DNA from: an uncultured Pontibacter sp.
Lineage (GTDB): Bacteria > Bacteroidota > Bacteroidia > Cytophagales > Hymenobacteraceae
NCBI GenBank assembly: GCA_947499125.1
Contig: CANMMP010000002.1
Span: 434,001 to 498,000, forward strand
Reading direction: 5' to 3'
Length of the DNA stretch: 64,000 bases
A model generated the notes under the pieces. It ran no database searches and had not been told where the DNA came from. It saw only the letters and a list, made by a program, of their open reading frames with translations. The translations under genes were made by a program, and so were the position numbers. Numbering within the stretch: position 1 is the stretch's first letter; each line of letters opens with the position of its first letter. Of the stretch, positions 1-64,000 are shown piece by piece.

Positions 1-240
1 CTCATCTGGCATAATAAAATTCATGTGTTCAGTCTTCACCTCCACCAAATTGCCGGAATAAGGGATTGAAGACGGCGTATTTTTGCCTTCTTCAATAGCT
101 AAAGTACTTATACCTTCAGGCTGAATAGCTTTCTCCGTCTCTTCACAGGATGTAAGCAGGCTGGTGATCATAAAGGCAGCTAACCAGATCATCGGCATTA
201 TACCTGGTCCAGTGTTTTTTTTGTTTTCAAAGTTTTTCAT
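1..240 (-). CDS. partial lipoprotein-like hypothetical protein (C-terminus outside window)
   Basis: Reverse-strand translation MKNFENKKNTGPGIMPMIWLAAFMITSLLTSCEETEKAIQPEG..., lipobox-like LLTSC; open to window edge. Confidence 0.6.
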   Translation of the reverse strand, partial: MKNFENKKNTGPGIMPMIWLAAFMITSLLTSCEETEKAIQPEGISTLAIEEGKNTPSSIPYSGNLVEVKTEHMNFIMPDE

Positions 241-434
241 AACGCTTGTTGTTTAGATATTGAAAATTTATTTATAGTTGATTTCATTCTTTCCTTTCTT
301 TAAAAGCCTTTCCAGCTGATTCAAAGCAGGTTCTATATACATATTTGAGGTTCATGCTGTCAATTTAACATCCGAGTCTTTGCTAAGTCCGTTTTATATC
401 TTAGATGATCATCTAAGAGGATAAATATTTTATC

Positions 435-2603
435 ATGGCAGAACTATATATCCTGGGGCCAGCAGAAATCAGAAATACAGAGGGAGCGCTGGAACAATCT
501 TTTCTTGCCGGCCCTAAACGACTTGCCTTATTGATCTATTTGTTGCTGCACCGGCCGCATGGTTTCCACAGGAGAGATAATCTTTTGCCGCTTTTTTGGC
601 CGGAGCATGGACAGAAAAGTGCACGCAATGCCCTGAGTAACATGTTGTATCATATTCGCCGCACTTTAGGCAATGATGCCATCATAAACCGTGGATCAGA
701 GGAAGTAAGTATACGGGCGGAAGCCTTTTGGTCTGATGTGGTGTTTTTTGAAGAAAATTTAAAAAGCGGAGACTTAGAAAAAGCGCTCGAACTATACCGC
801 GGAGACCTATTGAAAGGCTTTTATATACCGGAGGCCTCTCCCGAATTTGAGCATTGGCTGGACCAGGAACGGGAACGCTTCTGTACACTTGCCACCGATG
901 GCGCCTGGAAACTGGCTGAAAAGGCTGAACAGGTTAACGACCATGTAGTTGCACAGAAGTGGGCCAGGAAAGCAGCTAAATTAAATCCTTTATGCGATCA
1001 AACTCATGCCCGACTAATGACCATGCTGGACAGGACTGGAAACCGGAAAGGAGCCCTGGAGGTTTATCAGGAATTCTATAGCCGCTTCGAAAAAGAATGG
1101 GAATGTGAGCCTCCTTCAGAACTCATGACTTTAGCTCGGGAAATAAAAAGCAAAGGACTATCTGCCTCCTATCAGGAACATATCAACCATAATGCTGCAA
1201 CTACAGTTATGGCTGCTGGAAGTATAGCTGTGCTGCCTTTCGAAACGTTAGGACAAGATAAAGCCACCGCCTTGACAGATGCTATACATGGCGATATATT
1301 AACCAGGCTTTCTAATGTAGCTGACCTAAGGGTAACGTCCCGCATCTCCGTTATGAAGTTTCGTAACCCGCAAAGGCTCTTGCCCCAGATTGCCAGAGAG
1401 CTTGGGGTAGAGTGGGTGCTAAGCGGAGAAGTTCAGGAGGCGACAAGCAGGATACAGGTAAGTGTGCGGCTGGTAAAAGCACATGAAGATAGCCAGGTTT
1501 GGGGCGAGAGCTACTGGAAAGAACTTACCGCCGATAATCTGTTTCAGATCCAGTCCGATATTACAACCCAGATAGCTGAAGCCCTGGAAGCCCGGCTTAC
1601 CACAGAAGAAAAGAGTGCGATAGAGCAAAGCCAAACAAAAGACCTGGAGTCTTACTGCTTGCATGCACAGGGGAGGTGGAGCCTGGACCAACGTACGGAG
1701 GAAGGTATAAGGGAGGCAATTGATTATTTTAAACAGGCTATTTCGAGAGATGCCAATTATGTATTACCATGGGTAGGGCTAACAGATGCGCTTATACTTT
1801 TATTTGAGTATGGCTTTGCTGAGGGAGAGGCTGTGTTTCCGGAAGCAGAGAAAGCGGTACAGCGTGCATTTGAACTGGGGCCACAGGTTGCAGAAGTAAA
1901 TGCCTCCATTGCGTTGCTGCACGAAGCGCGCAGAGAGGGCCCCGCAGCGATGAAGAAATACAAACAGGCTATTGCTTTGCGGCCAAACTATGCTGAAGCT
2001 CACAATTGGTTAAGCTGGACCAGTCAATTACTTGGTTATGCGGAAGAGGCGCTTCAAAGTGCAAAAAGGGCAGTTGAGATAAACCCGCTTTCACAGGAAG
2101 CCTTAAGCAATCTTTCTCTGTCCTGGATCACGAATGGAGAGTATGAAAAAGCAATACGGGAGGCAAGACGCATACAGCACATACAACCAAACTGGACGAC
2201 TGCTAACTTTTATGAAGGTGTGGCACTGTACCACCAGGATAAATTTCAGGAGGCCAGCAACATGCTTGAAGATCTCTTGGTTCCGTGGGCGGGTTCAGGT
2301 CCATTACTGACGTGGTCGCTTTCCGAAATAAGTATAGGTAACAGCCAAAATGCTGATATAATTATGAGACAGTTTTCTGATAATAAAGATACGTTTAGTG
2401 AGGGTGTGCTTTATGCTGGGTTAGGCAAGAAAGATGAGGCATTTCTGGCTTTAGAAAAAGTAGAGGACTGGAATTATTGGGCTGTGCTTTCAATCCACCA
2501 TCTGTACCCGGAAGTTTTAGGCCCGCTTCGTAAAGACCCTCGTTTTACACAGGTGCTGAAGAATGCAAAAAGCAGTTGGGGCATCCATGATCTTACAAAA
2601 TAA
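435..2603 (+). CDS. BTAD/SARP-type transcriptional regulator with TolB-N-like and TPR region
   Basis: N-terminal winged-helix + BTAD pattern (LAGPKRLALLIYLLLHRP...RRDNLLPLFWPE...ARNALSNMLYHIRRTLG), IAVLPFETLG domain and TPRs. Confidence 0.8.
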   Translation: MAELYILGPAEIRNTEGALEQSFLAGPKRLALLIYLLLHRPHGFHRRDNLLPLFWPEHGQKSARNALSNMLYHIRRTLGNDAIINRGSEEVSIRAEAFWSDVVFFEENLKSGDLEKALELYRGDLLKGFYIPEASPEFEHWLDQERERFCTLATDGAWKLAEKAEQVNDHVVAQKWARKAAKLNPLCDQTHARLMTMLDRTGNRKGALEVYQEFYSRFEKEWECEPPSELMTLAREIKSKGLSASYQEHINHNAATTVMAAGSIAVLPFETLGQDKATALTDAIHGDILTRLSNVADLRVTSRISVMKFRNPQRLLPQIARELGVEWVLSGEVQEATSRIQVSVRLVKAHEDSQVWGESYWKELTADNLFQIQSDITTQIAEALEARLTTEEKSAIEQSQTKDLESYCLHAQGRWSLDQRTEEGIREAIDYFKQAISRDANYVLPWVGLTDALILLFEYGFAEGEAVFPEAEKAVQRAFELGPQVAEVNASIALLHEARREGPAAMKKYKQAIALRPNYAEAHNWLSWTSQLLGYAEEALQSAKRAVEINPLSQEALSNLSLSWITNGEYEKAIREARRIQHIQPNWTTANFYEGVALYHQDKFQEASNMLEDLLVPWAGSGPLLTWSLSEISIGNSQNADIIMRQFSDNKDTFSEGVLYAGLGKKDEAFLALEKVEDWNYWAVLSIHHLYPEVLGPLRKDPRFTQVLKNAKSSWGIHDLTK

Positions 2604-2647
2604 CGATGCTGAAAAAATTCAGAAATAAGTATAAGCTCTGAATAAAT

Positions 2648-3188
2648 TACTCCGCAGGCTTTATGTTCTGGTTCATGCCAAATACATTGAGTGGATCCCA
2701 TTTGCGTTTTAGGGTTACTAACCGATCATAGTCATCTCCATAGGCTACTTTATCCGTTCTTCTTCATCATGGCTCAGCAGGTTAACATACACTCCTCCTG
2801 TTGCATAAAGTGCTAAAGCCTCATGGAAATCCTTAGCCCAATTAATGTTTACAGTATCATCTGAGGCATCGCTCCACCCGGTTAAATTATGAAAGGAATA
2901 AGCAGCATTCCGGTGCGGAAAATCGGTAACTATCTCACAATCATGGAGTAAAGCAAATGTGCAAGGCCGTAAGCAGCTGCAAGCGATGATGTTTCCCGAT
3001 GGTGTATTATGACCGTGAAAATGAAGGTTATCGAACCCAAAGAGTGAACGGCTTTTTCGCCCTTTCCAGCCAGATACAGCAGTTTTTGGCACAAAAAGAA
3101 AAAGGGAAAAGCGATCTGAATAATCACTTTTCCCTTCCAGTAGACCAAAGGATGGAATTATCGAACCATTTCCACAGGGATTTGGCAA
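2648..3188 (-). pseudogene. degraded C-terminal fragment of FAD-linked (berberine-bridge-type) oxidoreductase
   Basis: FPHRNAAYSFHNLTGWSDASDDTVNINWAKDFHEALALYATGGVYVNLLSHDEEERIK then, after a frameshift near 2745, VAYGDDYDRLVTLKRKWDPLNVFGMNQNIKPAE*. Confidence 0.7.
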
Positions 3189-3248
3189 AAATAGAAGAGT
3201 ATTGTTCTCGTAATTAAGAGCTTTAAGTTCTAGGTCAAATAGAAGCTT

Positions 3249-3887
3249 TTACTGCACAATCCACATCAACGTACGCTTCCCTACCTGCTGCAATTTCTGA
3301 TCAACATAACGCATCGCATCGTTTGCGATAGCCGGGCAGCCCCAGCCTTCCGGTGTGCCGGCTGGGTAAACTTCTTCATCACTTACTTGCTCCCATGAAT
3401 GGAAAACGATGGAGCGGCGGGTCGCATTGTTGTTGGAGGGCTCCTGCCCATGCATTAGGTATTTTACTCTAATACCCCACTGGCTTGGACCGCGCTCCCC
3501 CAAAATGTATTTACCTACTGAAGAATAATGGCTGTTCTCGACATTGCTGAATTTAACCTGCTCTTTGGACACGTCACTAGACCAAGAGTTGTCGCAGGCG
3601 CCGTGGCTTACCAAAAAGCTATCAGTTATTTTGCTTTGATTAAAATCCCAGATAAAGAAGCGCTTTAAACCGGAATGCATACTCATGTCTATGATGATAC
3701 AGAAATCGGTGTTCAGGTTTCTGGTGCGGCAATACTCCTCTGCTTCGTGAGCTTTTGCTTCCAGTTTAGCCACATCAAGGCCGGGACTGGCTTTTTCCCA
3801 GATCTCCTGACTTTCGTCTCCCTCAGGGCTGCCGCAACTGATTAGCAATAGCAGGAAAAACATAAAGATGGGTTTGAGTACTTTCAT
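3249..3887 (-). CDS. murein L,D-transpeptidase catalytic domain-family lipoprotein
   Basis: Signal/lipobox MKVLKPIFMFFLLLLISCGS; VFHSWEQ...GTPEGWGCPAI catalytic-like motif. Confidence 0.7.
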   Translation of the reverse strand: MKVLKPIFMFFLLLLISCGSPEGDESQEIWEKASPGLDVAKLEAKAHEAEEYCRTRNLNTDFCIIIDMSMHSGLKRFFIWDFNQSKITDSFLVSHGACDNSWSSDVSKEQVKFSNVENSHYSSVGKYILGERGPSQWGIRVKYLMHGQEPSNNNATRRSIVFHSWEQVSDEEVYPAGTPEGWGCPAIANDAMRYVDQKLQQVGKRTLMWIVQ

Positions 3888-3889
3888 AC

Positions 3890-4123
3890 CTAGACCTTTA
3901 AATATTGTACCTGTTTTACTCTTCTGCGTTGGGCCTGTATAAGGCGTATCTTCTGAACTATAAACAGCAAGCTTAAACCTGCTGTTAGTAGAGGCCATAC
4001 AATTATGAATAGCAGCGTATTTATTTCATAGTAAGATAGACCTGTGAGGTTAGCCAAGTTAATAACAAAATCGGTGCAGTAATTGAAAACGGCCGTCACA
4101 GCCTGTGAAATCAGGTTATACAT
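3890..4123 (-). CDS. small membrane protein, hypothetical
   Basis: 77-aa ORF with hydrophobic helices, contiguous with neighbouring minus-strand ORFs. Confidence 0.5.
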   Translation of the reverse strand: MYNLISQAVTAVFNYCTDFVINLANLTGLSYYEINTLLFIIVWPLLTAGLSLLFIVQKIRLIQAQRRRVKQVQYLKV

Positions 4124-4523
4124 GGCGCTTGGTTAGTTTTGTTATTTGCACTTGCATTAGAAACGGCTTCACGAGCAGGTACGACATCAGCAAAGGCCAA
4201 AGTAGAACTAAGATGATGAGATTAGCAGCGCTATAGTTTCCGAAAAGCATTAAACCTGAGATCATTCCAAAATAAAGCGTATCTGTTATTCCGAAGTAGC
4301 TTTTAGCTAACTTAACATGATGTTGCTTGCAGTAAGATGTATCATGAAAGCACTTCCAACTGCAGGCGTCCGGCAAAGCTTCGGCGGTATTCATCAACAG
4401 CGGCCTGGTGGTCTTTTGCTTTTCAGGCATGGTGCTTCTAGCGTATTCATTTATAACGATCATTGTCGTAAAAGCGAGCGCCAGTGGGAGAAGATAAAAG
4501 GAGAGTTTTTTCAGGAAATACAT
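4116..4523 (-). CDS. membrane protein, hypothetical
   Basis: 135-aa ORF with N-terminal TM and C-terminal TMs; overlaps 3890-4123 ORF (translational coupling). Confidence 0.55.
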   Translation of the reverse strand: MYFLKKLSFYLLPLALAFTTMIVINEYARSTMPEKQKTTRPLLMNTAEALPDACSWKCFHDTSYCKQHHVKLAKSYFGITDTLYFGMISGLMLFGNYSAANLIILVLLWPLLMSYLLVKPFLMQVQITKLTKRHV

Positions 4524-4536
4524 TTTGTTTGTGTGC

Positions 4537-5022
4537 TTAATGCCAGTCTATAGTTGTCAGGATGTGTTGCTTTGCTGTATTTAGGTCCAAAACTTTTACC
4601 CATTGCTTTTTACTTAAAGCTTTGTGAACCATGTAATCCTTTGCTGTGCCAGATTCCCCTAAATTTCCGCTTTCCCCAATTCCACGCTCTGCTATCGCTT
4701 TATTCATTTGTAAATCCCAGACAGCATAACCTGTGTTATCTTCAGCAATCAAGAAAGCTTGTTTGTCTTCCTGTAGTACCTTCAGGTTTACTACATCACT
4801 GTAATGAGCCTGGTGGATTTCCCATTCGCTGGACCTGCCGTTTTCAAATTCCAGGTGTATGATCCTTTTGATAATTCCATCCGGATTAAAGAAGGTCTCT
4901 GAATAGAGAGTGGCGTTAATTTTACTATGTGGGGTGGCAAAGCGTGTAGATGCTAGTTTCTCCCTTGAAGTACAGGAAGCCAGGAACAGAAAGGTAAATA
5001 GTAGAAGTATGTTTATTTTCAT
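4537..5022 (-). CDS. lipoprotein, hypothetical
   Basis: MKINILLLFTFLFLASCTSREK lipobox. Confidence 0.65.
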   Translation of the reverse strand: MKINILLLFTFLFLASCTSREKLASTRFATPHSKINATLYSETFFNPDGIIKRIIHLEFENGRSSEWEIHQAHYSDVVNLKVLQEDKQAFLIAEDNTGYAVWDLQMNKAIAERGIGESGNLGESGTAKDYMVHKALSKKQWVKVLDLNTAKQHILTTIDWH

Positions 5023-5148
5023 AAGAGGGTGAGATAGCTTATACAAGTATAATAAAATCTATATATATTGTAAAGGTGTGAGCAATAGTTTGTCATCAGA
5101 TGGTGCTTGTGCCAGTGTATCTTAACATTTAAAATTAAATTACAGGTT

Positions 5149-6078
5149 ATGAAAACATATAATGGAACCACCGTGAAGGTGATAGGAGTGGGCGGTATCG
5201 GCTGCAATACTATAAGCTACATCCATGAGCAGAAACTCAAACATGTTCAACTTGACGCCTGTGACTTTCAAGGGCCAGTTTCTGATAGTGGAATAGCGGA
5301 CGTGCTATTCCTAAAAGGAAATGAACAAGAAGCTTATCTTACTAATGCTGACGTTGAGACAATACAGAACACTGTCTTGACTAAAGCAGAAATTGTGAAG
5401 GCGATGTTGGTAGAAGGCAATCCGGAGATTGTGTTTATAGTTGCCGGGATGGGTGGCGCAACCGGAACAGGTGCTGCACCGGAGATTGCCCGCTTGGCTA
5501 AAGAACTAGGTTTACTGACGATAGGTGTTGTGATGGCTCCTAAAGACTCAACTATAGCTGAAGCCGGTATTAATGCTATGAAGAAACATACAGATACTAC
5601 CATTGTGCTTTCAATAGATAAGCTGAACCAGCAGAAGGAGAGTTCGCTAAGGATAGATGTTTCTGATCAGCTAAATAAATATGTTGCCACAGCAGTGCGG
5701 GCTATAACTGAAATAGTGACAGTAACTGCTGAAGTAAATGTAGATGTAGAAGACGTGCGTATAGTTATGGCAGGAGCTGGAAGAGCTACTGTTGGAAGCG
5801 GTACAGGTGCCGGGGAAGGCCGTGCTATGTTAGCTGCCCACGAAGCAATAGCTACTGCCTTGCTTGGTAACAAAATACAAGGCGCTAACAGGGTGCTGCT
5901 TTCTGTTATTTCCGGACCTGAAACTGAGCTTGAAATGGAGGAGCTGACAGAGATAACTGAGTTTATCCAAAACAGTACCAGCGAACAGGCGGAGATAATT
6001 TTTGGCCACGCAATTGATGAAGAGCTGGGAAATCAGCTGCGGGTAACATTCATTGCATCTACCTTTTCTGATAACTAA
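5149..6078 (+). CDS. FtsZ-like tubulin-superfamily protein lacking the C-terminal tail
   Basis: VKVIGVGGIGCNTISYIHEQ; tubulin-signature variant GMGGATGTGAAPEIARLAKELG; NVDVEDVRIVMAGAGRATVGSGTGAGEGRAMLAAHEAI. Confidence 0.85.
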   Translation: MKTYNGTTVKVIGVGGIGCNTISYIHEQKLKHVQLDACDFQGPVSDSGIADVLFLKGNEQEAYLTNADVETIQNTVLTKAEIVKAMLVEGNPEIVFIVAGMGGATGTGAAPEIARLAKELGLLTIGVVMAPKDSTIAEAGINAMKKHTDTTIVLSIDKLNQQKESSLRIDVSDQLNKYVATAVRAITEIVTVTAEVNVDVEDVRIVMAGAGRATVGSGTGAGEGRAMLAAHEAIATALLGNKIQGANRVLLSVISGPETELEMEELTEITEFIQNSTSEQAEIIFGHAIDEELGNQLRVTFIASTFSDN

Positions 6079-6079
6079 T

Positions 6080-6093
6080 TACAAGCTTGCAAA
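6080..6093 (+). promoter_or_regulatory. TACAAGCTTGCAAA element, 27 bp before TATATTTG
   Basis: Exact 14-mer; upstream of ORF 6152. Confidence 0.7.
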
Positions 6094-6151
6094 GTAGCAG
6101 GGGCAGGGGAATACGAGCGGTATATTTGTGCTGTACTAACCACTCTTGCCT

Positions 6152-6667
6152 ATGCTTGAACCCCTGCCGTTTGTTCCTTATCCTTTTGTAACACTGCCAG
6201 ACGAAAATCTGAGCTACGAGCCAATTCTATATGTAGCTCCCGATCGCCTAATCTGCACAGGTGATGTTACGTTTAAAACCAAGCACTACCCGTTAGCTAA
6301 AGTATTGTCTGATAGGTTCAGCAAAGATTGGTCGCAGGAGATGGCAGATGAGATGGCCCGCCGGCTAATTAAAGAGTCTAAAGGCTATCTTGTTACCAGG
6401 GACCTTTTTGTTAGTGCGATTACTTTGCCTGACTTTGCGTTCTCGGCTATGGAGTCAGCTTATGCTGGTAAGACTCCTATTACAGGCCGTGATGTGACCT
6501 ATGGCTGGCCTTCCGGCAGAATTACCCGCATTACCAAAATACTCTATGGGTATACAATTGGTATGGAGTCATGTGTCCTGCATGTGCGCCATGAAGAAGC
6601 CGCTTTGCCCGGTAAGGTACATCATCAGCTGCAATTTCCTATTCACCAAAGCTCTAACAAACGATAG
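6152..6667 (+). CDS. hypothetical protein
   Basis: ORF just upstream of, and likely co-transcribed with, the deacetylase-fold gene. Confidence 0.65.
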   Translation: MLEPLPFVPYPFVTLPDENLSYEPILYVAPDRLICTGDVTFKTKHYPLAKVLSDRFSKDWSQEMADEMARRLIKESKGYLVTRDLFVSAITLPDFAFSAMESAYAGKTPITGRDVTYGWPSGRITRITKILYGYTIGMESCVLHVRHEEAALPGKVHHQLQFPIHQSSNKR

Positions 6668-6669
6668 CT

Positions 6670-7689
6670 ATGCGCCAGAAACAGATCGCTACTTTTTATA
6701 TGCCCCAGCAGGTAGATGCCCGCAACGGAGAAGACCTGTACACCCGTAGTCCGAACAAGCCGGCTTTGCTGTTAAACAAACTAAAGGCTGAAGGGTTGAT
6801 GCCGTACTTTGATGTAAAAGAATATGCTCCTTTTGAGAAGGAAGAATTTTACCTGGCGCATACGCAGGAGTATGTAGACGCCTTTTTTGATGGTACCAAA
6901 CCACTGGCTACCACCAACGGCCTTACCTGGAGCGAGAACCTGGTCAATTCTGTATGCTATACAAATGCCAGCCTGTACCATGCTATTAAATACGCTGTAC
7001 AGCACCCTGAAGTGCTCACCTTTAGCCCGACCAGCGGTTTTCATCATGCCAAACCTGAGCGGGGCTCCGGGTTCTGTACCTTTAGCGGACAGGTGATTAC
7101 CTCGGGTAAACTATACCGCGAGCTGGGTATTTCCGGAGCTTATCTGGACCTGGACCACCACTTCGGTAACTCCATAGAAGACAGCCGTAGTTTCGTGTTT
7201 GATTTAGACAAAGCGATTCCTGCCTATGCCAATATAAACCCCAAAGGCACCAACGAAAGTTACCTGGCTGATCTGTACCGCCATTTGGCAATACTAAAGG
7301 AGAAGATACTTGCCAGAGAGATACACTATGTTGTATGGTGCCATGGGGCCGACTCGCATGTGCATGATGACTTGGGCGGAAGCGTGAATACAGATTACTG
7401 GTTGTTGGCGGCAGAGTTGTTTTATAAGTGGGTGCTGGAAGTAGAGCAGGAGCTGGGGTACCATTTGCCAGTTGCCATGTCGCTTTTCGGCGGCTACCGC
7501 ACCAATGCTTACGATTCGGTGCTGTCACTACACATAGCTGATCTGGTAATGGCTGCCAATATACTGTTAGGCCACAACATTGCTTACGAGCCACAGGTGG
7601 AAATTAATCCTTATATCAGTAAAGAGCCTTTCCGGGTAGCTATTGCTGCTGGCGAAACCATTATGGGCTACCTTGACGAAATTTTGTAA
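6670..7689 (+). CDS. histone deacetylase/acetylpolyamine amidohydrolase-fold protein
   Basis: GFHHAKPERGSGFCTF, GAYLDLDHHFGNSIED, WCHGADSHVHDDLGG. Confidence 0.85.
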   Translation: MRQKQIATFYMPQQVDARNGEDLYTRSPNKPALLLNKLKAEGLMPYFDVKEYAPFEKEEFYLAHTQEYVDAFFDGTKPLATTNGLTWSENLVNSVCYTNASLYHAIKYAVQHPEVLTFSPTSGFHHAKPERGSGFCTFSGQVITSGKLYRELGISGAYLDLDHHFGNSIEDSRSFVFDLDKAIPAYANINPKGTNESYLADLYRHLAILKEKILAREIHYVVWCHGADSHVHDDLGGSVNTDYWLLAAELFYKWVLEVEQELGYHLPVAMSLFGGYRTNAYDSVLSLHIADLVMAANILLGHNIAYEPQVEINPYISKEPFRVAIAAGETIMGYLDEIL

Positions 7690-7886
7690 AATTCCTACAC
7701 TTTTAGAGTATATAATTTTGATTATATAGTATTTTTATATACTTTTGCAATACAATCCCCTTTTATTTATTGGTTAGTGAGATTAAAAGTGCCAAAAGGG
7801 CGCTTTGTGTTCGTTCGTGTCCTGTCCTTGATTAGGATGCGATGTGTTCCCGTGTGTCTGTATTTCAACCTATAAACCCCTGTTAA

Positions 7887-8444
7887 ATGAGAAGAGACTT
7901 TATCTGCCGCCAGTTAGAAGATGTTCGTTCGTCCAATGAGCCAATCGTACTACATGAGAAAGATTTAGACCTGAGCGGATTGGATTTATCCGGTCTTAAC
8001 CTGAGCGGTTCAACCTTTACAAGGGTTAACTTAAAAGGAGCCAACCTTAATGGGGCAATTCTGAAAGGGGTTGTGTTTAGAGGTGTGGAATTGGAAGGAG
8101 CAGACTTGCAAGGAGCTTGTTTGGTAGATGTTAATTTTGAAGGTAGTGATCTAAGTAAGGCTAACCTTAAGGGTGCAGAACTACGCTACAGCAGAATTTT
8201 TATGTCATCTTTCGTTGGTACGAACCTTACCAGTGCTGACCTATCCGGCTGTAAGATGGCTTACTCAGATTTCTCACATGCCCTAATGGACGATGCAAAC
8301 CTGTCTGATGCTGATATTAACCTGATCGTTAATGATGATGACCAGATGGATAAGAATGACTTTACCTGTGCTTCCATGTATGGCGCAATCATTACTTCGC
8401 CTGAAGTAAAAGCTTTTCTGATAAAAGAAGGAGCAGAACTATAA
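7887..8444 (+). CDS. pentapeptide repeat protein
   Basis: A(D/N)LxG pentapeptides: LDLSGLNLSGSTFTRVNLKGANLNGAILKGVVFRGVELEGADLQGA. Confidence 0.9.
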   Translation: MRRDFICRQLEDVRSSNEPIVLHEKDLDLSGLDLSGLNLSGSTFTRVNLKGANLNGAILKGVVFRGVELEGADLQGACLVDVNFEGSDLSKANLKGAELRYSRIFMSSFVGTNLTSADLSGCKMAYSDFSHALMDDANLSDADINLIVNDDDQMDKNDFTCASMYGAIITSPEVKAFLIKEGAEL

Positions 8445-8451
8445 AATAAGG

Positions 8452-8480
8452 TCGGGCTATACCACTATAGTATAGCCCGA
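8452..8480. terminator. stem-loop TCGGGCTATA/TATAGCCCGA
   Basis: Perfect 10-bp inverted repeat just after ORF stop. Confidence 0.7.
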
Positions 8481-8537
8481 TTATAGTTTCATAACATAGC
8501 CTGTAAGTTTTAAACTGTAACCAACTATAGCCAACAC

Positions 8538-8954
8538 ATGATAGAAGTAACAGCTGGAGTAATTCAAAGAAATGGCCTTTTTCTTATTGCCCGACGTGCG
8601 CCCGGTAAAAGCCTAGAAGGGTATTGGGAATTTCCGGGTGGCAAAGTAGAAGCCGGCGAAACCCACGAAGCATGCCTGGCCCGTGAGCTAAAAGAAGAGC
8701 TGGACCTTGATATTACAGTTGAGGAATACATCGGCGAGTCTGTTTCTGGCGAAGGGGAGAAACAGATACGATTGGTTGCTTATGCTGCCAGAACAGAACA
8801 GGAAACAATTTCTTCCCAAGACCACGATCAGCTAAAGTGGATCAGTATCTACGAGTTTGAAGACTATAACTTTGCCCCTGCAGATATTCCGATTATTGAG
8901 GCACTACTTATTAAGCGAATTGCGATAGTGGAGCAATTGGCTAAAGGGATATAG
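8538..8954 (+). CDS. Nudix hydrolase, MutT/8-oxo-dGTP diphosphatase-like
   Basis: Nudix box GGKVEAGETHEACLARELKEELDL. Confidence 0.9.
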   Translation: MIEVTAGVIQRNGLFLIARRAPGKSLEGYWEFPGGKVEAGETHEACLARELKEELDLDITVEEYIGESVSGEGEKQIRLVAYAARTEQETISSQDHDQLKWISIYEFEDYNFAPADIPIIEALLIKRIAIVEQLAKGI

Positions 8955-8987
8955 GTGATTTATAAACTGTAACTAACAAGTCTTAAT

Positions 8988-9437
8988 ATGAGCAATTCAA
9001 CAAATGGCAACATGCCCAATAATGCTAAAATTAACCTTATTGGCAGTAAGCTTCCAAGTGAAATTCTTGAAGTGTTTCAGGAGTTTAATAATAGTATTGA
9101 TAATAAAAGGCGAAAAAGTGTTGGATCAAGCGCTAGAAAAGTACTGGAACGCTTGAACGGTCAAGGTAAATTATCAACTATTATTGATAACCTAAAATCA
9201 GTTAATTATTGCAAAGAAATATTGAAGCTAAACATGGCTTCATTTATTGATGAAGCCGGTGGTATGAATATTATTAAGAAAGGAGATCGTCTTACAACCA
9301 GGTATTACAAGAAACCACTTATTATTGTAGGGAAAGCTCACTATTTAACTAATGATTGGTATGCTCCAACAATGAAAAATCCTCAAATGCGCAATAATCT
9401 ACAGGAGCTCTATAATTGTGTGAATAGCTTGTTCTAG
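8988..9437 (+). CDS. hypothetical protein homologous to the C-terminal domain of the downstream HNH protein
   Basis: NYCKEILKLNMASFID...TRYYKKPLIIVGKAHYLTNDWY matches NYCKEHLLLDFPALKK...TRYYQVLFGENEFLLTSQWY of ORF 9617. Confidence 0.7.
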   Translation: MSNSTNGNMPNNAKINLIGSKLPSEILEVFQEFNNSIDNKRRKSVGSSARKVLERLNGQGKLSTIIDNLKSVNYCKEILKLNMASFIDEAGGMNIIKKGDRLTTRYYKKPLIIVGKAHYLTNDWYAPTMKNPQMRNNLQELYNCVNSLF

Positions 9438-9444
9438 TTATCTC

Positions 9445-9585
9445 CGATAACACTACGACCAGATAAAGCGGATCAGCATTTAAGAGTTAAGACTATAAAC
9501 TGGTCCCAACAGATATTCCAATTATCGAAGCTCTGTTTACATTGTTAGCGATAATGAAGTAATTTTTTAAAGGGATTTAATATAT
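9445..9585 (+). pseudogene. decayed copy of the 3' end of the Nudix gene
   Basis: ACGACCAGaTAAAGcGGATCAGcAT...AGACTATAA...CAGATATTCCaATTATcGAaGC aligns with 8827-8910. Confidence 0.75.
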
Positions 9586-9616
9586 AAAGAACAATCAATA
9601 AATAACTAGATTAAAT

Positions 9617-10606
9617 ATGGCAAGAAGAACAAATCCAGGTGATGTAGCAAATCTTTTTATACGTTGCCTTCTTTCAGACGCAGGAGTGCAATTAGGTAGC
9701 TTCAACAAAAAGGACTGGGATAATACATTAGCTTACTTTGAAAACAAATGTGCATACACTGGTGAGCCGCTAACAGCTAAAACTGCTGTAATGGATCATT
9801 TAGTATCTCACAACAGAACAAGTATAGGATTGCATCTGTATGGTAATATTATTCCATGTACTGCACAGGCAAATGCTGCTAAGCGTCACCTCTCTTTACA
9901 AGAGTTTTTTGATTCCAATCCTACAGTATTAAGTCATCTATCTGCAGAAGAAAAAGCAGAAAAGCTAAAAAAGATAAAAGGCTTTGTAAAAGAGTCTAAG
10001 TATGAAGAAAAGGTAAGTCGTATCAAAGATTTGGCTACCTACTGTAATGCTCAATATGAGATGATAAAAAAGCTATGTGAAGTCAACAAGGAGTATATAG
10101 CTAACTCAGTAGGTGAACCTGTTATAGAGGATGTGGAGGATGAAATTGAAGACATTCCACAGGACACATTAGCTTTAATGCCAATAATAGACCAGAATTC
10201 TAATCCTACACCTGCAATATCTAAGCTATTTGGTAAAGCAATCGAAAATACTAAAATTCAGGACCTTGCTAAAGAAGCTTTTACAGTATTGATTGAGAAA
10301 GCAAAAAGTTCTAATTACCATAAAGACTTACTGCTTAAGGTACAAGATTTAAATTACTGTAAAGAACATTTACTTTTAGATTTTCCTGCTCTTAAAAAAA
10401 TTGTTGATCTTAACAGGATTAAAGAAGAACGTACTGTTTCTAATCAAACAAGATATTATCAAGTATTGTTTGGAGAAAACGAGTTTTTACTAACAAGTCA
10501 ATGGTATAACCCAGAGTCTAATAATACTGCAAAGAAGAAACAAAAGTCAAAATTGGTAGACTGGATAACTACTATGCTTTTAGTGGGTAATGTTAGTGTA
10601 AATTAG
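9617..10606 (+). CDS. HNH endonuclease-like protein with extra C-terminal domain
   Basis: CAYTGEPLTAKTAVMDHLVSHNRTSIGLHLYGNIIPCTAQANAAK (HNH-like). Confidence 0.7.
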   Translation: MARRTNPGDVANLFIRCLLSDAGVQLGSFNKKDWDNTLAYFENKCAYTGEPLTAKTAVMDHLVSHNRTSIGLHLYGNIIPCTAQANAAKRHLSLQEFFDSNPTVLSHLSAEEKAEKLKKIKGFVKESKYEEKVSRIKDLATYCNAQYEMIKKLCEVNKEYIANSVGEPVIEDVEDEIEDIPQDTLALMPIIDQNSNPTPAISKLFGKAIENTKIQDLAKEAFTVLIEKAKSSNYHKDLLLKVQDLNYCKEHLLLDFPALKKIVDLNRIKEERTVSNQTRYYQVLFGENEFLLTSQWYNPESNNTAKKKQKSKLVDWITTMLLVGNVSVN

Positions 10607-10618
10607 TAACTAAAATTG

Positions 10619-10653
10619 AAGGCCACGCTAAACTAATGTTTAGGTGGCCTTTT
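10619..10653. terminator. stem-loop GGCCAC-GCTAAAC/GTTTAG-GTGGCC with T-run
   Basis: AAGGCCACGCTAAACTAATGTTTAGGTGGCCTTTT. Confidence 0.7.
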
Positions 10654-10683
10654 AAAATTAATCTACAATTTTTCAAAAAAGAA

Positions 10684-11172
10684 CTATATCCTCTCCCAAA
10701 ACTCCACCACCTGCTCCTCAAAAACATTTTCCGGAATACGATGCCCCATTTCATCCACCTCCGCAATTCTAACATCATCTAAATCCAAACTCCCAGTTAC
10801 ATATTCCAGATTGTCTCTATAAATAATCACATCATCCAGCTTACCCAAAACTATAGTTGTATGGCTGGTTTTACTTTCAGGTATGGTTAAATCCTGAAGA
10901 TCAGGAGCAGGGGACTTTGTAACAAAAGCTGGATTGAAGAGGAGTGCCGGTTTGTTGTATAGTAGAGAAAGCTGATGAGCTGTGTAGCCGCCAAAACTGG
11001 AGCCTATGATTACATCTGCTGACTGTGCAAGTAGGATCAGTTTGTTAAAGAATTGTGGATTGTCATAATCTATACTTGGAGATACTACGTTGCCGTAGCG
11101 CTCCAGTATAGTTCTCTTTTCAGGGCTGAGTGAGCCGTTGTAGCCGTGCAGGTATAAGATAGTTTTAGACAT
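10684..11172 (-). CDS. YqiA/YcfP-like alpha/beta hydrolase
   Basis: ILYLHGYNGS, nucleophile elbow GSSFGGY, terminal MGHRIPE. Confidence 0.75.
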   Translation of the reverse strand: MSKTILYLHGYNGSLSPEKRTILERYGNVVSPSIDYDNPQFFNKLILLAQSADVIIGSSFGGYTAHQLSLLYNKPALLFNPAFVTKSPAPDLQDLTIPESKTSHTTIVLGKLDDVIIYRDNLEYVTGSLDLDDVRIAEVDEMGHRIPENVFEEQVVEFWERI

Positions 11173-11179
11173 AGGTTTT

Positions 11180-12169
11180 TTAGGGTAATGCAATAAATGG
11201 ACGTTTAGGTGTTTTGTCTTCACCAGCCTGCTGGTAAAGTTGCTGGTAATCGTTGTGGTGCAGGTGGTAAAAGTATAACTCCTGCGGATAAGGATAACGG
11301 GCTTCGTTGGCTTTCAGGTAGTCAATAAACCGGTTATAGTTGCCACCCAGCCAGGGCGTGAGGCCCAGCTTCTGAATATTGTGCAGGTTACAATGAAAAA
11401 GTATCTGCTCAAAATTAGATTCGTAGTCACATTTCCGGTACTCGTAGTTTGTTCGCCAATGAGCCTGCGCCTTAGAACCAAGTTGATGTAAGTTTCTTGC
11501 TTCCTGCGGTGTGCATCGCACCATTAGCTGATCCAACATCTCATAATCATCCCAAATGTTTTTGCGCTGTAGGGTTATTGTTCTGTTTCCGGCTTTAAAT
11601 GACACAGCTTTGCCAGGCTGTTTGGTTACACGCCATACGCCTGCTTTGTCGCCGTAGCTGCTGTAAGATGAAAAAATAGATGGATTTACATAAGCCGGAT
11701 CAGAAGTATCAAGCAAAGTTGCCTGGTGGGGCAGGTTAAAGAGTTTCTCTCGCCAGCGGGTGCGGCCGTAGTAGCCCGGGCAGGCAATGTGCAGGTAAGT
11801 GTCTTTTAATATAGGCAAAATAGTGCCCATGCTCCAGTTACCATTAATAGGGTAGTAACCGCCTCCTTCGCTCAGGCCCTCATTTATACATACAAACGCA
11901 TCAAACTTAACACCTGCCTTTATAAATGCAGCGGTAGCTTGTAAGGCTGTCATACCTACTATAATTACATTGCCACGCACAGCAAAAGTAGAACGGAAGT
12001 TATAGTCAACCAGCACGATGTGGTCGTAAGGTAGGTCGTAGTACGATTTTTTTACTACACGGCCAGAGGCGTAGTAAACCAGGCTTTTGCCTGTTTTCAG
12101 GCGCTCGCGAAGCATAGCAGCCAGCGATTGTACATCTTGTTGGGTTTTCTGGAAAGGAATTTTGGGCAT
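11180..12169 (-). CDS. hypothetical protein
   Basis: Long ORF; start MPKIPFQKT chosen because the upstream extension overlaps the predicted promoter. Confidence 0.65.
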   Translation of the reverse strand: MPKIPFQKTQQDVQSLAAMLRERLKTGKSLVYYASGRVVKKSYYDLPYDHIVLVDYNFRSTFAVRGNVIIVGMTALQATAAFIKAGVKFDAFVCINEGLSEGGGYYPINGNWSMGTILPILKDTYLHIACPGYYGRTRWREKLFNLPHQATLLDTSDPAYVNPSIFSSYSSYGDKAGVWRVTKQPGKAVSFKAGNRTITLQRKNIWDDYEMLDQLMVRCTPQEARNLHQLGSKAQAHWRTNYEYRKCDYESNFEQILFHCNLHNIQKLGLTPWLGGNYNRFIDYLKANEARYPYPQELYFYHLHHNDYQQLYQQAGEDKTPKRPFIALP

Positions 12170-12251
12170 AGAAAGAAATGAAGTGAAATACGAGCCGGCT
12201 TTTCCGGCCCTACGATACAAAGTTGCCCATAAACCAGAATTTAATCCGGAC

Positions 12252-12265
12252 TTTGCAAGCTTGTA
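12252..12265 (-). promoter_or_regulatory. TACAAGCTTGCAAA element (minus strand), 26 bp before CAACTTTG
   Basis: Reverse complement TTTGCAAGCTTGTA; directs 11180-12169. Confidence 0.65.
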
Positions 12266-12374
12266 TTTCCAATTTGTTCAAAAAATAATTACAACGTTCG
12301 GCAGCGTAAAGGCAGAATACAGCTTTGAAATATGCTGAAAAATGTATATATTGTATAGCTAATTGAAAACAAAC

Positions 12375-13559
12375 ATGAAGGTACACGTAATCAGAGACTC
12401 TGACTTCTCGGTGGAGAAGTATGAGCAGGTAATGAAACTTCTGCAATCAACAGCAGGACTTATCTCATTTGTAAAACAATCTCCAACTATAGATGTAATT
12501 GAACCGGATGAACTACCTGCTAATTTTAATTATTCATCATTTGTTGATGATGATACAAAATTCAAAAATGTTGAAGACTATATCATAACCTATAGCTGGA
12601 ATTACTTCTTTCATCAGTGTGCTACTTATCGTGAGCGCTGTAACCTATCTAATGATGATTTTGTTATCCTGCTCACACCGAAGAATAATAGCGACTGGTA
12701 TCTGGCTGCTTTTGCGGATGATGCAAATAATGTATTCGTGAAAACAAGTGAGTGGGGTACCTACCTGGAATGTGATCCTGTTTATCCTACTGCTTTTACT
12801 GTTATGTCTCAAGTTATAAGCAAGCTATACTTTGGCAATATGTACAGGCGGGAAAATAAAGGGCATAAACCTGCTGTGGGCTGCATCAGCGACTTCTGTG
12901 AGTACAAACACGAAGTGATTTTCAAATTCCGTACGGCTGATGTTTGTATAGACTGCTTGGAGAAAATGATAGATGCTGGAATACCACAAGAGTATTTCAT
13001 ACAAGCTTTCAGTCTATTTGAAAAAGCACGAACAGAAATGCTGTTCAGACAGCGGCGTCAGCTTCAGGTTGCTCAGTACAAAATTCATATTAAGCGCAGC
13101 AATGGTGGCGGTCAAGGGATAACAATCGAGTTACCTGATATTAAAAAGGAGATTAATCTAAATCCTAAAGAGTCTGCTTTATACCTTTTCTACTTGACCG
13201 ACAATTTGGGTGTTAAGTATACAAATCTTTACTTGCCAGACCACCAAAAAAAGCTCCTAAATTTATATAAAGAGCTTAATGAGCGTAACATTGAAAATCG
13301 TGAAGCACACTCAATAAGTGTAATTGAGACTCTTGTAAAGAATAAAAGCAATCGTGATACTGACTTATCTAAAATGCGGGATAAGTTTAAAGATGTATTA
13401 GGACCTGAAACGGCTAAGAATTATTACATAACTGGTTTATCAAAAGATTCGGACCGGGTTAAGGGAGTACGTCTTGATCGCAGCTTGGTAAGTTATGATA
13501 ATGATATTAAGCGCCATATACTTGGGGAATATCTTCAACATGATACTTCGTGTGTCTGA
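12375..13559 (+). CDS. hypothetical protein with 4-Cys zinc-binding motif
   Basis: GCISDFCEYKHEVIFKFRTADVCIDCLEKM; 398-aa ORF. Confidence 0.65.
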   Translation: MKVHVIRDSDFSVEKYEQVMKLLQSTAGLISFVKQSPTIDVIEPDELPANFNYSSFVDDDTKFKNVEDYIITYSWNYFFHQCATYRERCNLSNDDFVILLTPKNNSDWYLAAFADDANNVFVKTSEWGTYLECDPVYPTAFTVMSQVISKLYFGNMYRRENKGHKPAVGCISDFCEYKHEVIFKFRTADVCIDCLEKMIDAGIPQEYFIQAFSLFEKARTEMLFRQRRQLQVAQYKIHIKRSNGGGQGITIELPDIKKEINLNPKESALYLFYLTDNLGVKYTNLYLPDHQKKLLNLYKELNERNIENREAHSISVIETLVKNKSNRDTDLSKMRDKFKDVLGPETAKNYYITGLSKDSDRVKGVRLDRSLVSYDNDIKRHILGEYLQHDTSCV

Positions 13560-13581
13560 TTTTATCAAATAAAGCTCTAAT

Positions 13582-13595
13582 TACAAGCTTGCAAA
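13582..13595 (+). promoter_or_regulatory. TACAAGCTTGCAAA element, 26 bp before TACCTTTG
   Basis: Exact 14-mer upstream of ORF 13654. Confidence 0.75.
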
Positions 13596-13653
13596 CAACC
13601 TGTAAACGAACTTGTACACGCTACCTTTGCAGCTGTAACAACTATACTTCTGC

Positions 13654-14313
13654 ATGACACAACAACAGCTGTTTGATAAAGTACGTGCCCTTTTAGAGCC
13701 GACTGGTTTCCTGATGAGGCTGCAAGGCAACTGGAGATTTGGGCACGTACAGTTCAATGTCCGTAAATTTGATATTTTTGCTTATGCCTTCACTTATGAT
13801 AACCTTGTTGAAGAAGTAGCCGGTACGCTTGCATACTTAAAAGAATGCGTAGAAGAGCACGGCGAAGAGGTAGAAGAAAGAGAATTTGACTTTCTGTATA
13901 CCCTGCAGGCTATTTTGGAGACTTTCCCGGATGTGGAGCGGAATACGGACGTTAATTATACTTTTGATCAGCCTTTATTTGATTTCCTGAAAGAAACCCT
14001 GGCTGCGGAGAACATTGAGCTACTGTGCATTGACCAAGAGGACGACAAACAGCACAGCCGTGTTTTCTTTGAAGCAAAATTTCCAAACCTGCATTTCCGG
14101 GTATTCCCAATTTTCGGACGATGTTTTACACCGGAAGGTGTAGAGAGCGAAGTGTATATGACGGGACAAGACCGTGAATGGCTGGAAAGTGGAGACACCC
14201 CGGAGTTTGAAATAGCATTGAGGTCTATTGAGCGAGCTGTGCAGCAATACCGCCAAAAGCTATTGTTAGACGAAGCTACCAAACTGGTTGCCAATCCGAA
14301 CTTAAACCTATAG
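13654..14313 (+). CDS. hypothetical protein
   Basis: ORF with promoter and following coupled ORF. Confidence 0.65.
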   Translation: MTQQQLFDKVRALLEPTGFLMRLQGNWRFGHVQFNVRKFDIFAYAFTYDNLVEEVAGTLAYLKECVEEHGEEVEEREFDFLYTLQAILETFPDVERNTDVNYTFDQPLFDFLKETLAAENIELLCIDQEDDKQHSRVFFEAKFPNLHFRVFPIFGRCFTPEGVESEVYMTGQDREWLESGDTPEFEIALRSIERAVQQYRQKLLLDEATKLVANPNLNL

Positions 14314-14320
14314 TTTACTT

Positions 14321-14833
14321 GTGAAGAAATTCTTACTGTTGCTTTGTGTAGTCGTTGGTTTATACTTTGCTTACCAGGTTGTTTCAGAAAAAAGCCTGCC
14401 AGCTAATATCAAAATAGACCGATTGATAGTGCGTAAATCTGACCGCAAACTAGAGGCTTATGCGAAAGGCGAACTTGTTAAAATATACCCCATTTCACTG
14501 GGCAAACAACCTGTAGGCGATAAGCAATATGAAGGGGATAATAAAACCCCAGAAGGTCGCTACATTATAAATGATAAGAACCCGCACAGCGGCTACTATA
14601 AAAATTTAGGTATTTCATATCCCAATGCAGCTGACAGGCGAGAGGCTAAAAGTTTAGGAAAACCTGTTGGAGGCGATATTAAAATACACGGGCTGCCCAA
14701 CAAAATGCCTATCATTGGCAGGTGGCATCGCATCATGGACTGGACCGCAGGCTGCATGGCCGTTACCAACGACGAAATGGAAGAACTATACAAAGCTGTT
14801 CCGTTAGGCACTCCCATAGAGATACTGCCATAG
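14321..14833 (+). CDS. L,D-transpeptidase (YkuD domain)
   Basis: TPEGRYIINDKNPHSGYYKNLGISYPN...IKIHGLP...MDWTAGCMAVTNDEMEEL. Confidence 0.9.
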   Translation: MKKFLLLLCVVVGLYFAYQVVSEKSLPANIKIDRLIVRKSDRKLEAYAKGELVKIYPISLGKQPVGDKQYEGDNKTPEGRYIINDKNPHSGYYKNLGISYPNAADRREAKSLGKPVGGDIKIHGLPNKMPIIGRWHRIMDWTAGCMAVTNDEMEELYKAVPLGTPIEILP

Positions 14834-14865
14834 CGCAGTAATTTTTAAACTTTATACTTATTTAG

Positions 14866-16476
14866 ATGCCAGCAATAACACCTGCACTTTCTGATGAATT
14901 ACAGTTAGTCCTACAAAGAGCATTTGTTGTTTTAAAAGGCTCTGGCAGCACTTCTTTTCTAGCGCTTGCAGCAACTATAGCACTTAAAAGATCTGGTTTT
15001 GGTGCAGAGCAGGTGCTGCATGCTAGACATCAGAATTACTCAGAGAGCTCTACTTTTACTGAAGTGGCTGTAGCTTTTAATATCTTGAACAAGCATTTTA
15101 ATGGGCTAAGCAATGAGAAGTTCGTACAGCTGCTGCATGTGTTAGAACTGCCAGATCAAATGTCCTGCTCAGATAAGGATTGGGGAATTGCCTTTGACCT
15201 TTGCCTGGAAAAGTATAAGCCTGTGCTTGGTAAGAAAGCAATCCTGTTACAACCTTTAAAACTGGCAAAGCTAGTTGCTTCTGTTTACACTATAGAGCAA
15301 GATGCTAATGTATATAGCCCGTTTTCCGGAGCCTGTTGTTTAATACAGTACTTACCAGAAGATGTAAACCTTATTGCACAAGAACTGCAGGATGAAAATT
15401 GGGCGATTGCGAAGTTGCGATTAGCTGCTTATGGATCAGGTAAAAGCGCACACATAAGCAAGTGTGATCCTATGACACAATGGGACAGTAGTAAGTATGA
15501 CTTTATATTTTCTTTTCCGCCTTACGAGAATGGAAGCGCCAGTCAAAATTCTTCTGAAGGTTCTGTTGCAGATTGCATAGTAGAGAAATGTTTGCCTGCT
15601 GTACTTAGTGGAAGTAAAGTAGCTATAGTTGTGCCATACTGGTTTTTATCATCAGCTAATAATCAGGAGTTAAGAAAGCAGCTTGTAGAGCATGACGTAG
15701 TAGAATCTGTTACATATTTGCCAGGAGAAATTTATGCTGCCAGCTCCTATTCTGATACGCTTCTTTGCCTTAACAAGCAGAAAGAGAACAAAAATAAGAT
15801 ACTGTTCTTTGATGCAGTCCCCAAGCCAGGTTCACTAAAATTAACTATAGATGTTGAAGAGATATTGGATATACTGCATGGAAAATGTGAAGTGCCTGAA
15901 GCAAGACTTATCAGTACAGGTATGGTTAAGAAGAGAAACTATAGCCTGCACCCCAATTGGCATCTGTTAGACTTTAAGCATGGTGTAAAAGAGACCGATC
16001 ATTTAGTAAGGTTGGAAACTATAGCTACCATCATTAGAAGTATGGGAAGAAGCCATGAAGCTATTGAAGCAGATCGTGTTTTGATCTATGATCTAAGTGA
16101 TGATACAGAAGATTTCAAACTGAAGCATCAATTTTTTAAGCCTGATGCACCAAGAGAAGATTACGCAACTGTTCTAAAGGAACCTTGCTTGTTGGTTGCC
16201 TTAGCATGGCGGACACCTAAACCCACTTGGTACACACCTGATCGGGAGAAAGCTATTTGTATTGGGGATGAGATTTGTGCCCTACAGATAGATACTTCAA
16301 AAGTAGATGTAGCTTACCTAGTTTCAGAGCTCCGTTCAGATTTTGTTACACATCAATTCAGTGTAAGAAAAGGGGGAATGCAAAAGTTTTTTGTTGACGA
16401 TCTTTTAAGGCTGGAGATACGACTACCAACTCTGGAAGAGCAGCGGAAGATTGCCAGTCACTTTATTTATAATTGA
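14866..16476 (+). CDS. divergent N6-adenine DNA methylase-like protein (HsdM/S-like)
   Basis: YDFIFSFPPYENG at the NPPF position; S-like C-terminal LPTLEEQRKIASHF. Confidence 0.65.
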   Translation: MPAITPALSDELQLVLQRAFVVLKGSGSTSFLALAATIALKRSGFGAEQVLHARHQNYSESSTFTEVAVAFNILNKHFNGLSNEKFVQLLHVLELPDQMSCSDKDWGIAFDLCLEKYKPVLGKKAILLQPLKLAKLVASVYTIEQDANVYSPFSGACCLIQYLPEDVNLIAQELQDENWAIAKLRLAAYGSGKSAHISKCDPMTQWDSSKYDFIFSFPPYENGSASQNSSEGSVADCIVEKCLPAVLSGSKVAIVVPYWFLSSANNQELRKQLVEHDVVESVTYLPGEIYAASSYSDTLLCLNKQKENKNKILFFDAVPKPGSLKLTIDVEEILDILHGKCEVPEARLISTGMVKKRNYSLHPNWHLLDFKHGVKETDHLVRLETIATIIRSMGRSHEAIEADRVLIYDLSDDTEDFKLKHQFFKPDAPREDYATVLKEPCLLVALAWRTPKPTWYTPDREKAICIGDEICALQIDTSKVDVAYLVSELRSDFVTHQFSVRKGGMQKFFVDDLLRLEIRLPTLEEQRKIASHFIYN

Positions 16477-16504
16477 TTTCCAATTCAACCATAAAATTAA
16501 AACT

Positions 16505-17038
16505 ATGATAATAGAATTCCTGCCGAGAAAAATCGATCCTACTGAAGTTGAAATGGGACAGTATCTGTTCTTTTATGATCAATTTATAAATGAGTGTGAT
16601 GCCATTTCAGTGTCGGCTAATCCTTCCGGGTTTACACCATTAAACACTATTACAGGTGTGTTAGGTTGGGACCGGGATATAATTAATAAGTTTGCGGCAG
16701 AAGTAAATACAAGAAACGAAGTAGGTATAAACAACAGGGTAAGTCCGAAGCTATTGCTTGTACCACACGTTATGAATAGCACACCACAACTTAGATTAGC
16801 TGAAGACCTGTTTCAGGCTTGTAATGCCATAAAAGCTAAAACGCTACGGTTTACACACTACGGATTGATCTTAGGCTCCTTTCCGGAAGAGCAGTTAAAA
16901 AGTATTATGCAGTATATCATTAACCATGAAGATGAATTAACACTGGAAAAGATCTACTGGGACATTGACGAAAGATTTGAGAAGGAGATTAACAAACTGT
17001 GGGATAGCTTACGCACTCCGGTTGCACCTTTAGGATAG
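16505..17038 (+). CDS. hypothetical protein
   Basis: ORF MIIEFLPRKIDPTEVEMGQYLFFYDQF. Confidence 0.6.
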   Translation: MIIEFLPRKIDPTEVEMGQYLFFYDQFINECDAISVSANPSGFTPLNTITGVLGWDRDIINKFAAEVNTRNEVGINNRVSPKLLLVPHVMNSTPQLRLAEDLFQACNAIKAKTLRFTHYGLILGSFPEEQLKSIMQYIINHEDELTLEKIYWDIDERFEKEINKLWDSLRTPVAPLG

Positions 17039-17089
17039 AAATAACTTTTTATACTTTATCTGCCATATTCCAAGACCGAAATTACCAAC

Positions 17090-17129
17090 ACGAAGTACAT
17101 CTTCTATTTTTAATAGAGCCGTACTTCGT
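17090..17129. terminator. two-tier stem-loop ACGAAGTAC/GTACTTCGT with inner CTATT/AATAG
   Basis: Perfect inverted repeats after ORF 16505-17038. Confidence 0.65.
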
Positions 17130-17136
17130 TACTATT

Positions 17137-17150
17137 TACAAGCTTGCAAA
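17137..17150 (+). promoter_or_regulatory. TACAAGCTTGCAAA element, 26 bp before GATCTTTG
   Basis: Exact 14-mer upstream of dprA-like gene. Confidence 0.65.
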
Positions 17151-17247
17151 CAAGCAAGTCTCTGCTCTTATATACCGATCTTTGCTATAGGATTACATAG
17201 TTAGTCCTATATCATAAAACTATACCACACCCACACGAACAAAAACT

Positions 17248-18186
17248 ATGATCTCACCGGTGCAACTACTGCTGCTTCAGAAAATTCCTTATGTAGGTAC
17301 AGGAGCGATAGAAGCAACTATAGCTTATTTGTCATCTAAAAAGATGATCTTTCCAGAAAGCGATTCGGGTATTGTAAATCTACTGAAGGAAATAAAGAAA
17401 TCTTATCGCCCGTTAAGAGTGCCTACTACAGAAGCAGTGCAGGGTGCCCGCATTTTAAGTCAGCAGATCGTAGCTAACTCAGAAAAGCATGGCATCAGTA
17501 TGATAAGTTATTTTGATAGTGCTTATCCTAAAAGTTTAAAAAATATTGATGATAGACCTTTGCTATTACATTACAATGGAGATTTAAAAGCCCTTGATCT
17601 GCCAACTATAGCTGTTATTGGTTCACGGAACTGTTCAGCTTATGCCAGCGAGCATGGAAGAAAAGTAGCTAATACAGTTGTAGGTGCGGGCTTTACTATA
17701 GTTAGTGGCCTGGCAACCGGCTGCGATACCATTGGGCACACAGCTGCGGTAAATCAGGGAAAACCCACAGTTGCTGTATTAGCGAGTGGCCTGCATGGTA
17801 TCTACCCAGCTGAAAACAAAGTGTTAGCAAATGAGATTTTGGAGAGTGGTGGCTTACTACTAAGTGAATACGCCTTCGGTACTACTATAACTAAAAATGC
17901 CCTGAAAGAGCGAAACCGTATGATCACGGGCTTAAGCAAAGCTGTAGTTGTGTTAGAAACAGGTATTGCCGGTGGCACCATGCATGCCGTTGCGTATGCA
18001 ACAGAACAGAAGAAGCCACTGGCTTGCTTATATCTGTCTGCCACTGATGCTGTAACTTCTACTATGGAAGGCAACAAAATATTGATAGACACAAAGCATG
18101 CTGTTAAACTGGATAGTATAGCTGCAACTGCCAGGTTTATAAAAAGTGTAGCTGAGCCACAGGAAAAGGAAATGGTTATTGGTTAG
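17248..18186 (+). CDS. dprA: DNA-processing protein DprA (Smf family)
   Basis: YPKSLKNIDDRPLLLHYNGDLKAL...IAVIGSRNCSAYASEHGRKVA...IVSGLATGCDTIGHTAA. Confidence 0.85.
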   Translation: MISPVQLLLLQKIPYVGTGAIEATIAYLSSKKMIFPESDSGIVNLLKEIKKSYRPLRVPTTEAVQGARILSQQIVANSEKHGISMISYFDSAYPKSLKNIDDRPLLLHYNGDLKALDLPTIAVIGSRNCSAYASEHGRKVANTVVGAGFTIVSGLATGCDTIGHTAAVNQGKPTVAVLASGLHGIYPAENKVLANEILESGGLLLSEYAFGTTITKNALKERNRMITGLSKAVVVLETGIAGGTMHAVAYATEQKKPLACLYLSATDAVTSTMEGNKILIDTKHAVKLDSIAATARFIKSVAEPQEKEMVIG

Positions 18187-18272
18187 AAGGTGTGCCGGGA
18201 TTTTAAGCATTATAAAATTAAAGAACAAATATTGTTTGCTTTTTATATATAAATTTTATATATTTGCATCAT

Positions 18273-18435
18273 GATTCAACACTATCTGTTAAACGAAACA
18301 GTTTTCATTTCATAATTAGCATTCAGAGTACCAGTAGGTACGGCAACCGGGTTTTAGCTCCATCGGTGCCAAAGACAATGCGCGGCTTCTGCCGAAAAAA
18401 AGCTGCAAGCGATCTTCGCCCATAGCTTTCCATTT
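18273..18435 (+). ncRNA. candidate structured RNA, copy 1 (core 18306-18430)
   Basis: ~124-nt core nearly identical to 20693-20816; stem GTACC/GGTAC, GGCAaCCG/CGGTGCC, CGGC-TTCT-GCCG, GCGA-TCT-TCGC, AAAGCT/AGCTTT then T-run; promoter TTTG-N20-TATATTTG at 18235-18266. Confidence 0.6.
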
Positions 18436-18649
18436 TTTAGTGAATTACCAAACGTCATAACATAGGCTGTCTGGCTTTTTGTTATGTTCTTAAGGTAAGT
18501 TTTGATTGTACTTTAGTCTGCATAGATTCCTGGCTGTGTCATCAGCTTTTGTAATCCTGCTTGAGTTCTGACAAAGTGCATCTTTATAGTTTACAATTTC
18601 AGAAGCGGCAGCGGTTGTGGCTTCTTATGTATAACCTTAAACTATTTAT

Positions 18650-18847
18650 ATGAAGAATGTTATTGTAGCTACCTGGCTAAAAACAGGCGAAGTAGAAGTA
18701 TTCAGCTCCCTGAGAAGATTTGTTGAGCGTAACCCCGCTTTTAACGAGTACACCATCACTAATTACCTGAGCAGAAAAAAGCGTCCTTATGCTACTGAGG
18801 TGCTGCACCTGCAGCGATTGCCTTTTATTAGAGAGAAAATCTCTTAG
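18650..18847 (+). CDS. small hypothetical protein (65 aa)
   Basis: MKNVIVATWLKTGEVEVFSSLRRFVERNPAFNEYTITNYLSRKKRPY; coherent soluble protein. Confidence 0.5.
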   Translation: MKNVIVATWLKTGEVEVFSSLRRFVERNPAFNEYTITNYLSRKKRPYATEVLHLQRLPFIREKIS

Positions 18848-18940
18848 CAGAAGTCTCACGCTATATAAGGTTAAGCTCAGACGAAGGTCTAATTAATGCC
18901 TTACTGCAGCACTATTTATGATGGATGTAAAACTCGTTGA

Positions 18941-19558
18941 ATGAAAAAACATCACGCTTTTATAGCTTTTATCTTGTGTGCATCTGCCTTTGCGATGCTA
19001 GTATATCCCATTAACTTAGCAGATGTTTTGGGCCGGCGTGAAAAGGTTGTTTTTCTGACAACAATGGGAAACATCTCTGATAAAAAAGCAGCCATTGCTG
19101 AACAGGAAATAGAAGCTTTCTATGGCATAGATGTAAAGCAGATTGGGAAGAGTAGATTACCTAAAAGTGCTTATTGCTCTGTCCGTAATCGCTACGTAGC
19201 TGTAGAAATACTAAATGATTTGAAGCAAAAAAGTATAGCTGATCACTTAAAGTATAACTATAAAGTATTGGCTATTACAGATCAGGACATAGAAACGGAA
19301 GAAGGTAAGCATTGGGGGGTAATGGGGTTAGCTTTTCTGGGAGGAGATGAGTGTGTCGTATCTACTTTTCGCCTGAATGGCAGCGAAGATAGGTTCAGGA
19401 AGGTAACCTTGCATGAAACGGGCCATATGTTAGGTATAAAACATTGCACATCAGGCATACCAAGCTGTTTTATGAATGACGCTAAAGGGAAAGGGGCAAC
19501 CGTAGACCGGGCCAGAATATACCTTTGTGATAAGTGCAGAAGCACCATGTCATTTTAA
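18941..19558 (+). CDS. archaemetzincin-type zinc metalloprotease
   Basis: HETGHMLGIKHCTSGIPSCFMND...LCDKCR = HExxHxxGxxHCx6CxM...CxxC. Confidence 0.85.
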   Translation: MKKHHAFIAFILCASAFAMLVYPINLADVLGRREKVVFLTTMGNISDKKAAIAEQEIEAFYGIDVKQIGKSRLPKSAYCSVRNRYVAVEILNDLKQKSIADHLKYNYKVLAITDQDIETEEGKHWGVMGLAFLGGDECVVSTFRLNGSEDRFRKVTLHETGHMLGIKHCTSGIPSCFMNDAKGKGATVDRARIYLCDKCRSTMSF

Positions 19559-19634
19559 GAGATAATAACTTTACGACCATAACTCAGGTCCTAAATAGAT
19601 TACTGTACTTTATCTTAAACTATACCTGTAAACT

Positions 19635-20630
19635 ATGATCAAAATTGGCTCAATACCAAAGGTATTGCTGTTAGTCTGTGCCCTGTTGTTTGTGTGTGGT
19701 ACAGCAGACGCCGCTTCTTATTCTCTAAAGAAAGTAGAGAAGTTATATGCCCGGAAGAAGTACGAGAAAGTACTCGCTGAGCTCAGGTTACTGGAGAAGG
19801 CCAGGTTTGGTAAGAATGGTAGGCTGAACTTTTCACTTCGTAACGATGCAGCCTATTACCATTTTAAGCTGTCTTCCAAGATCTACCTGAACAGGTATGG
19901 TTCTATTAAAGAAGCGATCGGCTTGTATGAGCGGCTGCTCGCTTTGGATAGTGCCCGCTATTATACCAGTCAGCAACAATATGAGGTATTCAGGGAGCAT
20001 TTACAAAAAACTTCTGAAGTGACTTTGCGCCGGAACCAGGTTGCCATTACCCGGAAACTCGTTGATGCGCTGGCCAGATATGGTGATACAACCTGGATAT
20101 ATAGTAGTGTGTATCCAAAGCGGGAGACGCTGCATCTGGCCAATAAAGTAGCCTTGCGTGAGTACCTAAAGAAGTATGATTATTCTGAAATAGATAAAAA
20201 GGCCCTTGCCGTTAAAAAGCAAAGCAGCATTGAGAATCAGGCGTGGGCTTTGACTAGAGATTATACCTATGACTTTGAGAAGGTGCGGGCAATTTATATT
20301 TGGATTGTTCACAATATAGACTACGATTACACCTACAGAATATATTATGGCGATGAAACTTTTAAAAAGAACACAGGAGTATGTAGTGGCTTTAGCTACC
20401 TGTTTAAGCAAATGTGCGAAGCTGCGCAAATAAAAGTATACCGCATTACAGGTACGGCATTTAATGGTATCAAAACAGACGGGCATGCCTGGAATGCAGT
20501 AGAAATAGATGGCGAGACTTTTCTGCTTGACAGTACCTGGGCTTCTTGTGTGAAAGAAAAGACAGATTACTATTATTTCATAAGTGAGAAGTTGCTTTCA
20601 AGAACCCATAAAGCGGAAGAGATGTATTGA
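19635..20630 (+). CDS. transglutaminase-like domain protein
   Basis: FKKNTGVCSGFSYLFKQMCEAAQIKVYRITG...GHAWNAVEIDGETFLLDSTWA. Confidence 0.85.
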   Translation: MIKIGSIPKVLLLVCALLFVCGTADAASYSLKKVEKLYARKKYEKVLAELRLLEKARFGKNGRLNFSLRNDAAYYHFKLSSKIYLNRYGSIKEAIGLYERLLALDSARYYTSQQQYEVFREHLQKTSEVTLRRNQVAITRKLVDALARYGDTTWIYSSVYPKRETLHLANKVALREYLKKYDYSEIDKKALAVKKQSSIENQAWALTRDYTYDFEKVRAIYIWIVHNIDYDYTYRIYYGDETFKKNTGVCSGFSYLFKQMCEAAQIKVYRITGTAFNGIKTDGHAWNAVEIDGETFLLDSTWASCVKEKTDYYYFISEKLLSRTHKAEEMY

Positions 20631-20692
20631 GCTGTTCTATCTACACTTTTTCTGATGACTACAGTATAGTTATAATGTAGATTAATGATTAC

Positions 20693-20816
20693 CATTTCAT
20701 AAAAAGCATTAAGAGTGCCTTTAGGCACGGCAACCGGGTTTTAGCTCCATCGGTGCCAAAGACAATGCGCGGCTTCTGCCAAAAAAAGCTGCAGGCGATC
20801 TTCGCTCATAGCTTTT
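20693..20816 (+). ncRNA. candidate structured RNA, copy 2
   Basis: Same core as 18306-18430; first stem GTGCC/GGCAC covaries with GTACC/GGTAC of copy 1. Confidence 0.6.
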
Positions 20817-20901
20817 GAATTACTGATTAATTGTGTCCTGCTCAGTTTAAGCCTTGTAGCAGGACAGGAGAAGTATATGTTTCACTTTTAATATAAATGC
20901 T

Positions 20902-21783
20902 ATGAGCGCGATAACCACTTTAGTAAACAATTACGATCTGATACTTAAGCACAAACTGGAGATCATGGGTTATGCCCCTTACAGGTTCAGTAAACTATAT
21001 CTGCCATCTATAGCTCCCGGCAGAAGCCAGAAGGTTAGAAGTACCCACACCAGTATTTGGGGTAGCCAATTAGGGAGTTACCTGATGATATGGGAAAAGT
21101 TTCAAAACAGATGGCCCGAGAGCGATATAATTCCTTTACGCGGGGCAGGTAGCCCATTTAGCGGTTTGGTTACCCAATTTGTAGGCTATGCACGCAACAG
21201 CAGGCAAATAGTGCGGGAAAAACCCGATGGATTTACAACCGCGTATATGCATAATTCTGTCAGGCGTTTTCAGCAGATGTTTCCTGTAGAACAACTGGCA
21301 GTGCCTATAGAGCAAGTGGTAAGCGAACTGAAGAGCGGCCACCAGATGCAAAGCAGACCAAGCTTTCAACTGCTTACTTTGCGTGAAGACTTTTGCCGTT
21401 CCTTGTCTATCATTTCTGGTATAGAATCTGGCGGGCCATCCCGAATAAAATACAATCTGCTACAGAACTACCAGTATAAACCCGTTATACGCGTGGAAGC
21501 GGTGCTGGAAATAGAGCTTACCCACGACGAGCGCCGCCGCTCTGCCTTCAATGGCTCGGCGGTGTATGTAGCCGACCTGGTGCAGGAAGGTAAGGAGAAA
21601 CTAAGACAACTTGGTGACAAGTACGGCTTCAGGACCTACTACCGAAAACAGGTAAGCAACAGTGTGGCAGGTTTGGTGTTTGACCTGGTGCTTCCGGATT
21701 ATGATGCTGTGCTCCTGACAGAGACGATGCAGCACGTTACCAGCTTTATGCACGAGGTGCACAGGCAATGTAACCGCTTCTAA
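20902..21783 (+). CDS. hypothetical protein
   Basis: 293-aa ORF. Confidence 0.65.
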   Translation: MSAITTLVNNYDLILKHKLEIMGYAPYRFSKLYLPSIAPGRSQKVRSTHTSIWGSQLGSYLMIWEKFQNRWPESDIIPLRGAGSPFSGLVTQFVGYARNSRQIVREKPDGFTTAYMHNSVRRFQQMFPVEQLAVPIEQVVSELKSGHQMQSRPSFQLLTLREDFCRSLSIISGIESGGPSRIKYNLLQNYQYKPVIRVEAVLEIELTHDERRRSAFNGSAVYVADLVQEGKEKLRQLGDKYGFRTYYRKQVSNSVAGLVFDLVLPDYDAVLLTETMQHVTSFMHEVHRQCNRF

Positions 21784-21801
21784 AGTAGAGGTAACCATTA
21801 A

Positions 21802-21815
21802 TACAAGCTTGCAAA
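21802..21815 (+). promoter_or_regulatory. TACAAGCTTGCAAA element, 26 bp before TATCTTTG
   Basis: Exact 14-mer; followed by ~225-nt leader before ORF 22077. Confidence 0.7.
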
Positions 21816-22076
21816 GATCAGATAAGCTTTTACGATTACTGTATCTTTGTATTATCATTAGATACTGCTGCTCCGGTTGCCGGGGCTTTCTTATACATTT
21901 TCTTTAAGTACCACTGTTTCCCGGCTTTGGCTGTGGCAAACGGTATCTGGCTGCCTTTGCGGCTATAGTATTATTTTTCCTGGTCCTGCGCTTTTGGTTT
22001 GCGGCTCTTCCTTAGCCCGCACAGGACCCTTCTTGTCCTGTAAATTTTTGTTCAACTATAAACCCATAAACTGCCT

Positions 22077-22835
22077 ATGCACAAAAACACTACGTTTGAT
22101 TTTAAAAACACTTTCCTTAACCTGACCCAGTACACGGTTCCTTATGGTTATGAGAGCACCCTTGAAAGTTACCTGCCTGCCGGTGTGCAGCAAGACGACT
22201 TCGGTAATTACTTTCTAAGAATAGGAGAGTCTACCACACTTTTTACCTCACACCTGGACACAGCTTCCCACAGCCGCGAAAAAGTAAACCATGTAGTGCA
22301 GGGTAATATTATATGCACAGATGGCAGCACCATATTAGGTGGCGATAACAAAGCTGGTGTAACCATTCTTCTATACCTGATCAGCCAGGGAGTGCCGGGT
22401 ACTTATTATTTCTTTAGAGGAGAGGAGCAAGGTTGCCTGGGTAGCAGAGACGCGCTTCAAAACGATCCAAGGTTCTTTTCACAGTTTAAGCGTGCTATTG
22501 CTTTTGACCGCAAGAAAACAGGTTCTATTATCACGCACCAGCGTTTTGAACGCACTTGCAGCGATGCATTTGCTGATGCTCTCTCTTTAGAGTTTGCCGA
22601 TCAGGGTATGATTTACCAAGCCGATCCAACTGGTGTTTATACCGATACAGCCGTTTTTGTTGATGTGATCCCGGAGTGTACCAACCTGTCATCCGGGGTA
22701 TGGAATGAGCATAGTACGAAGGAGTATGTAGACATACAGATACTGGAAGAAATAGCCAGCGCCGCTGCCGGCATTAACTGGGAAAGTCTTCCGGCGAACC
22801 GAATCATTCCGCCAAACTATAGCCGGGTTGCATAG
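22077..22835 (+). CDS. M20/M42-like zinc peptidase
   Basis: FTSHLDTASH...GSTILGGDNKAGVTILLYLI...FRGEEQGCLGS. Confidence 0.75.
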   Translation: MHKNTTFDFKNTFLNLTQYTVPYGYESTLESYLPAGVQQDDFGNYFLRIGESTTLFTSHLDTASHSREKVNHVVQGNIICTDGSTILGGDNKAGVTILLYLISQGVPGTYYFFRGEEQGCLGSRDALQNDPRFFSQFKRAIAFDRKKTGSIITHQRFERTCSDAFADALSLEFADQGMIYQADPTGVYTDTAVFVDVIPECTNLSSGVWNEHSTKEYVDIQILEEIASAAAGINWESLPANRIIPPNYSRVA

Positions 22836-22879
22836 CCCGGTTCTCTACTAGCAATGTGTTTAATCTTTAACTATAAATA

Positions 22880-23281
22880 ATGGAAAGTATAACTTTAAAA
22901 CTAACAGAGGAACAGTCGGCATTGGTGCAGGAGCTCCTGGAGAAAGCGCTGGAGGAACAGCGCGTTATTGGCAGCAATGCTGGTAATACAGAAATAGAAT
23001 TCAAAAGAGCGCAGTTTGTCTCTAAATGTATTGAACTGTTATTGCAGTCGCTTCAGCAAGGGTACACGGTAGTTGAAATGCCAACTGAGCTTATGAAACC
23101 AGCATTAGCCCAACTGAAAACTAAACTGGAAAACCAGATGGCTATCATGTTAGACCTGATGCAGGATGAGAGCCTGAAGCAGGATAACCAGGTGCAGGTT
23201 TTTACACGCGGCATTGAGTTGTTAGGCGTAATGCACCGCATGACCTATGAAGCCCTGCAGACAGAAAAGGAGACTGTCTAA
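22880..23281 (+). CDS. hypothetical protein
   Basis: ORF in gene run with neighbours. Confidence 0.6.
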   Translation: MESITLKLTEEQSALVQELLEKALEEQRVIGSNAGNTEIEFKRAQFVSKCIELLLQSLQQGYTVVEMPTELMKPALAQLKTKLENQMAIMLDLMQDESLKQDNQVQVFTRGIELLGVMHRMTYEALQTEKETV

Positions 23282-23283
23282 AT

Positions 23284-23667
23284 ATGGTAATGATTCTGGT
23301 AAATGAGGTGCTGCACACTACGGGCAACAGCACTTTTTTCAAAACTTACGACACCGTGCGCGACCTGTATGGCATACATACCAATACAGCGGGTACTTTT
23401 CTGGAGCCAGCGTTTCTGCACATTTTTAGATTCGAAGATAACAAGTTTGTGGTGATAGATCAGCTGGAACAGTTTTATGGTATCAACCTGAAAGGACAGC
23501 GACTGGAACTTTCCCGAAAAGAGACTGCATCATGGCAGCAGCTCATCATTAAGAGCTCCAGGTGTAACTGTGTTCGTACCAAAACTACAGCCACATGCAC
23601 CTATTGTTGCGGCGATGGTATGATCAACAACACATACGGCATGAAGCGGCTTGATTTATTCTTTTGA
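23284..23667 (+). CDS. hypothetical protein with CxC...CxxCC cluster
   Basis: SSRCNCVRTKTTATCTYCCGDGM. Confidence 0.6.
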   Translation: MVMILVNEVLHTTGNSTFFKTYDTVRDLYGIHTNTAGTFLEPAFLHIFRFEDNKFVVIDQLEQFYGINLKGQRLELSRKETASWQQLIIKSSRCNCVRTKTTATCTYCCGDGMINNTYGMKRLDLFF

Positions 23668-23748
23668 CAATTTGACAAAAGACATTGTGACAAAGGATTT
23701 AAATCAGAAGAGACATACACAATCTCCACCTTTTGTCAAATTGTCAAA
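23663..23748. repeat. 19-bp perfect inverted repeat TTTGACAATTTGACAAAAG / CTTTTGTCAAATTGTCAAA
   Basis: Arms at 23663-23681 and 23730-23748. Confidence 0.85.
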
Positions 23749-23801
23749 CAGTCCTTAGTCATACTTTCAACTCATAATTTTTAACTCTTAACTCAATTGG
23801 C

Positions 23802-24749
23802 TTGTATCAGATAACATCAAACGGATTTTACTTCGGGCTGAGCCTGAACGGCGATGAACTGCTGCCTTGCAACAACAACCGTATCTGGAAACTGACTGAT
23901 GATTTGGTGGGTTTCCGGCAGGGCGACTGGTGCGGATTGTTTTCAATGAAGCAGGGTAAAGTGGTTCATGAACCAACTATATTGGCCGTGATGCCTTATT
24001 TTACAAGAGTAAATAATATGGATGGCAGGCCGGCAAGACCGCGTGTAAACTCCGAATATGGCGAATTTGAAAAGCACAAGATCTACCTGGAACGCTGCGA
24101 CTACCTTTTCTGGAAAAATAACAGGCTACGACTTTTAACTTCTAATGGGCTGGTGGAGATACACAAGCGCAGAGGAATCTTGAACATAGAGCTACCGGAT
24201 GAAATTGTAAGCATTAGAAGAAAACAGGCCAGCAAGCGTTGTGTGTACGATGATGAATATGGCACTCCTGCTGCTGGCAGAACCTTTCAGTTCCGGTATA
24301 AATTTTCGTCTGATGAGCAATTAGATGATGCCAGAACTATAGCTGGTGTAGATGATCTGATTGCCAGCCTGGAACTGGATGAACCTGATGATGAAGATGA
24401 TGACGCGGAGTTTCCGGACTACAAAGTGTATGATTACAATGCCATACCTGCTGTTATAAAAGCCAGATTTCAGAAGCACCTTGATCAGCTTACCAACAAA
24501 AAAGCGCCGGAATGGCTGACACCTGTGCTGATCTTCCTGACTTGGTGCCACGCTAACAACTATGTCAGCTATAACAGCGAAGGCGAAATGCAAATAGACC
24601 CTTTTTATGAGATGCCCTCTGAAGATGCAGCCCATGTGATAGACGCTCCCGGTTTGTATGCCATGCACGATCTGCAACCGCTGGAACACTTGCTATACAT
24701 TTCTCCGGTAACAGGCACTTACTATGATGTCCTTGCCATTGAAAACTGA
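23802..24749 (+). CDS. hypothetical protein
   Basis: 315-aa ORF (non-ATG start likely). Confidence 0.6.
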   Translation: MYQITSNGFYFGLSLNGDELLPCNNNRIWKLTDDLVGFRQGDWCGLFSMKQGKVVHEPTILAVMPYFTRVNNMDGRPARPRVNSEYGEFEKHKIYLERCDYLFWKNNRLRLLTSNGLVEIHKRRGILNIELPDEIVSIRRKQASKRCVYDDEYGTPAAGRTFQFRYKFSSDEQLDDARTIAGVDDLIASLELDEPDDEDDDAEFPDYKVYDYNAIPAVIKARFQKHLDQLTNKKAPEWLTPVLIFLTWCHANNYVSYNSEGEMQIDPFYEMPSEDAAHVIDAPGLYAMHDLQPLEHLLYISPVTGTYYDVLAIEN

Positions 24750-24785
24750 TACATTCAACTATAGTTTAATCTCTGTTTGCTCTCT

Positions 24786-25352
24786 ATGAGAATACTAAAG
24801 ATCGTCGTGCTGATGCTTTTGCTATGCCTAACATTACTGGCACTGTTTGGAGATAGTATCGGACGTGGACTTAGTCTGCACCTGGCAGCTATGAACAATA
24901 GGGTGCAACGCAACGAGACAACTGACCTGGATAAGCTGCAATGCACTGTTCTTTACAACAGCATGATCTACGTTGGCGGGCTAGCTTACCCCGAGGCAGC
25001 CGATATTCTGGACCATTACATCTATGGAGAAGGAGAAAACTTATACTTGAAACCTGACTATCTGAGAGCGTCTCCGGTTATAGTTAAGAGCCTGAAACAA
25101 ATGCGGGCAGGGGAGAGCCGGAACGTCTGGTTAGAACAGCACGAAGACTGGCGCTTGTCGTATGCCTTGAATGGTTTTACGCTGCGAAAAAAGAAGACTA
25201 AAGCGCAGCTCTCGCAGCACATAATTTTCTCAAAAGATAGAAGCATCTATACTGATTTGAATTTCTTCCTGTTCAAGGTGCGTGTACCCGACGGACTTAT
25301 ACATGCTTTGGATCCCACTCCGTTTACTGTCTATGCAGAGTGGGAGCTATAG
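24786..25352 (+). CDS. hypothetical membrane-anchored protein
   Basis: N-terminal TM MRILKIVVLMLLLCLTLLALFG. Confidence 0.6.
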   Translation: MRILKIVVLMLLLCLTLLALFGDSIGRGLSLHLAAMNNRVQRNETTDLDKLQCTVLYNSMIYVGGLAYPEAADILDHYIYGEGENLYLKPDYLRASPVIVKSLKQMRAGESRNVWLEQHEDWRLSYALNGFTLRKKKTKAQLSQHIIFSKDRSIYTDLNFFLFKVRVPDGLIHALDPTPFTVYAEWEL

Positions 25353-25366
25353 TTTAGTTAAACTAC

Positions 25367-26227
25367 TTATAGATTTGTGATCGCTCTGTAGGTGCTATTT
25401 ACAACTTCAGTCATCTTCTCAAAATCCAGTGTGTCTATAGTGTCAGAAGGCAAGTGGTAATGTGGGTTTCGGATAAAAGAAGTATCATTTATCATCAGGG
25501 CATTATAGCCTAACTTCCAATAATTGCGCTGGTCAGATAAGCCAGCCAGATCACTTCCTTCAGGAAACGTGATAAGCTGCACATCAATTTTTGACTTTTC
25601 TCGCATCAAGCTGTGGATTCGCTTGGCAAATGCAGCATGTTTATCTAATCCAACTACAATGATAAAATTCGCCACATCAGGGTAAAGTGAAGCCAGCTCC
25701 GGTAAAGGGAAAGGTTGAGAGCCGGGTTCATCAGAAAAATACCCAATCATCTCAAGACAGATCATCCCCAATACATCTGTATTACTGTCATGTAGAGATT
25801 TAGCATGTACAAAACTGCCCATCTGTTCAGTACCGAAAAAAGGTGGCTCTTCCAGGCAATAAGCGACAAAATCAATTCTATAGTCTAATTTTGGTTGCAG
25901 CTCCGAAATAAGCCGAACTAGTTCAAGTAAACCAGCAACCGCACTCGCATTATCATCCGCACCAGGCTGGTTACCACAAACATCATAATGGGCTCCAACT
26001 ATAAGCCTTTTAGTTTTATCAGCATTATAAGACGCGATAATGTTGGTATATAACTCTCCGGAAGCTGTCCAAGTCTGATGTACCGGGTCCGTACCTGCTT
26101 TTCTAATTGCATTGTCTATATAATTTACGGCTTCCTGTAAAGCAGCTTTGTTCTGGTAATTCCGGGCGGGTGCTATAGTTGTTAGGAATGCCACATCCTG
26201 ATACAGCCGTTCTGTTTGTGCCTTCAT
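25367..26227 (-). CDS. M28-family zinc aminopeptidase
   Basis: IVGAHYDVCGNQPGADDNASAVAGLLEL; FVAYCLEEPPFFGTEQMGS. Confidence 0.85.
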   Translation of the reverse strand: MKAQTERLYQDVAFLTTIAPARNYQNKAALQEAVNYIDNAIRKAGTDPVHQTWTASGELYTNIIASYNADKTKRLIVGAHYDVCGNQPGADDNASAVAGLLELVRLISELQPKLDYRIDFVAYCLEEPPFFGTEQMGSFVHAKSLHDSNTDVLGMICLEMIGYFSDEPGSQPFPLPELASLYPDVANFIIVVGLDKHAAFAKRIHSLMREKSKIDVQLITFPEGSDLAGLSDQRNYWKLGYNALMINDTSFIRNPHYHLPSDTIDTLDFEKMTEVVNSTYRAITNL

Positions 26228-26261
26228 TTGGTAGTTTTTTAGAAACGTATAATTGCATAAT

Positions 26262-26301
26262 ACAGCACCCGGCTCACATTATAAAGTAAGCCGGGTGCTG
26301 T
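26262..26301. terminator. stem-loop ACAGCACCCGGCT/AGCCGGGTGCTGT
   Basis: 13-bp perfect inverted repeat. Confidence 0.75.
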
Positions 26302-26359
26302 GTATGTTTTAGTTAGGTCTTTATTATACAATTTTTACTAAAACCTTCCAGACTATAGT

Positions 26360-27001
26360 TTAATCTTTCTTAGGATCATCATCGAAGTAATTATCCTGTA
26401 CATTCAGACTCTTATCTATCTTGTTCAGGTAGTTCATTCTGGATGAGCGTTCTTTTGCCCACATGTTGTTGGTGCCTATGTCATTGGATTCAAAAGTCAG
26501 TGTATTGGTAATGGAGATAGACATTGCCATTTGCTCAACATCGTGGTTGGCGCCGATATAGGTAAAGGTCCAGCCTTTGCTTTTCAGTTCATCAATCAGG
26601 GCTTTGATCTGCTTCCCAGTATATTCCTTAGAAGCATTCTCCAATCCGTCAGTTAGGATTGTAACCAGTACGTTCACGTTCTCTTCTTCTGCCAGGTCAT
26701 ATTTAAGTTTCGTTACACTCGTGCCAATCGCATCAAACAGCGGCGTCATGGAGCTTGGTTGATACATACGGCTGGTCAGTTCTTCCAACTCACCAACCGG
26801 TACGCAGTATAGTTTTGATTTAATACCGTCGCTGTTAAAGGTATACAGAGATATAAAGTGCTCCTGGTCCGGGAACTGTTCTTTTGCCCCTTTTATAGTT
26901 TGCACCACTTCGTTAAAGCCGCTTATAGTTGGCCTTTTTATAGTTTCCATAGATCCGCTTTCGTCCAGGATGATCAGGTTGTGTATTTTCTTTGTGCTCA
27001 T
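26360..27001 (-). CDS. vWA domain protein
   Basis: MIDAS DESGSM; TSMTPLFDAIG-type loop (PSSMTPLFDAIG), LTDGLENASKEY. Confidence 0.85.
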   Translation of the reverse strand: MSTKKIHNLIILDESGSMETIKRPTISGFNEVVQTIKGAKEQFPDQEHFISLYTFNSDGIKSKLYCVPVGELEELTSRMYQPSSMTPLFDAIGTSVTKLKYDLAEEENVNVLVTILTDGLENASKEYTGKQIKALIDELKSKGWTFTYIGANHDVEQMAMSISITNTLTFESNDIGTNNMWAKERSSRMNYLNKIDKSLNVQDNYFDDDPKKD

Positions 27002-27074
27002 GCTATTGGTTATAGTTATTTGAAAAGGAAAAGGTGGCGGTGCCGGGTTTAAAAGCACCGCCTGGGGTAAGAGG

Positions 27075-28343
27075 TTAATTAAGCTGTGGTTGTGTGATCG
27101 GTGGGAGAGCCTGGGTTTCTGGCATTTCAAGGAAATTAACATCCTGCACCGAACTACCGGCAATACCTTTTACAGAGCCATAGATGCCGACAATGTTGAG
27201 CAACGATTTTTCAAGTTGCTTTTCACGCTCCTTCCAGATCTTCTCCATTTGGGCACGTTCTTTCGTAATGCCACTTTTTAAACTGGCTATACCTTCGGCA
27301 ACAGCCGTGAACTGGTGAGTGAACTCTGTACTGGTTAGGTAATCATAGAGCATTTGCATTTTGCTGCCTTTGTTTTCCTGGCTGGCTGTAGCTGTCGACA
27401 CCTTGAGCAGACAGTCGCGTAGTACCATCACCATTGGAATCAGTTCATGATAGGTGCATACCCATACGCCTTCATACTGGCCGAAATGCTGCATGCCCTT
27501 TGGCAATACTTCGGTAACCAATACCATGATGTCGGCTTTAGCAGCGCGAGCATCGGCTTTCAGTTTTTCTATCCAGTCGCCACCAAAGGCTTTAGTGCGC
27601 TTGCTCTCATAGATAATGGTACCACATTCTTCGCCTAAAGCACCACACACTACATGTAGCGCATCAGCACCACGCATGCCTTTGCTGACTTCTGAGATCT
27701 TATCTATCGGGAAGGTATGCTGCAGTTTCTCTTCCAGGGCCACTTCCTGTACTTCTCCCTGCAACTGCATAGAACCCTGTTCGCTCTTACGCTTCATTTC
27801 TTCTACCAGGCGCTTCATGTCTTCAATCTGCTTATCCTTCTCCTTAAGCTTCAGTTCTGTATGCTCGCTTTCTGCCTGGCGTATTTTCTGCTCCAGCTCC
27901 GAACGCATATTTAGAATACGGCGCTCTGTCTCTACTTCCAATTCACGTTCTTTGTCTTCCAACTCACGCTGACGACGCAGTAGCTGCAGTTCTTTCTCCT
28001 GCTTTTCTTTTAGCTTCTGCTCCATCAGAACTTTCTCTTCTTTTAGCAATGCCAGGTCGTTGCCTATAGTTTGGGAGAGCTCTGCTTTTAGTTTGTTCTC
28101 TAAAGCGCTACGTTCACGCGCTACCTGCTCCTTCACCAGTTGGTCCTGTTGCAGGCGCATCTCTTCCAGTTGCTTTCTTTCTTTTTCAACTTCCAGTTGC
28201 TTGGCTTCGTGCTGTTTATGCAGCTGACTTGCCTGCTCAGCAAACTTACTTTTAAGTTCTTGCTCAATGCGGCTGGTGATAGCAACTTCCGGGTTAAACT
28301 CGTGTGTGCACTGTGGGCAGGAGATTGTGGTAGCGTTTTTCAT
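27075..28343 (-). CDS. DUF2130 coiled-coil protein
   Basis: CPQCTHEFNPEVAITSRIEQELKSKF, long coiled coil, C-terminal TIIYESKRTKAFGGDWIEKLKADARAAKADIMVLVTEVLP. Confidence 0.85.
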   Translation of the reverse strand: MKNATTISCPQCTHEFNPEVAITSRIEQELKSKFAEQASQLHKQHEAKQLEVEKERKQLEEMRLQQDQLVKEQVARERSALENKLKAELSQTIGNDLALLKEEKVLMEQKLKEKQEKELQLLRRQRELEDKERELEVETERRILNMRSELEQKIRQAESEHTELKLKEKDKQIEDMKRLVEEMKRKSEQGSMQLQGEVQEVALEEKLQHTFPIDKISEVSKGMRGADALHVVCGALGEECGTIIYESKRTKAFGGDWIEKLKADARAAKADIMVLVTEVLPKGMQHFGQYEGVWVCTYHELIPMVMVLRDCLLKVSTATASQENKGSKMQMLYDYLTSTEFTHQFTAVAEGIASLKSGITKERAQMEKIWKEREKQLEKSLLNIVGIYGSVKGIAGSSVQDVNFLEMPETQALPPITQPQLN

Positions 28344-28374
28344 ATCCTATATAGCGTTTTAGTGATGCTCAGGA

Positions 28375-28394
28375 TATTACAAAGCTGGTGCCAA
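28375..28394 (-). promoter_or_regulatory. sigma54-type -24/-12 promoter TTGGCACCAGCTTTGTAATA
   Basis: GG-N10-GT with TTGGCAC and TTTGTA; ~30 bp upstream of DUF2130 start. Confidence 0.65.
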
Positions 28395-28442
28395 TGCCAT
28401 AAATGCTTTTAAATGGTGTTTTGGAGTGGAGTAGGGTGTCAA

Positions 28443-28465
28443 TTCCTGATTTTGAGTATCAGGAA
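28443..28465. promoter_or_regulatory. palindrome TTCCTGAT-TTTGAGT-ATCAGGAA, candidate enhancer site
   Basis: 8-bp perfect IR ~50 bp upstream of the -24 element. Confidence 0.35.
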
Positions 28466-28517
28466 AGTATAGAGTTGTGTTGGAGAAAGTAGAAAGGGTA
28501 AATACTTTAAAAGCAGA

Positions 28518-28556
28518 ATCCGGTAACACACAGTTGTTAGTAGTGCATTACCGGAT
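28518..28556. terminator. stem-loop ATCCGGTAA/TTACCGGAT
   Basis: 9-bp perfect IR after ORF 28576-29049 (minus). Confidence 0.55.
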
Positions 28557-28575
28557 CTGTAAGTATAGATTTAAG

Positions 28576-29049
28576 TTAGTTCCTTAAATGGCGCAGGTAT
28601 AGCTCTGCGCAGGCCAGGGCATCTGACAAAGCATCGTGGTGATTAAGTGTGATATTGTACTCAGTGCAAAGCATCTTCAATGGTTTTTTATAGATGCGGT
28701 AGGTGCATTTCTCTTCAAAGACGGGTTTAGGTAAGCTGTAATGATACAGCGTTTTGCTCAGGCAGCTCATGTCGAATTTTGCGTTGTGTGCTACTACTGT
28801 CTGGCCTTTTATATAGGGCTCTAAATCAGACCAAATATCAGCAAAGCAGGGTGCGTCTTTTGTTCTTTCAGGTGTGATGCCATGTATCTCTATGTTCTTG
28901 AAATGATAGAAATTATCAGGTGGACACACCAGTTTGTTTATTTTTTCGATAATCTGTCCATCTTCTATGCGTACCAGACCTACCTGACAAATACTATGGT
29001 GTTTGCCCTGCGCAGTTTCAAAATCAATGGCTGTAAAAGAATGATTCAT
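28576..29049 (-). CDS. DEDD 3'-5' exonuclease
   Basis: FTAIDFETAQGKHHSICQVGLV...VVAHNAKFDMSCL...HHDALSDALACAEL. Confidence 0.85.
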   Translation of the reverse strand: MNHSFTAIDFETAQGKHHSICQVGLVRIEDGQIIEKINKLVCPPDNFYHFKNIEIHGITPERTKDAPCFADIWSDLEPYIKGQTVVAHNAKFDMSCLSKTLYHYSLPKPVFEEKCTYRIYKKPLKMLCTEYNITLNHHDALSDALACAELYLRHLRN

Positions 29050-29058
29050 AAAAGTGTA

Positions 29059-29961
29059 TTAATAGCTATAGTTTAGGTCTTCAAATATCATGTCCAGTAA
29101 AGCTTCAGTATTCTTTACATCTGTAGTTCGGCTGCCACTGTTACGGTGTACCCCATTAGCTTTCCACTCAGCGAGAACTGCTGTGTCTTCATCTTCGCTA
29201 ACAGTTGCTTCCAGCGTATAATACCGGTATAACTCGCCGGGTTTGCGAATGGCTGCCGCCATATAAGCATCCACTACTTGTATCGGTTCCGGAAAAGTGA
29301 AGAGCACGATCTCGTAGCCTTCACGGTTTATGCGTTTTAAAGTATAGCCAGCCCGGTCGGGTATCTGCTCAAATACTGTCTCAAACCATGCTTCGCGCCA
29401 GGTATCATCCAGAAAGTTTTCGTCTGTGTTGGTATTGCTTCCTTTTACACTGCTCAATTCCAGCATTTTTTCCAGTTCCGCCATAAACTGAGTCATGTCC
29501 GGGTTTTCATCCTCCTCGCTGTCCGTTTCGTTTTCAAACAGGTCGTCTTTATACTCGTCATCATCTTCAAAGAAGTCTTCATCAGTAATGTCTTCATCAG
29601 CCGCAAAAGGATCATCGTCCTCAAAGAAATTTTCGTCAGTTACTTTAAAGTCATCCGGGTCTGTGTCGCGCAGAAAGTCTGGCACTTCATCATAGAAATC
29701 AAAAGCATCCAATTCGCTTCGCTTTTCTTCCTGCTCGGCAATGTGCTTTTCAAGGTCGTCTTTTATAATCGATTTTTCTATAAGGTGTGCCGGCTCAGTA
29801 GTGCCTGCTTCGCTCAGCAAGCCTTCACCGGCTGGGTTTGGCTTCAGCAGCTCATCAGCCTGCTCAGATAGAATAATGCCGGGCAAAATGCGGTGCTGCA
29901 GGTTATAGTACAGGCGATGCAGCTCTTCCAGATGAGCCTCTTCCATCTCTTCGTTTTCCAT
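29059..29961 (-). CDS. acidic hypothetical protein
   Basis: 300-aa ORF with long Asp/Glu-rich segment. Confidence 0.65.
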   Translation of the reverse strand: MENEEMEEAHLEELHRLYYNLQHRILPGIILSEQADELLKPNPAGEGLLSEAGTTEPAHLIEKSIIKDDLEKHIAEQEEKRSELDAFDFYDEVPDFLRDTDPDDFKVTDENFFEDDDPFAADEDITDEDFFEDDDEYKDDLFENETDSEEDENPDMTQFMAELEKMLELSSVKGSNTNTDENFLDDTWREAWFETVFEQIPDRAGYTLKRINREGYEIVLFTFPEPIQVVDAYMAAAIRKPGELYRYYTLEATVSEDEDTAVLAEWKANGVHRNSGSRTTDVKNTEALLDMIFEDLNYSY

Positions 29962-29989
29962 AATTTAAGTGAGTTGTCAGGTATAAAAA

Positions 29990-30014
29990 CAGCGGGCTTT
30001 ATAGAGGCCCGCTG
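29990..30014. terminator. stem-loop CAGCGGGC/GCCCGCTG with T-run
   Basis: 8-bp perfect IR flanked by A/T runs. Confidence 0.75.
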
Positions 30015-30021
30015 CTGGTTT

Positions 30022-31068
30022 TTAGATTGTTTCAGGAGTTGTCTCAGCGTGTAAGCTGCCGAAAAAGTTTTGTTTTTGTAATTCCCAGAAGCACTTTGCC
30101 GTAGCGCTAACATCAACAAAACCATCATGAGCTTCTTCAAAGTATTCGTTAAATAGCTTGTAATGCAGCTCCGAAAGGGTAGGCCACTTATAGCCATAGT
30201 TGCCGGGTATAGCGCAATAATTGGTTGTGCGCTGCATGGTGCAGATATGAGTGCGATCAAACAGTGGGTGATTGATACCAGCCCTTATAAACTCTGCACC
30301 TACAATGTTCTTATCAAAGCTGATGTTATGAGCCACTACATGCGAGCATGTACTAAGTGCCATTGCAAACTGCGACATTACTTCTTCTAAAGCTACACCT
30401 TCGCGTAGAGCACGGTCTGTAGTAATGCGGTGAATTTTGCTTGCTTCAGCAGGTATAGTAAATCCATCAGGCCTTACGATATAATTGCCACCGGAAAGGT
30501 ACTGTCCTTGTGGAGTGTATACCTGCCAGGCAAGCTGTACCATACGCGGCCAGTTATCTATGTCAGTATGCGGCGCTTTCCAGTTGCGTGGCAAACCGGC
30601 TGTTTCTGTGTCAAAAAAGAGAATTGCAGATGGATGGCGATCGGTTATAGGGATACTTGATTTAGAGATAGTTGAAGTTTTAGTATAGCCACCATTAGAA
30701 CTATTAACTGGATTCTGATAAGTTATTTTTAGACTACCATTTAGTAAAAGTTCATTTTCACCTTTGGGGTTCTCTCCATACTCATTAGAGCCTTTTTTAC
30801 TATTCTCAAATATCAACCACAATACATAAAAAGGAATTATCTGCCACCAACCATTTTTGCCTATATCGTGGCAGCGCTTTGCTCCTTGGGCCCATAAAAA
30901 CCAAAGCATTGGGATGTAAGCAAGCACTAAAAAAGCTGTGTCACCAGAGTTGTTGTCTGCTTCTAAAATTGATGATATAATTATATGAGCTACAAAGTAT
31001 ATAATGAAGCTGATGCCGTATTCAGTTCTTCTGATCCGACCATTGAATGAAAAAGGATTTTTAAACAT
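30022..31068 (-). CDS. DUF805 membrane domain fused to DEDD 3'-5' exonuclease
   Basis: FSFNGRIRRTEYGISFIIYF...KRCHDIGKNGWW...(DUF805) then AILFFDTETAGLP...HVVAHNISFDKNIV...DGFVDVSATAKCF. Confidence 0.75.
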   Translation of the reverse strand: MFKNPFSFNGRIRRTEYGISFIIYFVAHIIISSILEADNNSGDTAFLVLAYIPMLWFLWAQGAKRCHDIGKNGWWQIIPFYVLWLIFENSKKGSNEYGENPKGENELLLNGSLKITYQNPVNSSNGGYTKTSTISKSSIPITDRHPSAILFFDTETAGLPRNWKAPHTDIDNWPRMVQLAWQVYTPQGQYLSGGNYIVRPDGFTIPAEASKIHRITTDRALREGVALEEVMSQFAMALSTCSHVVAHNISFDKNIVGAEFIRAGINHPLFDRTHICTMQRTTNYCAIPGNYGYKWPTLSELHYKLFNEYFEEAHDGFVDVSATAKCFWELQKQNFFGSLHAETTPETI

Positions 31069-31123
31069 GTTGTTTTCTAAAAAGGTAGGGTGAACAAAAC
31101 TAAGCACTATAAAATTATTAAGC

Positions 31124-32137
31124 CTAAACTCCGATGAAGTCCAGTATAACCTTTTCTGCCTGTGCTTTTGAAGAATAAGCTGGAGTTAATTTAAATCTTT
31201 TAACACCAGATTTTTTCAACCAATCAGTCCAGAAAAGTTCTAAAATCTGTCGATCTGTTGGGAAAACTGTTGTATTACCTGCAGCATTTAGAGATCTGTC
31301 TTCCATTTGCATTACTAGTACCTCTAAGTCTTTTAGATTAGGGTTTGCAGCTGGCTTGATGCCATAGTTATGCTTTTTGTAAAACTCTTTAAAATCAGAC
31401 ATTCCTGATTTCTTAAAGGCTACTCTAAATGACTTTATTAGTTCTGAACTTAAGTAATGACACTTGTTCCCTTGGCAAGCATTTTTTCCAAACATGCTTG
31501 CTTCTATATAACCATCAGTTAAGAGTATCATAATATTTCTATACTCACTCGGGTATGACTTGCCGTTAAAAGATATTTTTGGAGCATCTTTCTTGATGAA
31601 GGTTTCATCTATACTTTCATTAAAGTAATTCCATAAGTCAGCACCAGTTGTACTTCTAGCTGCTAATGATGAAACCCTGTCATACTCTTTTATAAAGCTA
31701 GCTTTATCTAAAGCTAAATTTTCAGCTTTGTTCTTACCAGTTATATATTGGATACGCTGCATTTGATCTCTTTTGAATCGAGCAAAATCAATAGTTAGCC
31801 TTTCTGTGTCTACATTATATTTACTGACAAGATTATTATTGATGATGGACGTAGAAAATATATCATACTGATTCATTGATTTACCTTTAGTAATAATCTT
31901 TGGGTAAATATTATTAAGAACTGATTTAACTATATCACTATCAGAAACAGGACGATTCTTTAAAAGTCTGTTAGATAAATCTGGTGTAATAATAATATTA
32001 TAATGATAAGTAGATATAGGAGACGAAGTAATAGCATCTTCACTCTCCTTAGAGTTGGCTTCGGAATCACATCCAGTGCCTAAAAAAGCTAATGATGCTA
32101 CTACAATTTTTGCAAATGAATTAATTCTAAATAACAT
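31124..32137 (-). CDS. vWA-like lipoprotein
   Basis: Lipobox LAFLGTGCDS; NIIITPDLSNRL and IMILLTDGYIEASMFG. Confidence 0.6.
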   Translation of the reverse strand: MLFRINSFAKIVVASLAFLGTGCDSEANSKESEDAITSSPISTYHYNIIITPDLSNRLLKNRPVSDSDIVKSVLNNIYPKIITKGKSMNQYDIFSTSIINNNLVSKYNVDTERLTIDFARFKRDQMQRIQYITGKNKAENLALDKASFIKEYDRVSSLAARSTTGADLWNYFNESIDETFIKKDAPKISFNGKSYPSEYRNIMILLTDGYIEASMFGKNACQGNKCHYLSSELIKSFRVAFKKSGMSDFKEFYKKHNYGIKPAANPNLKDLEVLVMQMEDRSLNAAGNTTVFPTDRQILELFWTDWLKKSGVKRFKLTPAYSSKAQAEKVILDFIGV

Positions 32138-32141
32138 GTAC

Positions 32142-34196
32142 TTAAGCTTTTATTCTACGGTCAATAGAGTTGGTGTGTAATTTTAAACTTTGCCATTCTG
32201 TAGCTGCTTCGGCGGCTAATCTGCTTTTCTCTACAGCTTTAGCTATGGCATATTCATCATGTAAAAAGTCATTCCAACCTTCTAAATAGATATTTATTCT
32301 ATCTTTCATTGAGTCCACTGAAATAGGCAAATTATCATTTTCAATATGACTCTTATATATGTCTGTAATTACATCAATGTGGTGAGACTTCATTGTAAAT
32401 TCAGATTTACATTTTTCTATGGCATTCAACCTTTTTGTTGGGAGCATATCTAGCTCAGCATCGCAGATGATAATCTCACTCTTACATTGAATAGTATCTT
32501 TTTCAAAGTGTTCGATTTCTTCCTTAAGGTTAAGTATCACATTGTTATTTTCCTGAATCTCCTGTTTTAAATGCTCCACAAGTTTTTTGCTTTTTTCAGC
32601 ATTTATATCAGAGTTTCTTTCTTCAAAATAACTCATGAACTTGTCAAATGCGAATTTGAAGAAAAGTAATCCAGCAGCGCCCATAACAAACACTAAATAA
32701 AAGTTCGTGTCTTTAAGCGCCATTAATGCCTGCCAATCTGCTGTTTCTTTTCCAATTAGCATATTCACTTCATGGATGGACTCCGCTACTTTATATGCTA
32801 TTGCTGCATCAATAACAATAACACCTACAACAGATAGGAGTATTGAGATCCATTTATTTTTTGTGAATCTTCCAGCTAGTGCAAATGCTAAAGGCAGGAA
32901 AACAAAGAATAGGATAAATACTAATGCAACTGCACCATGATCTAATGCATTACTAATTGCTTTCGGATTAAAGACTTCTAATGGTAATGGCTCACTACCA
33001 CTATTCTCAAAGAGTTGAGTCTTTATATCAATCTCACTGAATAGTAATATGTAAGCTGCTGATGAGTAAAAAAGGGTAAGATAAATCAGAAGCCCTACAT
33101 TAAGTATAGTAACAGGTATAAACTCAAACCATCTGAAAGCAGGCTTAACGAAATCTCTTTCTTCAACCTTTATTTTCTCAGCTAGCTCATTGTTTTTTTG
33201 TTCTATAGCTGGAATTTTAGTTTTCTTTATATTCTCAATCTCCTTTTCATTGATAGAGATTTGTGATTGAAGATTTGTCTTTTTATTCGTGAGGTTTTCT
33301 CTTGTTATCTCAGTTTCTGCATCTATAGTTTGTAGATGTAATTCGTGGTTCTCGCGAAGTGCGACAAGACTCTTAACTTTTTGTTCTTCAATTTTAGTGA
33401 TTAGACGTGCTTTCTTGTCTTCAACTACATTTATATCATTAATGAAAACAGAATATAAACTGTCAAGCCCTTTTCCAATTACCTGGTGATCCCCGTTATT
33501 GGCTTTGCTTCTGTCGTAACCTTGCTGACGAAGTATATCCCGATCAAAATTGCTTACTTCTGCAGCAATCATAGAGTCAAGTACCTTTTCGTACTCTGTT
33601 CTTTTATCTACAACTTCAACTACTTGTGGGGTTGGAGTTTCTTCAACTTCGCTTGCCTTAATTTCATCCTTTATCTTATCCTTCTGAAATAAATTTGAAA
33701 AGAAGTCTTTTGCTTTATTTAATGGGTTAACAGGTGCTGGTGACATTTCTTCGGTTTTCTGCTTAATGTTTTCGAAGTTAGTAATGAAGCTATTAACTGT
33801 GGATTTATGATTCGTAGCAATGATGCTTTCATGGTTGTTCTTCTTGGCATTAATAGTCCAGTTATATGAACCATGTAGAACCACAGTTTTGTCTGTTATA
33901 CAAAATTTTTGGTGCATGATACCATAGCCAGTGCTCTTAATCTTATAGACCTTGGCTCCAGCATTAACCAAGTGTTGAAAGTCCAGTTTCTGATTATCCT
34001 TATTATCGGCGATAATTACTTCTACTTTAACTCCAGCCTTTGCTTTCTGAGTAAGTAATTCCAGTAATTCTCCATCGGTAAACCAGGCAGAAGCCACAAG
34101 AATTTCCTGTTTTGCTTCCTGGAGTTCCTTCACAATCCTTTCAAATATTTCCAGGTTATTATGGATTGCCTGTTGATCTAAAGTTTCATTTAGCAT
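32142..34196 (-). CDS. PLD-superfamily nuclease fused to coiled-coil and multi-TM region
   Basis: HKD-like HQKFCITDKTVVLHGSYNWTINAKKNNHES; TM segments around residues 360-500. Confidence 0.8.
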   Translation of the reverse strand: MLNETLDQQAIHNNLEIFERIVKELQEAKQEILVASAWFTDGELLELLTQKAKAGVKVEVIIADNKDNQKLDFQHLVNAGAKVYKIKSTGYGIMHQKFCITDKTVVLHGSYNWTINAKKNNHESIIATNHKSTVNSFITNFENIKQKTEEMSPAPVNPLNKAKDFFSNLFQKDKIKDEIKASEVEETPTPQVVEVVDKRTEYEKVLDSMIAAEVSNFDRDILRQQGYDRSKANNGDHQVIGKGLDSLYSVFINDINVVEDKKARLITKIEEQKVKSLVALRENHELHLQTIDAETEITRENLTNKKTNLQSQISINEKEIENIKKTKIPAIEQKNNELAEKIKVEERDFVKPAFRWFEFIPVTILNVGLLIYLTLFYSSAAYILLFSEIDIKTQLFENSGSEPLPLEVFNPKAISNALDHGAVALVFILFFVFLPLAFALAGRFTKNKWISILLSVVGVIVIDAAIAYKVAESIHEVNMLIGKETADWQALMALKDTNFYLVFVMGAAGLLFFKFAFDKFMSYFEERNSDINAEKSKKLVEHLKQEIQENNNVILNLKEEIEHFEKDTIQCKSEIIICDAELDMLPTKRLNAIEKCKSEFTMKSHHIDVITDIYKSHIENDNLPISVDSMKDRINIYLEGWNDFLHDEYAIAKAVEKSRLAAEAATEWQSLKLHTNSIDRRIKA

Positions 34197-34662
34197 TGTT
34201 GTTGGTATTAAGTTGTAATCAAAAAGTTTACTTATTTATTATTTTAAACAGTTGCCATTTAAGTTAAAGCCAAACTATAAACTTACTTCGTAGCATCTTC
34301 GGCAGGATATGGCATTGAGCCAAGCAACCTGCTCCAGCAAGTTCACTTCATGGTGATTATAGTTTTGATGTTGGATGTATTACAAAAATCTATACCAGCT
34401 TTTACAAGGCACGCCTATGCGCTGCAAAACCGCTTTGAACCCACTATACTATGTAGAGCGGGTGTCTGATTTTGCACAGGCGTATCAGAATATGACAGGC
34501 TTGTACTCAGGGGTAGGAGAAAGGAATAAGCTAAAACTGGTTTGTGTACTTTCAAGACCAGCTTGCAACAAATATAGAAATTATATATAAATAGTGGAAT
34601 ATTGGGATATTAAATTTTAATTGCTTCCACTAACTTTATACTTGCACGCTTAAGTTATACCT

Positions 34663-36138
34663 ATGAGCAAACTTCTACTTTCCTGGATCGCCTTTAACAA
34701 TGATTTTGAGCGCAACGATAGCGGTGGTTTTAAAAGCGTATCTGAGAACGGACCACATGTACAGTTCTACCAGCATTTTTACCAGAACCGGGGCTATGCT
34801 AAACACATTTTACTGTATGCTAACCCGACGCAGGAAAACTATGCCGAGTTTCTGGCAACCGAACTGAGAAGAAGATTTTCGGAAACTAATGTTACGCCGC
34901 AACTGCTACAGTTGAATGATGTTATCTGCCTGGAAGAAGTAAAATCCCGGACAGAGTCGCTGCTATTGGGGCTGAGCGAGCACGAAGTGGATATTTTCTT
35001 TTCGCCTGGCACCTCTATTATGCAGCTAAGCTGGTATATCTGCCATCAAACTTTAGGTTTAAATACCCACCTGCTGCAAACCAGGGCTGCTAGATTCACT
35101 AAAGACAATAAACCGGAATTAACAGAGCTGACAGTAGAACTGGCCGAAACTCCCAGATCGGCTATACTAAAGCAGTTTAAAGTAGAGCAGCCCAAAACAG
35201 ACAGTTCTTTTAAGATCACGCCAAGTATAGAGCCAGTATACAAACGCGCCTACCAGGTTGCCCAAACTGATAAAGTAACAGTGCTTATACGTGGAGAGAG
35301 CGGTACAGGCAAAGAGCATCTGGCCAAATACATCCACGAACACTCGGGCAGGAGGGAAGGCAAATTTATACCTGTAAACTGCTCCGCCCTTTCTGATAAT
35401 TTGCTGGAGTCAAGGCTGTTCGGCCATAAAAAGGGGATGTTTACCGGCGCTGATAAAGACAGTACAGGCATTTTTGAACAGGCTGATGGTGGCACGGTTT
35501 TCCTGGATGAGATCGGCGACATCAGTCCGCAAATGCAGCAAACGCTGCTACGTGTGCTGCAAGAGCGCGAAATACTGCCAATTGGCAGCGAACCTAAAAA
35601 AGTAGATGTGCGCGTAGTGGCTGCTACCAATGCACCGCTGGAGCAAATGTGCAAAGAAGGCCGTTTCCGTTGGGACCTGTATTACCGCCTGGCTGTGGCT
35701 GAGCTGGAGTTGCCAAACCTGTGCGACCGGGGCCTAGCCGAAGTAAAACTATACCTGGACCATTTTATTAAAGTAAAGCGTGCCGAGTTTGACAAACAGA
35801 AAGAGCTTAGGTTCACGAAAGAAGCCCTGGCTGCTGTGCTTAACTATACTTTCCCCGGCAATGTGCGGGAGTTAGAGAACATGGTAGAATCGCTCTATGT
35901 GTTCTGTGACGAAGAAGTGAACTATAATGACCTGCCTAAACGCTTACGTTTAATTGACAGCGATCGCTCGCTACTGATGAAAGATGCTGAAAAGGAGCAC
36001 ATTCTTAAAGTATACAAGTTGCGTAACAAAAATATCACCCATGCAGCTACTACGTTAGGCATCGCCAAAAATACCCTGAAAGATAAGCTTCGCAGATATG
36101 GCGTACTGAAAGAAGAAAACGAACTGGAAGAAGCATAA
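34663..36138 (+). CDS. RtcR-like sigma54 activator: N-terminal CARF-like domain, AAA+, Fis-type HTH
   Basis: CARF-like VDIFFSPGTSIMQLSWYICHQTLGLNTHLLQT; RGESGTGKEHLAKYIHEHSGR; GMFTGA; TFPGNVRELENMVESL; HAATTLGIAKNTLKDKLRRYG. Confidence 0.85.
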   Translation: MSKLLLSWIAFNNDFERNDSGGFKSVSENGPHVQFYQHFYQNRGYAKHILLYANPTQENYAEFLATELRRRFSETNVTPQLLQLNDVICLEEVKSRTESLLLGLSEHEVDIFFSPGTSIMQLSWYICHQTLGLNTHLLQTRAARFTKDNKPELTELTVELAETPRSAILKQFKVEQPKTDSSFKITPSIEPVYKRAYQVAQTDKVTVLIRGESGTGKEHLAKYIHEHSGRREGKFIPVNCSALSDNLLESRLFGHKKGMFTGADKDSTGIFEQADGGTVFLDEIGDISPQMQQTLLRVLQEREILPIGSEPKKVDVRVVAATNAPLEQMCKEGRFRWDLYYRLAVAELELPNLCDRGLAEVKLYLDHFIKVKRAEFDKQKELRFTKEALAAVLNYTFPGNVRELENMVESLYVFCDEEVNYNDLPKRLRLIDSDRSLLMKDAEKEHILKVYKLRNKNITHAATTLGIAKNTLKDKLRRYGVLKEENELEEA

Positions 36139-36218
36139 GCCGGTCAGTTTCTGATACGTTTAACATTGATCTGACCATTGCCGCTGGCTGTAATGAGCTG
36201 TTTTGTGCATTTTTATAG

Positions 36219-36238
36219 TTGGTAGCAGGTTTGTAATT
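36219..36238 (+). promoter_or_regulatory. sigma54-type -24/-12 promoter TTGGTAGCAGGTTTGTAATT
   Basis: GG-N10-GT; near-identical to 28375-28394 element; ~25 bp upstream of ATG 36261. Confidence 0.6.
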
Positions 36239-36260
36239 ACCGGGTAAAACAATCTTTCTG

Positions 36261-36941
36261 ATGATGCCCGATAACGATAACCTGCTACACCAGATCCGGT
36301 TTATACTTTTTGACACGGGAGCGCCCCTATCTACTTATGACATTGCTTACCGGTTGCTTACTGCCCGTCTACAAACGTCAGATTCCGTAGCGCTGCTCAG
36401 TCAGCAGATCGGCCATTTGGTTGCCTGTTCGCCGTTACATTTTCTGCAGCATAGCGGGCTGGTAAAAGCAGCCAATTGGCCTGTAGCGTTTGAACCTACT
36501 GTGCTGGCCCTACACAAAGCATATCACGCAGTGCTTGCCCCAGACTATGAAGACCTGCCCGACTGGTATCAGCCTATCCTGGTTAGCCTGCTTTGTTACA
36601 AGTATTTTTCAGAAGTGGAGGAGCGGTTTATTCCGGAGCAGTGCCGTTTTCAATTTGTTATAAAGCATCATCAGCCTCAATACTGGCCGCAGCAGTTAGC
36701 GGAAGCCTTGCAAACAGTTATCGTGCCCGATTCCAGGTTACACGATCTTTTTACCTACGCCTGTCTGCAGCTGCCAACTATAGCACCGGCTACGCTTTAT
36801 CAAATAGTGCTTCAGGTGCAGGATGTTTGTCTAGCCGAAGCTGAATCTTTTGCCTTTGTACCTGTCGTCCGGAAACTGTTTCGGGAGCAACTGCGTGAGT
36901 CTCGTCTGTGGCTGCGCCGCAGGTTCTATACCGGAAGCTAA
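36261..36941 (+). CDS. hypothetical protein
   Basis: 226-aa ORF downstream of the -24/-12 promoter. Confidence 0.65.
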   Translation: MMPDNDNLLHQIRFILFDTGAPLSTYDIAYRLLTARLQTSDSVALLSQQIGHLVACSPLHFLQHSGLVKAANWPVAFEPTVLALHKAYHAVLAPDYEDLPDWYQPILVSLLCYKYFSEVEERFIPEQCRFQFVIKHHQPQYWPQQLAEALQTVIVPDSRLHDLFTYACLQLPTIAPATLYQIVLQVQDVCLAEAESFAFVPVVRKLFREQLRESRLWLRRRFYTGS

Positions 36942-37099
36942 AACTATAAATTTTTGCGCTTATAAATCAAGGGGTTAAGTTGCTAGTATAGCCTATGTTA
37001 TATGATAGAGTTGTGAATGCGATTTAAGTTTTGGATATTGTAATATCTCTATATGGAGATTGAATATTTGAACAATCTTTAAAATCCAACCGAAAACAA

Positions 37100-40000
37100 A
37101 TGAGCATCCTGTCTCCCGACTCCGCCCGTTATTATTACGACCAGATCCTGTCTATTGAAGGTTCCGAAGGTCCCCAGAAAACAGATAAGTTTAAAAGTCT
37201 CCGTTCTGTACTGGATTCGCTTTTTAAAGAACTGACCAGCCAGGAAAAGCAGTATTTCCAAAGTACATTTAGCCGGTCTAATTACATCTTCGATAAATAC
37301 GATGTGTCGCCGGTCCTGCGTGAAGAGATACACGGGCTGCGTGTTAGGGCAAATGATGTAGTACATACGGCCGGTGCAGATGTGTCTGATGATGATCTGC
37401 TGACGGGGATGAAGGCTCTTGCAATGGCCATCAGTCATTTTGGAGAAACACCTGAACCTGAAGCCCTAAGTACAAAGTACAGCCATCGACCGGAATTAAC
37501 TTTCCGACAGAAAAAAAAGCGCAACCATACCCATATAAGTGAACTGCAGCTAACAGTGGTTAAAGTAGTTGAAGAGCAGAATGTTGCCTTTAAAACCACA
37601 TTGCGAGGAGATGCTGGTGAGTTTGGTGATGTGATCCTGAACCTGTATAATCCGAAGGATGAAAAAGATTACTGGCGTAGTAGTTTTGCAGAAGTAGGCA
37701 AGCGCCTGAACAAGTATACGCATGTGGCATTTTATAATATCCAGTTGAACGAAGGGACAGAAAATGTTTACAGCACCACACCGCATACTATAATGGTAGT
37801 GGAGCCTGATTATTTAATTGAGGCATCCAAATTGGCTGAGTGTTTTGACAAGAACGGGAAAAACCCTAATATTTATTTGCTGGGCAAGTTCAAGAAATCA
37901 GAATCCAATTATAAAATGATGTTGGGTAATGTGGCCAATAATATCTTGGATAGATTGGCCCTTAGTCCAAGTACGCAGCAGGCTGATGTTCGTACTGAGC
38001 CGATGAGTGAACAGGCATTTGGCTTGTTATGTGTGTCGCAACAGGGCGGTCGTTTTAACCCGGCTATACTTGACAATATGCAGAATGATGCTGCACCACA
38101 TACAGGTGTAATTTCAGGTGTGCTCCAAAACTACAAAAATCATAAATTACTAATAGAGCCAACTTACTTCTCTACAAAGTTCGGCCTGCACGGTCGACTA
38201 GACATGTTGGCACAGGACGCTGCAGAAGAGAATCGCAAGAATATTGTAGAACTAAAAAGCGGTAGCGCACCCGGTATTAACTATAACGAAGGCTTGTGGC
38301 AGAATAATAAGGCGCAGGTACAATGCTATAACATGCTGCTCGAGTCTACTTTCCCGGGTCGTAGTGGTGATAGCGCTATCTTATATTCCAATCCGGCTAA
38401 TAATGAAGGAAAGCCCTTGCGCAACCATTCCGAATCAGTGCAGCTACGGCAGGAACTGATGATGCTGCGCAATTTTATTGTGCTGAATGATTTTCTGATG
38501 GCCAAAGATCCTGCTAAAGTGCTGGCTCGTTTTAACCCAGAAAGTTTCGGTCCGCATGCATCGTTCGATGAAGAAGCCTTGCAGGGAATATGGACTGCCA
38601 TGAGAAACGCTGCTCCTTATGAGCTGCGTTACTTCCGCGACTTTGTAGGCTTTGTAGCACGCGAGCAGCGCACCGCCAAAATTGGCAGCGATGAAGTAGA
38701 AGGTACTCCTGGCTTTGCTGCCCTGTGGCGAGCGGCCCGTAATGACAAGCGTAACACCTTCTCCATACTGGATTATCTAGAATTTGATAAGCTGACAGAG
38801 CACAGCGAAGTATACCTGAAACGTGGATTGTTGTCAGATAAGATGAGCAACCTGCGCGAAGGTGATATTACCATACTTTATCCCTTTGTGGAAGGGGACG
38901 AGCAGGCCGCCATCAAAAACCAGATCCTAAAATGTAACATCAAACGCATTACAGACCGTGAGGTAGTGGTGGCGCTTCGCTCAAAAACGATGGATGCCGA
39001 TTACTTTAAGAAGCACCCATACTGGGCGCTGGAGCGCGACCTGATGGAAAAAGGATTTGATGATATGTACAAGTCACTGGCCTGTTTCCTGCAGGCATCT
39101 AAACCAAAGCGCGATTTGTTGTTTGGTTTGCAGGCCCCGAAGTTTGGGAAGCTAAACTATGCTGTTGCAGGTAACCTCTCAGATGAGCAGCGCGAGTTGA
39201 TGGAGCGTGCCTTAAGTGCGAAAGATTACTTCCTGTTGCAAGGTCCACCGGGTACAGGTAAGACTTCTTACATGCTGCGTAACATGGTGCAGAGCCTGCA
39301 CGATAGCACCGAAGAAAACATTATGGTAATGGCTTTTACCAACAGCGCTGTAGAAGAAATCTGTCGGCACCTGGATAAAGCTGGCTTGCCGCACATACGT
39401 CTGTCACGAAGTGGATCTGCTGCTAACTGCTTTAATAAAATGGCCGAGCAGAAAACGGTGATTGAGCTGAATGAGCAGATTGAGAGGACCCGTATTTTTG
39501 TCTGTACCCAGGCAAGCTTTGGTGGTTTCAGTCACATAGCCAAGCTTAAGAAATTTGACACTGTTATTATTGACGAAGCTTCGCAACTACTGGAGCCGCA
39601 CCTGGTTGGAATTTTACCGCTATTTGGTCGCTTTATCCTGATCGGCGATGAGAAGCAATTGCCAGCCGTTGTTACACAGGCCGATAAGTATACACTAGTA
39701 GAAGACCCGGAACTTGCAAAGATCAACCTGAAGTCTTTGAAGAATTCTTTGTTCTCGCGTCTGCTTGCTACTTGTCAGGCGAATGGCTGGGACTACGCTT
39801 ATGGAATGCTTACACGCCAGGGCCGTATGCACAATGACATCTGCGCCTATGTTAGCCGGGAGTACTACGACAACAAATTGCAACCTTACCCGGGAGAACA
39901 GTTTGCGGATCAGACCATATTTAACGCTGCATCAGAAAATAAATATGAGCGGGCATTGGCTAAGTCGCGCCTGATCTTTGTGCCTGCCCCCCGTGAATCC

Positions 40001-40447
40001 AAGCCGAAGGTAAGTGAAGCCGAAGCCCGTATCGTTGCCGGATTTATTAAAACAGTACATAAAGTATACGCAGATAAATTTTCTCGCGAAAGCGTGGGTG
40101 TAGTTACGCCATATCGTTCCCAAATCGCTACTATAAAGCGTAGCGGTACTGTAGAAGAAGCAATTATGCAGCATGTGGACGTGGATACGGTAGAGCGTTT
40201 CCAGGGAAGTGAGCGCGATGTGATCATCATATCACTGGCTGTAAACCACGGCAAGCAGATGCAGTTCCTGGAGTCGCTGACCGACGATGGAAAAGTAGAC
40301 CGTAAGCTTAACGTAGCCCTTACACGCGCCAAAAAACAAGTGGTGGTGGTAGGCTGCGAAAGTGTGCTGCGTTCCAGCAGCAGCTACCGCAATTTACTGG
40401 ATTACATACAGCAAAACGACGGTTATGTAAACCTGGAACAAGTATAA
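37100..40447 (+). CDS. Dna2-like fusion: Cas4/RecB-type PD-(D/E)XK nuclease and SF1 helicase
   Basis: GRLDMLAQDAAEENRKNIVELKSGS; LLQGPPGTGKTSYMLRNM; VIIDEASQLLEP; TVERFQGSERDVIIISLAVN; NVALTRAKKQVVVVG. Confidence 0.85.
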   Translation: MSILSPDSARYYYDQILSIEGSEGPQKTDKFKSLRSVLDSLFKELTSQEKQYFQSTFSRSNYIFDKYDVSPVLREEIHGLRVRANDVVHTAGADVSDDDLLTGMKALAMAISHFGETPEPEALSTKYSHRPELTFRQKKKRNHTHISELQLTVVKVVEEQNVAFKTTLRGDAGEFGDVILNLYNPKDEKDYWRSSFAEVGKRLNKYTHVAFYNIQLNEGTENVYSTTPHTIMVVEPDYLIEASKLAECFDKNGKNPNIYLLGKFKKSESNYKMMLGNVANNILDRLALSPSTQQADVRTEPMSEQAFGLLCVSQQGGRFNPAILDNMQNDAAPHTGVISGVLQNYKNHKLLIEPTYFSTKFGLHGRLDMLAQDAAEENRKNIVELKSGSAPGINYNEGLWQNNKAQVQCYNMLLESTFPGRSGDSAILYSNPANNEGKPLRNHSESVQLRQELMMLRNFIVLNDFLMAKDPAKVLARFNPESFGPHASFDEEALQGIWTAMRNAAPYELRYFRDFVGFVAREQRTAKIGSDEVEGTPGFAALWRAARNDKRNTFSILDYLEFDKLTEHSEVYLKRGLLSDKMSNLREGDITILYPFVEGDEQAAIKNQILKCNIKRITDREVVVALRSKTMDADYFKKHPYWALERDLMEKGFDDMYKSLACFLQASKPKRDLLFGLQAPKFGKLNYAVAGNLSDEQRELMERALSAKDYFLLQGPPGTGKTSYMLRNMVQSLHDSTEENIMVMAFTNSAVEEICRHLDKAGLPHIRLSRSGSAANCFNKMAEQKTVIELNEQIERTRIFVCTQASFGGFSHIAKLKKFDTVIIDEASQLLEPHLVGILPLFGRFILIGDEKQLPAVVTQADKYTLVEDPELAKINLKSLKNSLFSRLLATCQANGWDYAYGMLTRQGRMHNDICAYVSREYYDNKLQPYPGEQFADQTIFNAASENKYERALAKSRLIFVPAPRESKPKVSEAEARIVAGFIKTVHKVYADKFSRESVGVVTPYRSQIATIKRSGTVEEAIMQHVDVDTVERFQGSERDVIIISLAVNHGKQMQFLESLTDDGKVDRKLNVALTRAKKQVVVVGCESVLRSSSSYRNLLDYIQQNDGYVNLEQV

Positions 40448-40452
40448 ATTAG

Positions 40453-40488
40453 AAAAGGGCAGGGGAAGCTATTTTCTTCTGCCCTTTT
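40453..40488. terminator. stem-loop AAAAGGGCAG/CTGCCCTTTT
   Basis: 10-bp IR after helicase stop. Confidence 0.75.
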
Positions 40489-40628
40489 TATATTATACCT
40501 GTCATTTTCTGACAAGCTATACTGCATTTTGATGGTCTTGTTCTTGTCAGAAATCACTCCAACCAGCTTTTGCAGATTGGTATGAAATTCTATATAGATT
40601 AATCCTTATCAATAATATAGTACCTTTT

Positions 40629-41033
40629 ATGGATTCAAAGCTTACTCACGAAACAGAAAGAGCAATCATCAACTGCGCTCTTCGGTTTGATGGATATGCC
40701 TACTATGAAACTGTTAAGAAGCCAGGTGTAGAAGCTCCGGCTTACCTTGATGAGGCTCAACGCTACTTCAACAGCACAGGGAAGCTCTTTGGTAGTCCAG
40801 TTAAAAACATGCTTATCAGTTTTTTCCTGCATCGGCAGTTTCACCATTGGGGTTGGTTGCCTGGTGCCTATTCCGAACATTGGTATTATATGGTATACTT
40901 ATACCTGCATACTTACCGCCTGCCAACTCCAGAAAAGTACCGCAAAAGCAGTATGGCTAAAGATTGGGAGCAGCGCCCACAAGGTGCTGCAGAAGCTGCC
41001 GCCGCCGAAATCAGAAAAATGCTGATGCGGTAG
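40629..41033 (+). CDS. hypothetical protein
   Basis: 134-aa ORF. Confidence 0.6.
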   Translation: MDSKLTHETERAIINCALRFDGYAYYETVKKPGVEAPAYLDEAQRYFNSTGKLFGSPVKNMLISFFLHRQFHHWGWLPGAYSEHWYYMVYLYLHTYRLPTPEKYRKSSMAKDWEQRPQGAAEAAAAEIRKMLMR

Positions 41034-41096
41034 GTTGTAAATTAATTAGGACTAACTATTACTGATAGAAACTCTCATCAAATAACACATATAGCA

Positions 41097-41297
41097 ATGG
41101 CCTTCTTCTTTCGCAAATCAATCAATATAGGCCCAATCCGGATAAACTTTTCTAAGAGTGGGATAGGGGTAAGTATAGGTGTACCGGGTGTGAGAGTTGG
41201 TAAAACAGCTACCGGTAAAACTTTTGTGAGCGGTAGTGCTAGTGGCACCGGCATTGGCTTCAGAAAATACCTGGGTGGTAAAAAGAACAGCAAATAA
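41097..41297 (+). CDS. DUF4236 protein
   Basis: FFFRKSINIGPIRINFSKSGIGVSIGVPGVRVG. Confidence 0.8.
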   Translation: MAFFFRKSINIGPIRINFSKSGIGVSIGVPGVRVGKTATGKTFVSGSASGTGIGFRKYLGGKKNSK

Positions 41298-41303
41298 CAT
41301 AAG

Positions 41304-42227
41304 ATGCATATAGTAGATAGGTTTAGAGGTAGCTTGCTGGGGCTGGCAGCCGGTGATGCATTGGGAACGACACTGGAGTTTTGCCAGCCTGGTAGTTTTG
41401 AGCCAATTACCGATATGGTTGGTGGAGGTCCGTTTGACCTGGAACCCGGCCAGTGGACCGATGATACGTCCATGGCGCTTTGCCTGGCGGACAGTCTTAT
41501 TGCCTGTAAAGGGTTTAATGCGCAGGACCAGATGGAACGCTATGTGCGCTGGTACCGGGATGGCCACCGAAGCAGTAAAGACTACTGCTTTGACATCGGG
41601 AATACTACCCGTAATGCACTTATAGAATTTGAACAGACCGGTAACCCGTATTCTGGGTCTAACAATCCTTTTTCAGCTGGCAATGGTTCTATCATGCGGC
41701 TTGCTCCAATACCTCTATACTTTTACCAGGCACCTGAGCTTGCCTTGAAGTATGCTGCTGATAGCTCACGAACCACACACGGCGCACCAACTGCAGTGGA
41801 TGCTTGTGTATACATGGCAGGAATTATTGTTGGCGCATTGCAAGGCAGGAGCAAGGAAGAACTTTTAAGGTCAATGTTCACGCCTGTTCCGGACTACTGG
41901 CAGAAGTATAAGCTGTCACCCGAAATTGAAGCTGTTGCCAAAGGATCTTTCAAAGAGAAGGAACCACCCCACATTAAAGGAAGCGGCTATGTAGTTGAAT
42001 CTCTGGAAGCTGCACTATGGGCTTTTTATAACAGCAACACGTTTGAAGAAGGTGCTTTCCTGGCTGTAAACTTGGGTGATGACGCTGATACTACGGGTGC
42101 TGTTTACGGACAAATTGCTGGTGCCTATTATGGGGTGGAAGCTATACCAAAAGACTGGCGCTTTGCCCTTACCCAAACAAATGTGATCTCTAAGTTGGCG
42201 GTTATATTACACGTTTTAACAACCTGA
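41304..42227 (+). CDS. ADP-ribosylglycohydrolase family protein
   Basis: [16 protein letters not shown]...[15 protein letters not shown]...[22 protein letters not shown]. Confidence 0.9.
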
Positions 42228-42239
42228 CCCAACTATAAA

Positions 42240-42253
42240 TACAAGCTTGCAAA
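42240..42253 (+). promoter_or_regulatory. TACAAGCTTGCAAA element, 27 bp before TACCTTTG
   Basis: Exact 14-mer upstream of ORF 42337. Confidence 0.75.
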
Positions 42254-42336
42254 GTAAGGGGACAAGCTGTCAAGCAGCCTTACCTTTGTAACACCTTTTT
42301 CTTTTACTCAACACTGTAACTAAAACTTAATCGTAT

Positions 42337-45300
42337 ATGCCCAACCAAACATTACAACTTAATTTCCAGAACGAATTAGCCAAGTTAAACCCTGCGCAGC
42401 GCCAAGCTGTGGAAACTACCGAAGGCCCCGTGTTGGTAGTAGCAGGACCGGGTACAGGTAAAACCCAGATCTTAGCTGCTCGAATCGGATACATTCTTAG
42501 CAAAGCAGAATTACAGGCTGGTCCGCACAATATACTTTGCCTGACTTATACTGATGCCGGAGTTACAGCTATGCGTGAGCGTTTGGTTAAGTTTATAGGT
42601 TCTGATGCGCATAAGGTGCATATCCATACGTTTCATTCGTTTTGCAACATGGTGATACAGGATAACCCGACCTATTTTGGTATGAGCGTACTGGATCCGG
42701 TATCGGAGCTTGAGCAAGTGGAGATCTTGAAAGAGATAATTGATGGGCTGGAAACAGATCATATTCTGAAGAAGCAGGGGATGCCTTACTACGAAGTGGA
42801 CCGTCTGAAAAAACTGTTCCCGATCATGAAGAAGGAGAACTGGGATGAGGCTTACATAAAAGCACAGGTGCAGGCTTATATAACTGATCTTCCAAATCGT
42901 GAAGGCTTTACATATAAGAGAGCTTACCAGGGGAATAAGGCTGGAGACCCGAATCAAAACAAAATCAATGCTGAGGTTGAAAAACTGCAACCCTTACTAG
43001 CGGCAGCCGCGCTGTATGAAACCTATCAGCAGAAAATGCAGGCCCGGGGTCGTTACGATTTTGATGATATGATCAACTGGGTGCTCAAAGCATTTCAGGG
43101 AAATGAGAACCTGCTGCGCCAGTATCAGGAACAGTTTTTATACTTCCTGGTAGATGAGTACCAGGATACCAACGGCTCACAAAACGAGTTGTTGAAGCTG
43201 ATGTTTCAGTATTGGGACGAACCAAATGTGTTCGCTGTAGGTGATGACGACCAGTCTATCTATAGGTTTCAGGGAGCTAATCTGAAAAACATACTTGATT
43301 TTGCTGAAGTGTGCGGTGAGGCTACCCAAACAGTTGTATTAACAGATAACTACCGCTCTTCTCAGAACATCCTGGACACAGCCCGACAGCTGATAGACCA
43401 TAACACGGAGCGCTTAACTAAAAAGCTACCAAACCTGAGTAAAGTGCTGACTGCCAGGAATGAGAACTGTGCAACACTTGAGCATAAACCTGAGTTGCGC
43501 GAATATGCAAATACGTTGCAGGAAAGTATTGGCCTGGCACAGGAAATTGAGAAGCTGGCACATGATGGTGTAGACCTAAGTAAAGTAGCTGTTTTATATC
43601 ACAACCATAAAGAAGCGGAGGATATTCTGCGGTATCTGCGGGCAAAGGATATACCTGTAAACCAGAAGAAACGTGTTGATATTCTGCAGGAGCCGCTCAT
43701 TAAAAAGCTGGTAACTATGCTGCGTTATATTGATGCCGAAACAAAAACGCCAGGTTCAGGTGAAGAACTTCTGTTTCAGATGCTGCACTTTGATTTTGTG
43801 CAGCTTCCGGCGAACACCATAGCTAAGCTGGCTGCTGAAAAAGCCATGCGCAACTATAAAGATAAAGCTGTGTCGTGGCGGGAGTTGCTGCTGCATGCTG
43901 ATAAACATGAGTGGAACCACCTGTTTGAGATTGAAGAAGCTATTGCCCAGCGCATGATTCGTTTTGGCGAACTGCTGGAGCGCTGGATAACTGCTGTGCA
44001 CAACACAACGCTGCCAGGGCTGGTAGAGCAGGTAATGACGGATAGTGGTATGGTGGTACATGTACTAAAACAGCCGGGTAATAGCTGGAATATTGAGTTG
44101 TTACAGACCTTCTTCAGCTTTGTGAAAGATGAGTGCCAGCGCCGTGCCGATATTTGCCTTCCAGACCTGATAAAGGCACTGGACACGATGCTAGAGAATA
44201 GCATTGCTATACCTGTTAATAAGGTTGTTTCTGGTCATAAAGGTGTAAACCTGGTAACTGCGCACTCATCAAAGGGGTTGGAGTTTGAATACGTATACCT
44301 GATGAACTGCTGCACCGATACCTGGAATAAAAAGAGGAACAGTAATAAACAATATACTATGCCAGATACGTTGGTGCAGTCTAATACGGGTGACGAGCTG
44401 GAAGAAGGAAGACGTTTGTTTTTTGTGGCCCTTACCAGAGCAAAGAAACACCTGATTGTGAGCTACCCAGCTGCAGATAATGCAGGTAAGGAGAAAACAC
44501 CGAGCTGCTATGTTTCTGAATTAAAAGCAAGCAACCTGGTAGACTTTAAGAAAATGACCTTAAGTGAAGGCGACTTGGTAGAGTATAACTTGGCGATTCA
44601 TAACAATGAGCGAGAAAAGCCGGAAATTGAATTGCTGGATAAAGATGTACTGGATTTGTTGTTGCAGAACTATAGTTTGAGTGCCACGCACCTGAACAGC
44701 TATCTGCGCTGCCCGATCAGTTTCTATTACGAGAACCTATTACGCGTACCTTCTGCTAAAAACGAGACAGCATGTTTTGGTACAGCTGTGCACTATGCCC
44801 TACAGCGTCAGTTTGAACGCATCAGAGAAGGCGCACAGCCTGATAAAACGGTGCTTGTTAATGACTTTGAGCGAAGCATGAAGCGCCAGCGCGCTTACTT
44901 TACGCCGGAAGCCTATACCCGAAGGCTGGATTTTGGCAAGTCGTGTTTGGAGCAGTATTTTGATCATTACAATAGTACCTGGTCTGCAAATGCGCTTCCA
45001 GAAAAGAACCTGCGCAACATTATGTTTGGTGAAGTGCCGCTTAATGGTAAACTAGATGTGCTGGTGCCAAACAGTAGCGCCTATGATGTAGTTGACTATA
45101 AAACAGGCAAGCCTGAAAACAGGAAGAACAAGCTAAAAGCCCCTACAGATTTTGATAACCCGGATGCAAAGTTTGAAGCACGCTTCGGTGGTGATTACTG
45201 GCGTCAGGCAGTATTCTATAAAGTCCTCTTGGATCATGAGAAGCCTAAGACATTCCAGCTGAATTCTATTTTCTTTGACTTTGTGCAACCAGATAAAGAC

Positions 45301-45501
45301 GGTGGTTTTGTGAAAGAAAAAGTGGTGATTACACCGGAAGAAGAGGAATTGGTAAAAGGGTTAATTACACAAACCTACACCAGTATCCTGAACCATGAGT
45401 TCTCGGAAGGTTGTGGAGAGCCCGAATGTAAGTGGTGCAACTTTACAAAAGAGCACCAGCAGGTAGGCGAGAACGATACAGAATTGCTTGTAGGAGCTTA
45501 G
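42337..45501 (+). CDS. UvrD/RecB-like helicase with C-terminal PD-(D/E)XK and Fe-S-type cysteines
   Basis: LNPAQRQAVETTEGPVLVVAGPGTGKTQ; VDEYQDTN; GDDDQSIYRFQGA; VTAHSSKGLEFEYVYL; KLDVLVPN...DVVDYKTGKP; YLRCP and CGEPECKWC. Confidence 0.9.
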   Translation: MPNQTLQLNFQNELAKLNPAQRQAVETTEGPVLVVAGPGTGKTQILAARIGYILSKAELQAGPHNILCLTYTDAGVTAMRERLVKFIGSDAHKVHIHTFHSFCNMVIQDNPTYFGMSVLDPVSELEQVEILKEIIDGLETDHILKKQGMPYYEVDRLKKLFPIMKKENWDEAYIKAQVQAYITDLPNREGFTYKRAYQGNKAGDPNQNKINAEVEKLQPLLAAAALYETYQQKMQARGRYDFDDMINWVLKAFQGNENLLRQYQEQFLYFLVDEYQDTNGSQNELLKLMFQYWDEPNVFAVGDDDQSIYRFQGANLKNILDFAEVCGEATQTVVLTDNYRSSQNILDTARQLIDHNTERLTKKLPNLSKVLTARNENCATLEHKPELREYANTLQESIGLAQEIEKLAHDGVDLSKVAVLYHNHKEAEDILRYLRAKDIPVNQKKRVDILQEPLIKKLVTMLRYIDAETKTPGSGEELLFQMLHFDFVQLPANTIAKLAAEKAMRNYKDKAVSWRELLLHADKHEWNHLFEIEEAIAQRMIRFGELLERWITAVHNTTLPGLVEQVMTDSGMVVHVLKQPGNSWNIELLQTFFSFVKDECQRRADICLPDLIKALDTMLENSIAIPVNKVVSGHKGVNLVTAHSSKGLEFEYVYLMNCCTDTWNKKRNSNKQYTMPDTLVQSNTGDELEEGRRLFFVALTRAKKHLIVSYPAADNAGKEKTPSCYVSELKASNLVDFKKMTLSEGDLVEYNLAIHNNEREKPEIELLDKDVLDLLLQNYSLSATHLNSYLRCPISFYYENLLRVPSAKNETACFGTAVHYALQRQFERIREGAQPDKTVLVNDFERSMKRQRAYFTPEAYTRRLDFGKSCLEQYFDHYNSTWSANALPEKNLRNIMFGEVPLNGKLDVLVPNSSAYDVVDYKTGKPENRKNKLKAPTDFDNPDAKFEARFGGDYWRQAVFYKVLLDHEKPKTFQLNSIFFDFVQPDKDGGFVKEKVVITPEEEELVKGLITQTYTSILNHEFSEGCGEPECKWCNFTKEHQQVGENDTELLVGA

Positions 45502-45502
45502 T

Positions 45503-45540
45503 AACTAAAAAGGGCCGGAATTATCTGGCCCTTTTTAGTT
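45503..45540. terminator. stem-loop AACTAAAAAGGGCC/GGCCCTTTTTAGTT
   Basis: 14-bp perfect IR between convergent genes. Confidence 0.85.
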
Positions 45541-45554
45541 GTATTTCTATGTAG

Positions 45555-47885
45555 TTAATCAAGACGCATTCCTCGAATTATATATTTAGTAACACTATTA
45601 GGCTCAATCTCAATGGCTTTTGAATAATCTGCTAAAGTACCTAAATGATTGCCTAGTTTATTTTTTGCGGTTCCCCTTCTAATATAATAGTCTGCATTAT
45701 TTGGATACAGTTCAATGGCTTTAGTGTAATCCTCAATGGCACCCTTATAATCTTCTAGCATTTCCTTTGCTTTTGCTCTGTACTCATAGTGATAAGAACT
45801 CTCTGGATACAGTTCAATGGCTTGGGTGTAATCCTCAACGGCGCCTTTGTAATCTTTTAATTCTAACTTGGCTTCTGCTCTTATATCGTAAACTTCAAAA
45901 TCATCTGGGGCTAGCTCAATAGCTTTGGTGTAATCTTCAATGGCACCATTGTAATCTCCTAGCTTTTGCTTTGCTTGTGCTCTACTAAAGAAGCAATATT
46001 CATAATTCGGATCCAGTTCAATGGCTTTGGTGCAATCTTCAATGACACCCTTATAGTCCTCTAATGCATACTTTGCTTTTGCTCTGCTTTTATAGAAACT
46101 AGTATCATTTGGATCCAGTTCAATGGCTTTGGTACAATCCTCAATAGCCCCTTTCAAGTCATTAATGTAAAACTTTGCTTCAGCCCTGCTTTTATAGGAA
46201 TTAGCATCATTCGGATCCAGTTTAATGACCATGTTATAATCTTCAATAGCACCCTTGCAGTCTCTAATGTAGTACTTTGCTTCAGCCCTCTGAAAATAAG
46301 TGTCTGGAAATTTAAACTGACGTAGTTCTATGACTTTAGTGTAATCTTCAATAGCACCCTTACAGTCTTTTATTGCGAACTTTGCTTTTGCTCTGTAGTA
46401 ATAATGATCATTGTTAAACTTATCATCCGGTTGCAGATCTATGACCTTTGTGTAATCCTCAATGGCACCCTTGTAATCCTCTAGCTTTTCCTTTGCTTTT
46501 GCTCTGTTTTTGTAATAAAGTGCATTGTTAGGACCCAGCTCAATGGCTTTGCTGTAGTCTTCAATAGCCTCTACATACTCTTCTAATTTTACCTTTGCAT
46601 TCGCTTTGTTATTATAGAAACGTGCATCATTTGGTGTAATTTCAAGGGCTTTGTTATAATCATCAATGGCACCCTTGTAGTCTCTTAATATCTTCTTTGC
46701 TGTTGCGCGACCAAAATAGTATATGTACTCATCTGTATTCAGTTCAATGGCATTAGTGTAATCATCAATTGCACTTTTGTAGTCCTCTAACATTACTTTT
46801 GCCTGTGCTCTATAAAAGAACAACTCTGCTCTATTAGATGAAATTTCAATAGCATTAGAGTATTGTATTATAGCTTCTTCATAATCCCCTGAATCCCATT
46901 TTACGAGGCCTTTCTGAAAATAAAATTCATCATCATAGGTTAAAGCTAAGATGGGCGTATCTTCAAGTAATGTATCCAGATATTTATAAAATGGTTTTAA
47001 TTGATTAATATCACTAATCTGCAAATAAGCCTCCATTATATTAACAAGCTCTTCTAAGAAAGGAGAGAGTGTTATCAAATCTTTCCTGATTTCAGAGGAT
47101 TTAAAGGCAGTTAGATTAGTAAAGTGCTGCTGCTCTATTAGAAGGACATCATCATTGGTACTGTCAATGTATTTTTCTCTCAGTAGAGGGTTTTCCGCCA
47201 GGGCATATAATGTAAGGTAAATAACCAGTTCCGAAAAGTAATCTGCCTTTTCAGTTGAAAAGTTGTTCGAAAACCTTTTAGGGTGTTGATACTCCCTTTT
47301 GCCATGAATAACCTCTGGCATACCCTTTAGGTCTGGTACATGCACAGAATCGTAATCTACAAGCTTTATAGCTCCACTTGATTCAATAATAATATTATCA
47401 TGGTGGAGGTCTCCATGAGAAATGCTATTCTTGTGCAGATCCTGGAACAAAGTGAGGAAAGCTTCTGCTAAACGTTTTAACTCTGAACTGTTATTGAGGT
47501 TATCTTCAATATAAACTCTTAGGTTTTTACCTTCCACCCAGCCCATACAAGTAGTATCTAAGCGTTGCCCTTTTACCTTTAAGCCACCCTCAACAAACAC
47601 AGATTCTACAAAGTATGGAAGGTTCTTATTCTTTAAGTAGTTTATTATGCATTGATGCCGGTCTTTTATTCCATCTATTTTGTTATGCCAAACCCTAAAG
47701 GCTCTTTTGTCTCCACCCTTAATCATTTTGAAAACTATGCCATAACTCCCTGGTGATGCCCAAGGAAATCGCATTATACCTCTTGTTTTTTGTTCTGCCT
47801 CATATCCGGCTAAGGCTTTATCCTGAATGTTTTCAGCCTTAAGCGCATTGATTATATCTTTTGGCAATGGTAAAAGTTGGCTCAT
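45555..47885 (-). CDS. protein kinase fused to ~13 TPR repeats (TerY-P-type kinase)
   Basis: GSYGIVFKM; catalytic loop HGDLHHDNIII; KLVDYDSVHV; repeated AIEDYTKAIELxPxxxxxYxxRAKAKxxLxDYKG. Confidence 0.85.
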   Translation of the reverse strand: MSQLLPLPKDIINALKAENIQDKALAGYEAEQKTRGIMRFPWASPGSYGIVFKMIKGGDKRAFRVWHNKIDGIKDRHQCIINYLKNKNLPYFVESVFVEGGLKVKGQRLDTTCMGWVEGKNLRVYIEDNLNNSSELKRLAEAFLTLFQDLHKNSISHGDLHHDNIIIESSGAIKLVDYDSVHVPDLKGMPEVIHGKREYQHPKRFSNNFSTEKADYFSELVIYLTLYALAENPLLREKYIDSTNDDVLLIEQQHFTNLTAFKSSEIRKDLITLSPFLEELVNIMEAYLQISDINQLKPFYKYLDTLLEDTPILALTYDDEFYFQKGLVKWDSGDYEEAIIQYSNAIEISSNRAELFFYRAQAKVMLEDYKSAIDDYTNAIELNTDEYIYYFGRATAKKILRDYKGAIDDYNKALEITPNDARFYNNKANAKVKLEEYVEAIEDYSKAIELGPNNALYYKNRAKAKEKLEDYKGAIEDYTKVIDLQPDDKFNNDHYYYRAKAKFAIKDCKGAIEDYTKVIELRQFKFPDTYFQRAEAKYYIRDCKGAIEDYNMVIKLDPNDANSYKSRAEAKFYINDLKGAIEDCTKAIELDPNDTSFYKSRAKAKYALEDYKGVIEDCTKAIELDPNYEYCFFSRAQAKQKLGDYNGAIEDYTKAIELAPDDFEVYDIRAEAKLELKDYKGAVEDYTQAIELYPESSYHYEYRAKAKEMLEDYKGAIEDYTKAIELYPNNADYYIRRGTAKNKLGNHLGTLADYSKAIEIEPNSVTKYIIRGMRLD
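45580..46900 (-). repeat. tandem ~102-bp intragenic repeats encoding TPRs
   Basis: Repeated TAATCTTCAATGGCACCCTTGTAATC-type segments, about 13 units. Confidence 0.8.
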
Positions 47886-47930
47886 ATAAAAGTTAAGGTA
47901 ATAAAGGCTATATCTAAAAAATGGAAAAAG

Positions 47931-48845
47931 TTAAAACTTCATTTTCTTTATTGTGTCTTCTATTGAAAGTGAAGTAGTTGACTGCTTGTTATGGGATTTT
48001 TTCTGCGTTTTTTGCTTCTTAGGCTCAGTTGTTTGACTTAAGTCAGTGATATTTGTTTCTATGTAATTAAACTTCTCCTTACCATCATCTAACAATTCTA
48101 TTATCACTAAACTATAGTCGTCATTATTGATATTTTTTCTGGCTCTAAGTTTTGTTATTTCTTTCACAAATATTTCTTGAGAAGTCCATTTTTTTAATTG
48201 CTTTAAAGCCTTTGTATCATTACTTATAAACCATTCCGCCAAAGCATCTGTCATCAGTAGAAAGGTGCCAGGATTAAGCGTATTTCTGAGTGAACTACAG
48301 TAAACGCCTTGAGGCTCTTTGCTTATACTATCTAAGTATTTTGGAAAGTCATTAAATATAAATCCATCTTTTAGAGGTAGACTATCATAATGGAATAACT
48401 CCTTTTTATTTTCTCCCGATTGGTCAGCAGTACTTGGTATATAAAATAAAAAAGTGTCTCCTAAGGCTATTGCATCCCAATAGGGAGTTCTGTCTTCATA
48501 ATAAAAGTGGAGTCCAGCAAATGTAGCAGCAGCAGATCTCCGTCCTTTCTGAAATTTTTTAACAAACCATTTCTGGCCATCTTTATTTGCTAATTTGTCT
48601 ACTTCTTCTGCCCATTGGTGCTGTATTTTATGCAATGAAAGTGGCTGGTTAGTGTTTATGTGACCTGCCTGCGTTGTAAATTCATCAACAAGTAACTCAG
48701 CCCAAATACCGGATAGGAATGAGCTTGAAACACCATCAGATATAGCAAATCTATTTGTTTTAAAATTTGCTTTGTACCTATCATTACAATCGTTATAGCT
48801 TTCTTTCGCTTTATGGTATATAAATCCTCTTACCTTAATCTCCAT
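47931..48845 (-). CDS. PP2C-like phosphatase
   Basis: FAISDGVSSSFLSGIWAELLVDEF; AIALGDTFLFYI; LLMTDALAEWF; NNDDYSLVIIEL. Confidence 0.8.
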   Translation of the reverse strand: MEIKVRGFIYHKAKESYNDCNDRYKANFKTNRFAISDGVSSSFLSGIWAELLVDEFTTQAGHINTNQPLSLHKIQHQWAEEVDKLANKDGQKWFVKKFQKGRRSAAATFAGLHFYYEDRTPYWDAIALGDTFLFYIPSTADQSGENKKELFHYDSLPLKDGFIFNDFPKYLDSISKEPQGVYCSSLRNTLNPGTFLLMTDALAEWFISNDTKALKQLKKWTSQEIFVKEITKLRARKNINNDDYSLVIIELLDDGKEKFNYIETNITDLSQTTEPKKQKTQKKSHNKQSTTSLSIEDTIKKMKF

Positions 48846-48909
48846 AAGTAAATTTTGTAAATATAAACTGTAGGTTACCAGAGCTCTGCAGTATTGACTA
48901 ACACTGATT

Positions 48910-49767
48910 TTACCTCGATGAACCGAATTTTATAAATCTTATAAGGTTATCTGGTGAGGCATTAGCAATAAACCCTTTGGCATGAGTTCTTAACTTAAAG
49001 CCAAATTGTTCAGCAATAGGGAAATAAACATTTGGGACGCTGCTAGAAGTCTGGTATAGGATCTGTGCCATTTCATTTTCGTGTAGTTCCTCTTTATTAA
49101 CTGGAAACAAAATTTGGCCAGAGTCTTTTTCAATATGAACATTGAAGATTAAGGGTGAGCCATCCGAAGATTTAAGGCGCATAATCTCTTTAGAAACATT
49201 TATAGTTCTTTCAATTTCTGCTTTTTTTGAGTTGGGTCCAGAAAAAGGAACTCCATCGGTTACATTGATAATTACAGGTGCCGGGCTGTCTTGCCTCTTT
49301 TCAATCCATGCTTCAATCAACTGTTTTGCAAAGAGAAGTGCGTCTGCAATAGGTGTATTTCCCCGAGCAACAGGTTCTATAAAAACTGGTATTTCAGACG
49401 TTACACTCTCGGTCTTTCCTTGTTCATTTACGAACCACTCTGTATGATTTTCGAAGCTAGTAGGAATATCGGCATATTCACTTATAAATCCAGAATGAAT
49501 ATTGGCAACTGAGTTGCCGCCTTCTCCACCGTATCCAATAACAGAAATAAAGACTCTGTCTTTGATAGTATCTCCAGGTGTGTTCGAAATAAGTAAGTTT
49601 TCTATTGAACTATTGATTGCTCTCGCAGAGAATTTAGCTCTAGATTCATCATATGAAAATTTCTTTTTCATAGATCGAGACTGGTCTATCAGAAAGATTA
49701 TATAGCCAGGTGTGGCAGTACTCCACTGAGTTGTATACTCAGTATTTGCAGTATTCATATTTGGCAT
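48910..49767 (-). CDS. TerY-like vWA protein
   Basis: YIIFLIDQSRSMKKKF; RGNTPIADALLFAKQLI; INVTDGVPFSGPNSKKAE. Confidence 0.8.
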   Translation of the reverse strand: MPNMNTANTEYTTQWSTATPGYIIFLIDQSRSMKKKFSYDESRAKFSARAINSSIENLLISNTPGDTIKDRVFISVIGYGGEGGNSVANIHSGFISEYADIPTSFENHTEWFVNEQGKTESVTSEIPVFIEPVARGNTPIADALLFAKQLIEAWIEKRQDSPAPVIINVTDGVPFSGPNSKKAEIERTINVSKEIMRLKSSDGSPLIFNVHIEKDSGQILFPVNKEELHENEMAQILYQTSSSVPNVYFPIAEQFGFKLRTHAKGFIANASPDNLIRFIKFGSSR

Positions 49768-49871
49768 TCTTAAGACTTAATATAATATTATAATCAAGAT
49801 ATTGTATTGTTAATATATTATTAAATTTTTGATAATGTCATCATTTTGGATGTTGTTTTAAACTTATAGCT

Positions 49872-49910
49872 TAAACCTCACAGCAGGCAATAATTCTGCT
49901 GCGAGGTTTA
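49872..49910. terminator. stem-loop TAAACCTC-CAGCAG/CTGCTG-GAGGTTTA
   Basis: Near-perfect IR. Confidence 0.7.
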
Positions 49911-49914
49911 TATT

Positions 49915-50421
49915 TCACCTTACACAAGGCAACACATACCTTGGTCGACGGGGCAGCACTGTTACCAGGCCGTTCCAGATGTAGGTAGAGGCAACACCGT
50001 TGCTATACCTGACGCGTCGCTCAGCAGGTTCCTGGCGCACCAGACGTATAGCTTCACGCGGAATGTCATCCAGCGTGAAGATGTGCTTGCCGTCTTTGAA
50101 CAGGCCCGGGTCTGAGTACCAGGTTTGATTAGGGCAAAGGCGTGTATCAATTTCCCAGATGTCGTAGAGCCAGTCCAACATGTTGGGGTCCTCGTAGTCC
50201 CACATTTCTTCAAAGAATGGCCACCACAGAAAATTATCTAGTGCGTGCAAATTGTTGGCAAACACAGCTGCCGGGTAGTTAAACTTGGGGCCGAAGCGAA
50301 TGTCGTTGCGGGCGAGAATGCCGAGGCGGTCTATGGAGTCGCGGTTCTCGGAAGGGGAGATGTGGTACACGTAGCGGATTGGCTCTACAGCCGGCGAGTT
50401 AAGATAGTTTTCTCTGCACAT
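49915..50421 (-). CDS. putative ADP-ribosyltransferase-fold protein
   Basis: YVYHISPSENRDSIDRLGILARNDIRFGPKFNYPAAVFAN resembles ART H-x-(S/T)...I...GI core; weak. Confidence 0.4.
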   Translation of the reverse strand: MCRENYLNSPAVEPIRYVYHISPSENRDSIDRLGILARNDIRFGPKFNYPAAVFANNLHALDNFLWWPFFEEMWDYEDPNMLDWLYDIWEIDTRLCPNQTWYSDPGLFKDGKHIFTLDDIPREAIRLVRQEPAERRVRYSNGVASTYIWNGLVTVLPRRPRYVLPCVR

Positions 50422-50885
50422 AACAAAAGTTTAAGATTTTGAACATTGCACTCCTGTTATAGCAGTTTAGGCTGCTTTTCAGGTAATGGATAAATAGTTT
50501 AAAATCTGGTGTGCAGAGCTGTTGGCCCAGTTTTGTTATGTTGTCATTAACTTTTAGATCTCGTTATGTAAATGCTAATTTAGTGATTTTTCTTCAAAAT
50601 ATTACTATATACATCTCTTCTTATTCATCATATTTTATTCCATAAAACAAGCTGCTCAATTCATTGACTATAGACAATAAAAGTACGAATCATGCTTGCA
50701 TTTTCTTTATTATTTACACTGAAAAATACCTTTTCCCATTACTTAAGATTGATAAAGTATTTTACTTAAATTTGGCTACTCCTATATAATGAGAATTATA
50801 AACATTATATCATACTCATAGCGCTTAATAAGAAGGTGAAGAAAAAAAGTAGGGGTAATATTACTAATTAACGAGGCAACACAAC

Positions 50886-53800
50886 ATGGCTTTAACTGAT
50901 ACAAAGCAACAACTAAAAGATTTACTTACAGAACTCTTTCAATTAAATAATTCTGACCTTGATTTTGGTATTTACCGAATTCTAAACATCAAGTCAAAAG
51001 AAATTGAGCAATTTATTGAACATCAACTAGATGAAAAAGTTGAGGAAGTGAAAGCTAAAATATTAGCTAGGCAGGGTGATGGTTTGCAAGCAAAACTCGA
51101 TACAGCAAAAGAAACCTTGGTTAAAACTTTTCAAGTTGACTTTCAGAAAGATGATGATATTGATTTAAAGGTTGCAACATATGGTCAACTCCCTTTGTTT
51201 CAGGAGCAGTTAAGTAATTATAAAGAAGCCAAAGCAAGAATAGATGCTCTTCAGGTGTCCGAAGAAACTGAGAGATCAATTTATAATGAATTGTACCGCT
51301 TCTTCGACAGATACTATGAAGCAGGTGACTTTGTAAGCAAACCTCGCGCTGGACAAAATAATTACCTTATTCCTTATGATGGAGAAGAAGTAAAATTATA
51401 TTGGGCGAACCACGATCAGTACTATATTAAAACTGGTGAAAACTTTAAAAATTATTTGTTTCATAACCAGTCTGAGAATCCTGATACCTTTACACAGGTC
51501 GAGTTTAAGATATTAGATGTAGAATCAGCTTTAAATAATAATAAGGAAGAGAAAGGACGCCTATTTGTACCTGCAGAGGAACCAGTTGAATGGATTGTGG
51601 ATGAAAGGAAACTTTTAGTTAAGTTTTATTATAAGGTTCCGTCTGCCGATGAAAAAAGTAAGTGGGGTGATAAACAAAATGTTGCTACTGACAATAAAGG
51701 TATAAATCAAAGACTTTACCTGTTTCTAGAAGAGAAGATAAAGGAAATTAATGATCCTGAATTATTCTTACTGCATTCTAAAACACGATTAAATGCTAAG
51801 AAAGAATCCATCCCACTTATAAAGTACCACCTTCATCGGTACGTCACTGTTAGTAAAGCAGATTACTTTATACACAAAGATCTTAGAGGTTTTTTGAAAC
51901 GAGAGCTGGACTTCTTCCTGAAAAATGAGATACTAAGTATTCAATTTCTAGATTCAAACTGGAAAGAAGAAGAAGTTCAAGAAGCTATTAAAAGTAATGT
52001 TTTAAGAGCTTCTGCAATACGTGATATTGCAGTATCAGTTATTGACTTTGTTAGCGAACTAGAAGATTTTCAGAAACGTCTTTTTGAGAAGAAGAAGTTT
52101 GTTGTACAAAGTGATTATTGCTTGACACTTGACCGCATACCATCTGAAGTATATGACGAAATAACAGAGTATATACTCAATGATCCTGCAAAAAAACAAA
52201 TTAAGGAGTGGAAAGATAATCTAAAAATTGTTGCTTCAAAAGTAAATGTCAATAAGGAATACTTAATAGAAAATGATAAATTAATTATTGATACTCAGTA
52301 TCTGCCTGACGCATTGAAATGGAAGTTGATTGCGTCTATTAATAATTTGGATGAAGCCATTAATGGTGTGCTAATAAATTCTGAAAATCTACAAGCGCTG
52401 TCTCTGTTAAGGCAAAAATACCTTAACAAAATAAAGTGCATTTATATTGATCCGCCATACAATACAGGCGATAATGATTTTCTATACAAGGATAATTATC
52501 GTCACTCAAGCTGGATTTCAATGATGAATGATAGATTTAAAGAAGCCAATAAGCTTTTAAGCAATAATGGAGCAATTTTTACGCAGATCAATGAAAAAGA
52601 ACTAAATCATTTAATAAAGCTACAAGAAAAAGTATTCGGTGATAATTTCGTTCAGACTGTAACTGTAAGAACATCTACAGCAGCAGGGTTTAAAACTGTT
52701 AATCCAGGTGCTGTTAGTGTTTCTGAATACATTACATGGTTTGCAAAGAATAGAAATGACTTTGAGTTTAAAAAAGTATTTGTTGAATGCGAATACCAAA
52801 AAGATTATAATAAATACATTGTAAACATTGAGGAACATCCCACTAAATGGACGTCTGTTCCTATAAAAGATGTAGTACTTAAAAGCTTAGGTTTTAAAAC
52901 ATTAAGAGATGCAAAGAAAAAATATGGTGATGCGATAGCTCAAGCAGTCATTAGTGTTTCTATAGCACAATTTGCTCTTGAAAATGCTAATAGGATTTTC
53001 ACAACATACGCTCCTCACAAACCTTCTGGAATTCTTAAAGACTTAATCGAGCAATCAAAGGTTGAGCGAGATACAATTCTTTACCATCCAAGAGAAGACG
53101 GGTTAGAGCCATTTATTGTGCTTAACGGAAGATTATTCGCTTTTTATAAGAATAAGTTAAAGCAAATAGATGGGAGAAATGTTCCAACACAGCTTTTATC
53201 AGATTTCTGGGATGATTTGTCTTGGGACTCACTTTCAAGCGAAGGTGGAGTGACTTTTAAGAATGGGAAAAAGCCCGAACAGCTAATCCGAAGAATATTG
53301 GATATAGCTGATGTTAAGCCTACTGAATTTGTATTGGATTATTTTGCCGGAAGCGCAACAACTGCAGCTGCTGCTACAAAATATGGGGTTAAATGGCTAA
53401 CAGTTGAAATGGGATCCTATTTTGATGATTTGTGTTTACCAAGACTAAAGAAAGTGTTATTTGGTGAACAAACTGGTATTTCGAAAATACAGGGATGGAA
53501 AGGGGGAGGTATATTTCAATACCTTAAACTTGAACAATACGAAGATACTTTAAATAATATTAGTTTTGGAGATGATGTGTTGCAGCTAGGATTTTTGGAG
53601 AATATAAAGTACCAGTTAACAAGTGGAATTAGCGGAAGTGATAGTTTACTTAACCTTGATAAATTTACTAAGCCCTTCAATTACTCAATGAAAATTGTTC
53701 AACAGAATGAGGTAAAGGAAGGAACAAAAGTTGATTTAGTAACGACCTTTAATTTTCTGTTAGGCATTGATGTGGTACGCTATAAACTAGACAAGTATGA

Positions 53801-54029
53801 TGAATTAGACTATCGGCTTGTATTTGGTAAAAAGGGGAAACAGGCATACTTAATAGTTTGGCGTAATTATGATGAGCTCACAATCAATTTAACTTCTGAG
53901 CGAGATTGGCTTATTGCTCAGGAATGGTTTGATAGCCATGCTATTTTATATTGTAATGGAGATAATGCTTTTGGTGCAAATCCTATTGAGCCCGAATTTA
54001 GCCGTTTAATGACTGATCCTATTGCCTAA
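50886..54029 (+). CDS. type III-like site-specific adenine DNA methyltransferase (Mod) with large N-terminal extension
   Basis: IKCIYIDPPYNTGDNDFLYKDNYRHSSW; FVLDYFAGSATTAAAATKYG. Confidence 0.85.
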   Translation: MALTDTKQQLKDLLTELFQLNNSDLDFGIYRILNIKSKEIEQFIEHQLDEKVEEVKAKILARQGDGLQAKLDTAKETLVKTFQVDFQKDDDIDLKVATYGQLPLFQEQLSNYKEAKARIDALQVSEETERSIYNELYRFFDRYYEAGDFVSKPRAGQNNYLIPYDGEEVKLYWANHDQYYIKTGENFKNYLFHNQSENPDTFTQVEFKILDVESALNNNKEEKGRLFVPAEEPVEWIVDERKLLVKFYYKVPSADEKSKWGDKQNVATDNKGINQRLYLFLEEKIKEINDPELFLLHSKTRLNAKKESIPLIKYHLHRYVTVSKADYFIHKDLRGFLKRELDFFLKNEILSIQFLDSNWKEEEVQEAIKSNVLRASAIRDIAVSVIDFVSELEDFQKRLFEKKKFVVQSDYCLTLDRIPSEVYDEITEYILNDPAKKQIKEWKDNLKIVASKVNVNKEYLIENDKLIIDTQYLPDALKWKLIASINNLDEAINGVLINSENLQALSLLRQKYLNKIKCIYIDPPYNTGDNDFLYKDNYRHSSWISMMNDRFKEANKLLSNNGAIFTQINEKELNHLIKLQEKVFGDNFVQTVTVRTSTAAGFKTVNPGAVSVSEYITWFAKNRNDFEFKKVFVECEYQKDYNKYIVNIEEHPTKWTSVPIKDVVLKSLGFKTLRDAKKKYGDAIAQAVISVSIAQFALENANRIFTTYAPHKPSGILKDLIEQSKVERDTILYHPREDGLEPFIVLNGRLFAFYKNKLKQIDGRNVPTQLLSDFWDDLSWDSLSSEGGVTFKNGKKPEQLIRRILDIADVKPTEFVLDYFAGSATTAAAATKYGVKWLTVEMGSYFDDLCLPRLKKVLFGEQTGISKIQGWKGGGIFQYLKLEQYEDTLNNISFGDDVLQLGFLENIKYQLTSGISGSDSLLNLDKFTKPFNYSMKIVQQNEVKEGTKVDLVTTFNFLLGIDVVRYKLDKYDELDYRLVFGKKGKQAYLIVWRNYDELTINLTSERDWLIAQEWFDSHAILYCNGDNAFGANPIEPEFSRLMTDPIA

Positions 54030-54042
54030 GGGAAGTAAGAAT

Positions 54043-57000
54043 ATGCCTACTTTAAAAGAACGTTTAGTTTTATTAGATTTTTTATTGCCAAAGTTTGGCT
54101 TCAATAACTTTGATGAACTTCAACGCAAATTCAGAGACTTAGAGCTCGATAGCTCTACACCAGACAATTCCGTTTTTTATGTGAATTTAGCTTCTAAGGT
54201 TAATTTTTCAGAAGTAACATTAAAACAGTATGATGATAATTTACTGAGCTATTTACAAAAGATTAATCGTGGTAAAGAGAAGCCAATTAGGTTAAAGTAC
54301 TATCAATATTTTTCGCTGCTGTTTACAGAATATTACTTAGATAGATACTTTACTGATAAACATGAACTAAAGGATGAGCTAAATTTAGCTTTATCTACAA
54401 TTGCCAATGAAGTATATAAAACTCTACCGGCTTTCACAGAAGAGGATTTGAATAAATTGGCTTTTTGGAATGCTACAGGTTCAGGTAAAACATTTATACT
54501 TCACTTAAACATACTGCAGTATCAACATTATGCGCATCTAAATGATGTAAGAGGTGGCAATCTGTTACTACTTACGCCTAATGAGGATCTTAGCATACAG
54601 CATTTAGATGATTTAAAAAGAAGTGGTATTGAAGCTAATTATTATCTACAAGATAAACATAGCGATAAGGTTAAGGTAATAGATATAAATAAGATTCGAG
54701 AGTTCTCTTCTGGTAAGGGAGTTAGTATTCCATTAGCAGAATTTGATCGCAATAATGCCATTTTTGTTGATGAAGGCCATAAAGGAGACAGTAAAGAAGA
54801 TAGTGCTTGGCGTAAGATCCGAAATACATTAAGTAGTGAAGGTTTTGCTTTTGAGTATAGCGCCACATTTGGGCAATTAAATGATGAAGCCTTACTGAAT
54901 GAATATGGTAAGTGTGTTGTATTTGACTATAGTTACGGCCATTTTTACGAAGATGGCTATGGCAAGGATTATTGGATACATAACCTTAAAGGAAATAGAA
55001 TACTTGAAGAAACGGAGAAACAACGACAATATTTACTCCAGAATCTTTTACTATTTGTTCAACAGAAGCTATACTTTATAAATAATCATGATGTTCTAAA
55101 GCCTTCTGAGATAGAGAACCCATTATTAATTTTTGTAGGTAGTTCGGTAGAACCTAAGCCATCATCAAAGGCTGTTAAAGATGAGAATAATAATGTTATA
55201 AGTGATGTTTTAAAAGTCTTAGACTTTTTAAACGATTTCTTAACTGACAGGGATAAGTATATTGAGTGGATTAAAACTTTAAAAGATAATTCACCTCAAG
55301 CAATCTTCAAAGAAGACTATTTTAGTAAACTATCCTATTTGTTTGCGAGCGACAATAATAGCGACGAGCTATATGATCTGTGTTTAAGAACAGTATTTAA
55401 TCATAATACTGTAGGAAATCTAGAGCTTTATACATTAAGAAACTCTAGTGGGGAAATAGGTTTGAAGATTGCAGGAGCAGACCATTATTTTGCTTTAATC
55501 TACATTGGTGATACAGCCACCTTTAAAGCACCTATACAAGGCAAATTCACTTTTAAGAATGATGTAACCTCTAGCTCCTTATTTGAATCATTGAAAGATA
55601 GCTCAAAGTACCCCGTTAATATTTTGATCGGAGCTAGAAAGTTTATTGTTGGCTGGAACAGTTATAGAGTATCTTCTATTGGCTTAATAAACTTTGGTAG
55701 AGCTAGAGGGTCTCAAATTATTCAATTATTTGGACGTGGAATCAGGCTTAGAGGAAAAGAAAGTTCTTTAAAGCGTAGCAAAAACGAGCCTGATGCACCT
55801 GCAAATATCTCCATAGTTGAAACTCTAAATGTGTTCGGATTAGATGCCGATTACATGGAGAAATTTAGTGATGATCTTAAGAAAGAGGGTATAAAAACTG
55901 ATAAAAAGAGTTTAACCTTTGATGTGAGCATCACACACAATTTAGAAGAAGCGCAATTGCTTACTTTAGTACCAGATCATGAAGTACCTAAATTTGAATC
56001 AACTGAGGTTCTAAGGCTAATTTACTTAGAGTCAGTAAAGGTTGTTGTTGATATTTCAACTAAAAAATTTGTAGCAATTGCTGGGCAGCAAAATGTAGCA
56101 CAGCAAAACACTACAATTAATTTTAGGCTATCAGAGGAATTATTAGGGTTAGTAAATTGGGACAGAATTTATACTGAACTGCTGCTGTATAAAAAGCGCC
56201 TGGCAAGTCCTAGAATGCCTAACCTCCATATTCCTAGGAATCTTAAGCAATTGCTACAACAGATGAATTATAGAGTTGTAGCTGACGGGGAGTTTAAGAT
56301 TTCTAAGTTAGAGGATATTGAAAAGTTACAAAAGCTAGTGTTTCAAATTGTACGAAAGTATACGGAGCTATTTTATAAAAGACACCTTAAAAACTATATA
56401 GGTAATAATTTAACAACTCAAGTTCTAACTGGAAATAACTCTAGTATTTCACAGGCTAGATGGGAGTTTGAGATAGTAACTACCAATATTAATGGGGATG
56501 AACTCGAAGGTATAGAGGGTATAATTAGTACTATTACAAATTTATCTGATACGTTAACAAATTATCCTGAGAAACTGAGAGAGAATAATTACCTATTAAA
56601 TGAATGGAATGATGCACATTTATATCAACCTTTATTTAAAGATGATTCTGCTCAGACTCTTTCTGCTGGTAGTGTAAAAGTTATCAATTCCATAAGGCCT
56701 GCTGGCTTGAATTTAGGTGAATATACTTTTGTAGAACATTTGAGAAATTTTATTTCATCACAAAAAAGTCGTTATCCTGATTATGAGTTTTACCTTTTAA
56801 GAAACATGAGCCGTGGAAATGGCTTGGGGTTTTACTTTTTAGCAGGGGGGTTCTATCCTGACTTTATGCTATGGATTAAAGAAAAAAACTCCAGTAAGCA
56901 GTATTTGACTTTCATAGACCCCCACGGCTTGAGAAACGAGTCTGGATGGGAGAGCCCAAAAATTAGTTTGCATTCAACAATAAAAGAGTTAGAAGCTAAT

Positions 57001-57225
57001 CTAGGAGAACCGAATTTAGTATTAAACTCATTTGTGCTTCAGCCCCCACCAAATTCTCTTTTCACTACAGGTTTAAATACATGGCACAGAGAAGATGATC
57101 CAGCAAGAGAAGTACTATTAGATGAGTATGCCGCAAATAAACATGTTTTTGCAATTCCCATTGATGGTAACATCTCAGGGCCTGGTGGATATATTGATAA
57201 GATTATTAGTAAGATTTTAGCATAA
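54043..57225 (+). CDS. type III-like restriction subunit (SF2 helicase with C-terminal nuclease-like region)
   Basis: FWNATGSGKTFILHLNI; IFVDEGHKGD; QLFGRGIRLRG; GGFYPDFMLWIKEKNSSKQYLTFIDPHG. Confidence 0.85.
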   Translation: MPTLKERLVLLDFLLPKFGFNNFDELQRKFRDLELDSSTPDNSVFYVNLASKVNFSEVTLKQYDDNLLSYLQKINRGKEKPIRLKYYQYFSLLFTEYYLDRYFTDKHELKDELNLALSTIANEVYKTLPAFTEEDLNKLAFWNATGSGKTFILHLNILQYQHYAHLNDVRGGNLLLLTPNEDLSIQHLDDLKRSGIEANYYLQDKHSDKVKVIDINKIREFSSGKGVSIPLAEFDRNNAIFVDEGHKGDSKEDSAWRKIRNTLSSEGFAFEYSATFGQLNDEALLNEYGKCVVFDYSYGHFYEDGYGKDYWIHNLKGNRILEETEKQRQYLLQNLLLFVQQKLYFINNHDVLKPSEIENPLLIFVGSSVEPKPSSKAVKDENNNVISDVLKVLDFLNDFLTDRDKYIEWIKTLKDNSPQAIFKEDYFSKLSYLFASDNNSDELYDLCLRTVFNHNTVGNLELYTLRNSSGEIGLKIAGADHYFALIYIGDTATFKAPIQGKFTFKNDVTSSSLFESLKDSSKYPVNILIGARKFIVGWNSYRVSSIGLINFGRARGSQIIQLFGRGIRLRGKESSLKRSKNEPDAPANISIVETLNVFGLDADYMEKFSDDLKKEGIKTDKKSLTFDVSITHNLEEAQLLTLVPDHEVPKFESTEVLRLIYLESVKVVVDISTKKFVAIAGQQNVAQQNTTINFRLSEELLGLVNWDRIYTELLLYKKRLASPRMPNLHIPRNLKQLLQQMNYRVVADGEFKISKLEDIEKLQKLVFQIVRKYTELFYKRHLKNYIGNNLTTQVLTGNNSSISQARWEFEIVTTNINGDELEGIEGIISTITNLSDTLTNYPEKLRENNYLLNEWNDAHLYQPLFKDDSAQTLSAGSVKVINSIRPAGLNLGEYTFVEHLRNFISSQKSRYPDYEFYLLRNMSRGNGLGFYFLAGGFYPDFMLWIKEKNSSKQYLTFIDPHGLRNESGWESPKISLHSTIKELEANLGEPNLVLNSFVLQPPPNSLFTTGLNTWHREDDPAREVLLDEYAANKHVFAIPIDGNISGPGGYIDKIISKILA

Positions 57226-57266
57226 ACTTTCTTAGTTAATAGCTTTTTAAATTTAAATTTAATTTT

Positions 57267-57319
57267 AAATCTACATTACAATAAGAGCGCTTTATTTATT
57301 CTTATTGTAGTGTAGATTT
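57267..57319. terminator. stem-loop AAATCTACATTACAATAAG/CTTATTGTAGTGTAGATTT
   Basis: 19-bp IR with a single G-U-compatible mismatch, followed by T-run. Confidence 0.8.
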
Positions 57320-57379
57320 TTTCTATGCTATACTTCTCAATGCCTTCGCGCTGCCTGCGGGGTGGAAAATATTACAAAG

Positions 57380-58063
57380 TTAGTTTACTGGTTCCAGAAG
57401 CGGTGCTATAAAATCTTCACCGCCTAAGTCCGGGAATCTGTCTATCAAAGTCTGTATTAGAGGAATAATGCGGTTATAAAAGTCCCGTATAGTAGGCTGG
57501 TTGCCCACAGGAGTTTGCAGTTCGCGGCGTTTGCGTATGGCAAGCATCCTGCACATGCTAAAGTTGGTGTTTTGGTCGGCAAACCTTGCAACACGCCGTA
57601 CGGCATTATAGAGTAATTCCGGATCTCGTGTACCGCGCATCATTGGCCCGTGGTAACCAATCAAAAACCGAAGCAGTATTTCCAGCTTTTCATAATTCAC
57701 CTGCTCGCAAAAGGTGCGTATCTGTATAGTAAGTCTGCCTATAGTTTCTTCATCCAGTTTGTTGGGGCTGATACTGCTAAACAGGAAATCATAAGCGGGC
57801 ATGTGTTCTGGGCGGGTATCACGCATAAAACCCTTAATCAGCCCTTTTACGTTTTCGGCAGCCGTGTATTTCAGAAGCAGCTCCACGCTATTCTGTACGG
57901 TACGTAAGCGCATAGTATTTGTAGGTATAGGCGACGGCATACGGCCGTTTACATATAAGCGAAACAGGTTAGTATAAAATAGAGCATCATTTTCCTGCTG
58001 ATCTTCGTTGGCATCGTTTGCAAGCGATTTAATTAGGGTAAGGGCGTAGTCTAATTTGTTCAT
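57380..58063 (-). CDS. hypothetical protein
   Basis: 227-aa ORF. Confidence 0.65.
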   Translation of the reverse strand: MNKLDYALTLIKSLANDANEDQQENDALFYTNLFRLYVNGRMPSPIPTNTMRLRTVQNSVELLLKYTAAENVKGLIKGFMRDTRPEHMPAYDFLFSSISPNKLDEETIGRLTIQIRTFCEQVNYEKLEILLRFLIGYHGPMMRGTRDPELLYNAVRRVARFADQNTNFSMCRMLAIRKRRELQTPVGNQPTIRDFYNRIIPLIQTLIDRFPDLGGEDFIAPLLEPVN

Positions 58064-58120
58064 AAAGTGGTTGAGTGCTTATGTGCTTATTTTGGATGAA
58101 CTATAAATGTAGGCAGGCAA

Positions 58121-58615
58121 CTATAGTTTAGCTGCAGTGGCTTTAATCTTCAGTTGCCCATTTTCAAAACTATAGCTATAGCTCTCAAACAGTATCTTTA
58201 GGGTAGCTTTGCCGTCGGCATTACCGGTAAGTATGGCGTTCTGGCCAAATTCCTGACCTAACGCAATGGCAATATCTTCTTTAATGTTAGCGACAAAATA
58301 GCTTTCTTCAGCGGGCCACTCAGTATCTTGGCCCTGGCCTTTGCCTGGTAAAGGATCGTACTCTTTAAGTTTTGCATACAGTTCCTGCTGCTTATCGTGG
58401 TTATACTGAGCGGGCATGGAAATAGAGTAGGGGTTCCAGGCTGTTATAAAAGCCCAGCTGTTAATGCCATTTGCTTTCAAAAAATCGGCAAAAGTAGTGT
58501 TCGCATCATTCAAACGGATAACGTATAGCTGTTGCGGGGTTTCAAAACTATAATCTGTGTTGTGGTAAGCCTCTATTAGATAAGGAGCTAAAGGTTGGCT
58601 GTAATTTGTAGGCAT
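58121..58615 (-). CDS. DUF3293 protein
   Basis: LYVIRLNDANTTFADFLKANGINSWAFITAWNPYS. Confidence 0.75.
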   Translation of the reverse strand: MPTNYSQPLAPYLIEAYHNTDYSFETPQQLYVIRLNDANTTFADFLKANGINSWAFITAWNPYSISMPAQYNHDKQQELYAKLKEYDPLPGKGQGQDTEWPAEESYFVANIKEDIAIALGQEFGQNAILTGNADGKATLKILFESYSYSFENGQLKIKATAAKL

Positions 58616-58649
58616 AAAGTTTGTTTTGTACGGCAATATAGGTATAAAT

Positions 58650-59462
58650 CTATGCTTTTGGAATGACTTCAGAACTATACTTGTCATGAAAATTCACTAA
58701 AAGTGTTTTAAACCCGTTCGGCAATTTGGAGTAAGCAAAATCAACTATCTCCTGCGGTACAGTTTTATAGTATGCAGCTGCTATACCCCCTGTTATACAG
58801 GCAATCGTATCGCTGTCGCCGCCTATAGATATGGCCAGCCTTATTGCATTTTCATAATCAGTACTATCCAGGAAGGCAACTATTGCCTGCGGCACTGATC
58901 CCTGGCAGCTAACATCAAATTTGTAGGTAGGCCTGATGTTTTCAATGGTAAAATCAAGGGTATAGTTGAATTGAGAAGTGATGTAAGTTCGGATCTCCTG
59001 TTTAGATGCCCCGGTACGCGCTAAAAATATAACCGCAGCCGTTGCCTGAGCCCCTTTTATACCTTCAGGGTGATTATGTGTTACCTCTGCACTTTGTTTG
59101 GCTACTTGCATTACTTCCTCTAAAGAGTTATAAGCACAGCCTATGGCACTAACACGCATCGCGGACCCATTACCGTAGCTATAGTAAGGTTTCGGGTCTT
59201 CTGTTTGCAGCCAATCCCTGAATCTTCCACCATAGCCGCGATTGGTGTATTTGCGGCCATATTCACAGATCGTTTTGCCAAAGCCTATGCCATTTAGGAT
59301 GCTGTCAGCCACAGCCATAGTTAGGACGGTGTCGTCGGTAAAGCGGGAGTGGGGAGTAAATAAAGGAAAGTCTGTTGTTTTAACATTACGACGTTCGTAC
59401 ACCGATCCGATGATGTCGCCAGCCACGGCACCTATAATAACAAGGGACAAGGTTTGCTTCAT
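58650..59462 (-). CDS. ADP-ribosylglycohydrolase family protein
   Basis: GAVAGDIIGSVYE...RFTDDTVLTMAVADSIL...ISIGGDSDTIACITGGIAAAYY. Confidence 0.9.
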   Translation of the reverse strand: MKQTLSLVIIGAVAGDIIGSVYERRNVKTTDFPLFTPHSRFTDDTVLTMAVADSILNGIGFGKTICEYGRKYTNRGYGGRFRDWLQTEDPKPYYSYGNGSAMRVSAIGCAYNSLEEVMQVAKQSAEVTHNHPEGIKGAQATAAVIFLARTGASKQEIRTYITSQFNYTLDFTIENIRPTYKFDVSCQGSVPQAIVAFLDSTDYENAIRLAISIGGDSDTIACITGGIAAAYYKTVPQEIVDFAYSKLPNGFKTLLVNFHDKYSSEVIPKA

Positions 59463-59509
59463 TTTTGATTTTTAGCTAAGGTAGTTTGTACAAGTTGAAT
59501 GTAATGAAC

Positions 59510-59523
59510 TTTGCAAGCTTGTA
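59510..59523 (-). promoter_or_regulatory. TACAAGCTTGCAAA element (minus strand), 26 bp before TACCTTAG
   Basis: Reverse complement TTTGCAAGCTTGTA upstream of 58650-59462. Confidence 0.7.
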
Positions 59524-59804
59524 ATAACTAAAGGCGAGAACTATGCCTGACCTTGCTAAAACTTTAGTTGTCCTGGCTCTTTCCCTCTATTAACCTATAA
59601 ATATGGTATCCCAAGTGCTTTTAGACTGCTACTATAGTTTTTTGTGATTCAGAAAGAGATGTTTTATGTGTGCAGCAGGCTATCAGAAGTTGATCTCTGC
59701 ATAAACAATTTGACAGGCGAGCCTAAGAAAAAATGGTGTTAGAACCTGTTTTATCTCTTGGCACAGCTTTAGCCTTTAAGCTTATGTTCTAAAAAGCTAT
59801 TGTT

Positions 59805-60116
59805 ATGATCAGGGATGTCTTACTTGTTTGCGTTATAGTATTTGGCTTACTGGTGTTGGTAGGTAACATTTATACCGCAGGACTGGAAACTCATATAGCT
59901 GTTCTGGAAGAGCGGCAGCAAATGAGGCAGGATAGCATAGCCTATTATGCTTATGAGTACAAACATTCTACCAGCGGCACTCGCAGGCATGTAGGAAAAG
60001 CGCTGCAAAAAGTGATAAATCGCTTATCAGTTAATGAACAGCGTTATGCTATCAGGCAGAAGGAGCTCCAGGAGTTAAAAGACAGGCGGCAGCAGTTTGC
60101 AGAACTACTTTGGTAA
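59805..60116 (+). CDS. small membrane/coiled-coil protein
   Basis: N-terminal TM then helical region. Confidence 0.55.
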   Translation: MIRDVLLVCVIVFGLLVLVGNIYTAGLETHIAVLEERQQMRQDSIAYYAYEYKHSTSGTRRHVGKALQKVINRLSVNEQRYAIRQKELQELKDRRQQFAELLW

Positions 60117-60344
60117 TAACATTACACCACATGATGGCAGATTTATTATGAGCCGTTAATCAACTCATGGATTTCATCCCTAACCTAATAAAATAAAATC
60201 ATGGCAAAAGTGCGCATCAAGATCAGTAGGCCTAAACGCTAACATGGTCAGGTTTAGTAACTTATAGTTAATGCAATCTTCAATTCAGACATTACAAATT
60301 GTAGAGTTGAAGATTGTCTAACATCAGCTTTCTGTAACTATAAT

Positions 60345-60358
60345 TACAAGCTTGCAAA
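60345..60358 (+). promoter_or_regulatory. TACAAGCTTGCAAA element, 26 bp before TAAGTTTG
   Basis: Exact 14-mer upstream of ORF 60416. Confidence 0.75.
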
Positions 60359-60415
60359 GATTCAAATTCAGGAATGCTTTAAGGTAAGTTTGTACTAAAA
60401 AAACAATTTAAAATT

Positions 60416-60757
60416 ATGTGGATAGCAACAAAGTATGGCTTCTTTTCTATTGTAGCAAAAGGAGATGAATTTCATGTACGGGCCAGGGCAAAACAGGACC
60501 TGGAGGAGCTGCTGGCAGCAACAGAGTTAAATGAGCCAGTACAAGTATGGCCTGGAGCGGATTACCGTTACAGAGTTATAGTTGGAGCAAAGGACATTCC
60601 AGTCCTTTTCCAGAAGCTTGGTGAAAGTATAGACTATAGCAACTTTAAAAATATGATTGCAGCTTCACCTTCACAGAAGGATAAAAAGCAAGCTTACAAT
60701 AGCATCTGGAGTGTGATGTATCAGGTGCAGGAGGATGGGGAGGACGAATTGCTATAG
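60416..60757 (+). CDS. hypothetical protein
   Basis: 113-aa ORF with promoter. Confidence 0.65.
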   Translation: MWIATKYGFFSIVAKGDEFHVRARAKQDLEELLAATELNEPVQVWPGADYRYRVIVGAKDIPVLFQKLGESIDYSNFKNMIAASPSQKDKKQAYNSIWSVMYQVQEDGEDELL

Positions 60758-60834
60758 TTCTTTGATCTTCACCCCTGCATCTACGAACCTTAAATTCCTT
60801 TCATCAATCATCCTTACAACCCTTTATACATTGC

Positions 60835-61395
60835 ATGTTCAAAACTTACTTCATTTTTACATCTCTCTTTGTCTCTTTATTTCTATTATGGCCGCTAAAA
60901 AAATTTCACAACTATAGCTTTCTACCTGCAGCAAACACCAAACTAGATAATCATACTGGCGCAGTTCAAAACAGACCTGTAACACAGCTTGATAAGGTGA
61001 AAATGCTGAAGTTGGTGAATGATTTACGAAGTACCGGCCGCTATTGTGGTGGCAATTTTGAACAGCCTGCAGCCCCTTTGGTTTGGAGCGACAAACTGGA
61101 GAGAGCTGCCCGCTTTCATAGCCTGGACATGTATCGTAATAATTACTTGAGTCACCGCTCTAAAGATGGCACGCCTTTCTACATCCGGATAAAACGGCAA
61201 TCTTATAACTACATGACTTGTGCTGAGAATATTGCTTTGGGGTATGAAACCGAAGAAGCTGTAATGGAAGGTTGGACGAATAGCGAAGGCCACTGCAGAA
61301 ATTTTATGAATGATCTTTATACCGAGATTGGTATTGCCCGAACCGGGAATTACTGGGTAATGGTCCTGGCCTATCCTGATAACTTCGCTAAGTAA
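60835..61395 (+). CDS. CAP/SCP-domain secreted protein
   Basis: LERAARFHSLDMYRNNYLSHRSKDGT...CAENIALGYETEEAVMEGWTNSEGHCRNFMNDLYTEIGIA. Confidence 0.85.
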   Translation: MFKTYFIFTSLFVSLFLLWPLKKFHNYSFLPAANTKLDNHTGAVQNRPVTQLDKVKMLKLVNDLRSTGRYCGGNFEQPAAPLVWSDKLERAARFHSLDMYRNNYLSHRSKDGTPFYIRIKRQSYNYMTCAENIALGYETEEAVMEGWTNSEGHCRNFMNDLYTEIGIARTGNYWVMVLAYPDNFAK

Positions 61396-61430
61396 GTCTT
61401 CTTTAAATTAACCCTCTACTTGTTTTCAAG

Positions 61431-62600
61431 ATGATTCCATTAAACGAATTAACCATACTTCCTGGTCGTGGTGCAGCTGTGCTTTGCCGTGTTTTGGGTG
61501 AATATATTGAACAACTGCAGGAACTGCCTTTTAGCTTTAGCGATCGTCATGCTATTGGTGGCAACCGCTGGCTAATCGCCTTTATTAAAGAAAAGGATAC
61601 AGCCCTGCATGATTTCCTAAAGCAGAAACAGTCCCGGACAGAAGCTTACATCCTTCGCGCTAAAATTGAGCAAGACGGTACCCTTATCAGAATGCCGGAT
61701 ATTCAGCTTCCGTCTTTTATTTTAAACCAGACATTAGCTATAAAAGACGACGTCTTGTACCTGGGTGGTTTTGAAGTAGTACATCAGAGTAAGAAGAGCT
61801 TTAGTAAAGTTAACAAAGGTGAAATGGCCGGCTTCTTTGACCTGACGCGGGATGAGCCGGTGTGGCATTCACTTCCGCTGCCGATTGATATGCAGGAAGG
61901 TAAAAGCATAGACGATGTATTGGTGTATGATGATAAGCTGGTGTTGGTAGATAACATCATGTACCCAAAATACTTGTTTGAGTATGACATTACCAATCCG
62001 CTGTCGCCAGTAGCCACTAAAACTATAGACTTACCCAATAACGGTACTTACGAGCACATACACCGGGGAAGTATAAACAGCAATTGGATGGCGCTGCTTT
62101 CCGGCGGCGTTGGCAGAGCAGGATCCAGCGAGTATGTATCTGTATTCAGTCTGCCAAACTATGAGCAGGTGTTTACCATCAGTTTGCTTCGTTCTTCTTT
62201 TGATATGCTGGAGCCTGAGAAGTTTACATCGCTGGAACAGGAGCTTGAAAAGGCCAGAAATACTGTAACGCTGTACGATTTTGCGATTGTCGGTAATTAC
62301 GTGTTGATAGCTTGCGGTCATCATGGAATTGGCAGGTTCGCTTTGCCCGAACGTCTACAACAGTTTCAAGAAAAGCAGAAGCAGATAGAAGCAGAGTTTA
62401 AAGATGTGAATCGGTATTCAAGGTATACATATGGGCGCAGTTATGAGCTTTCTGGTATCTATCAAGATAATGAGCATTTGTGCAAAGTGCCGGATTTGGA
62501 GGAAGTGCACAAACTAGTGCCGCTGACGGATGGGCGGGTAGTTGCTGTTAGCTATGGTGAAACAAACCTGAAGCTTGAATATAAGGTGCTGCAGTTTTAA
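61431..62600 (+). CDS. hypothetical beta-propeller-like protein
   Basis: 389-aa ORF, beta-rich. Confidence 0.6.
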   Translation: MIPLNELTILPGRGAAVLCRVLGEYIEQLQELPFSFSDRHAIGGNRWLIAFIKEKDTALHDFLKQKQSRTEAYILRAKIEQDGTLIRMPDIQLPSFILNQTLAIKDDVLYLGGFEVVHQSKKSFSKVNKGEMAGFFDLTRDEPVWHSLPLPIDMQEGKSIDDVLVYDDKLVLVDNIMYPKYLFEYDITNPLSPVATKTIDLPNNGTYEHIHRGSINSNWMALLSGGVGRAGSSEYVSVFSLPNYEQVFTISLLRSSFDMLEPEKFTSLEQELEKARNTVTLYDFAIVGNYVLIACGHHGIGRFALPERLQQFQEKQKQIEAEFKDVNRYSRYTYGRSYELSGIYQDNEHLCKVPDLEEVHKLVPLTDGRVVAVSYGETNLKLEYKVLQF

Positions 62601-62621
62601 TATGCTCTAATAAAATATCCT

Positions 62622-63614
62622 ATGAACAATCTGCCCTTTTTAGAAGAGAACCTGGAATTGTTGCTGCAGCATACCGATGAGATTGTGCAAGTGCCTGTTT
62701 ATTATCATAGTCGCATTATGTTTACTGCGGAGCCTAAGGGGACAAAGCGTTTAGGAAGCGCTTTGCTGGGGCCATACCTGGAGTTCTGGAAACAAGTACC
62801 GGTAAACAAGGCAGGAAAACTTCTGCTTACTTATGAATTGCTCGGCAACACAGTGCGTAACCTGGATATGTACCGGGAGTTACATCCTGATCTAATTAAA
62901 AAGAGAAAGTTTCCGCAGGATGATTTAGAAATAGAAAGTGGGTTCCGTTATAAGAATCCCTTGACTGGTATATCGCGCTATCAGCTAGAGGACATATTTT
63001 ACCGCTACATGCTGCAGTTTAACAAACAAAACCTGCCGATGGGAGCACCACTAGAAATGGTAGTACAGGAGTTAAAAGAAGGAAAGCCGCTGCATGAGCG
63101 GGTAAGCCAGAAGTATGCAATCGTCCGGGAAAAACTTTTAAGCGCTGTTGCCAAAGCAACAGGAACCAACGGCTTATACTATGTACCTGATCCTACAATT
63201 AATCCTTCACATAAATTTTCTCCGGACTGGAAACCACAGCAGCCGCCTGTAACCTTTAGGGTAGAGCAGGAGCACGATATGCGTCTGACAATTTACCTGA
63301 TGATAGAAGCGCATGTCAGGAATATAAAAGTACATTTTGTTACAGGCAAGCGTTTGTCTGCCATAGGGCTTAACGATATGATGCTGGATACTATAGCTGA
63401 ACTCAATCCATTACTCGAGATCCATGGTTTTGCTAAGCAAAAAGCTACTACTTCGGTGTATGGAGGCGGTCTGGAAGCCCTTTATACTTCACAGGTCAAC
63501 TCTCCGGATGACGTGCTTACACCAGAATATCTGGCTTCTTTTGGTGATTTAGTACGACAGATGTATGCTGTTATTCAGGAAAAGGGGTTGTTGCCTAAAC
63601 GCGTAATTAACTGA
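62622..63614 (+). CDS. hypothetical protein
   Basis: 330-aa ORF. Confidence 0.6.
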   Translation: MNNLPFLEENLELLLQHTDEIVQVPVYYHSRIMFTAEPKGTKRLGSALLGPYLEFWKQVPVNKAGKLLLTYELLGNTVRNLDMYRELHPDLIKKRKFPQDDLEIESGFRYKNPLTGISRYQLEDIFYRYMLQFNKQNLPMGAPLEMVVQELKEGKPLHERVSQKYAIVREKLLSAVAKATGTNGLYYVPDPTINPSHKFSPDWKPQQPPVTFRVEQEHDMRLTIYLMIEAHVRNIKVHFVTGKRLSAIGLNDMMLDTIAELNPLLEIHGFAKQKATTSVYGGGLEALYTSQVNSPDDVLTPEYLASFGDLVRQMYAVIQEKGLLPKRVIN

Positions 63615-63692
63615 ATATAATTAATTTAAGCAGTTGTCACATATCAGCATCGACAAAAGTATATTCCCTGTTTATAACATAAAAATTGTCCT

Positions 63693-64000
63693 ATGAACCT
63701 GGAATTAGATACTTTTCTATCTGTTACAAGAAACATTCTGGCAGAAAGAAACACAGAATTAGCTGAGCTAAGACGCATGTCAAACAGGGAGATTCTGGAG
63801 TTTGGAGCCGATGAATATAATGCAGTTATTAATGCTAAACTGGATTTTGTTGGGGTGTTTACAGATTTTGTTGTAATTAGCGCCATACTACTTAATGAAG
63901 GGAAAAGCGTCGGGGAAGTACTAGGTGAAATAATGCGCAGAAGCGATGATACCTACGACAGGTTTAATATTGCCATTACCCAGCTTTGCTGCGAAGTTAT
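63693..64000 (+). CDS. partial hypothetical protein (continues past window)
   Basis: MNLELDTFLSVTRNILAERNTELAELRRMSNREILEFGADEYNAVINAKLDFVGV... open to window end. Confidence 0.55.
   Translation, partial: MNLELDTFLSVTRNILAERNTELAELRRMSNREILEFGADEYNAVINAKLDFVGVFTDFVVISAILLNEGKSVGEVLGEIMRRSDDTYDRFNIAITQLCCEV

Follow-up and report, generated by a model that had tools for sequence, protein, structure and literature searches.

Two SAM-I/IV-class RNAs precede orphan genes in an accessory island of an uncultured Pontibacter sp.

The window analysed here, a stretch of 64,000 nucleotides from an uncultured Pontibacter sp. (contig CANMMP010000002.1, positions 434,001–498,000), contains two copies of a structured RNA which, judged by sequence and predicted fold, both belong to a known family, the SAM-I/IV riboswitch class. 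We propose that both copies are SAM-I/IV riboswitches that act in cis, copy 1 in the 5' leader of a gene for a 65 amino acid protein and copy 2 in that of an orphan gene designated here as X; to this reading, though not to the direction of switching, we assign a probability of approximately 0.75. The aptamer is ordinary, the gene context is mildly unusual and the expression platform is probably lineage-specific. Regulation of methionine and SAM metabolism is the textbook role of SAM riboswitches. In this case the genes behind the RNA are orphans that belong to a rare accessory island, and the methionine genes of the same genome have SAM-I switches of their own. Should the response to SAM be real, the island, which is non-metabolic, would be using SAM as a physiological signal, and the riboswitch would offer a handle on the function of the island genes.

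Comparison with Rfam model RF01725 gave 54.0 bits for copy 1 (W1; 18314–18410, plus strand) and 52.4 bits for copy 2 (W2; 20701–20797, plus strand) against a curated gathering cut-off of 41.1 bits, with E-values of 4.6e-6 and 1e-5 over the whole window, which is beyond chance. The sequence-only reading had treated copy 1 as an unannotated RNA of no known family; by its own criterion, a match to Rfam, this was overturned, since both copies score above the cut-off, and a new RNA family was accordingly rejected. Membership of SAM-I (RF00162) was likewise rejected, since the two copies scored only 24.7 and 25 bits with a cut-off of 44.4 bits. That same reading was right in seeing a structured non-coding RNA present in two copies: besides the Rfam match, folding and pair counts support copy 1, and no open reading frame of at least 60 amino acids covers its core on either strand. 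The full extent of copy 2 is 20701–20826, with 103 of 110 core positions identical to copy 1, and the likeness between the two ends at the edges of the RNA. All of the motifs previously named were found in the sequence where they had been placed.

The homologue search that had been suggested yielded more copies, another genus included. Among 205 genomes of the Hymenobacteraceae, four carry RF01725 members: the window genome and G195 with two copies each (the latter designated G195a and G195b), and Pontibacter sp. HSC-14F20 (G041) and Rufibacter roseus (G187) with one each. Homologue scores range from 49.9 to 59.4 bits, and the four homologues beyond the window copies all lie above the cut-off. 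The aptamer core is kept in these six close copies, as are P5 and a 3' hairpin with the arms AAAGCU and AGCUUU. An order-wide search of 392 genomes (a sample that does not include G187) with a model built from the six RNAs returned three of the known genomes plus two convincing distant members, both RF01725, while some match to RF01725 was present in 32 of 398 Bacteroidota genomes. Scanning one genome per species (GTDB) for the P3 signature pattern recovered only Pontibacter sp. HSC-14F20 and Rufibacter roseus. Neither the RNA nor gene X had a match in plasmid, phage or IMG/VR viral-contig collections at the sensitivities used, and a literature search found no paper on SAM-I/IV RNAs preceding island genes.

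The core of copy 1 begins at approximately 18316 and comprises, on the plus strand, P1 (18319–18323/18377–18381), P2 (18328–18341), P3 (18342–18370) and P5 (18383–18394). P1 is GCAUU/AAUGC and P5 is CGGC/GCCG in the six sequences. P2 consists of 5 bp with a 4-nt loop, one compensatory pair (G-C/A-U) and no internal loop, the last being a criterion for SAM-I/IV RNAs (Weinberg 2010, PMC2864571). P3 carries the GGCAACC...GGUGCC core, of which CAACC/GGUG is invariant in the six sequences together with the A-U pairs of P1. Across the six, 97.9% of pairing cells hold a pair, compared with 35–43% in slid controls; support from covariation is limited to three pairs because the close similarity of the sequences leaves most pairs without variation. 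The ligand-free minimum-energy fold contains P1 to P3, P5 and a further 3' hairpin, P6, in five of the six, and that of G187 is without P1.

Gene X (20902–21783, plus strand), which codes for a 293 amino acid orphan protein, is likely to be the main regulated gene. Homologues with 32–61% identity occur in five of the 205 genomes, and X immediately follows a copy of the RNA, in the same orientation, in all four RNA-bearing genomes (hypergeometric probability 7e-8 for 205 genomes, relatedness ignored); in the fifth genome, G186, X is found without the RNA. The protein had no match in Pfam, NCBIfam, PHROG, PADLOC or PDB sequences, and its AlphaFold model (pLDDT 57.5, confident only C-terminally) gave no convincing structural match. 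Downstream of copy 1, after a gap of 210 nt, lies the 65 amino acid orphan gene (18650–18847, plus strand). It has homologues in three of the 205 genomes, with the RNA upstream in the window genome and G195, and G187 possesses the gene without the RNA. The single RNA of Pontibacter sp. HSC-14F20 combines a promoter like that of copy 1 with a downstream gene like that of copy 2, so that a possible origin of the layout in the window is a duplication of the RNA with genes inserted between the copies.

Both RNAs and X are part of an accessory island, most of whose genes are uncharacterised. The island (5107–28343) is largely common to G041, G186, G187 and G195, and includes genes for FtsZ-like (5107), histone-deacetylase-like (6670), M54 peptidase (18941), transglutaminase-like (19635), PepT-like peptidase (22077), VWA (26360) and DUF2130 (27075) proteins. 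An N6-methyltransferase-like gene with a specificity-like end (14866) is located upstream, not downstream, of copy 1, and a DprA-family protein is encoded at 17248–18186, its best PADLOC match being ShosA (223 bits, E-value 9.5e-67). No ShosT partner was identified among the genes scanned; since only the match of the DprA-family protein to ShosA and a methyltransferase spoke for it, a defence-system label for the island was rejected. In Pontibacter sp. HSC-14F20 the island has as its neighbour a set of genes that, by eye, resembles a type I restriction-modification operon (L017:2444–10352). No obvious methionine or SAM-synthesis gene was seen among the island genes examined.

Copy 1 was thought to have its own promoter, and the evidence agrees with this. 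The putative promoter, TTTG-N20-TATATTTG, occupies 18235–18266 of the plus strand (TTTG at 18235–18238, a 20-nt spacer, and TATATTTG at 18259–18266); we take TTTG-N19/20-TATATTTG to be the Bacteroidota-type promoter consensus. It is found 52–53 nt 5' of P1 in four of the six copies (W1, G041, G195a and G195b), and W2 and G187 are without it. In the window as a whole the motif has four matches with 3.1 expected, and is thus not rare by itself. Between promoter and aptamer a weak hairpin, P0 (CTGTT/AACAG, 18286–18301, plus strand), is plausible: the other copies form hairpins at a similar position, though with other sequences, and in only three of the six is the fold of the region better than that of shuffled sequence. 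A further hairpin, CATAACA/TGTTATG (18456–18486, plus strand), was identified from sequence and fold between copy 1 and the 65 amino acid gene.

The terminator-like end proposed for copy 1 was also borne out. The P6 hairpin (18399–18429, plus strand) has arms AAAGCT (18399–18404) and AGCTTT (18424–18429) and is followed by CCATTTTTT; its counterpart in copy 2 (AAAGCT...AGCTTT) lies at 20785–20815 of the plus strand. P6 is conserved in all six copies and in each is more stable than shuffled sequence (p ≤ 0.03); the helix on top of it varies in sequence, with compensatory changes. The U-run that follows it is short in W2 and G195b.

It is most likely at this 3' hairpin that switching acts. The loop of P3 contains AGCU (18356–18359, plus strand), the putative 5' strand of a pseudoknot, PK-2, which is complementary to AGCU at 18401–18404 in the tail. 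Since the tail strand also belongs to the 5' arm of P6, formation of PK-2 and formation of P6 exclude each other. When AGCU was blocked, the folding energy of P6 fell from between -8.5 and -11.5 kcal/mol to between -1.5 and -4.6 kcal/mol, a cost of approximately 6–7 kcal/mol. The predicted PK-2 is 4–8 bp long, with 4–5 bp in W1, W2, G195b and G187 and eight pairs in G041; the corresponding p-values are 0.006 for G041, about 0.05 for G195a and G187, and above 0.1 for W1, W2 and G195b. Covariation cannot test PK-2 or the base of P6, since their strands hardly vary. In several relatives PK-2 is clear at the same place and with different sequences (L042, L043, L047, L051, L053, L056 and L058; p ≤ 0.018), and of these L042 precedes a metK-like gene and L047 a metY-like gene. 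Taken together, the pairings point to a switch in which SAM would be bound by the conserved P1/P3 core. Without SAM, P6 would close and transcription would end; with SAM, the P3 loop would keep the AGCU strand in PK-2, P6 would be barred and the gene would be transcribed.

From the pairing alone, we would put this SAM-ON direction at about even odds and the opposite direction lower, because an alternative helix, GGCUU/AAGCU, permits the opposite sign. The fuller proposal, that a SAM-ON transcription switch whose PK-2 strand doubles as a terminator arm couples the accessory island, with its DprA/ShosA-like and N6-methyltransferase-like genes nearby, to the SAM level, is tentative. In a SAM-OFF switch, also a tentative reading, SAM would favour termination at P6, or translation would be blocked, which is how most SAM-I switches work; those known so far mostly repress (PMC10853860). 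The ligand-free antiterminator could then be GGCUU (region 18385–18389) paired with AAGCU in competition with P5 and P6, and this complementarity exists in all six sequences, but the computed ligand-free minimum contains P5 and P6, and in the SAM-bound state the PK-2 strand would be occupied, which opposes P6. As to the ligand itself, SAM is expected for both copies from the pocket motifs. The GGCAACC...GGUGCC core and the A-U pairs atop P1 are identical to those of the true SAM-I riboswitches of the same genome, GCAACC/GGUGC is shared with SAM-I/IV RNAs whose downstream genes are metK-like or metY-like, and J1/2 reads CAGAG or AAGAG, a SAM-I-type sequence. Since the downstream genes are not methionine genes, an aptamer variant with a changed ligand was considered; the unusual gene context would suit it and spermidine-binding SAM-I variants provide a precedent, but these have an altered J1/2 and P3 internal loop (PMC10853860), whereas the P3 internal loop of the present RNAs is without such changes and their pocket motifs are those just described, so that we regard a changed ligand as improbable.

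Whether the RNAs act on the adjacent genes was weighed in the same manner. The promoter and terminator-like end that bracket copy 1, together with the 210 nt separating it from the 65 amino acid gene, would fit a free-standing, trans-acting small RNA to which the adjacency of X is incidental, and the sequence-only reading had envisaged a free transcript of approximately 160 nt. Such an RNA would not be expected to hold a fixed place and orientation before X in four genomes, nor to belong to a family of cis-regulatory riboswitches, and we consider it improbable and the free-standing transcript not the best reading. Somewhat less improbable, yet still unlikely, is that rearrangement of the island left copy 1 behind as a non-functional duplicate. 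The length of the same gap, and the presence of the RNA before the 65 amino acid gene in only two of three genomes, would agree with a dead copy, but the core is intact and the promoter is conserved between genera.

The RNAs of the window group resemble other SAM-I/IV RNAs (RF01725) in P1, the P2 without internal loop, the SAM core in P3, P5, the A-rich tail and the position of the predicted PK-2. They differ in that the pair closing the core is GCAACC/GGUGC, as in SAM-I, where the consensus has CCAACC/GGUGG; in the extra conserved P6 overlapping PK-2; and in preceding orphan island genes. Those SAM-I/IV RNAs whose downstream genes are metK-like, metY-like or transporter-like likewise have GCAACC/GGUGC instead of CCAACC/GGUGG. 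Most of the sampled Bacteroidota SAM-I/IV RNAs that precede orphan genes contain, usually 77–105 nt past the CAACC core, a segment able to pair with J1/2 and the 5' strand of P1. Such a segment, of 9–12 bp in L043, L046, L049, L062, L065 and L066, suggests anti-P1 switching in those RNAs. RNAs of this description are L043, L046, L049, L051, L052, L054, L056, L058, L062, L064–L069 and L022; just downstream of L022, L058 and L067, which are from different families, lie genes for small proteins (approximately 60–87 amino acids) that look alike by eye. In the window group the equivalent segment was not significant (p 0.06–0.94); anti-P1 switching was therefore rejected for it, and its expression platform probably differs. 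P5 followed by PK-2 with the P3 loop, the arrangement predicted here, is described for SAM-IV RNAs (PMC6890682); like other SAM-I/IV RNAs, those of the window have an unsplit P2 and no PK-1. With SAM-I (S box, RF00162) the ligand core is shared, while the P2 kink-turn loop and the P4 inside the junction are absent from the window RNAs. The same genome has three true SAM-I copies (77–96 bits), which precede trans-sulfuration-type, methionine-synthase-type and transporter-like genes, as named from their sequences. Since the methionine pathway thus has SAM-I switches of its own, the pair of RNAs described here probably does something else.
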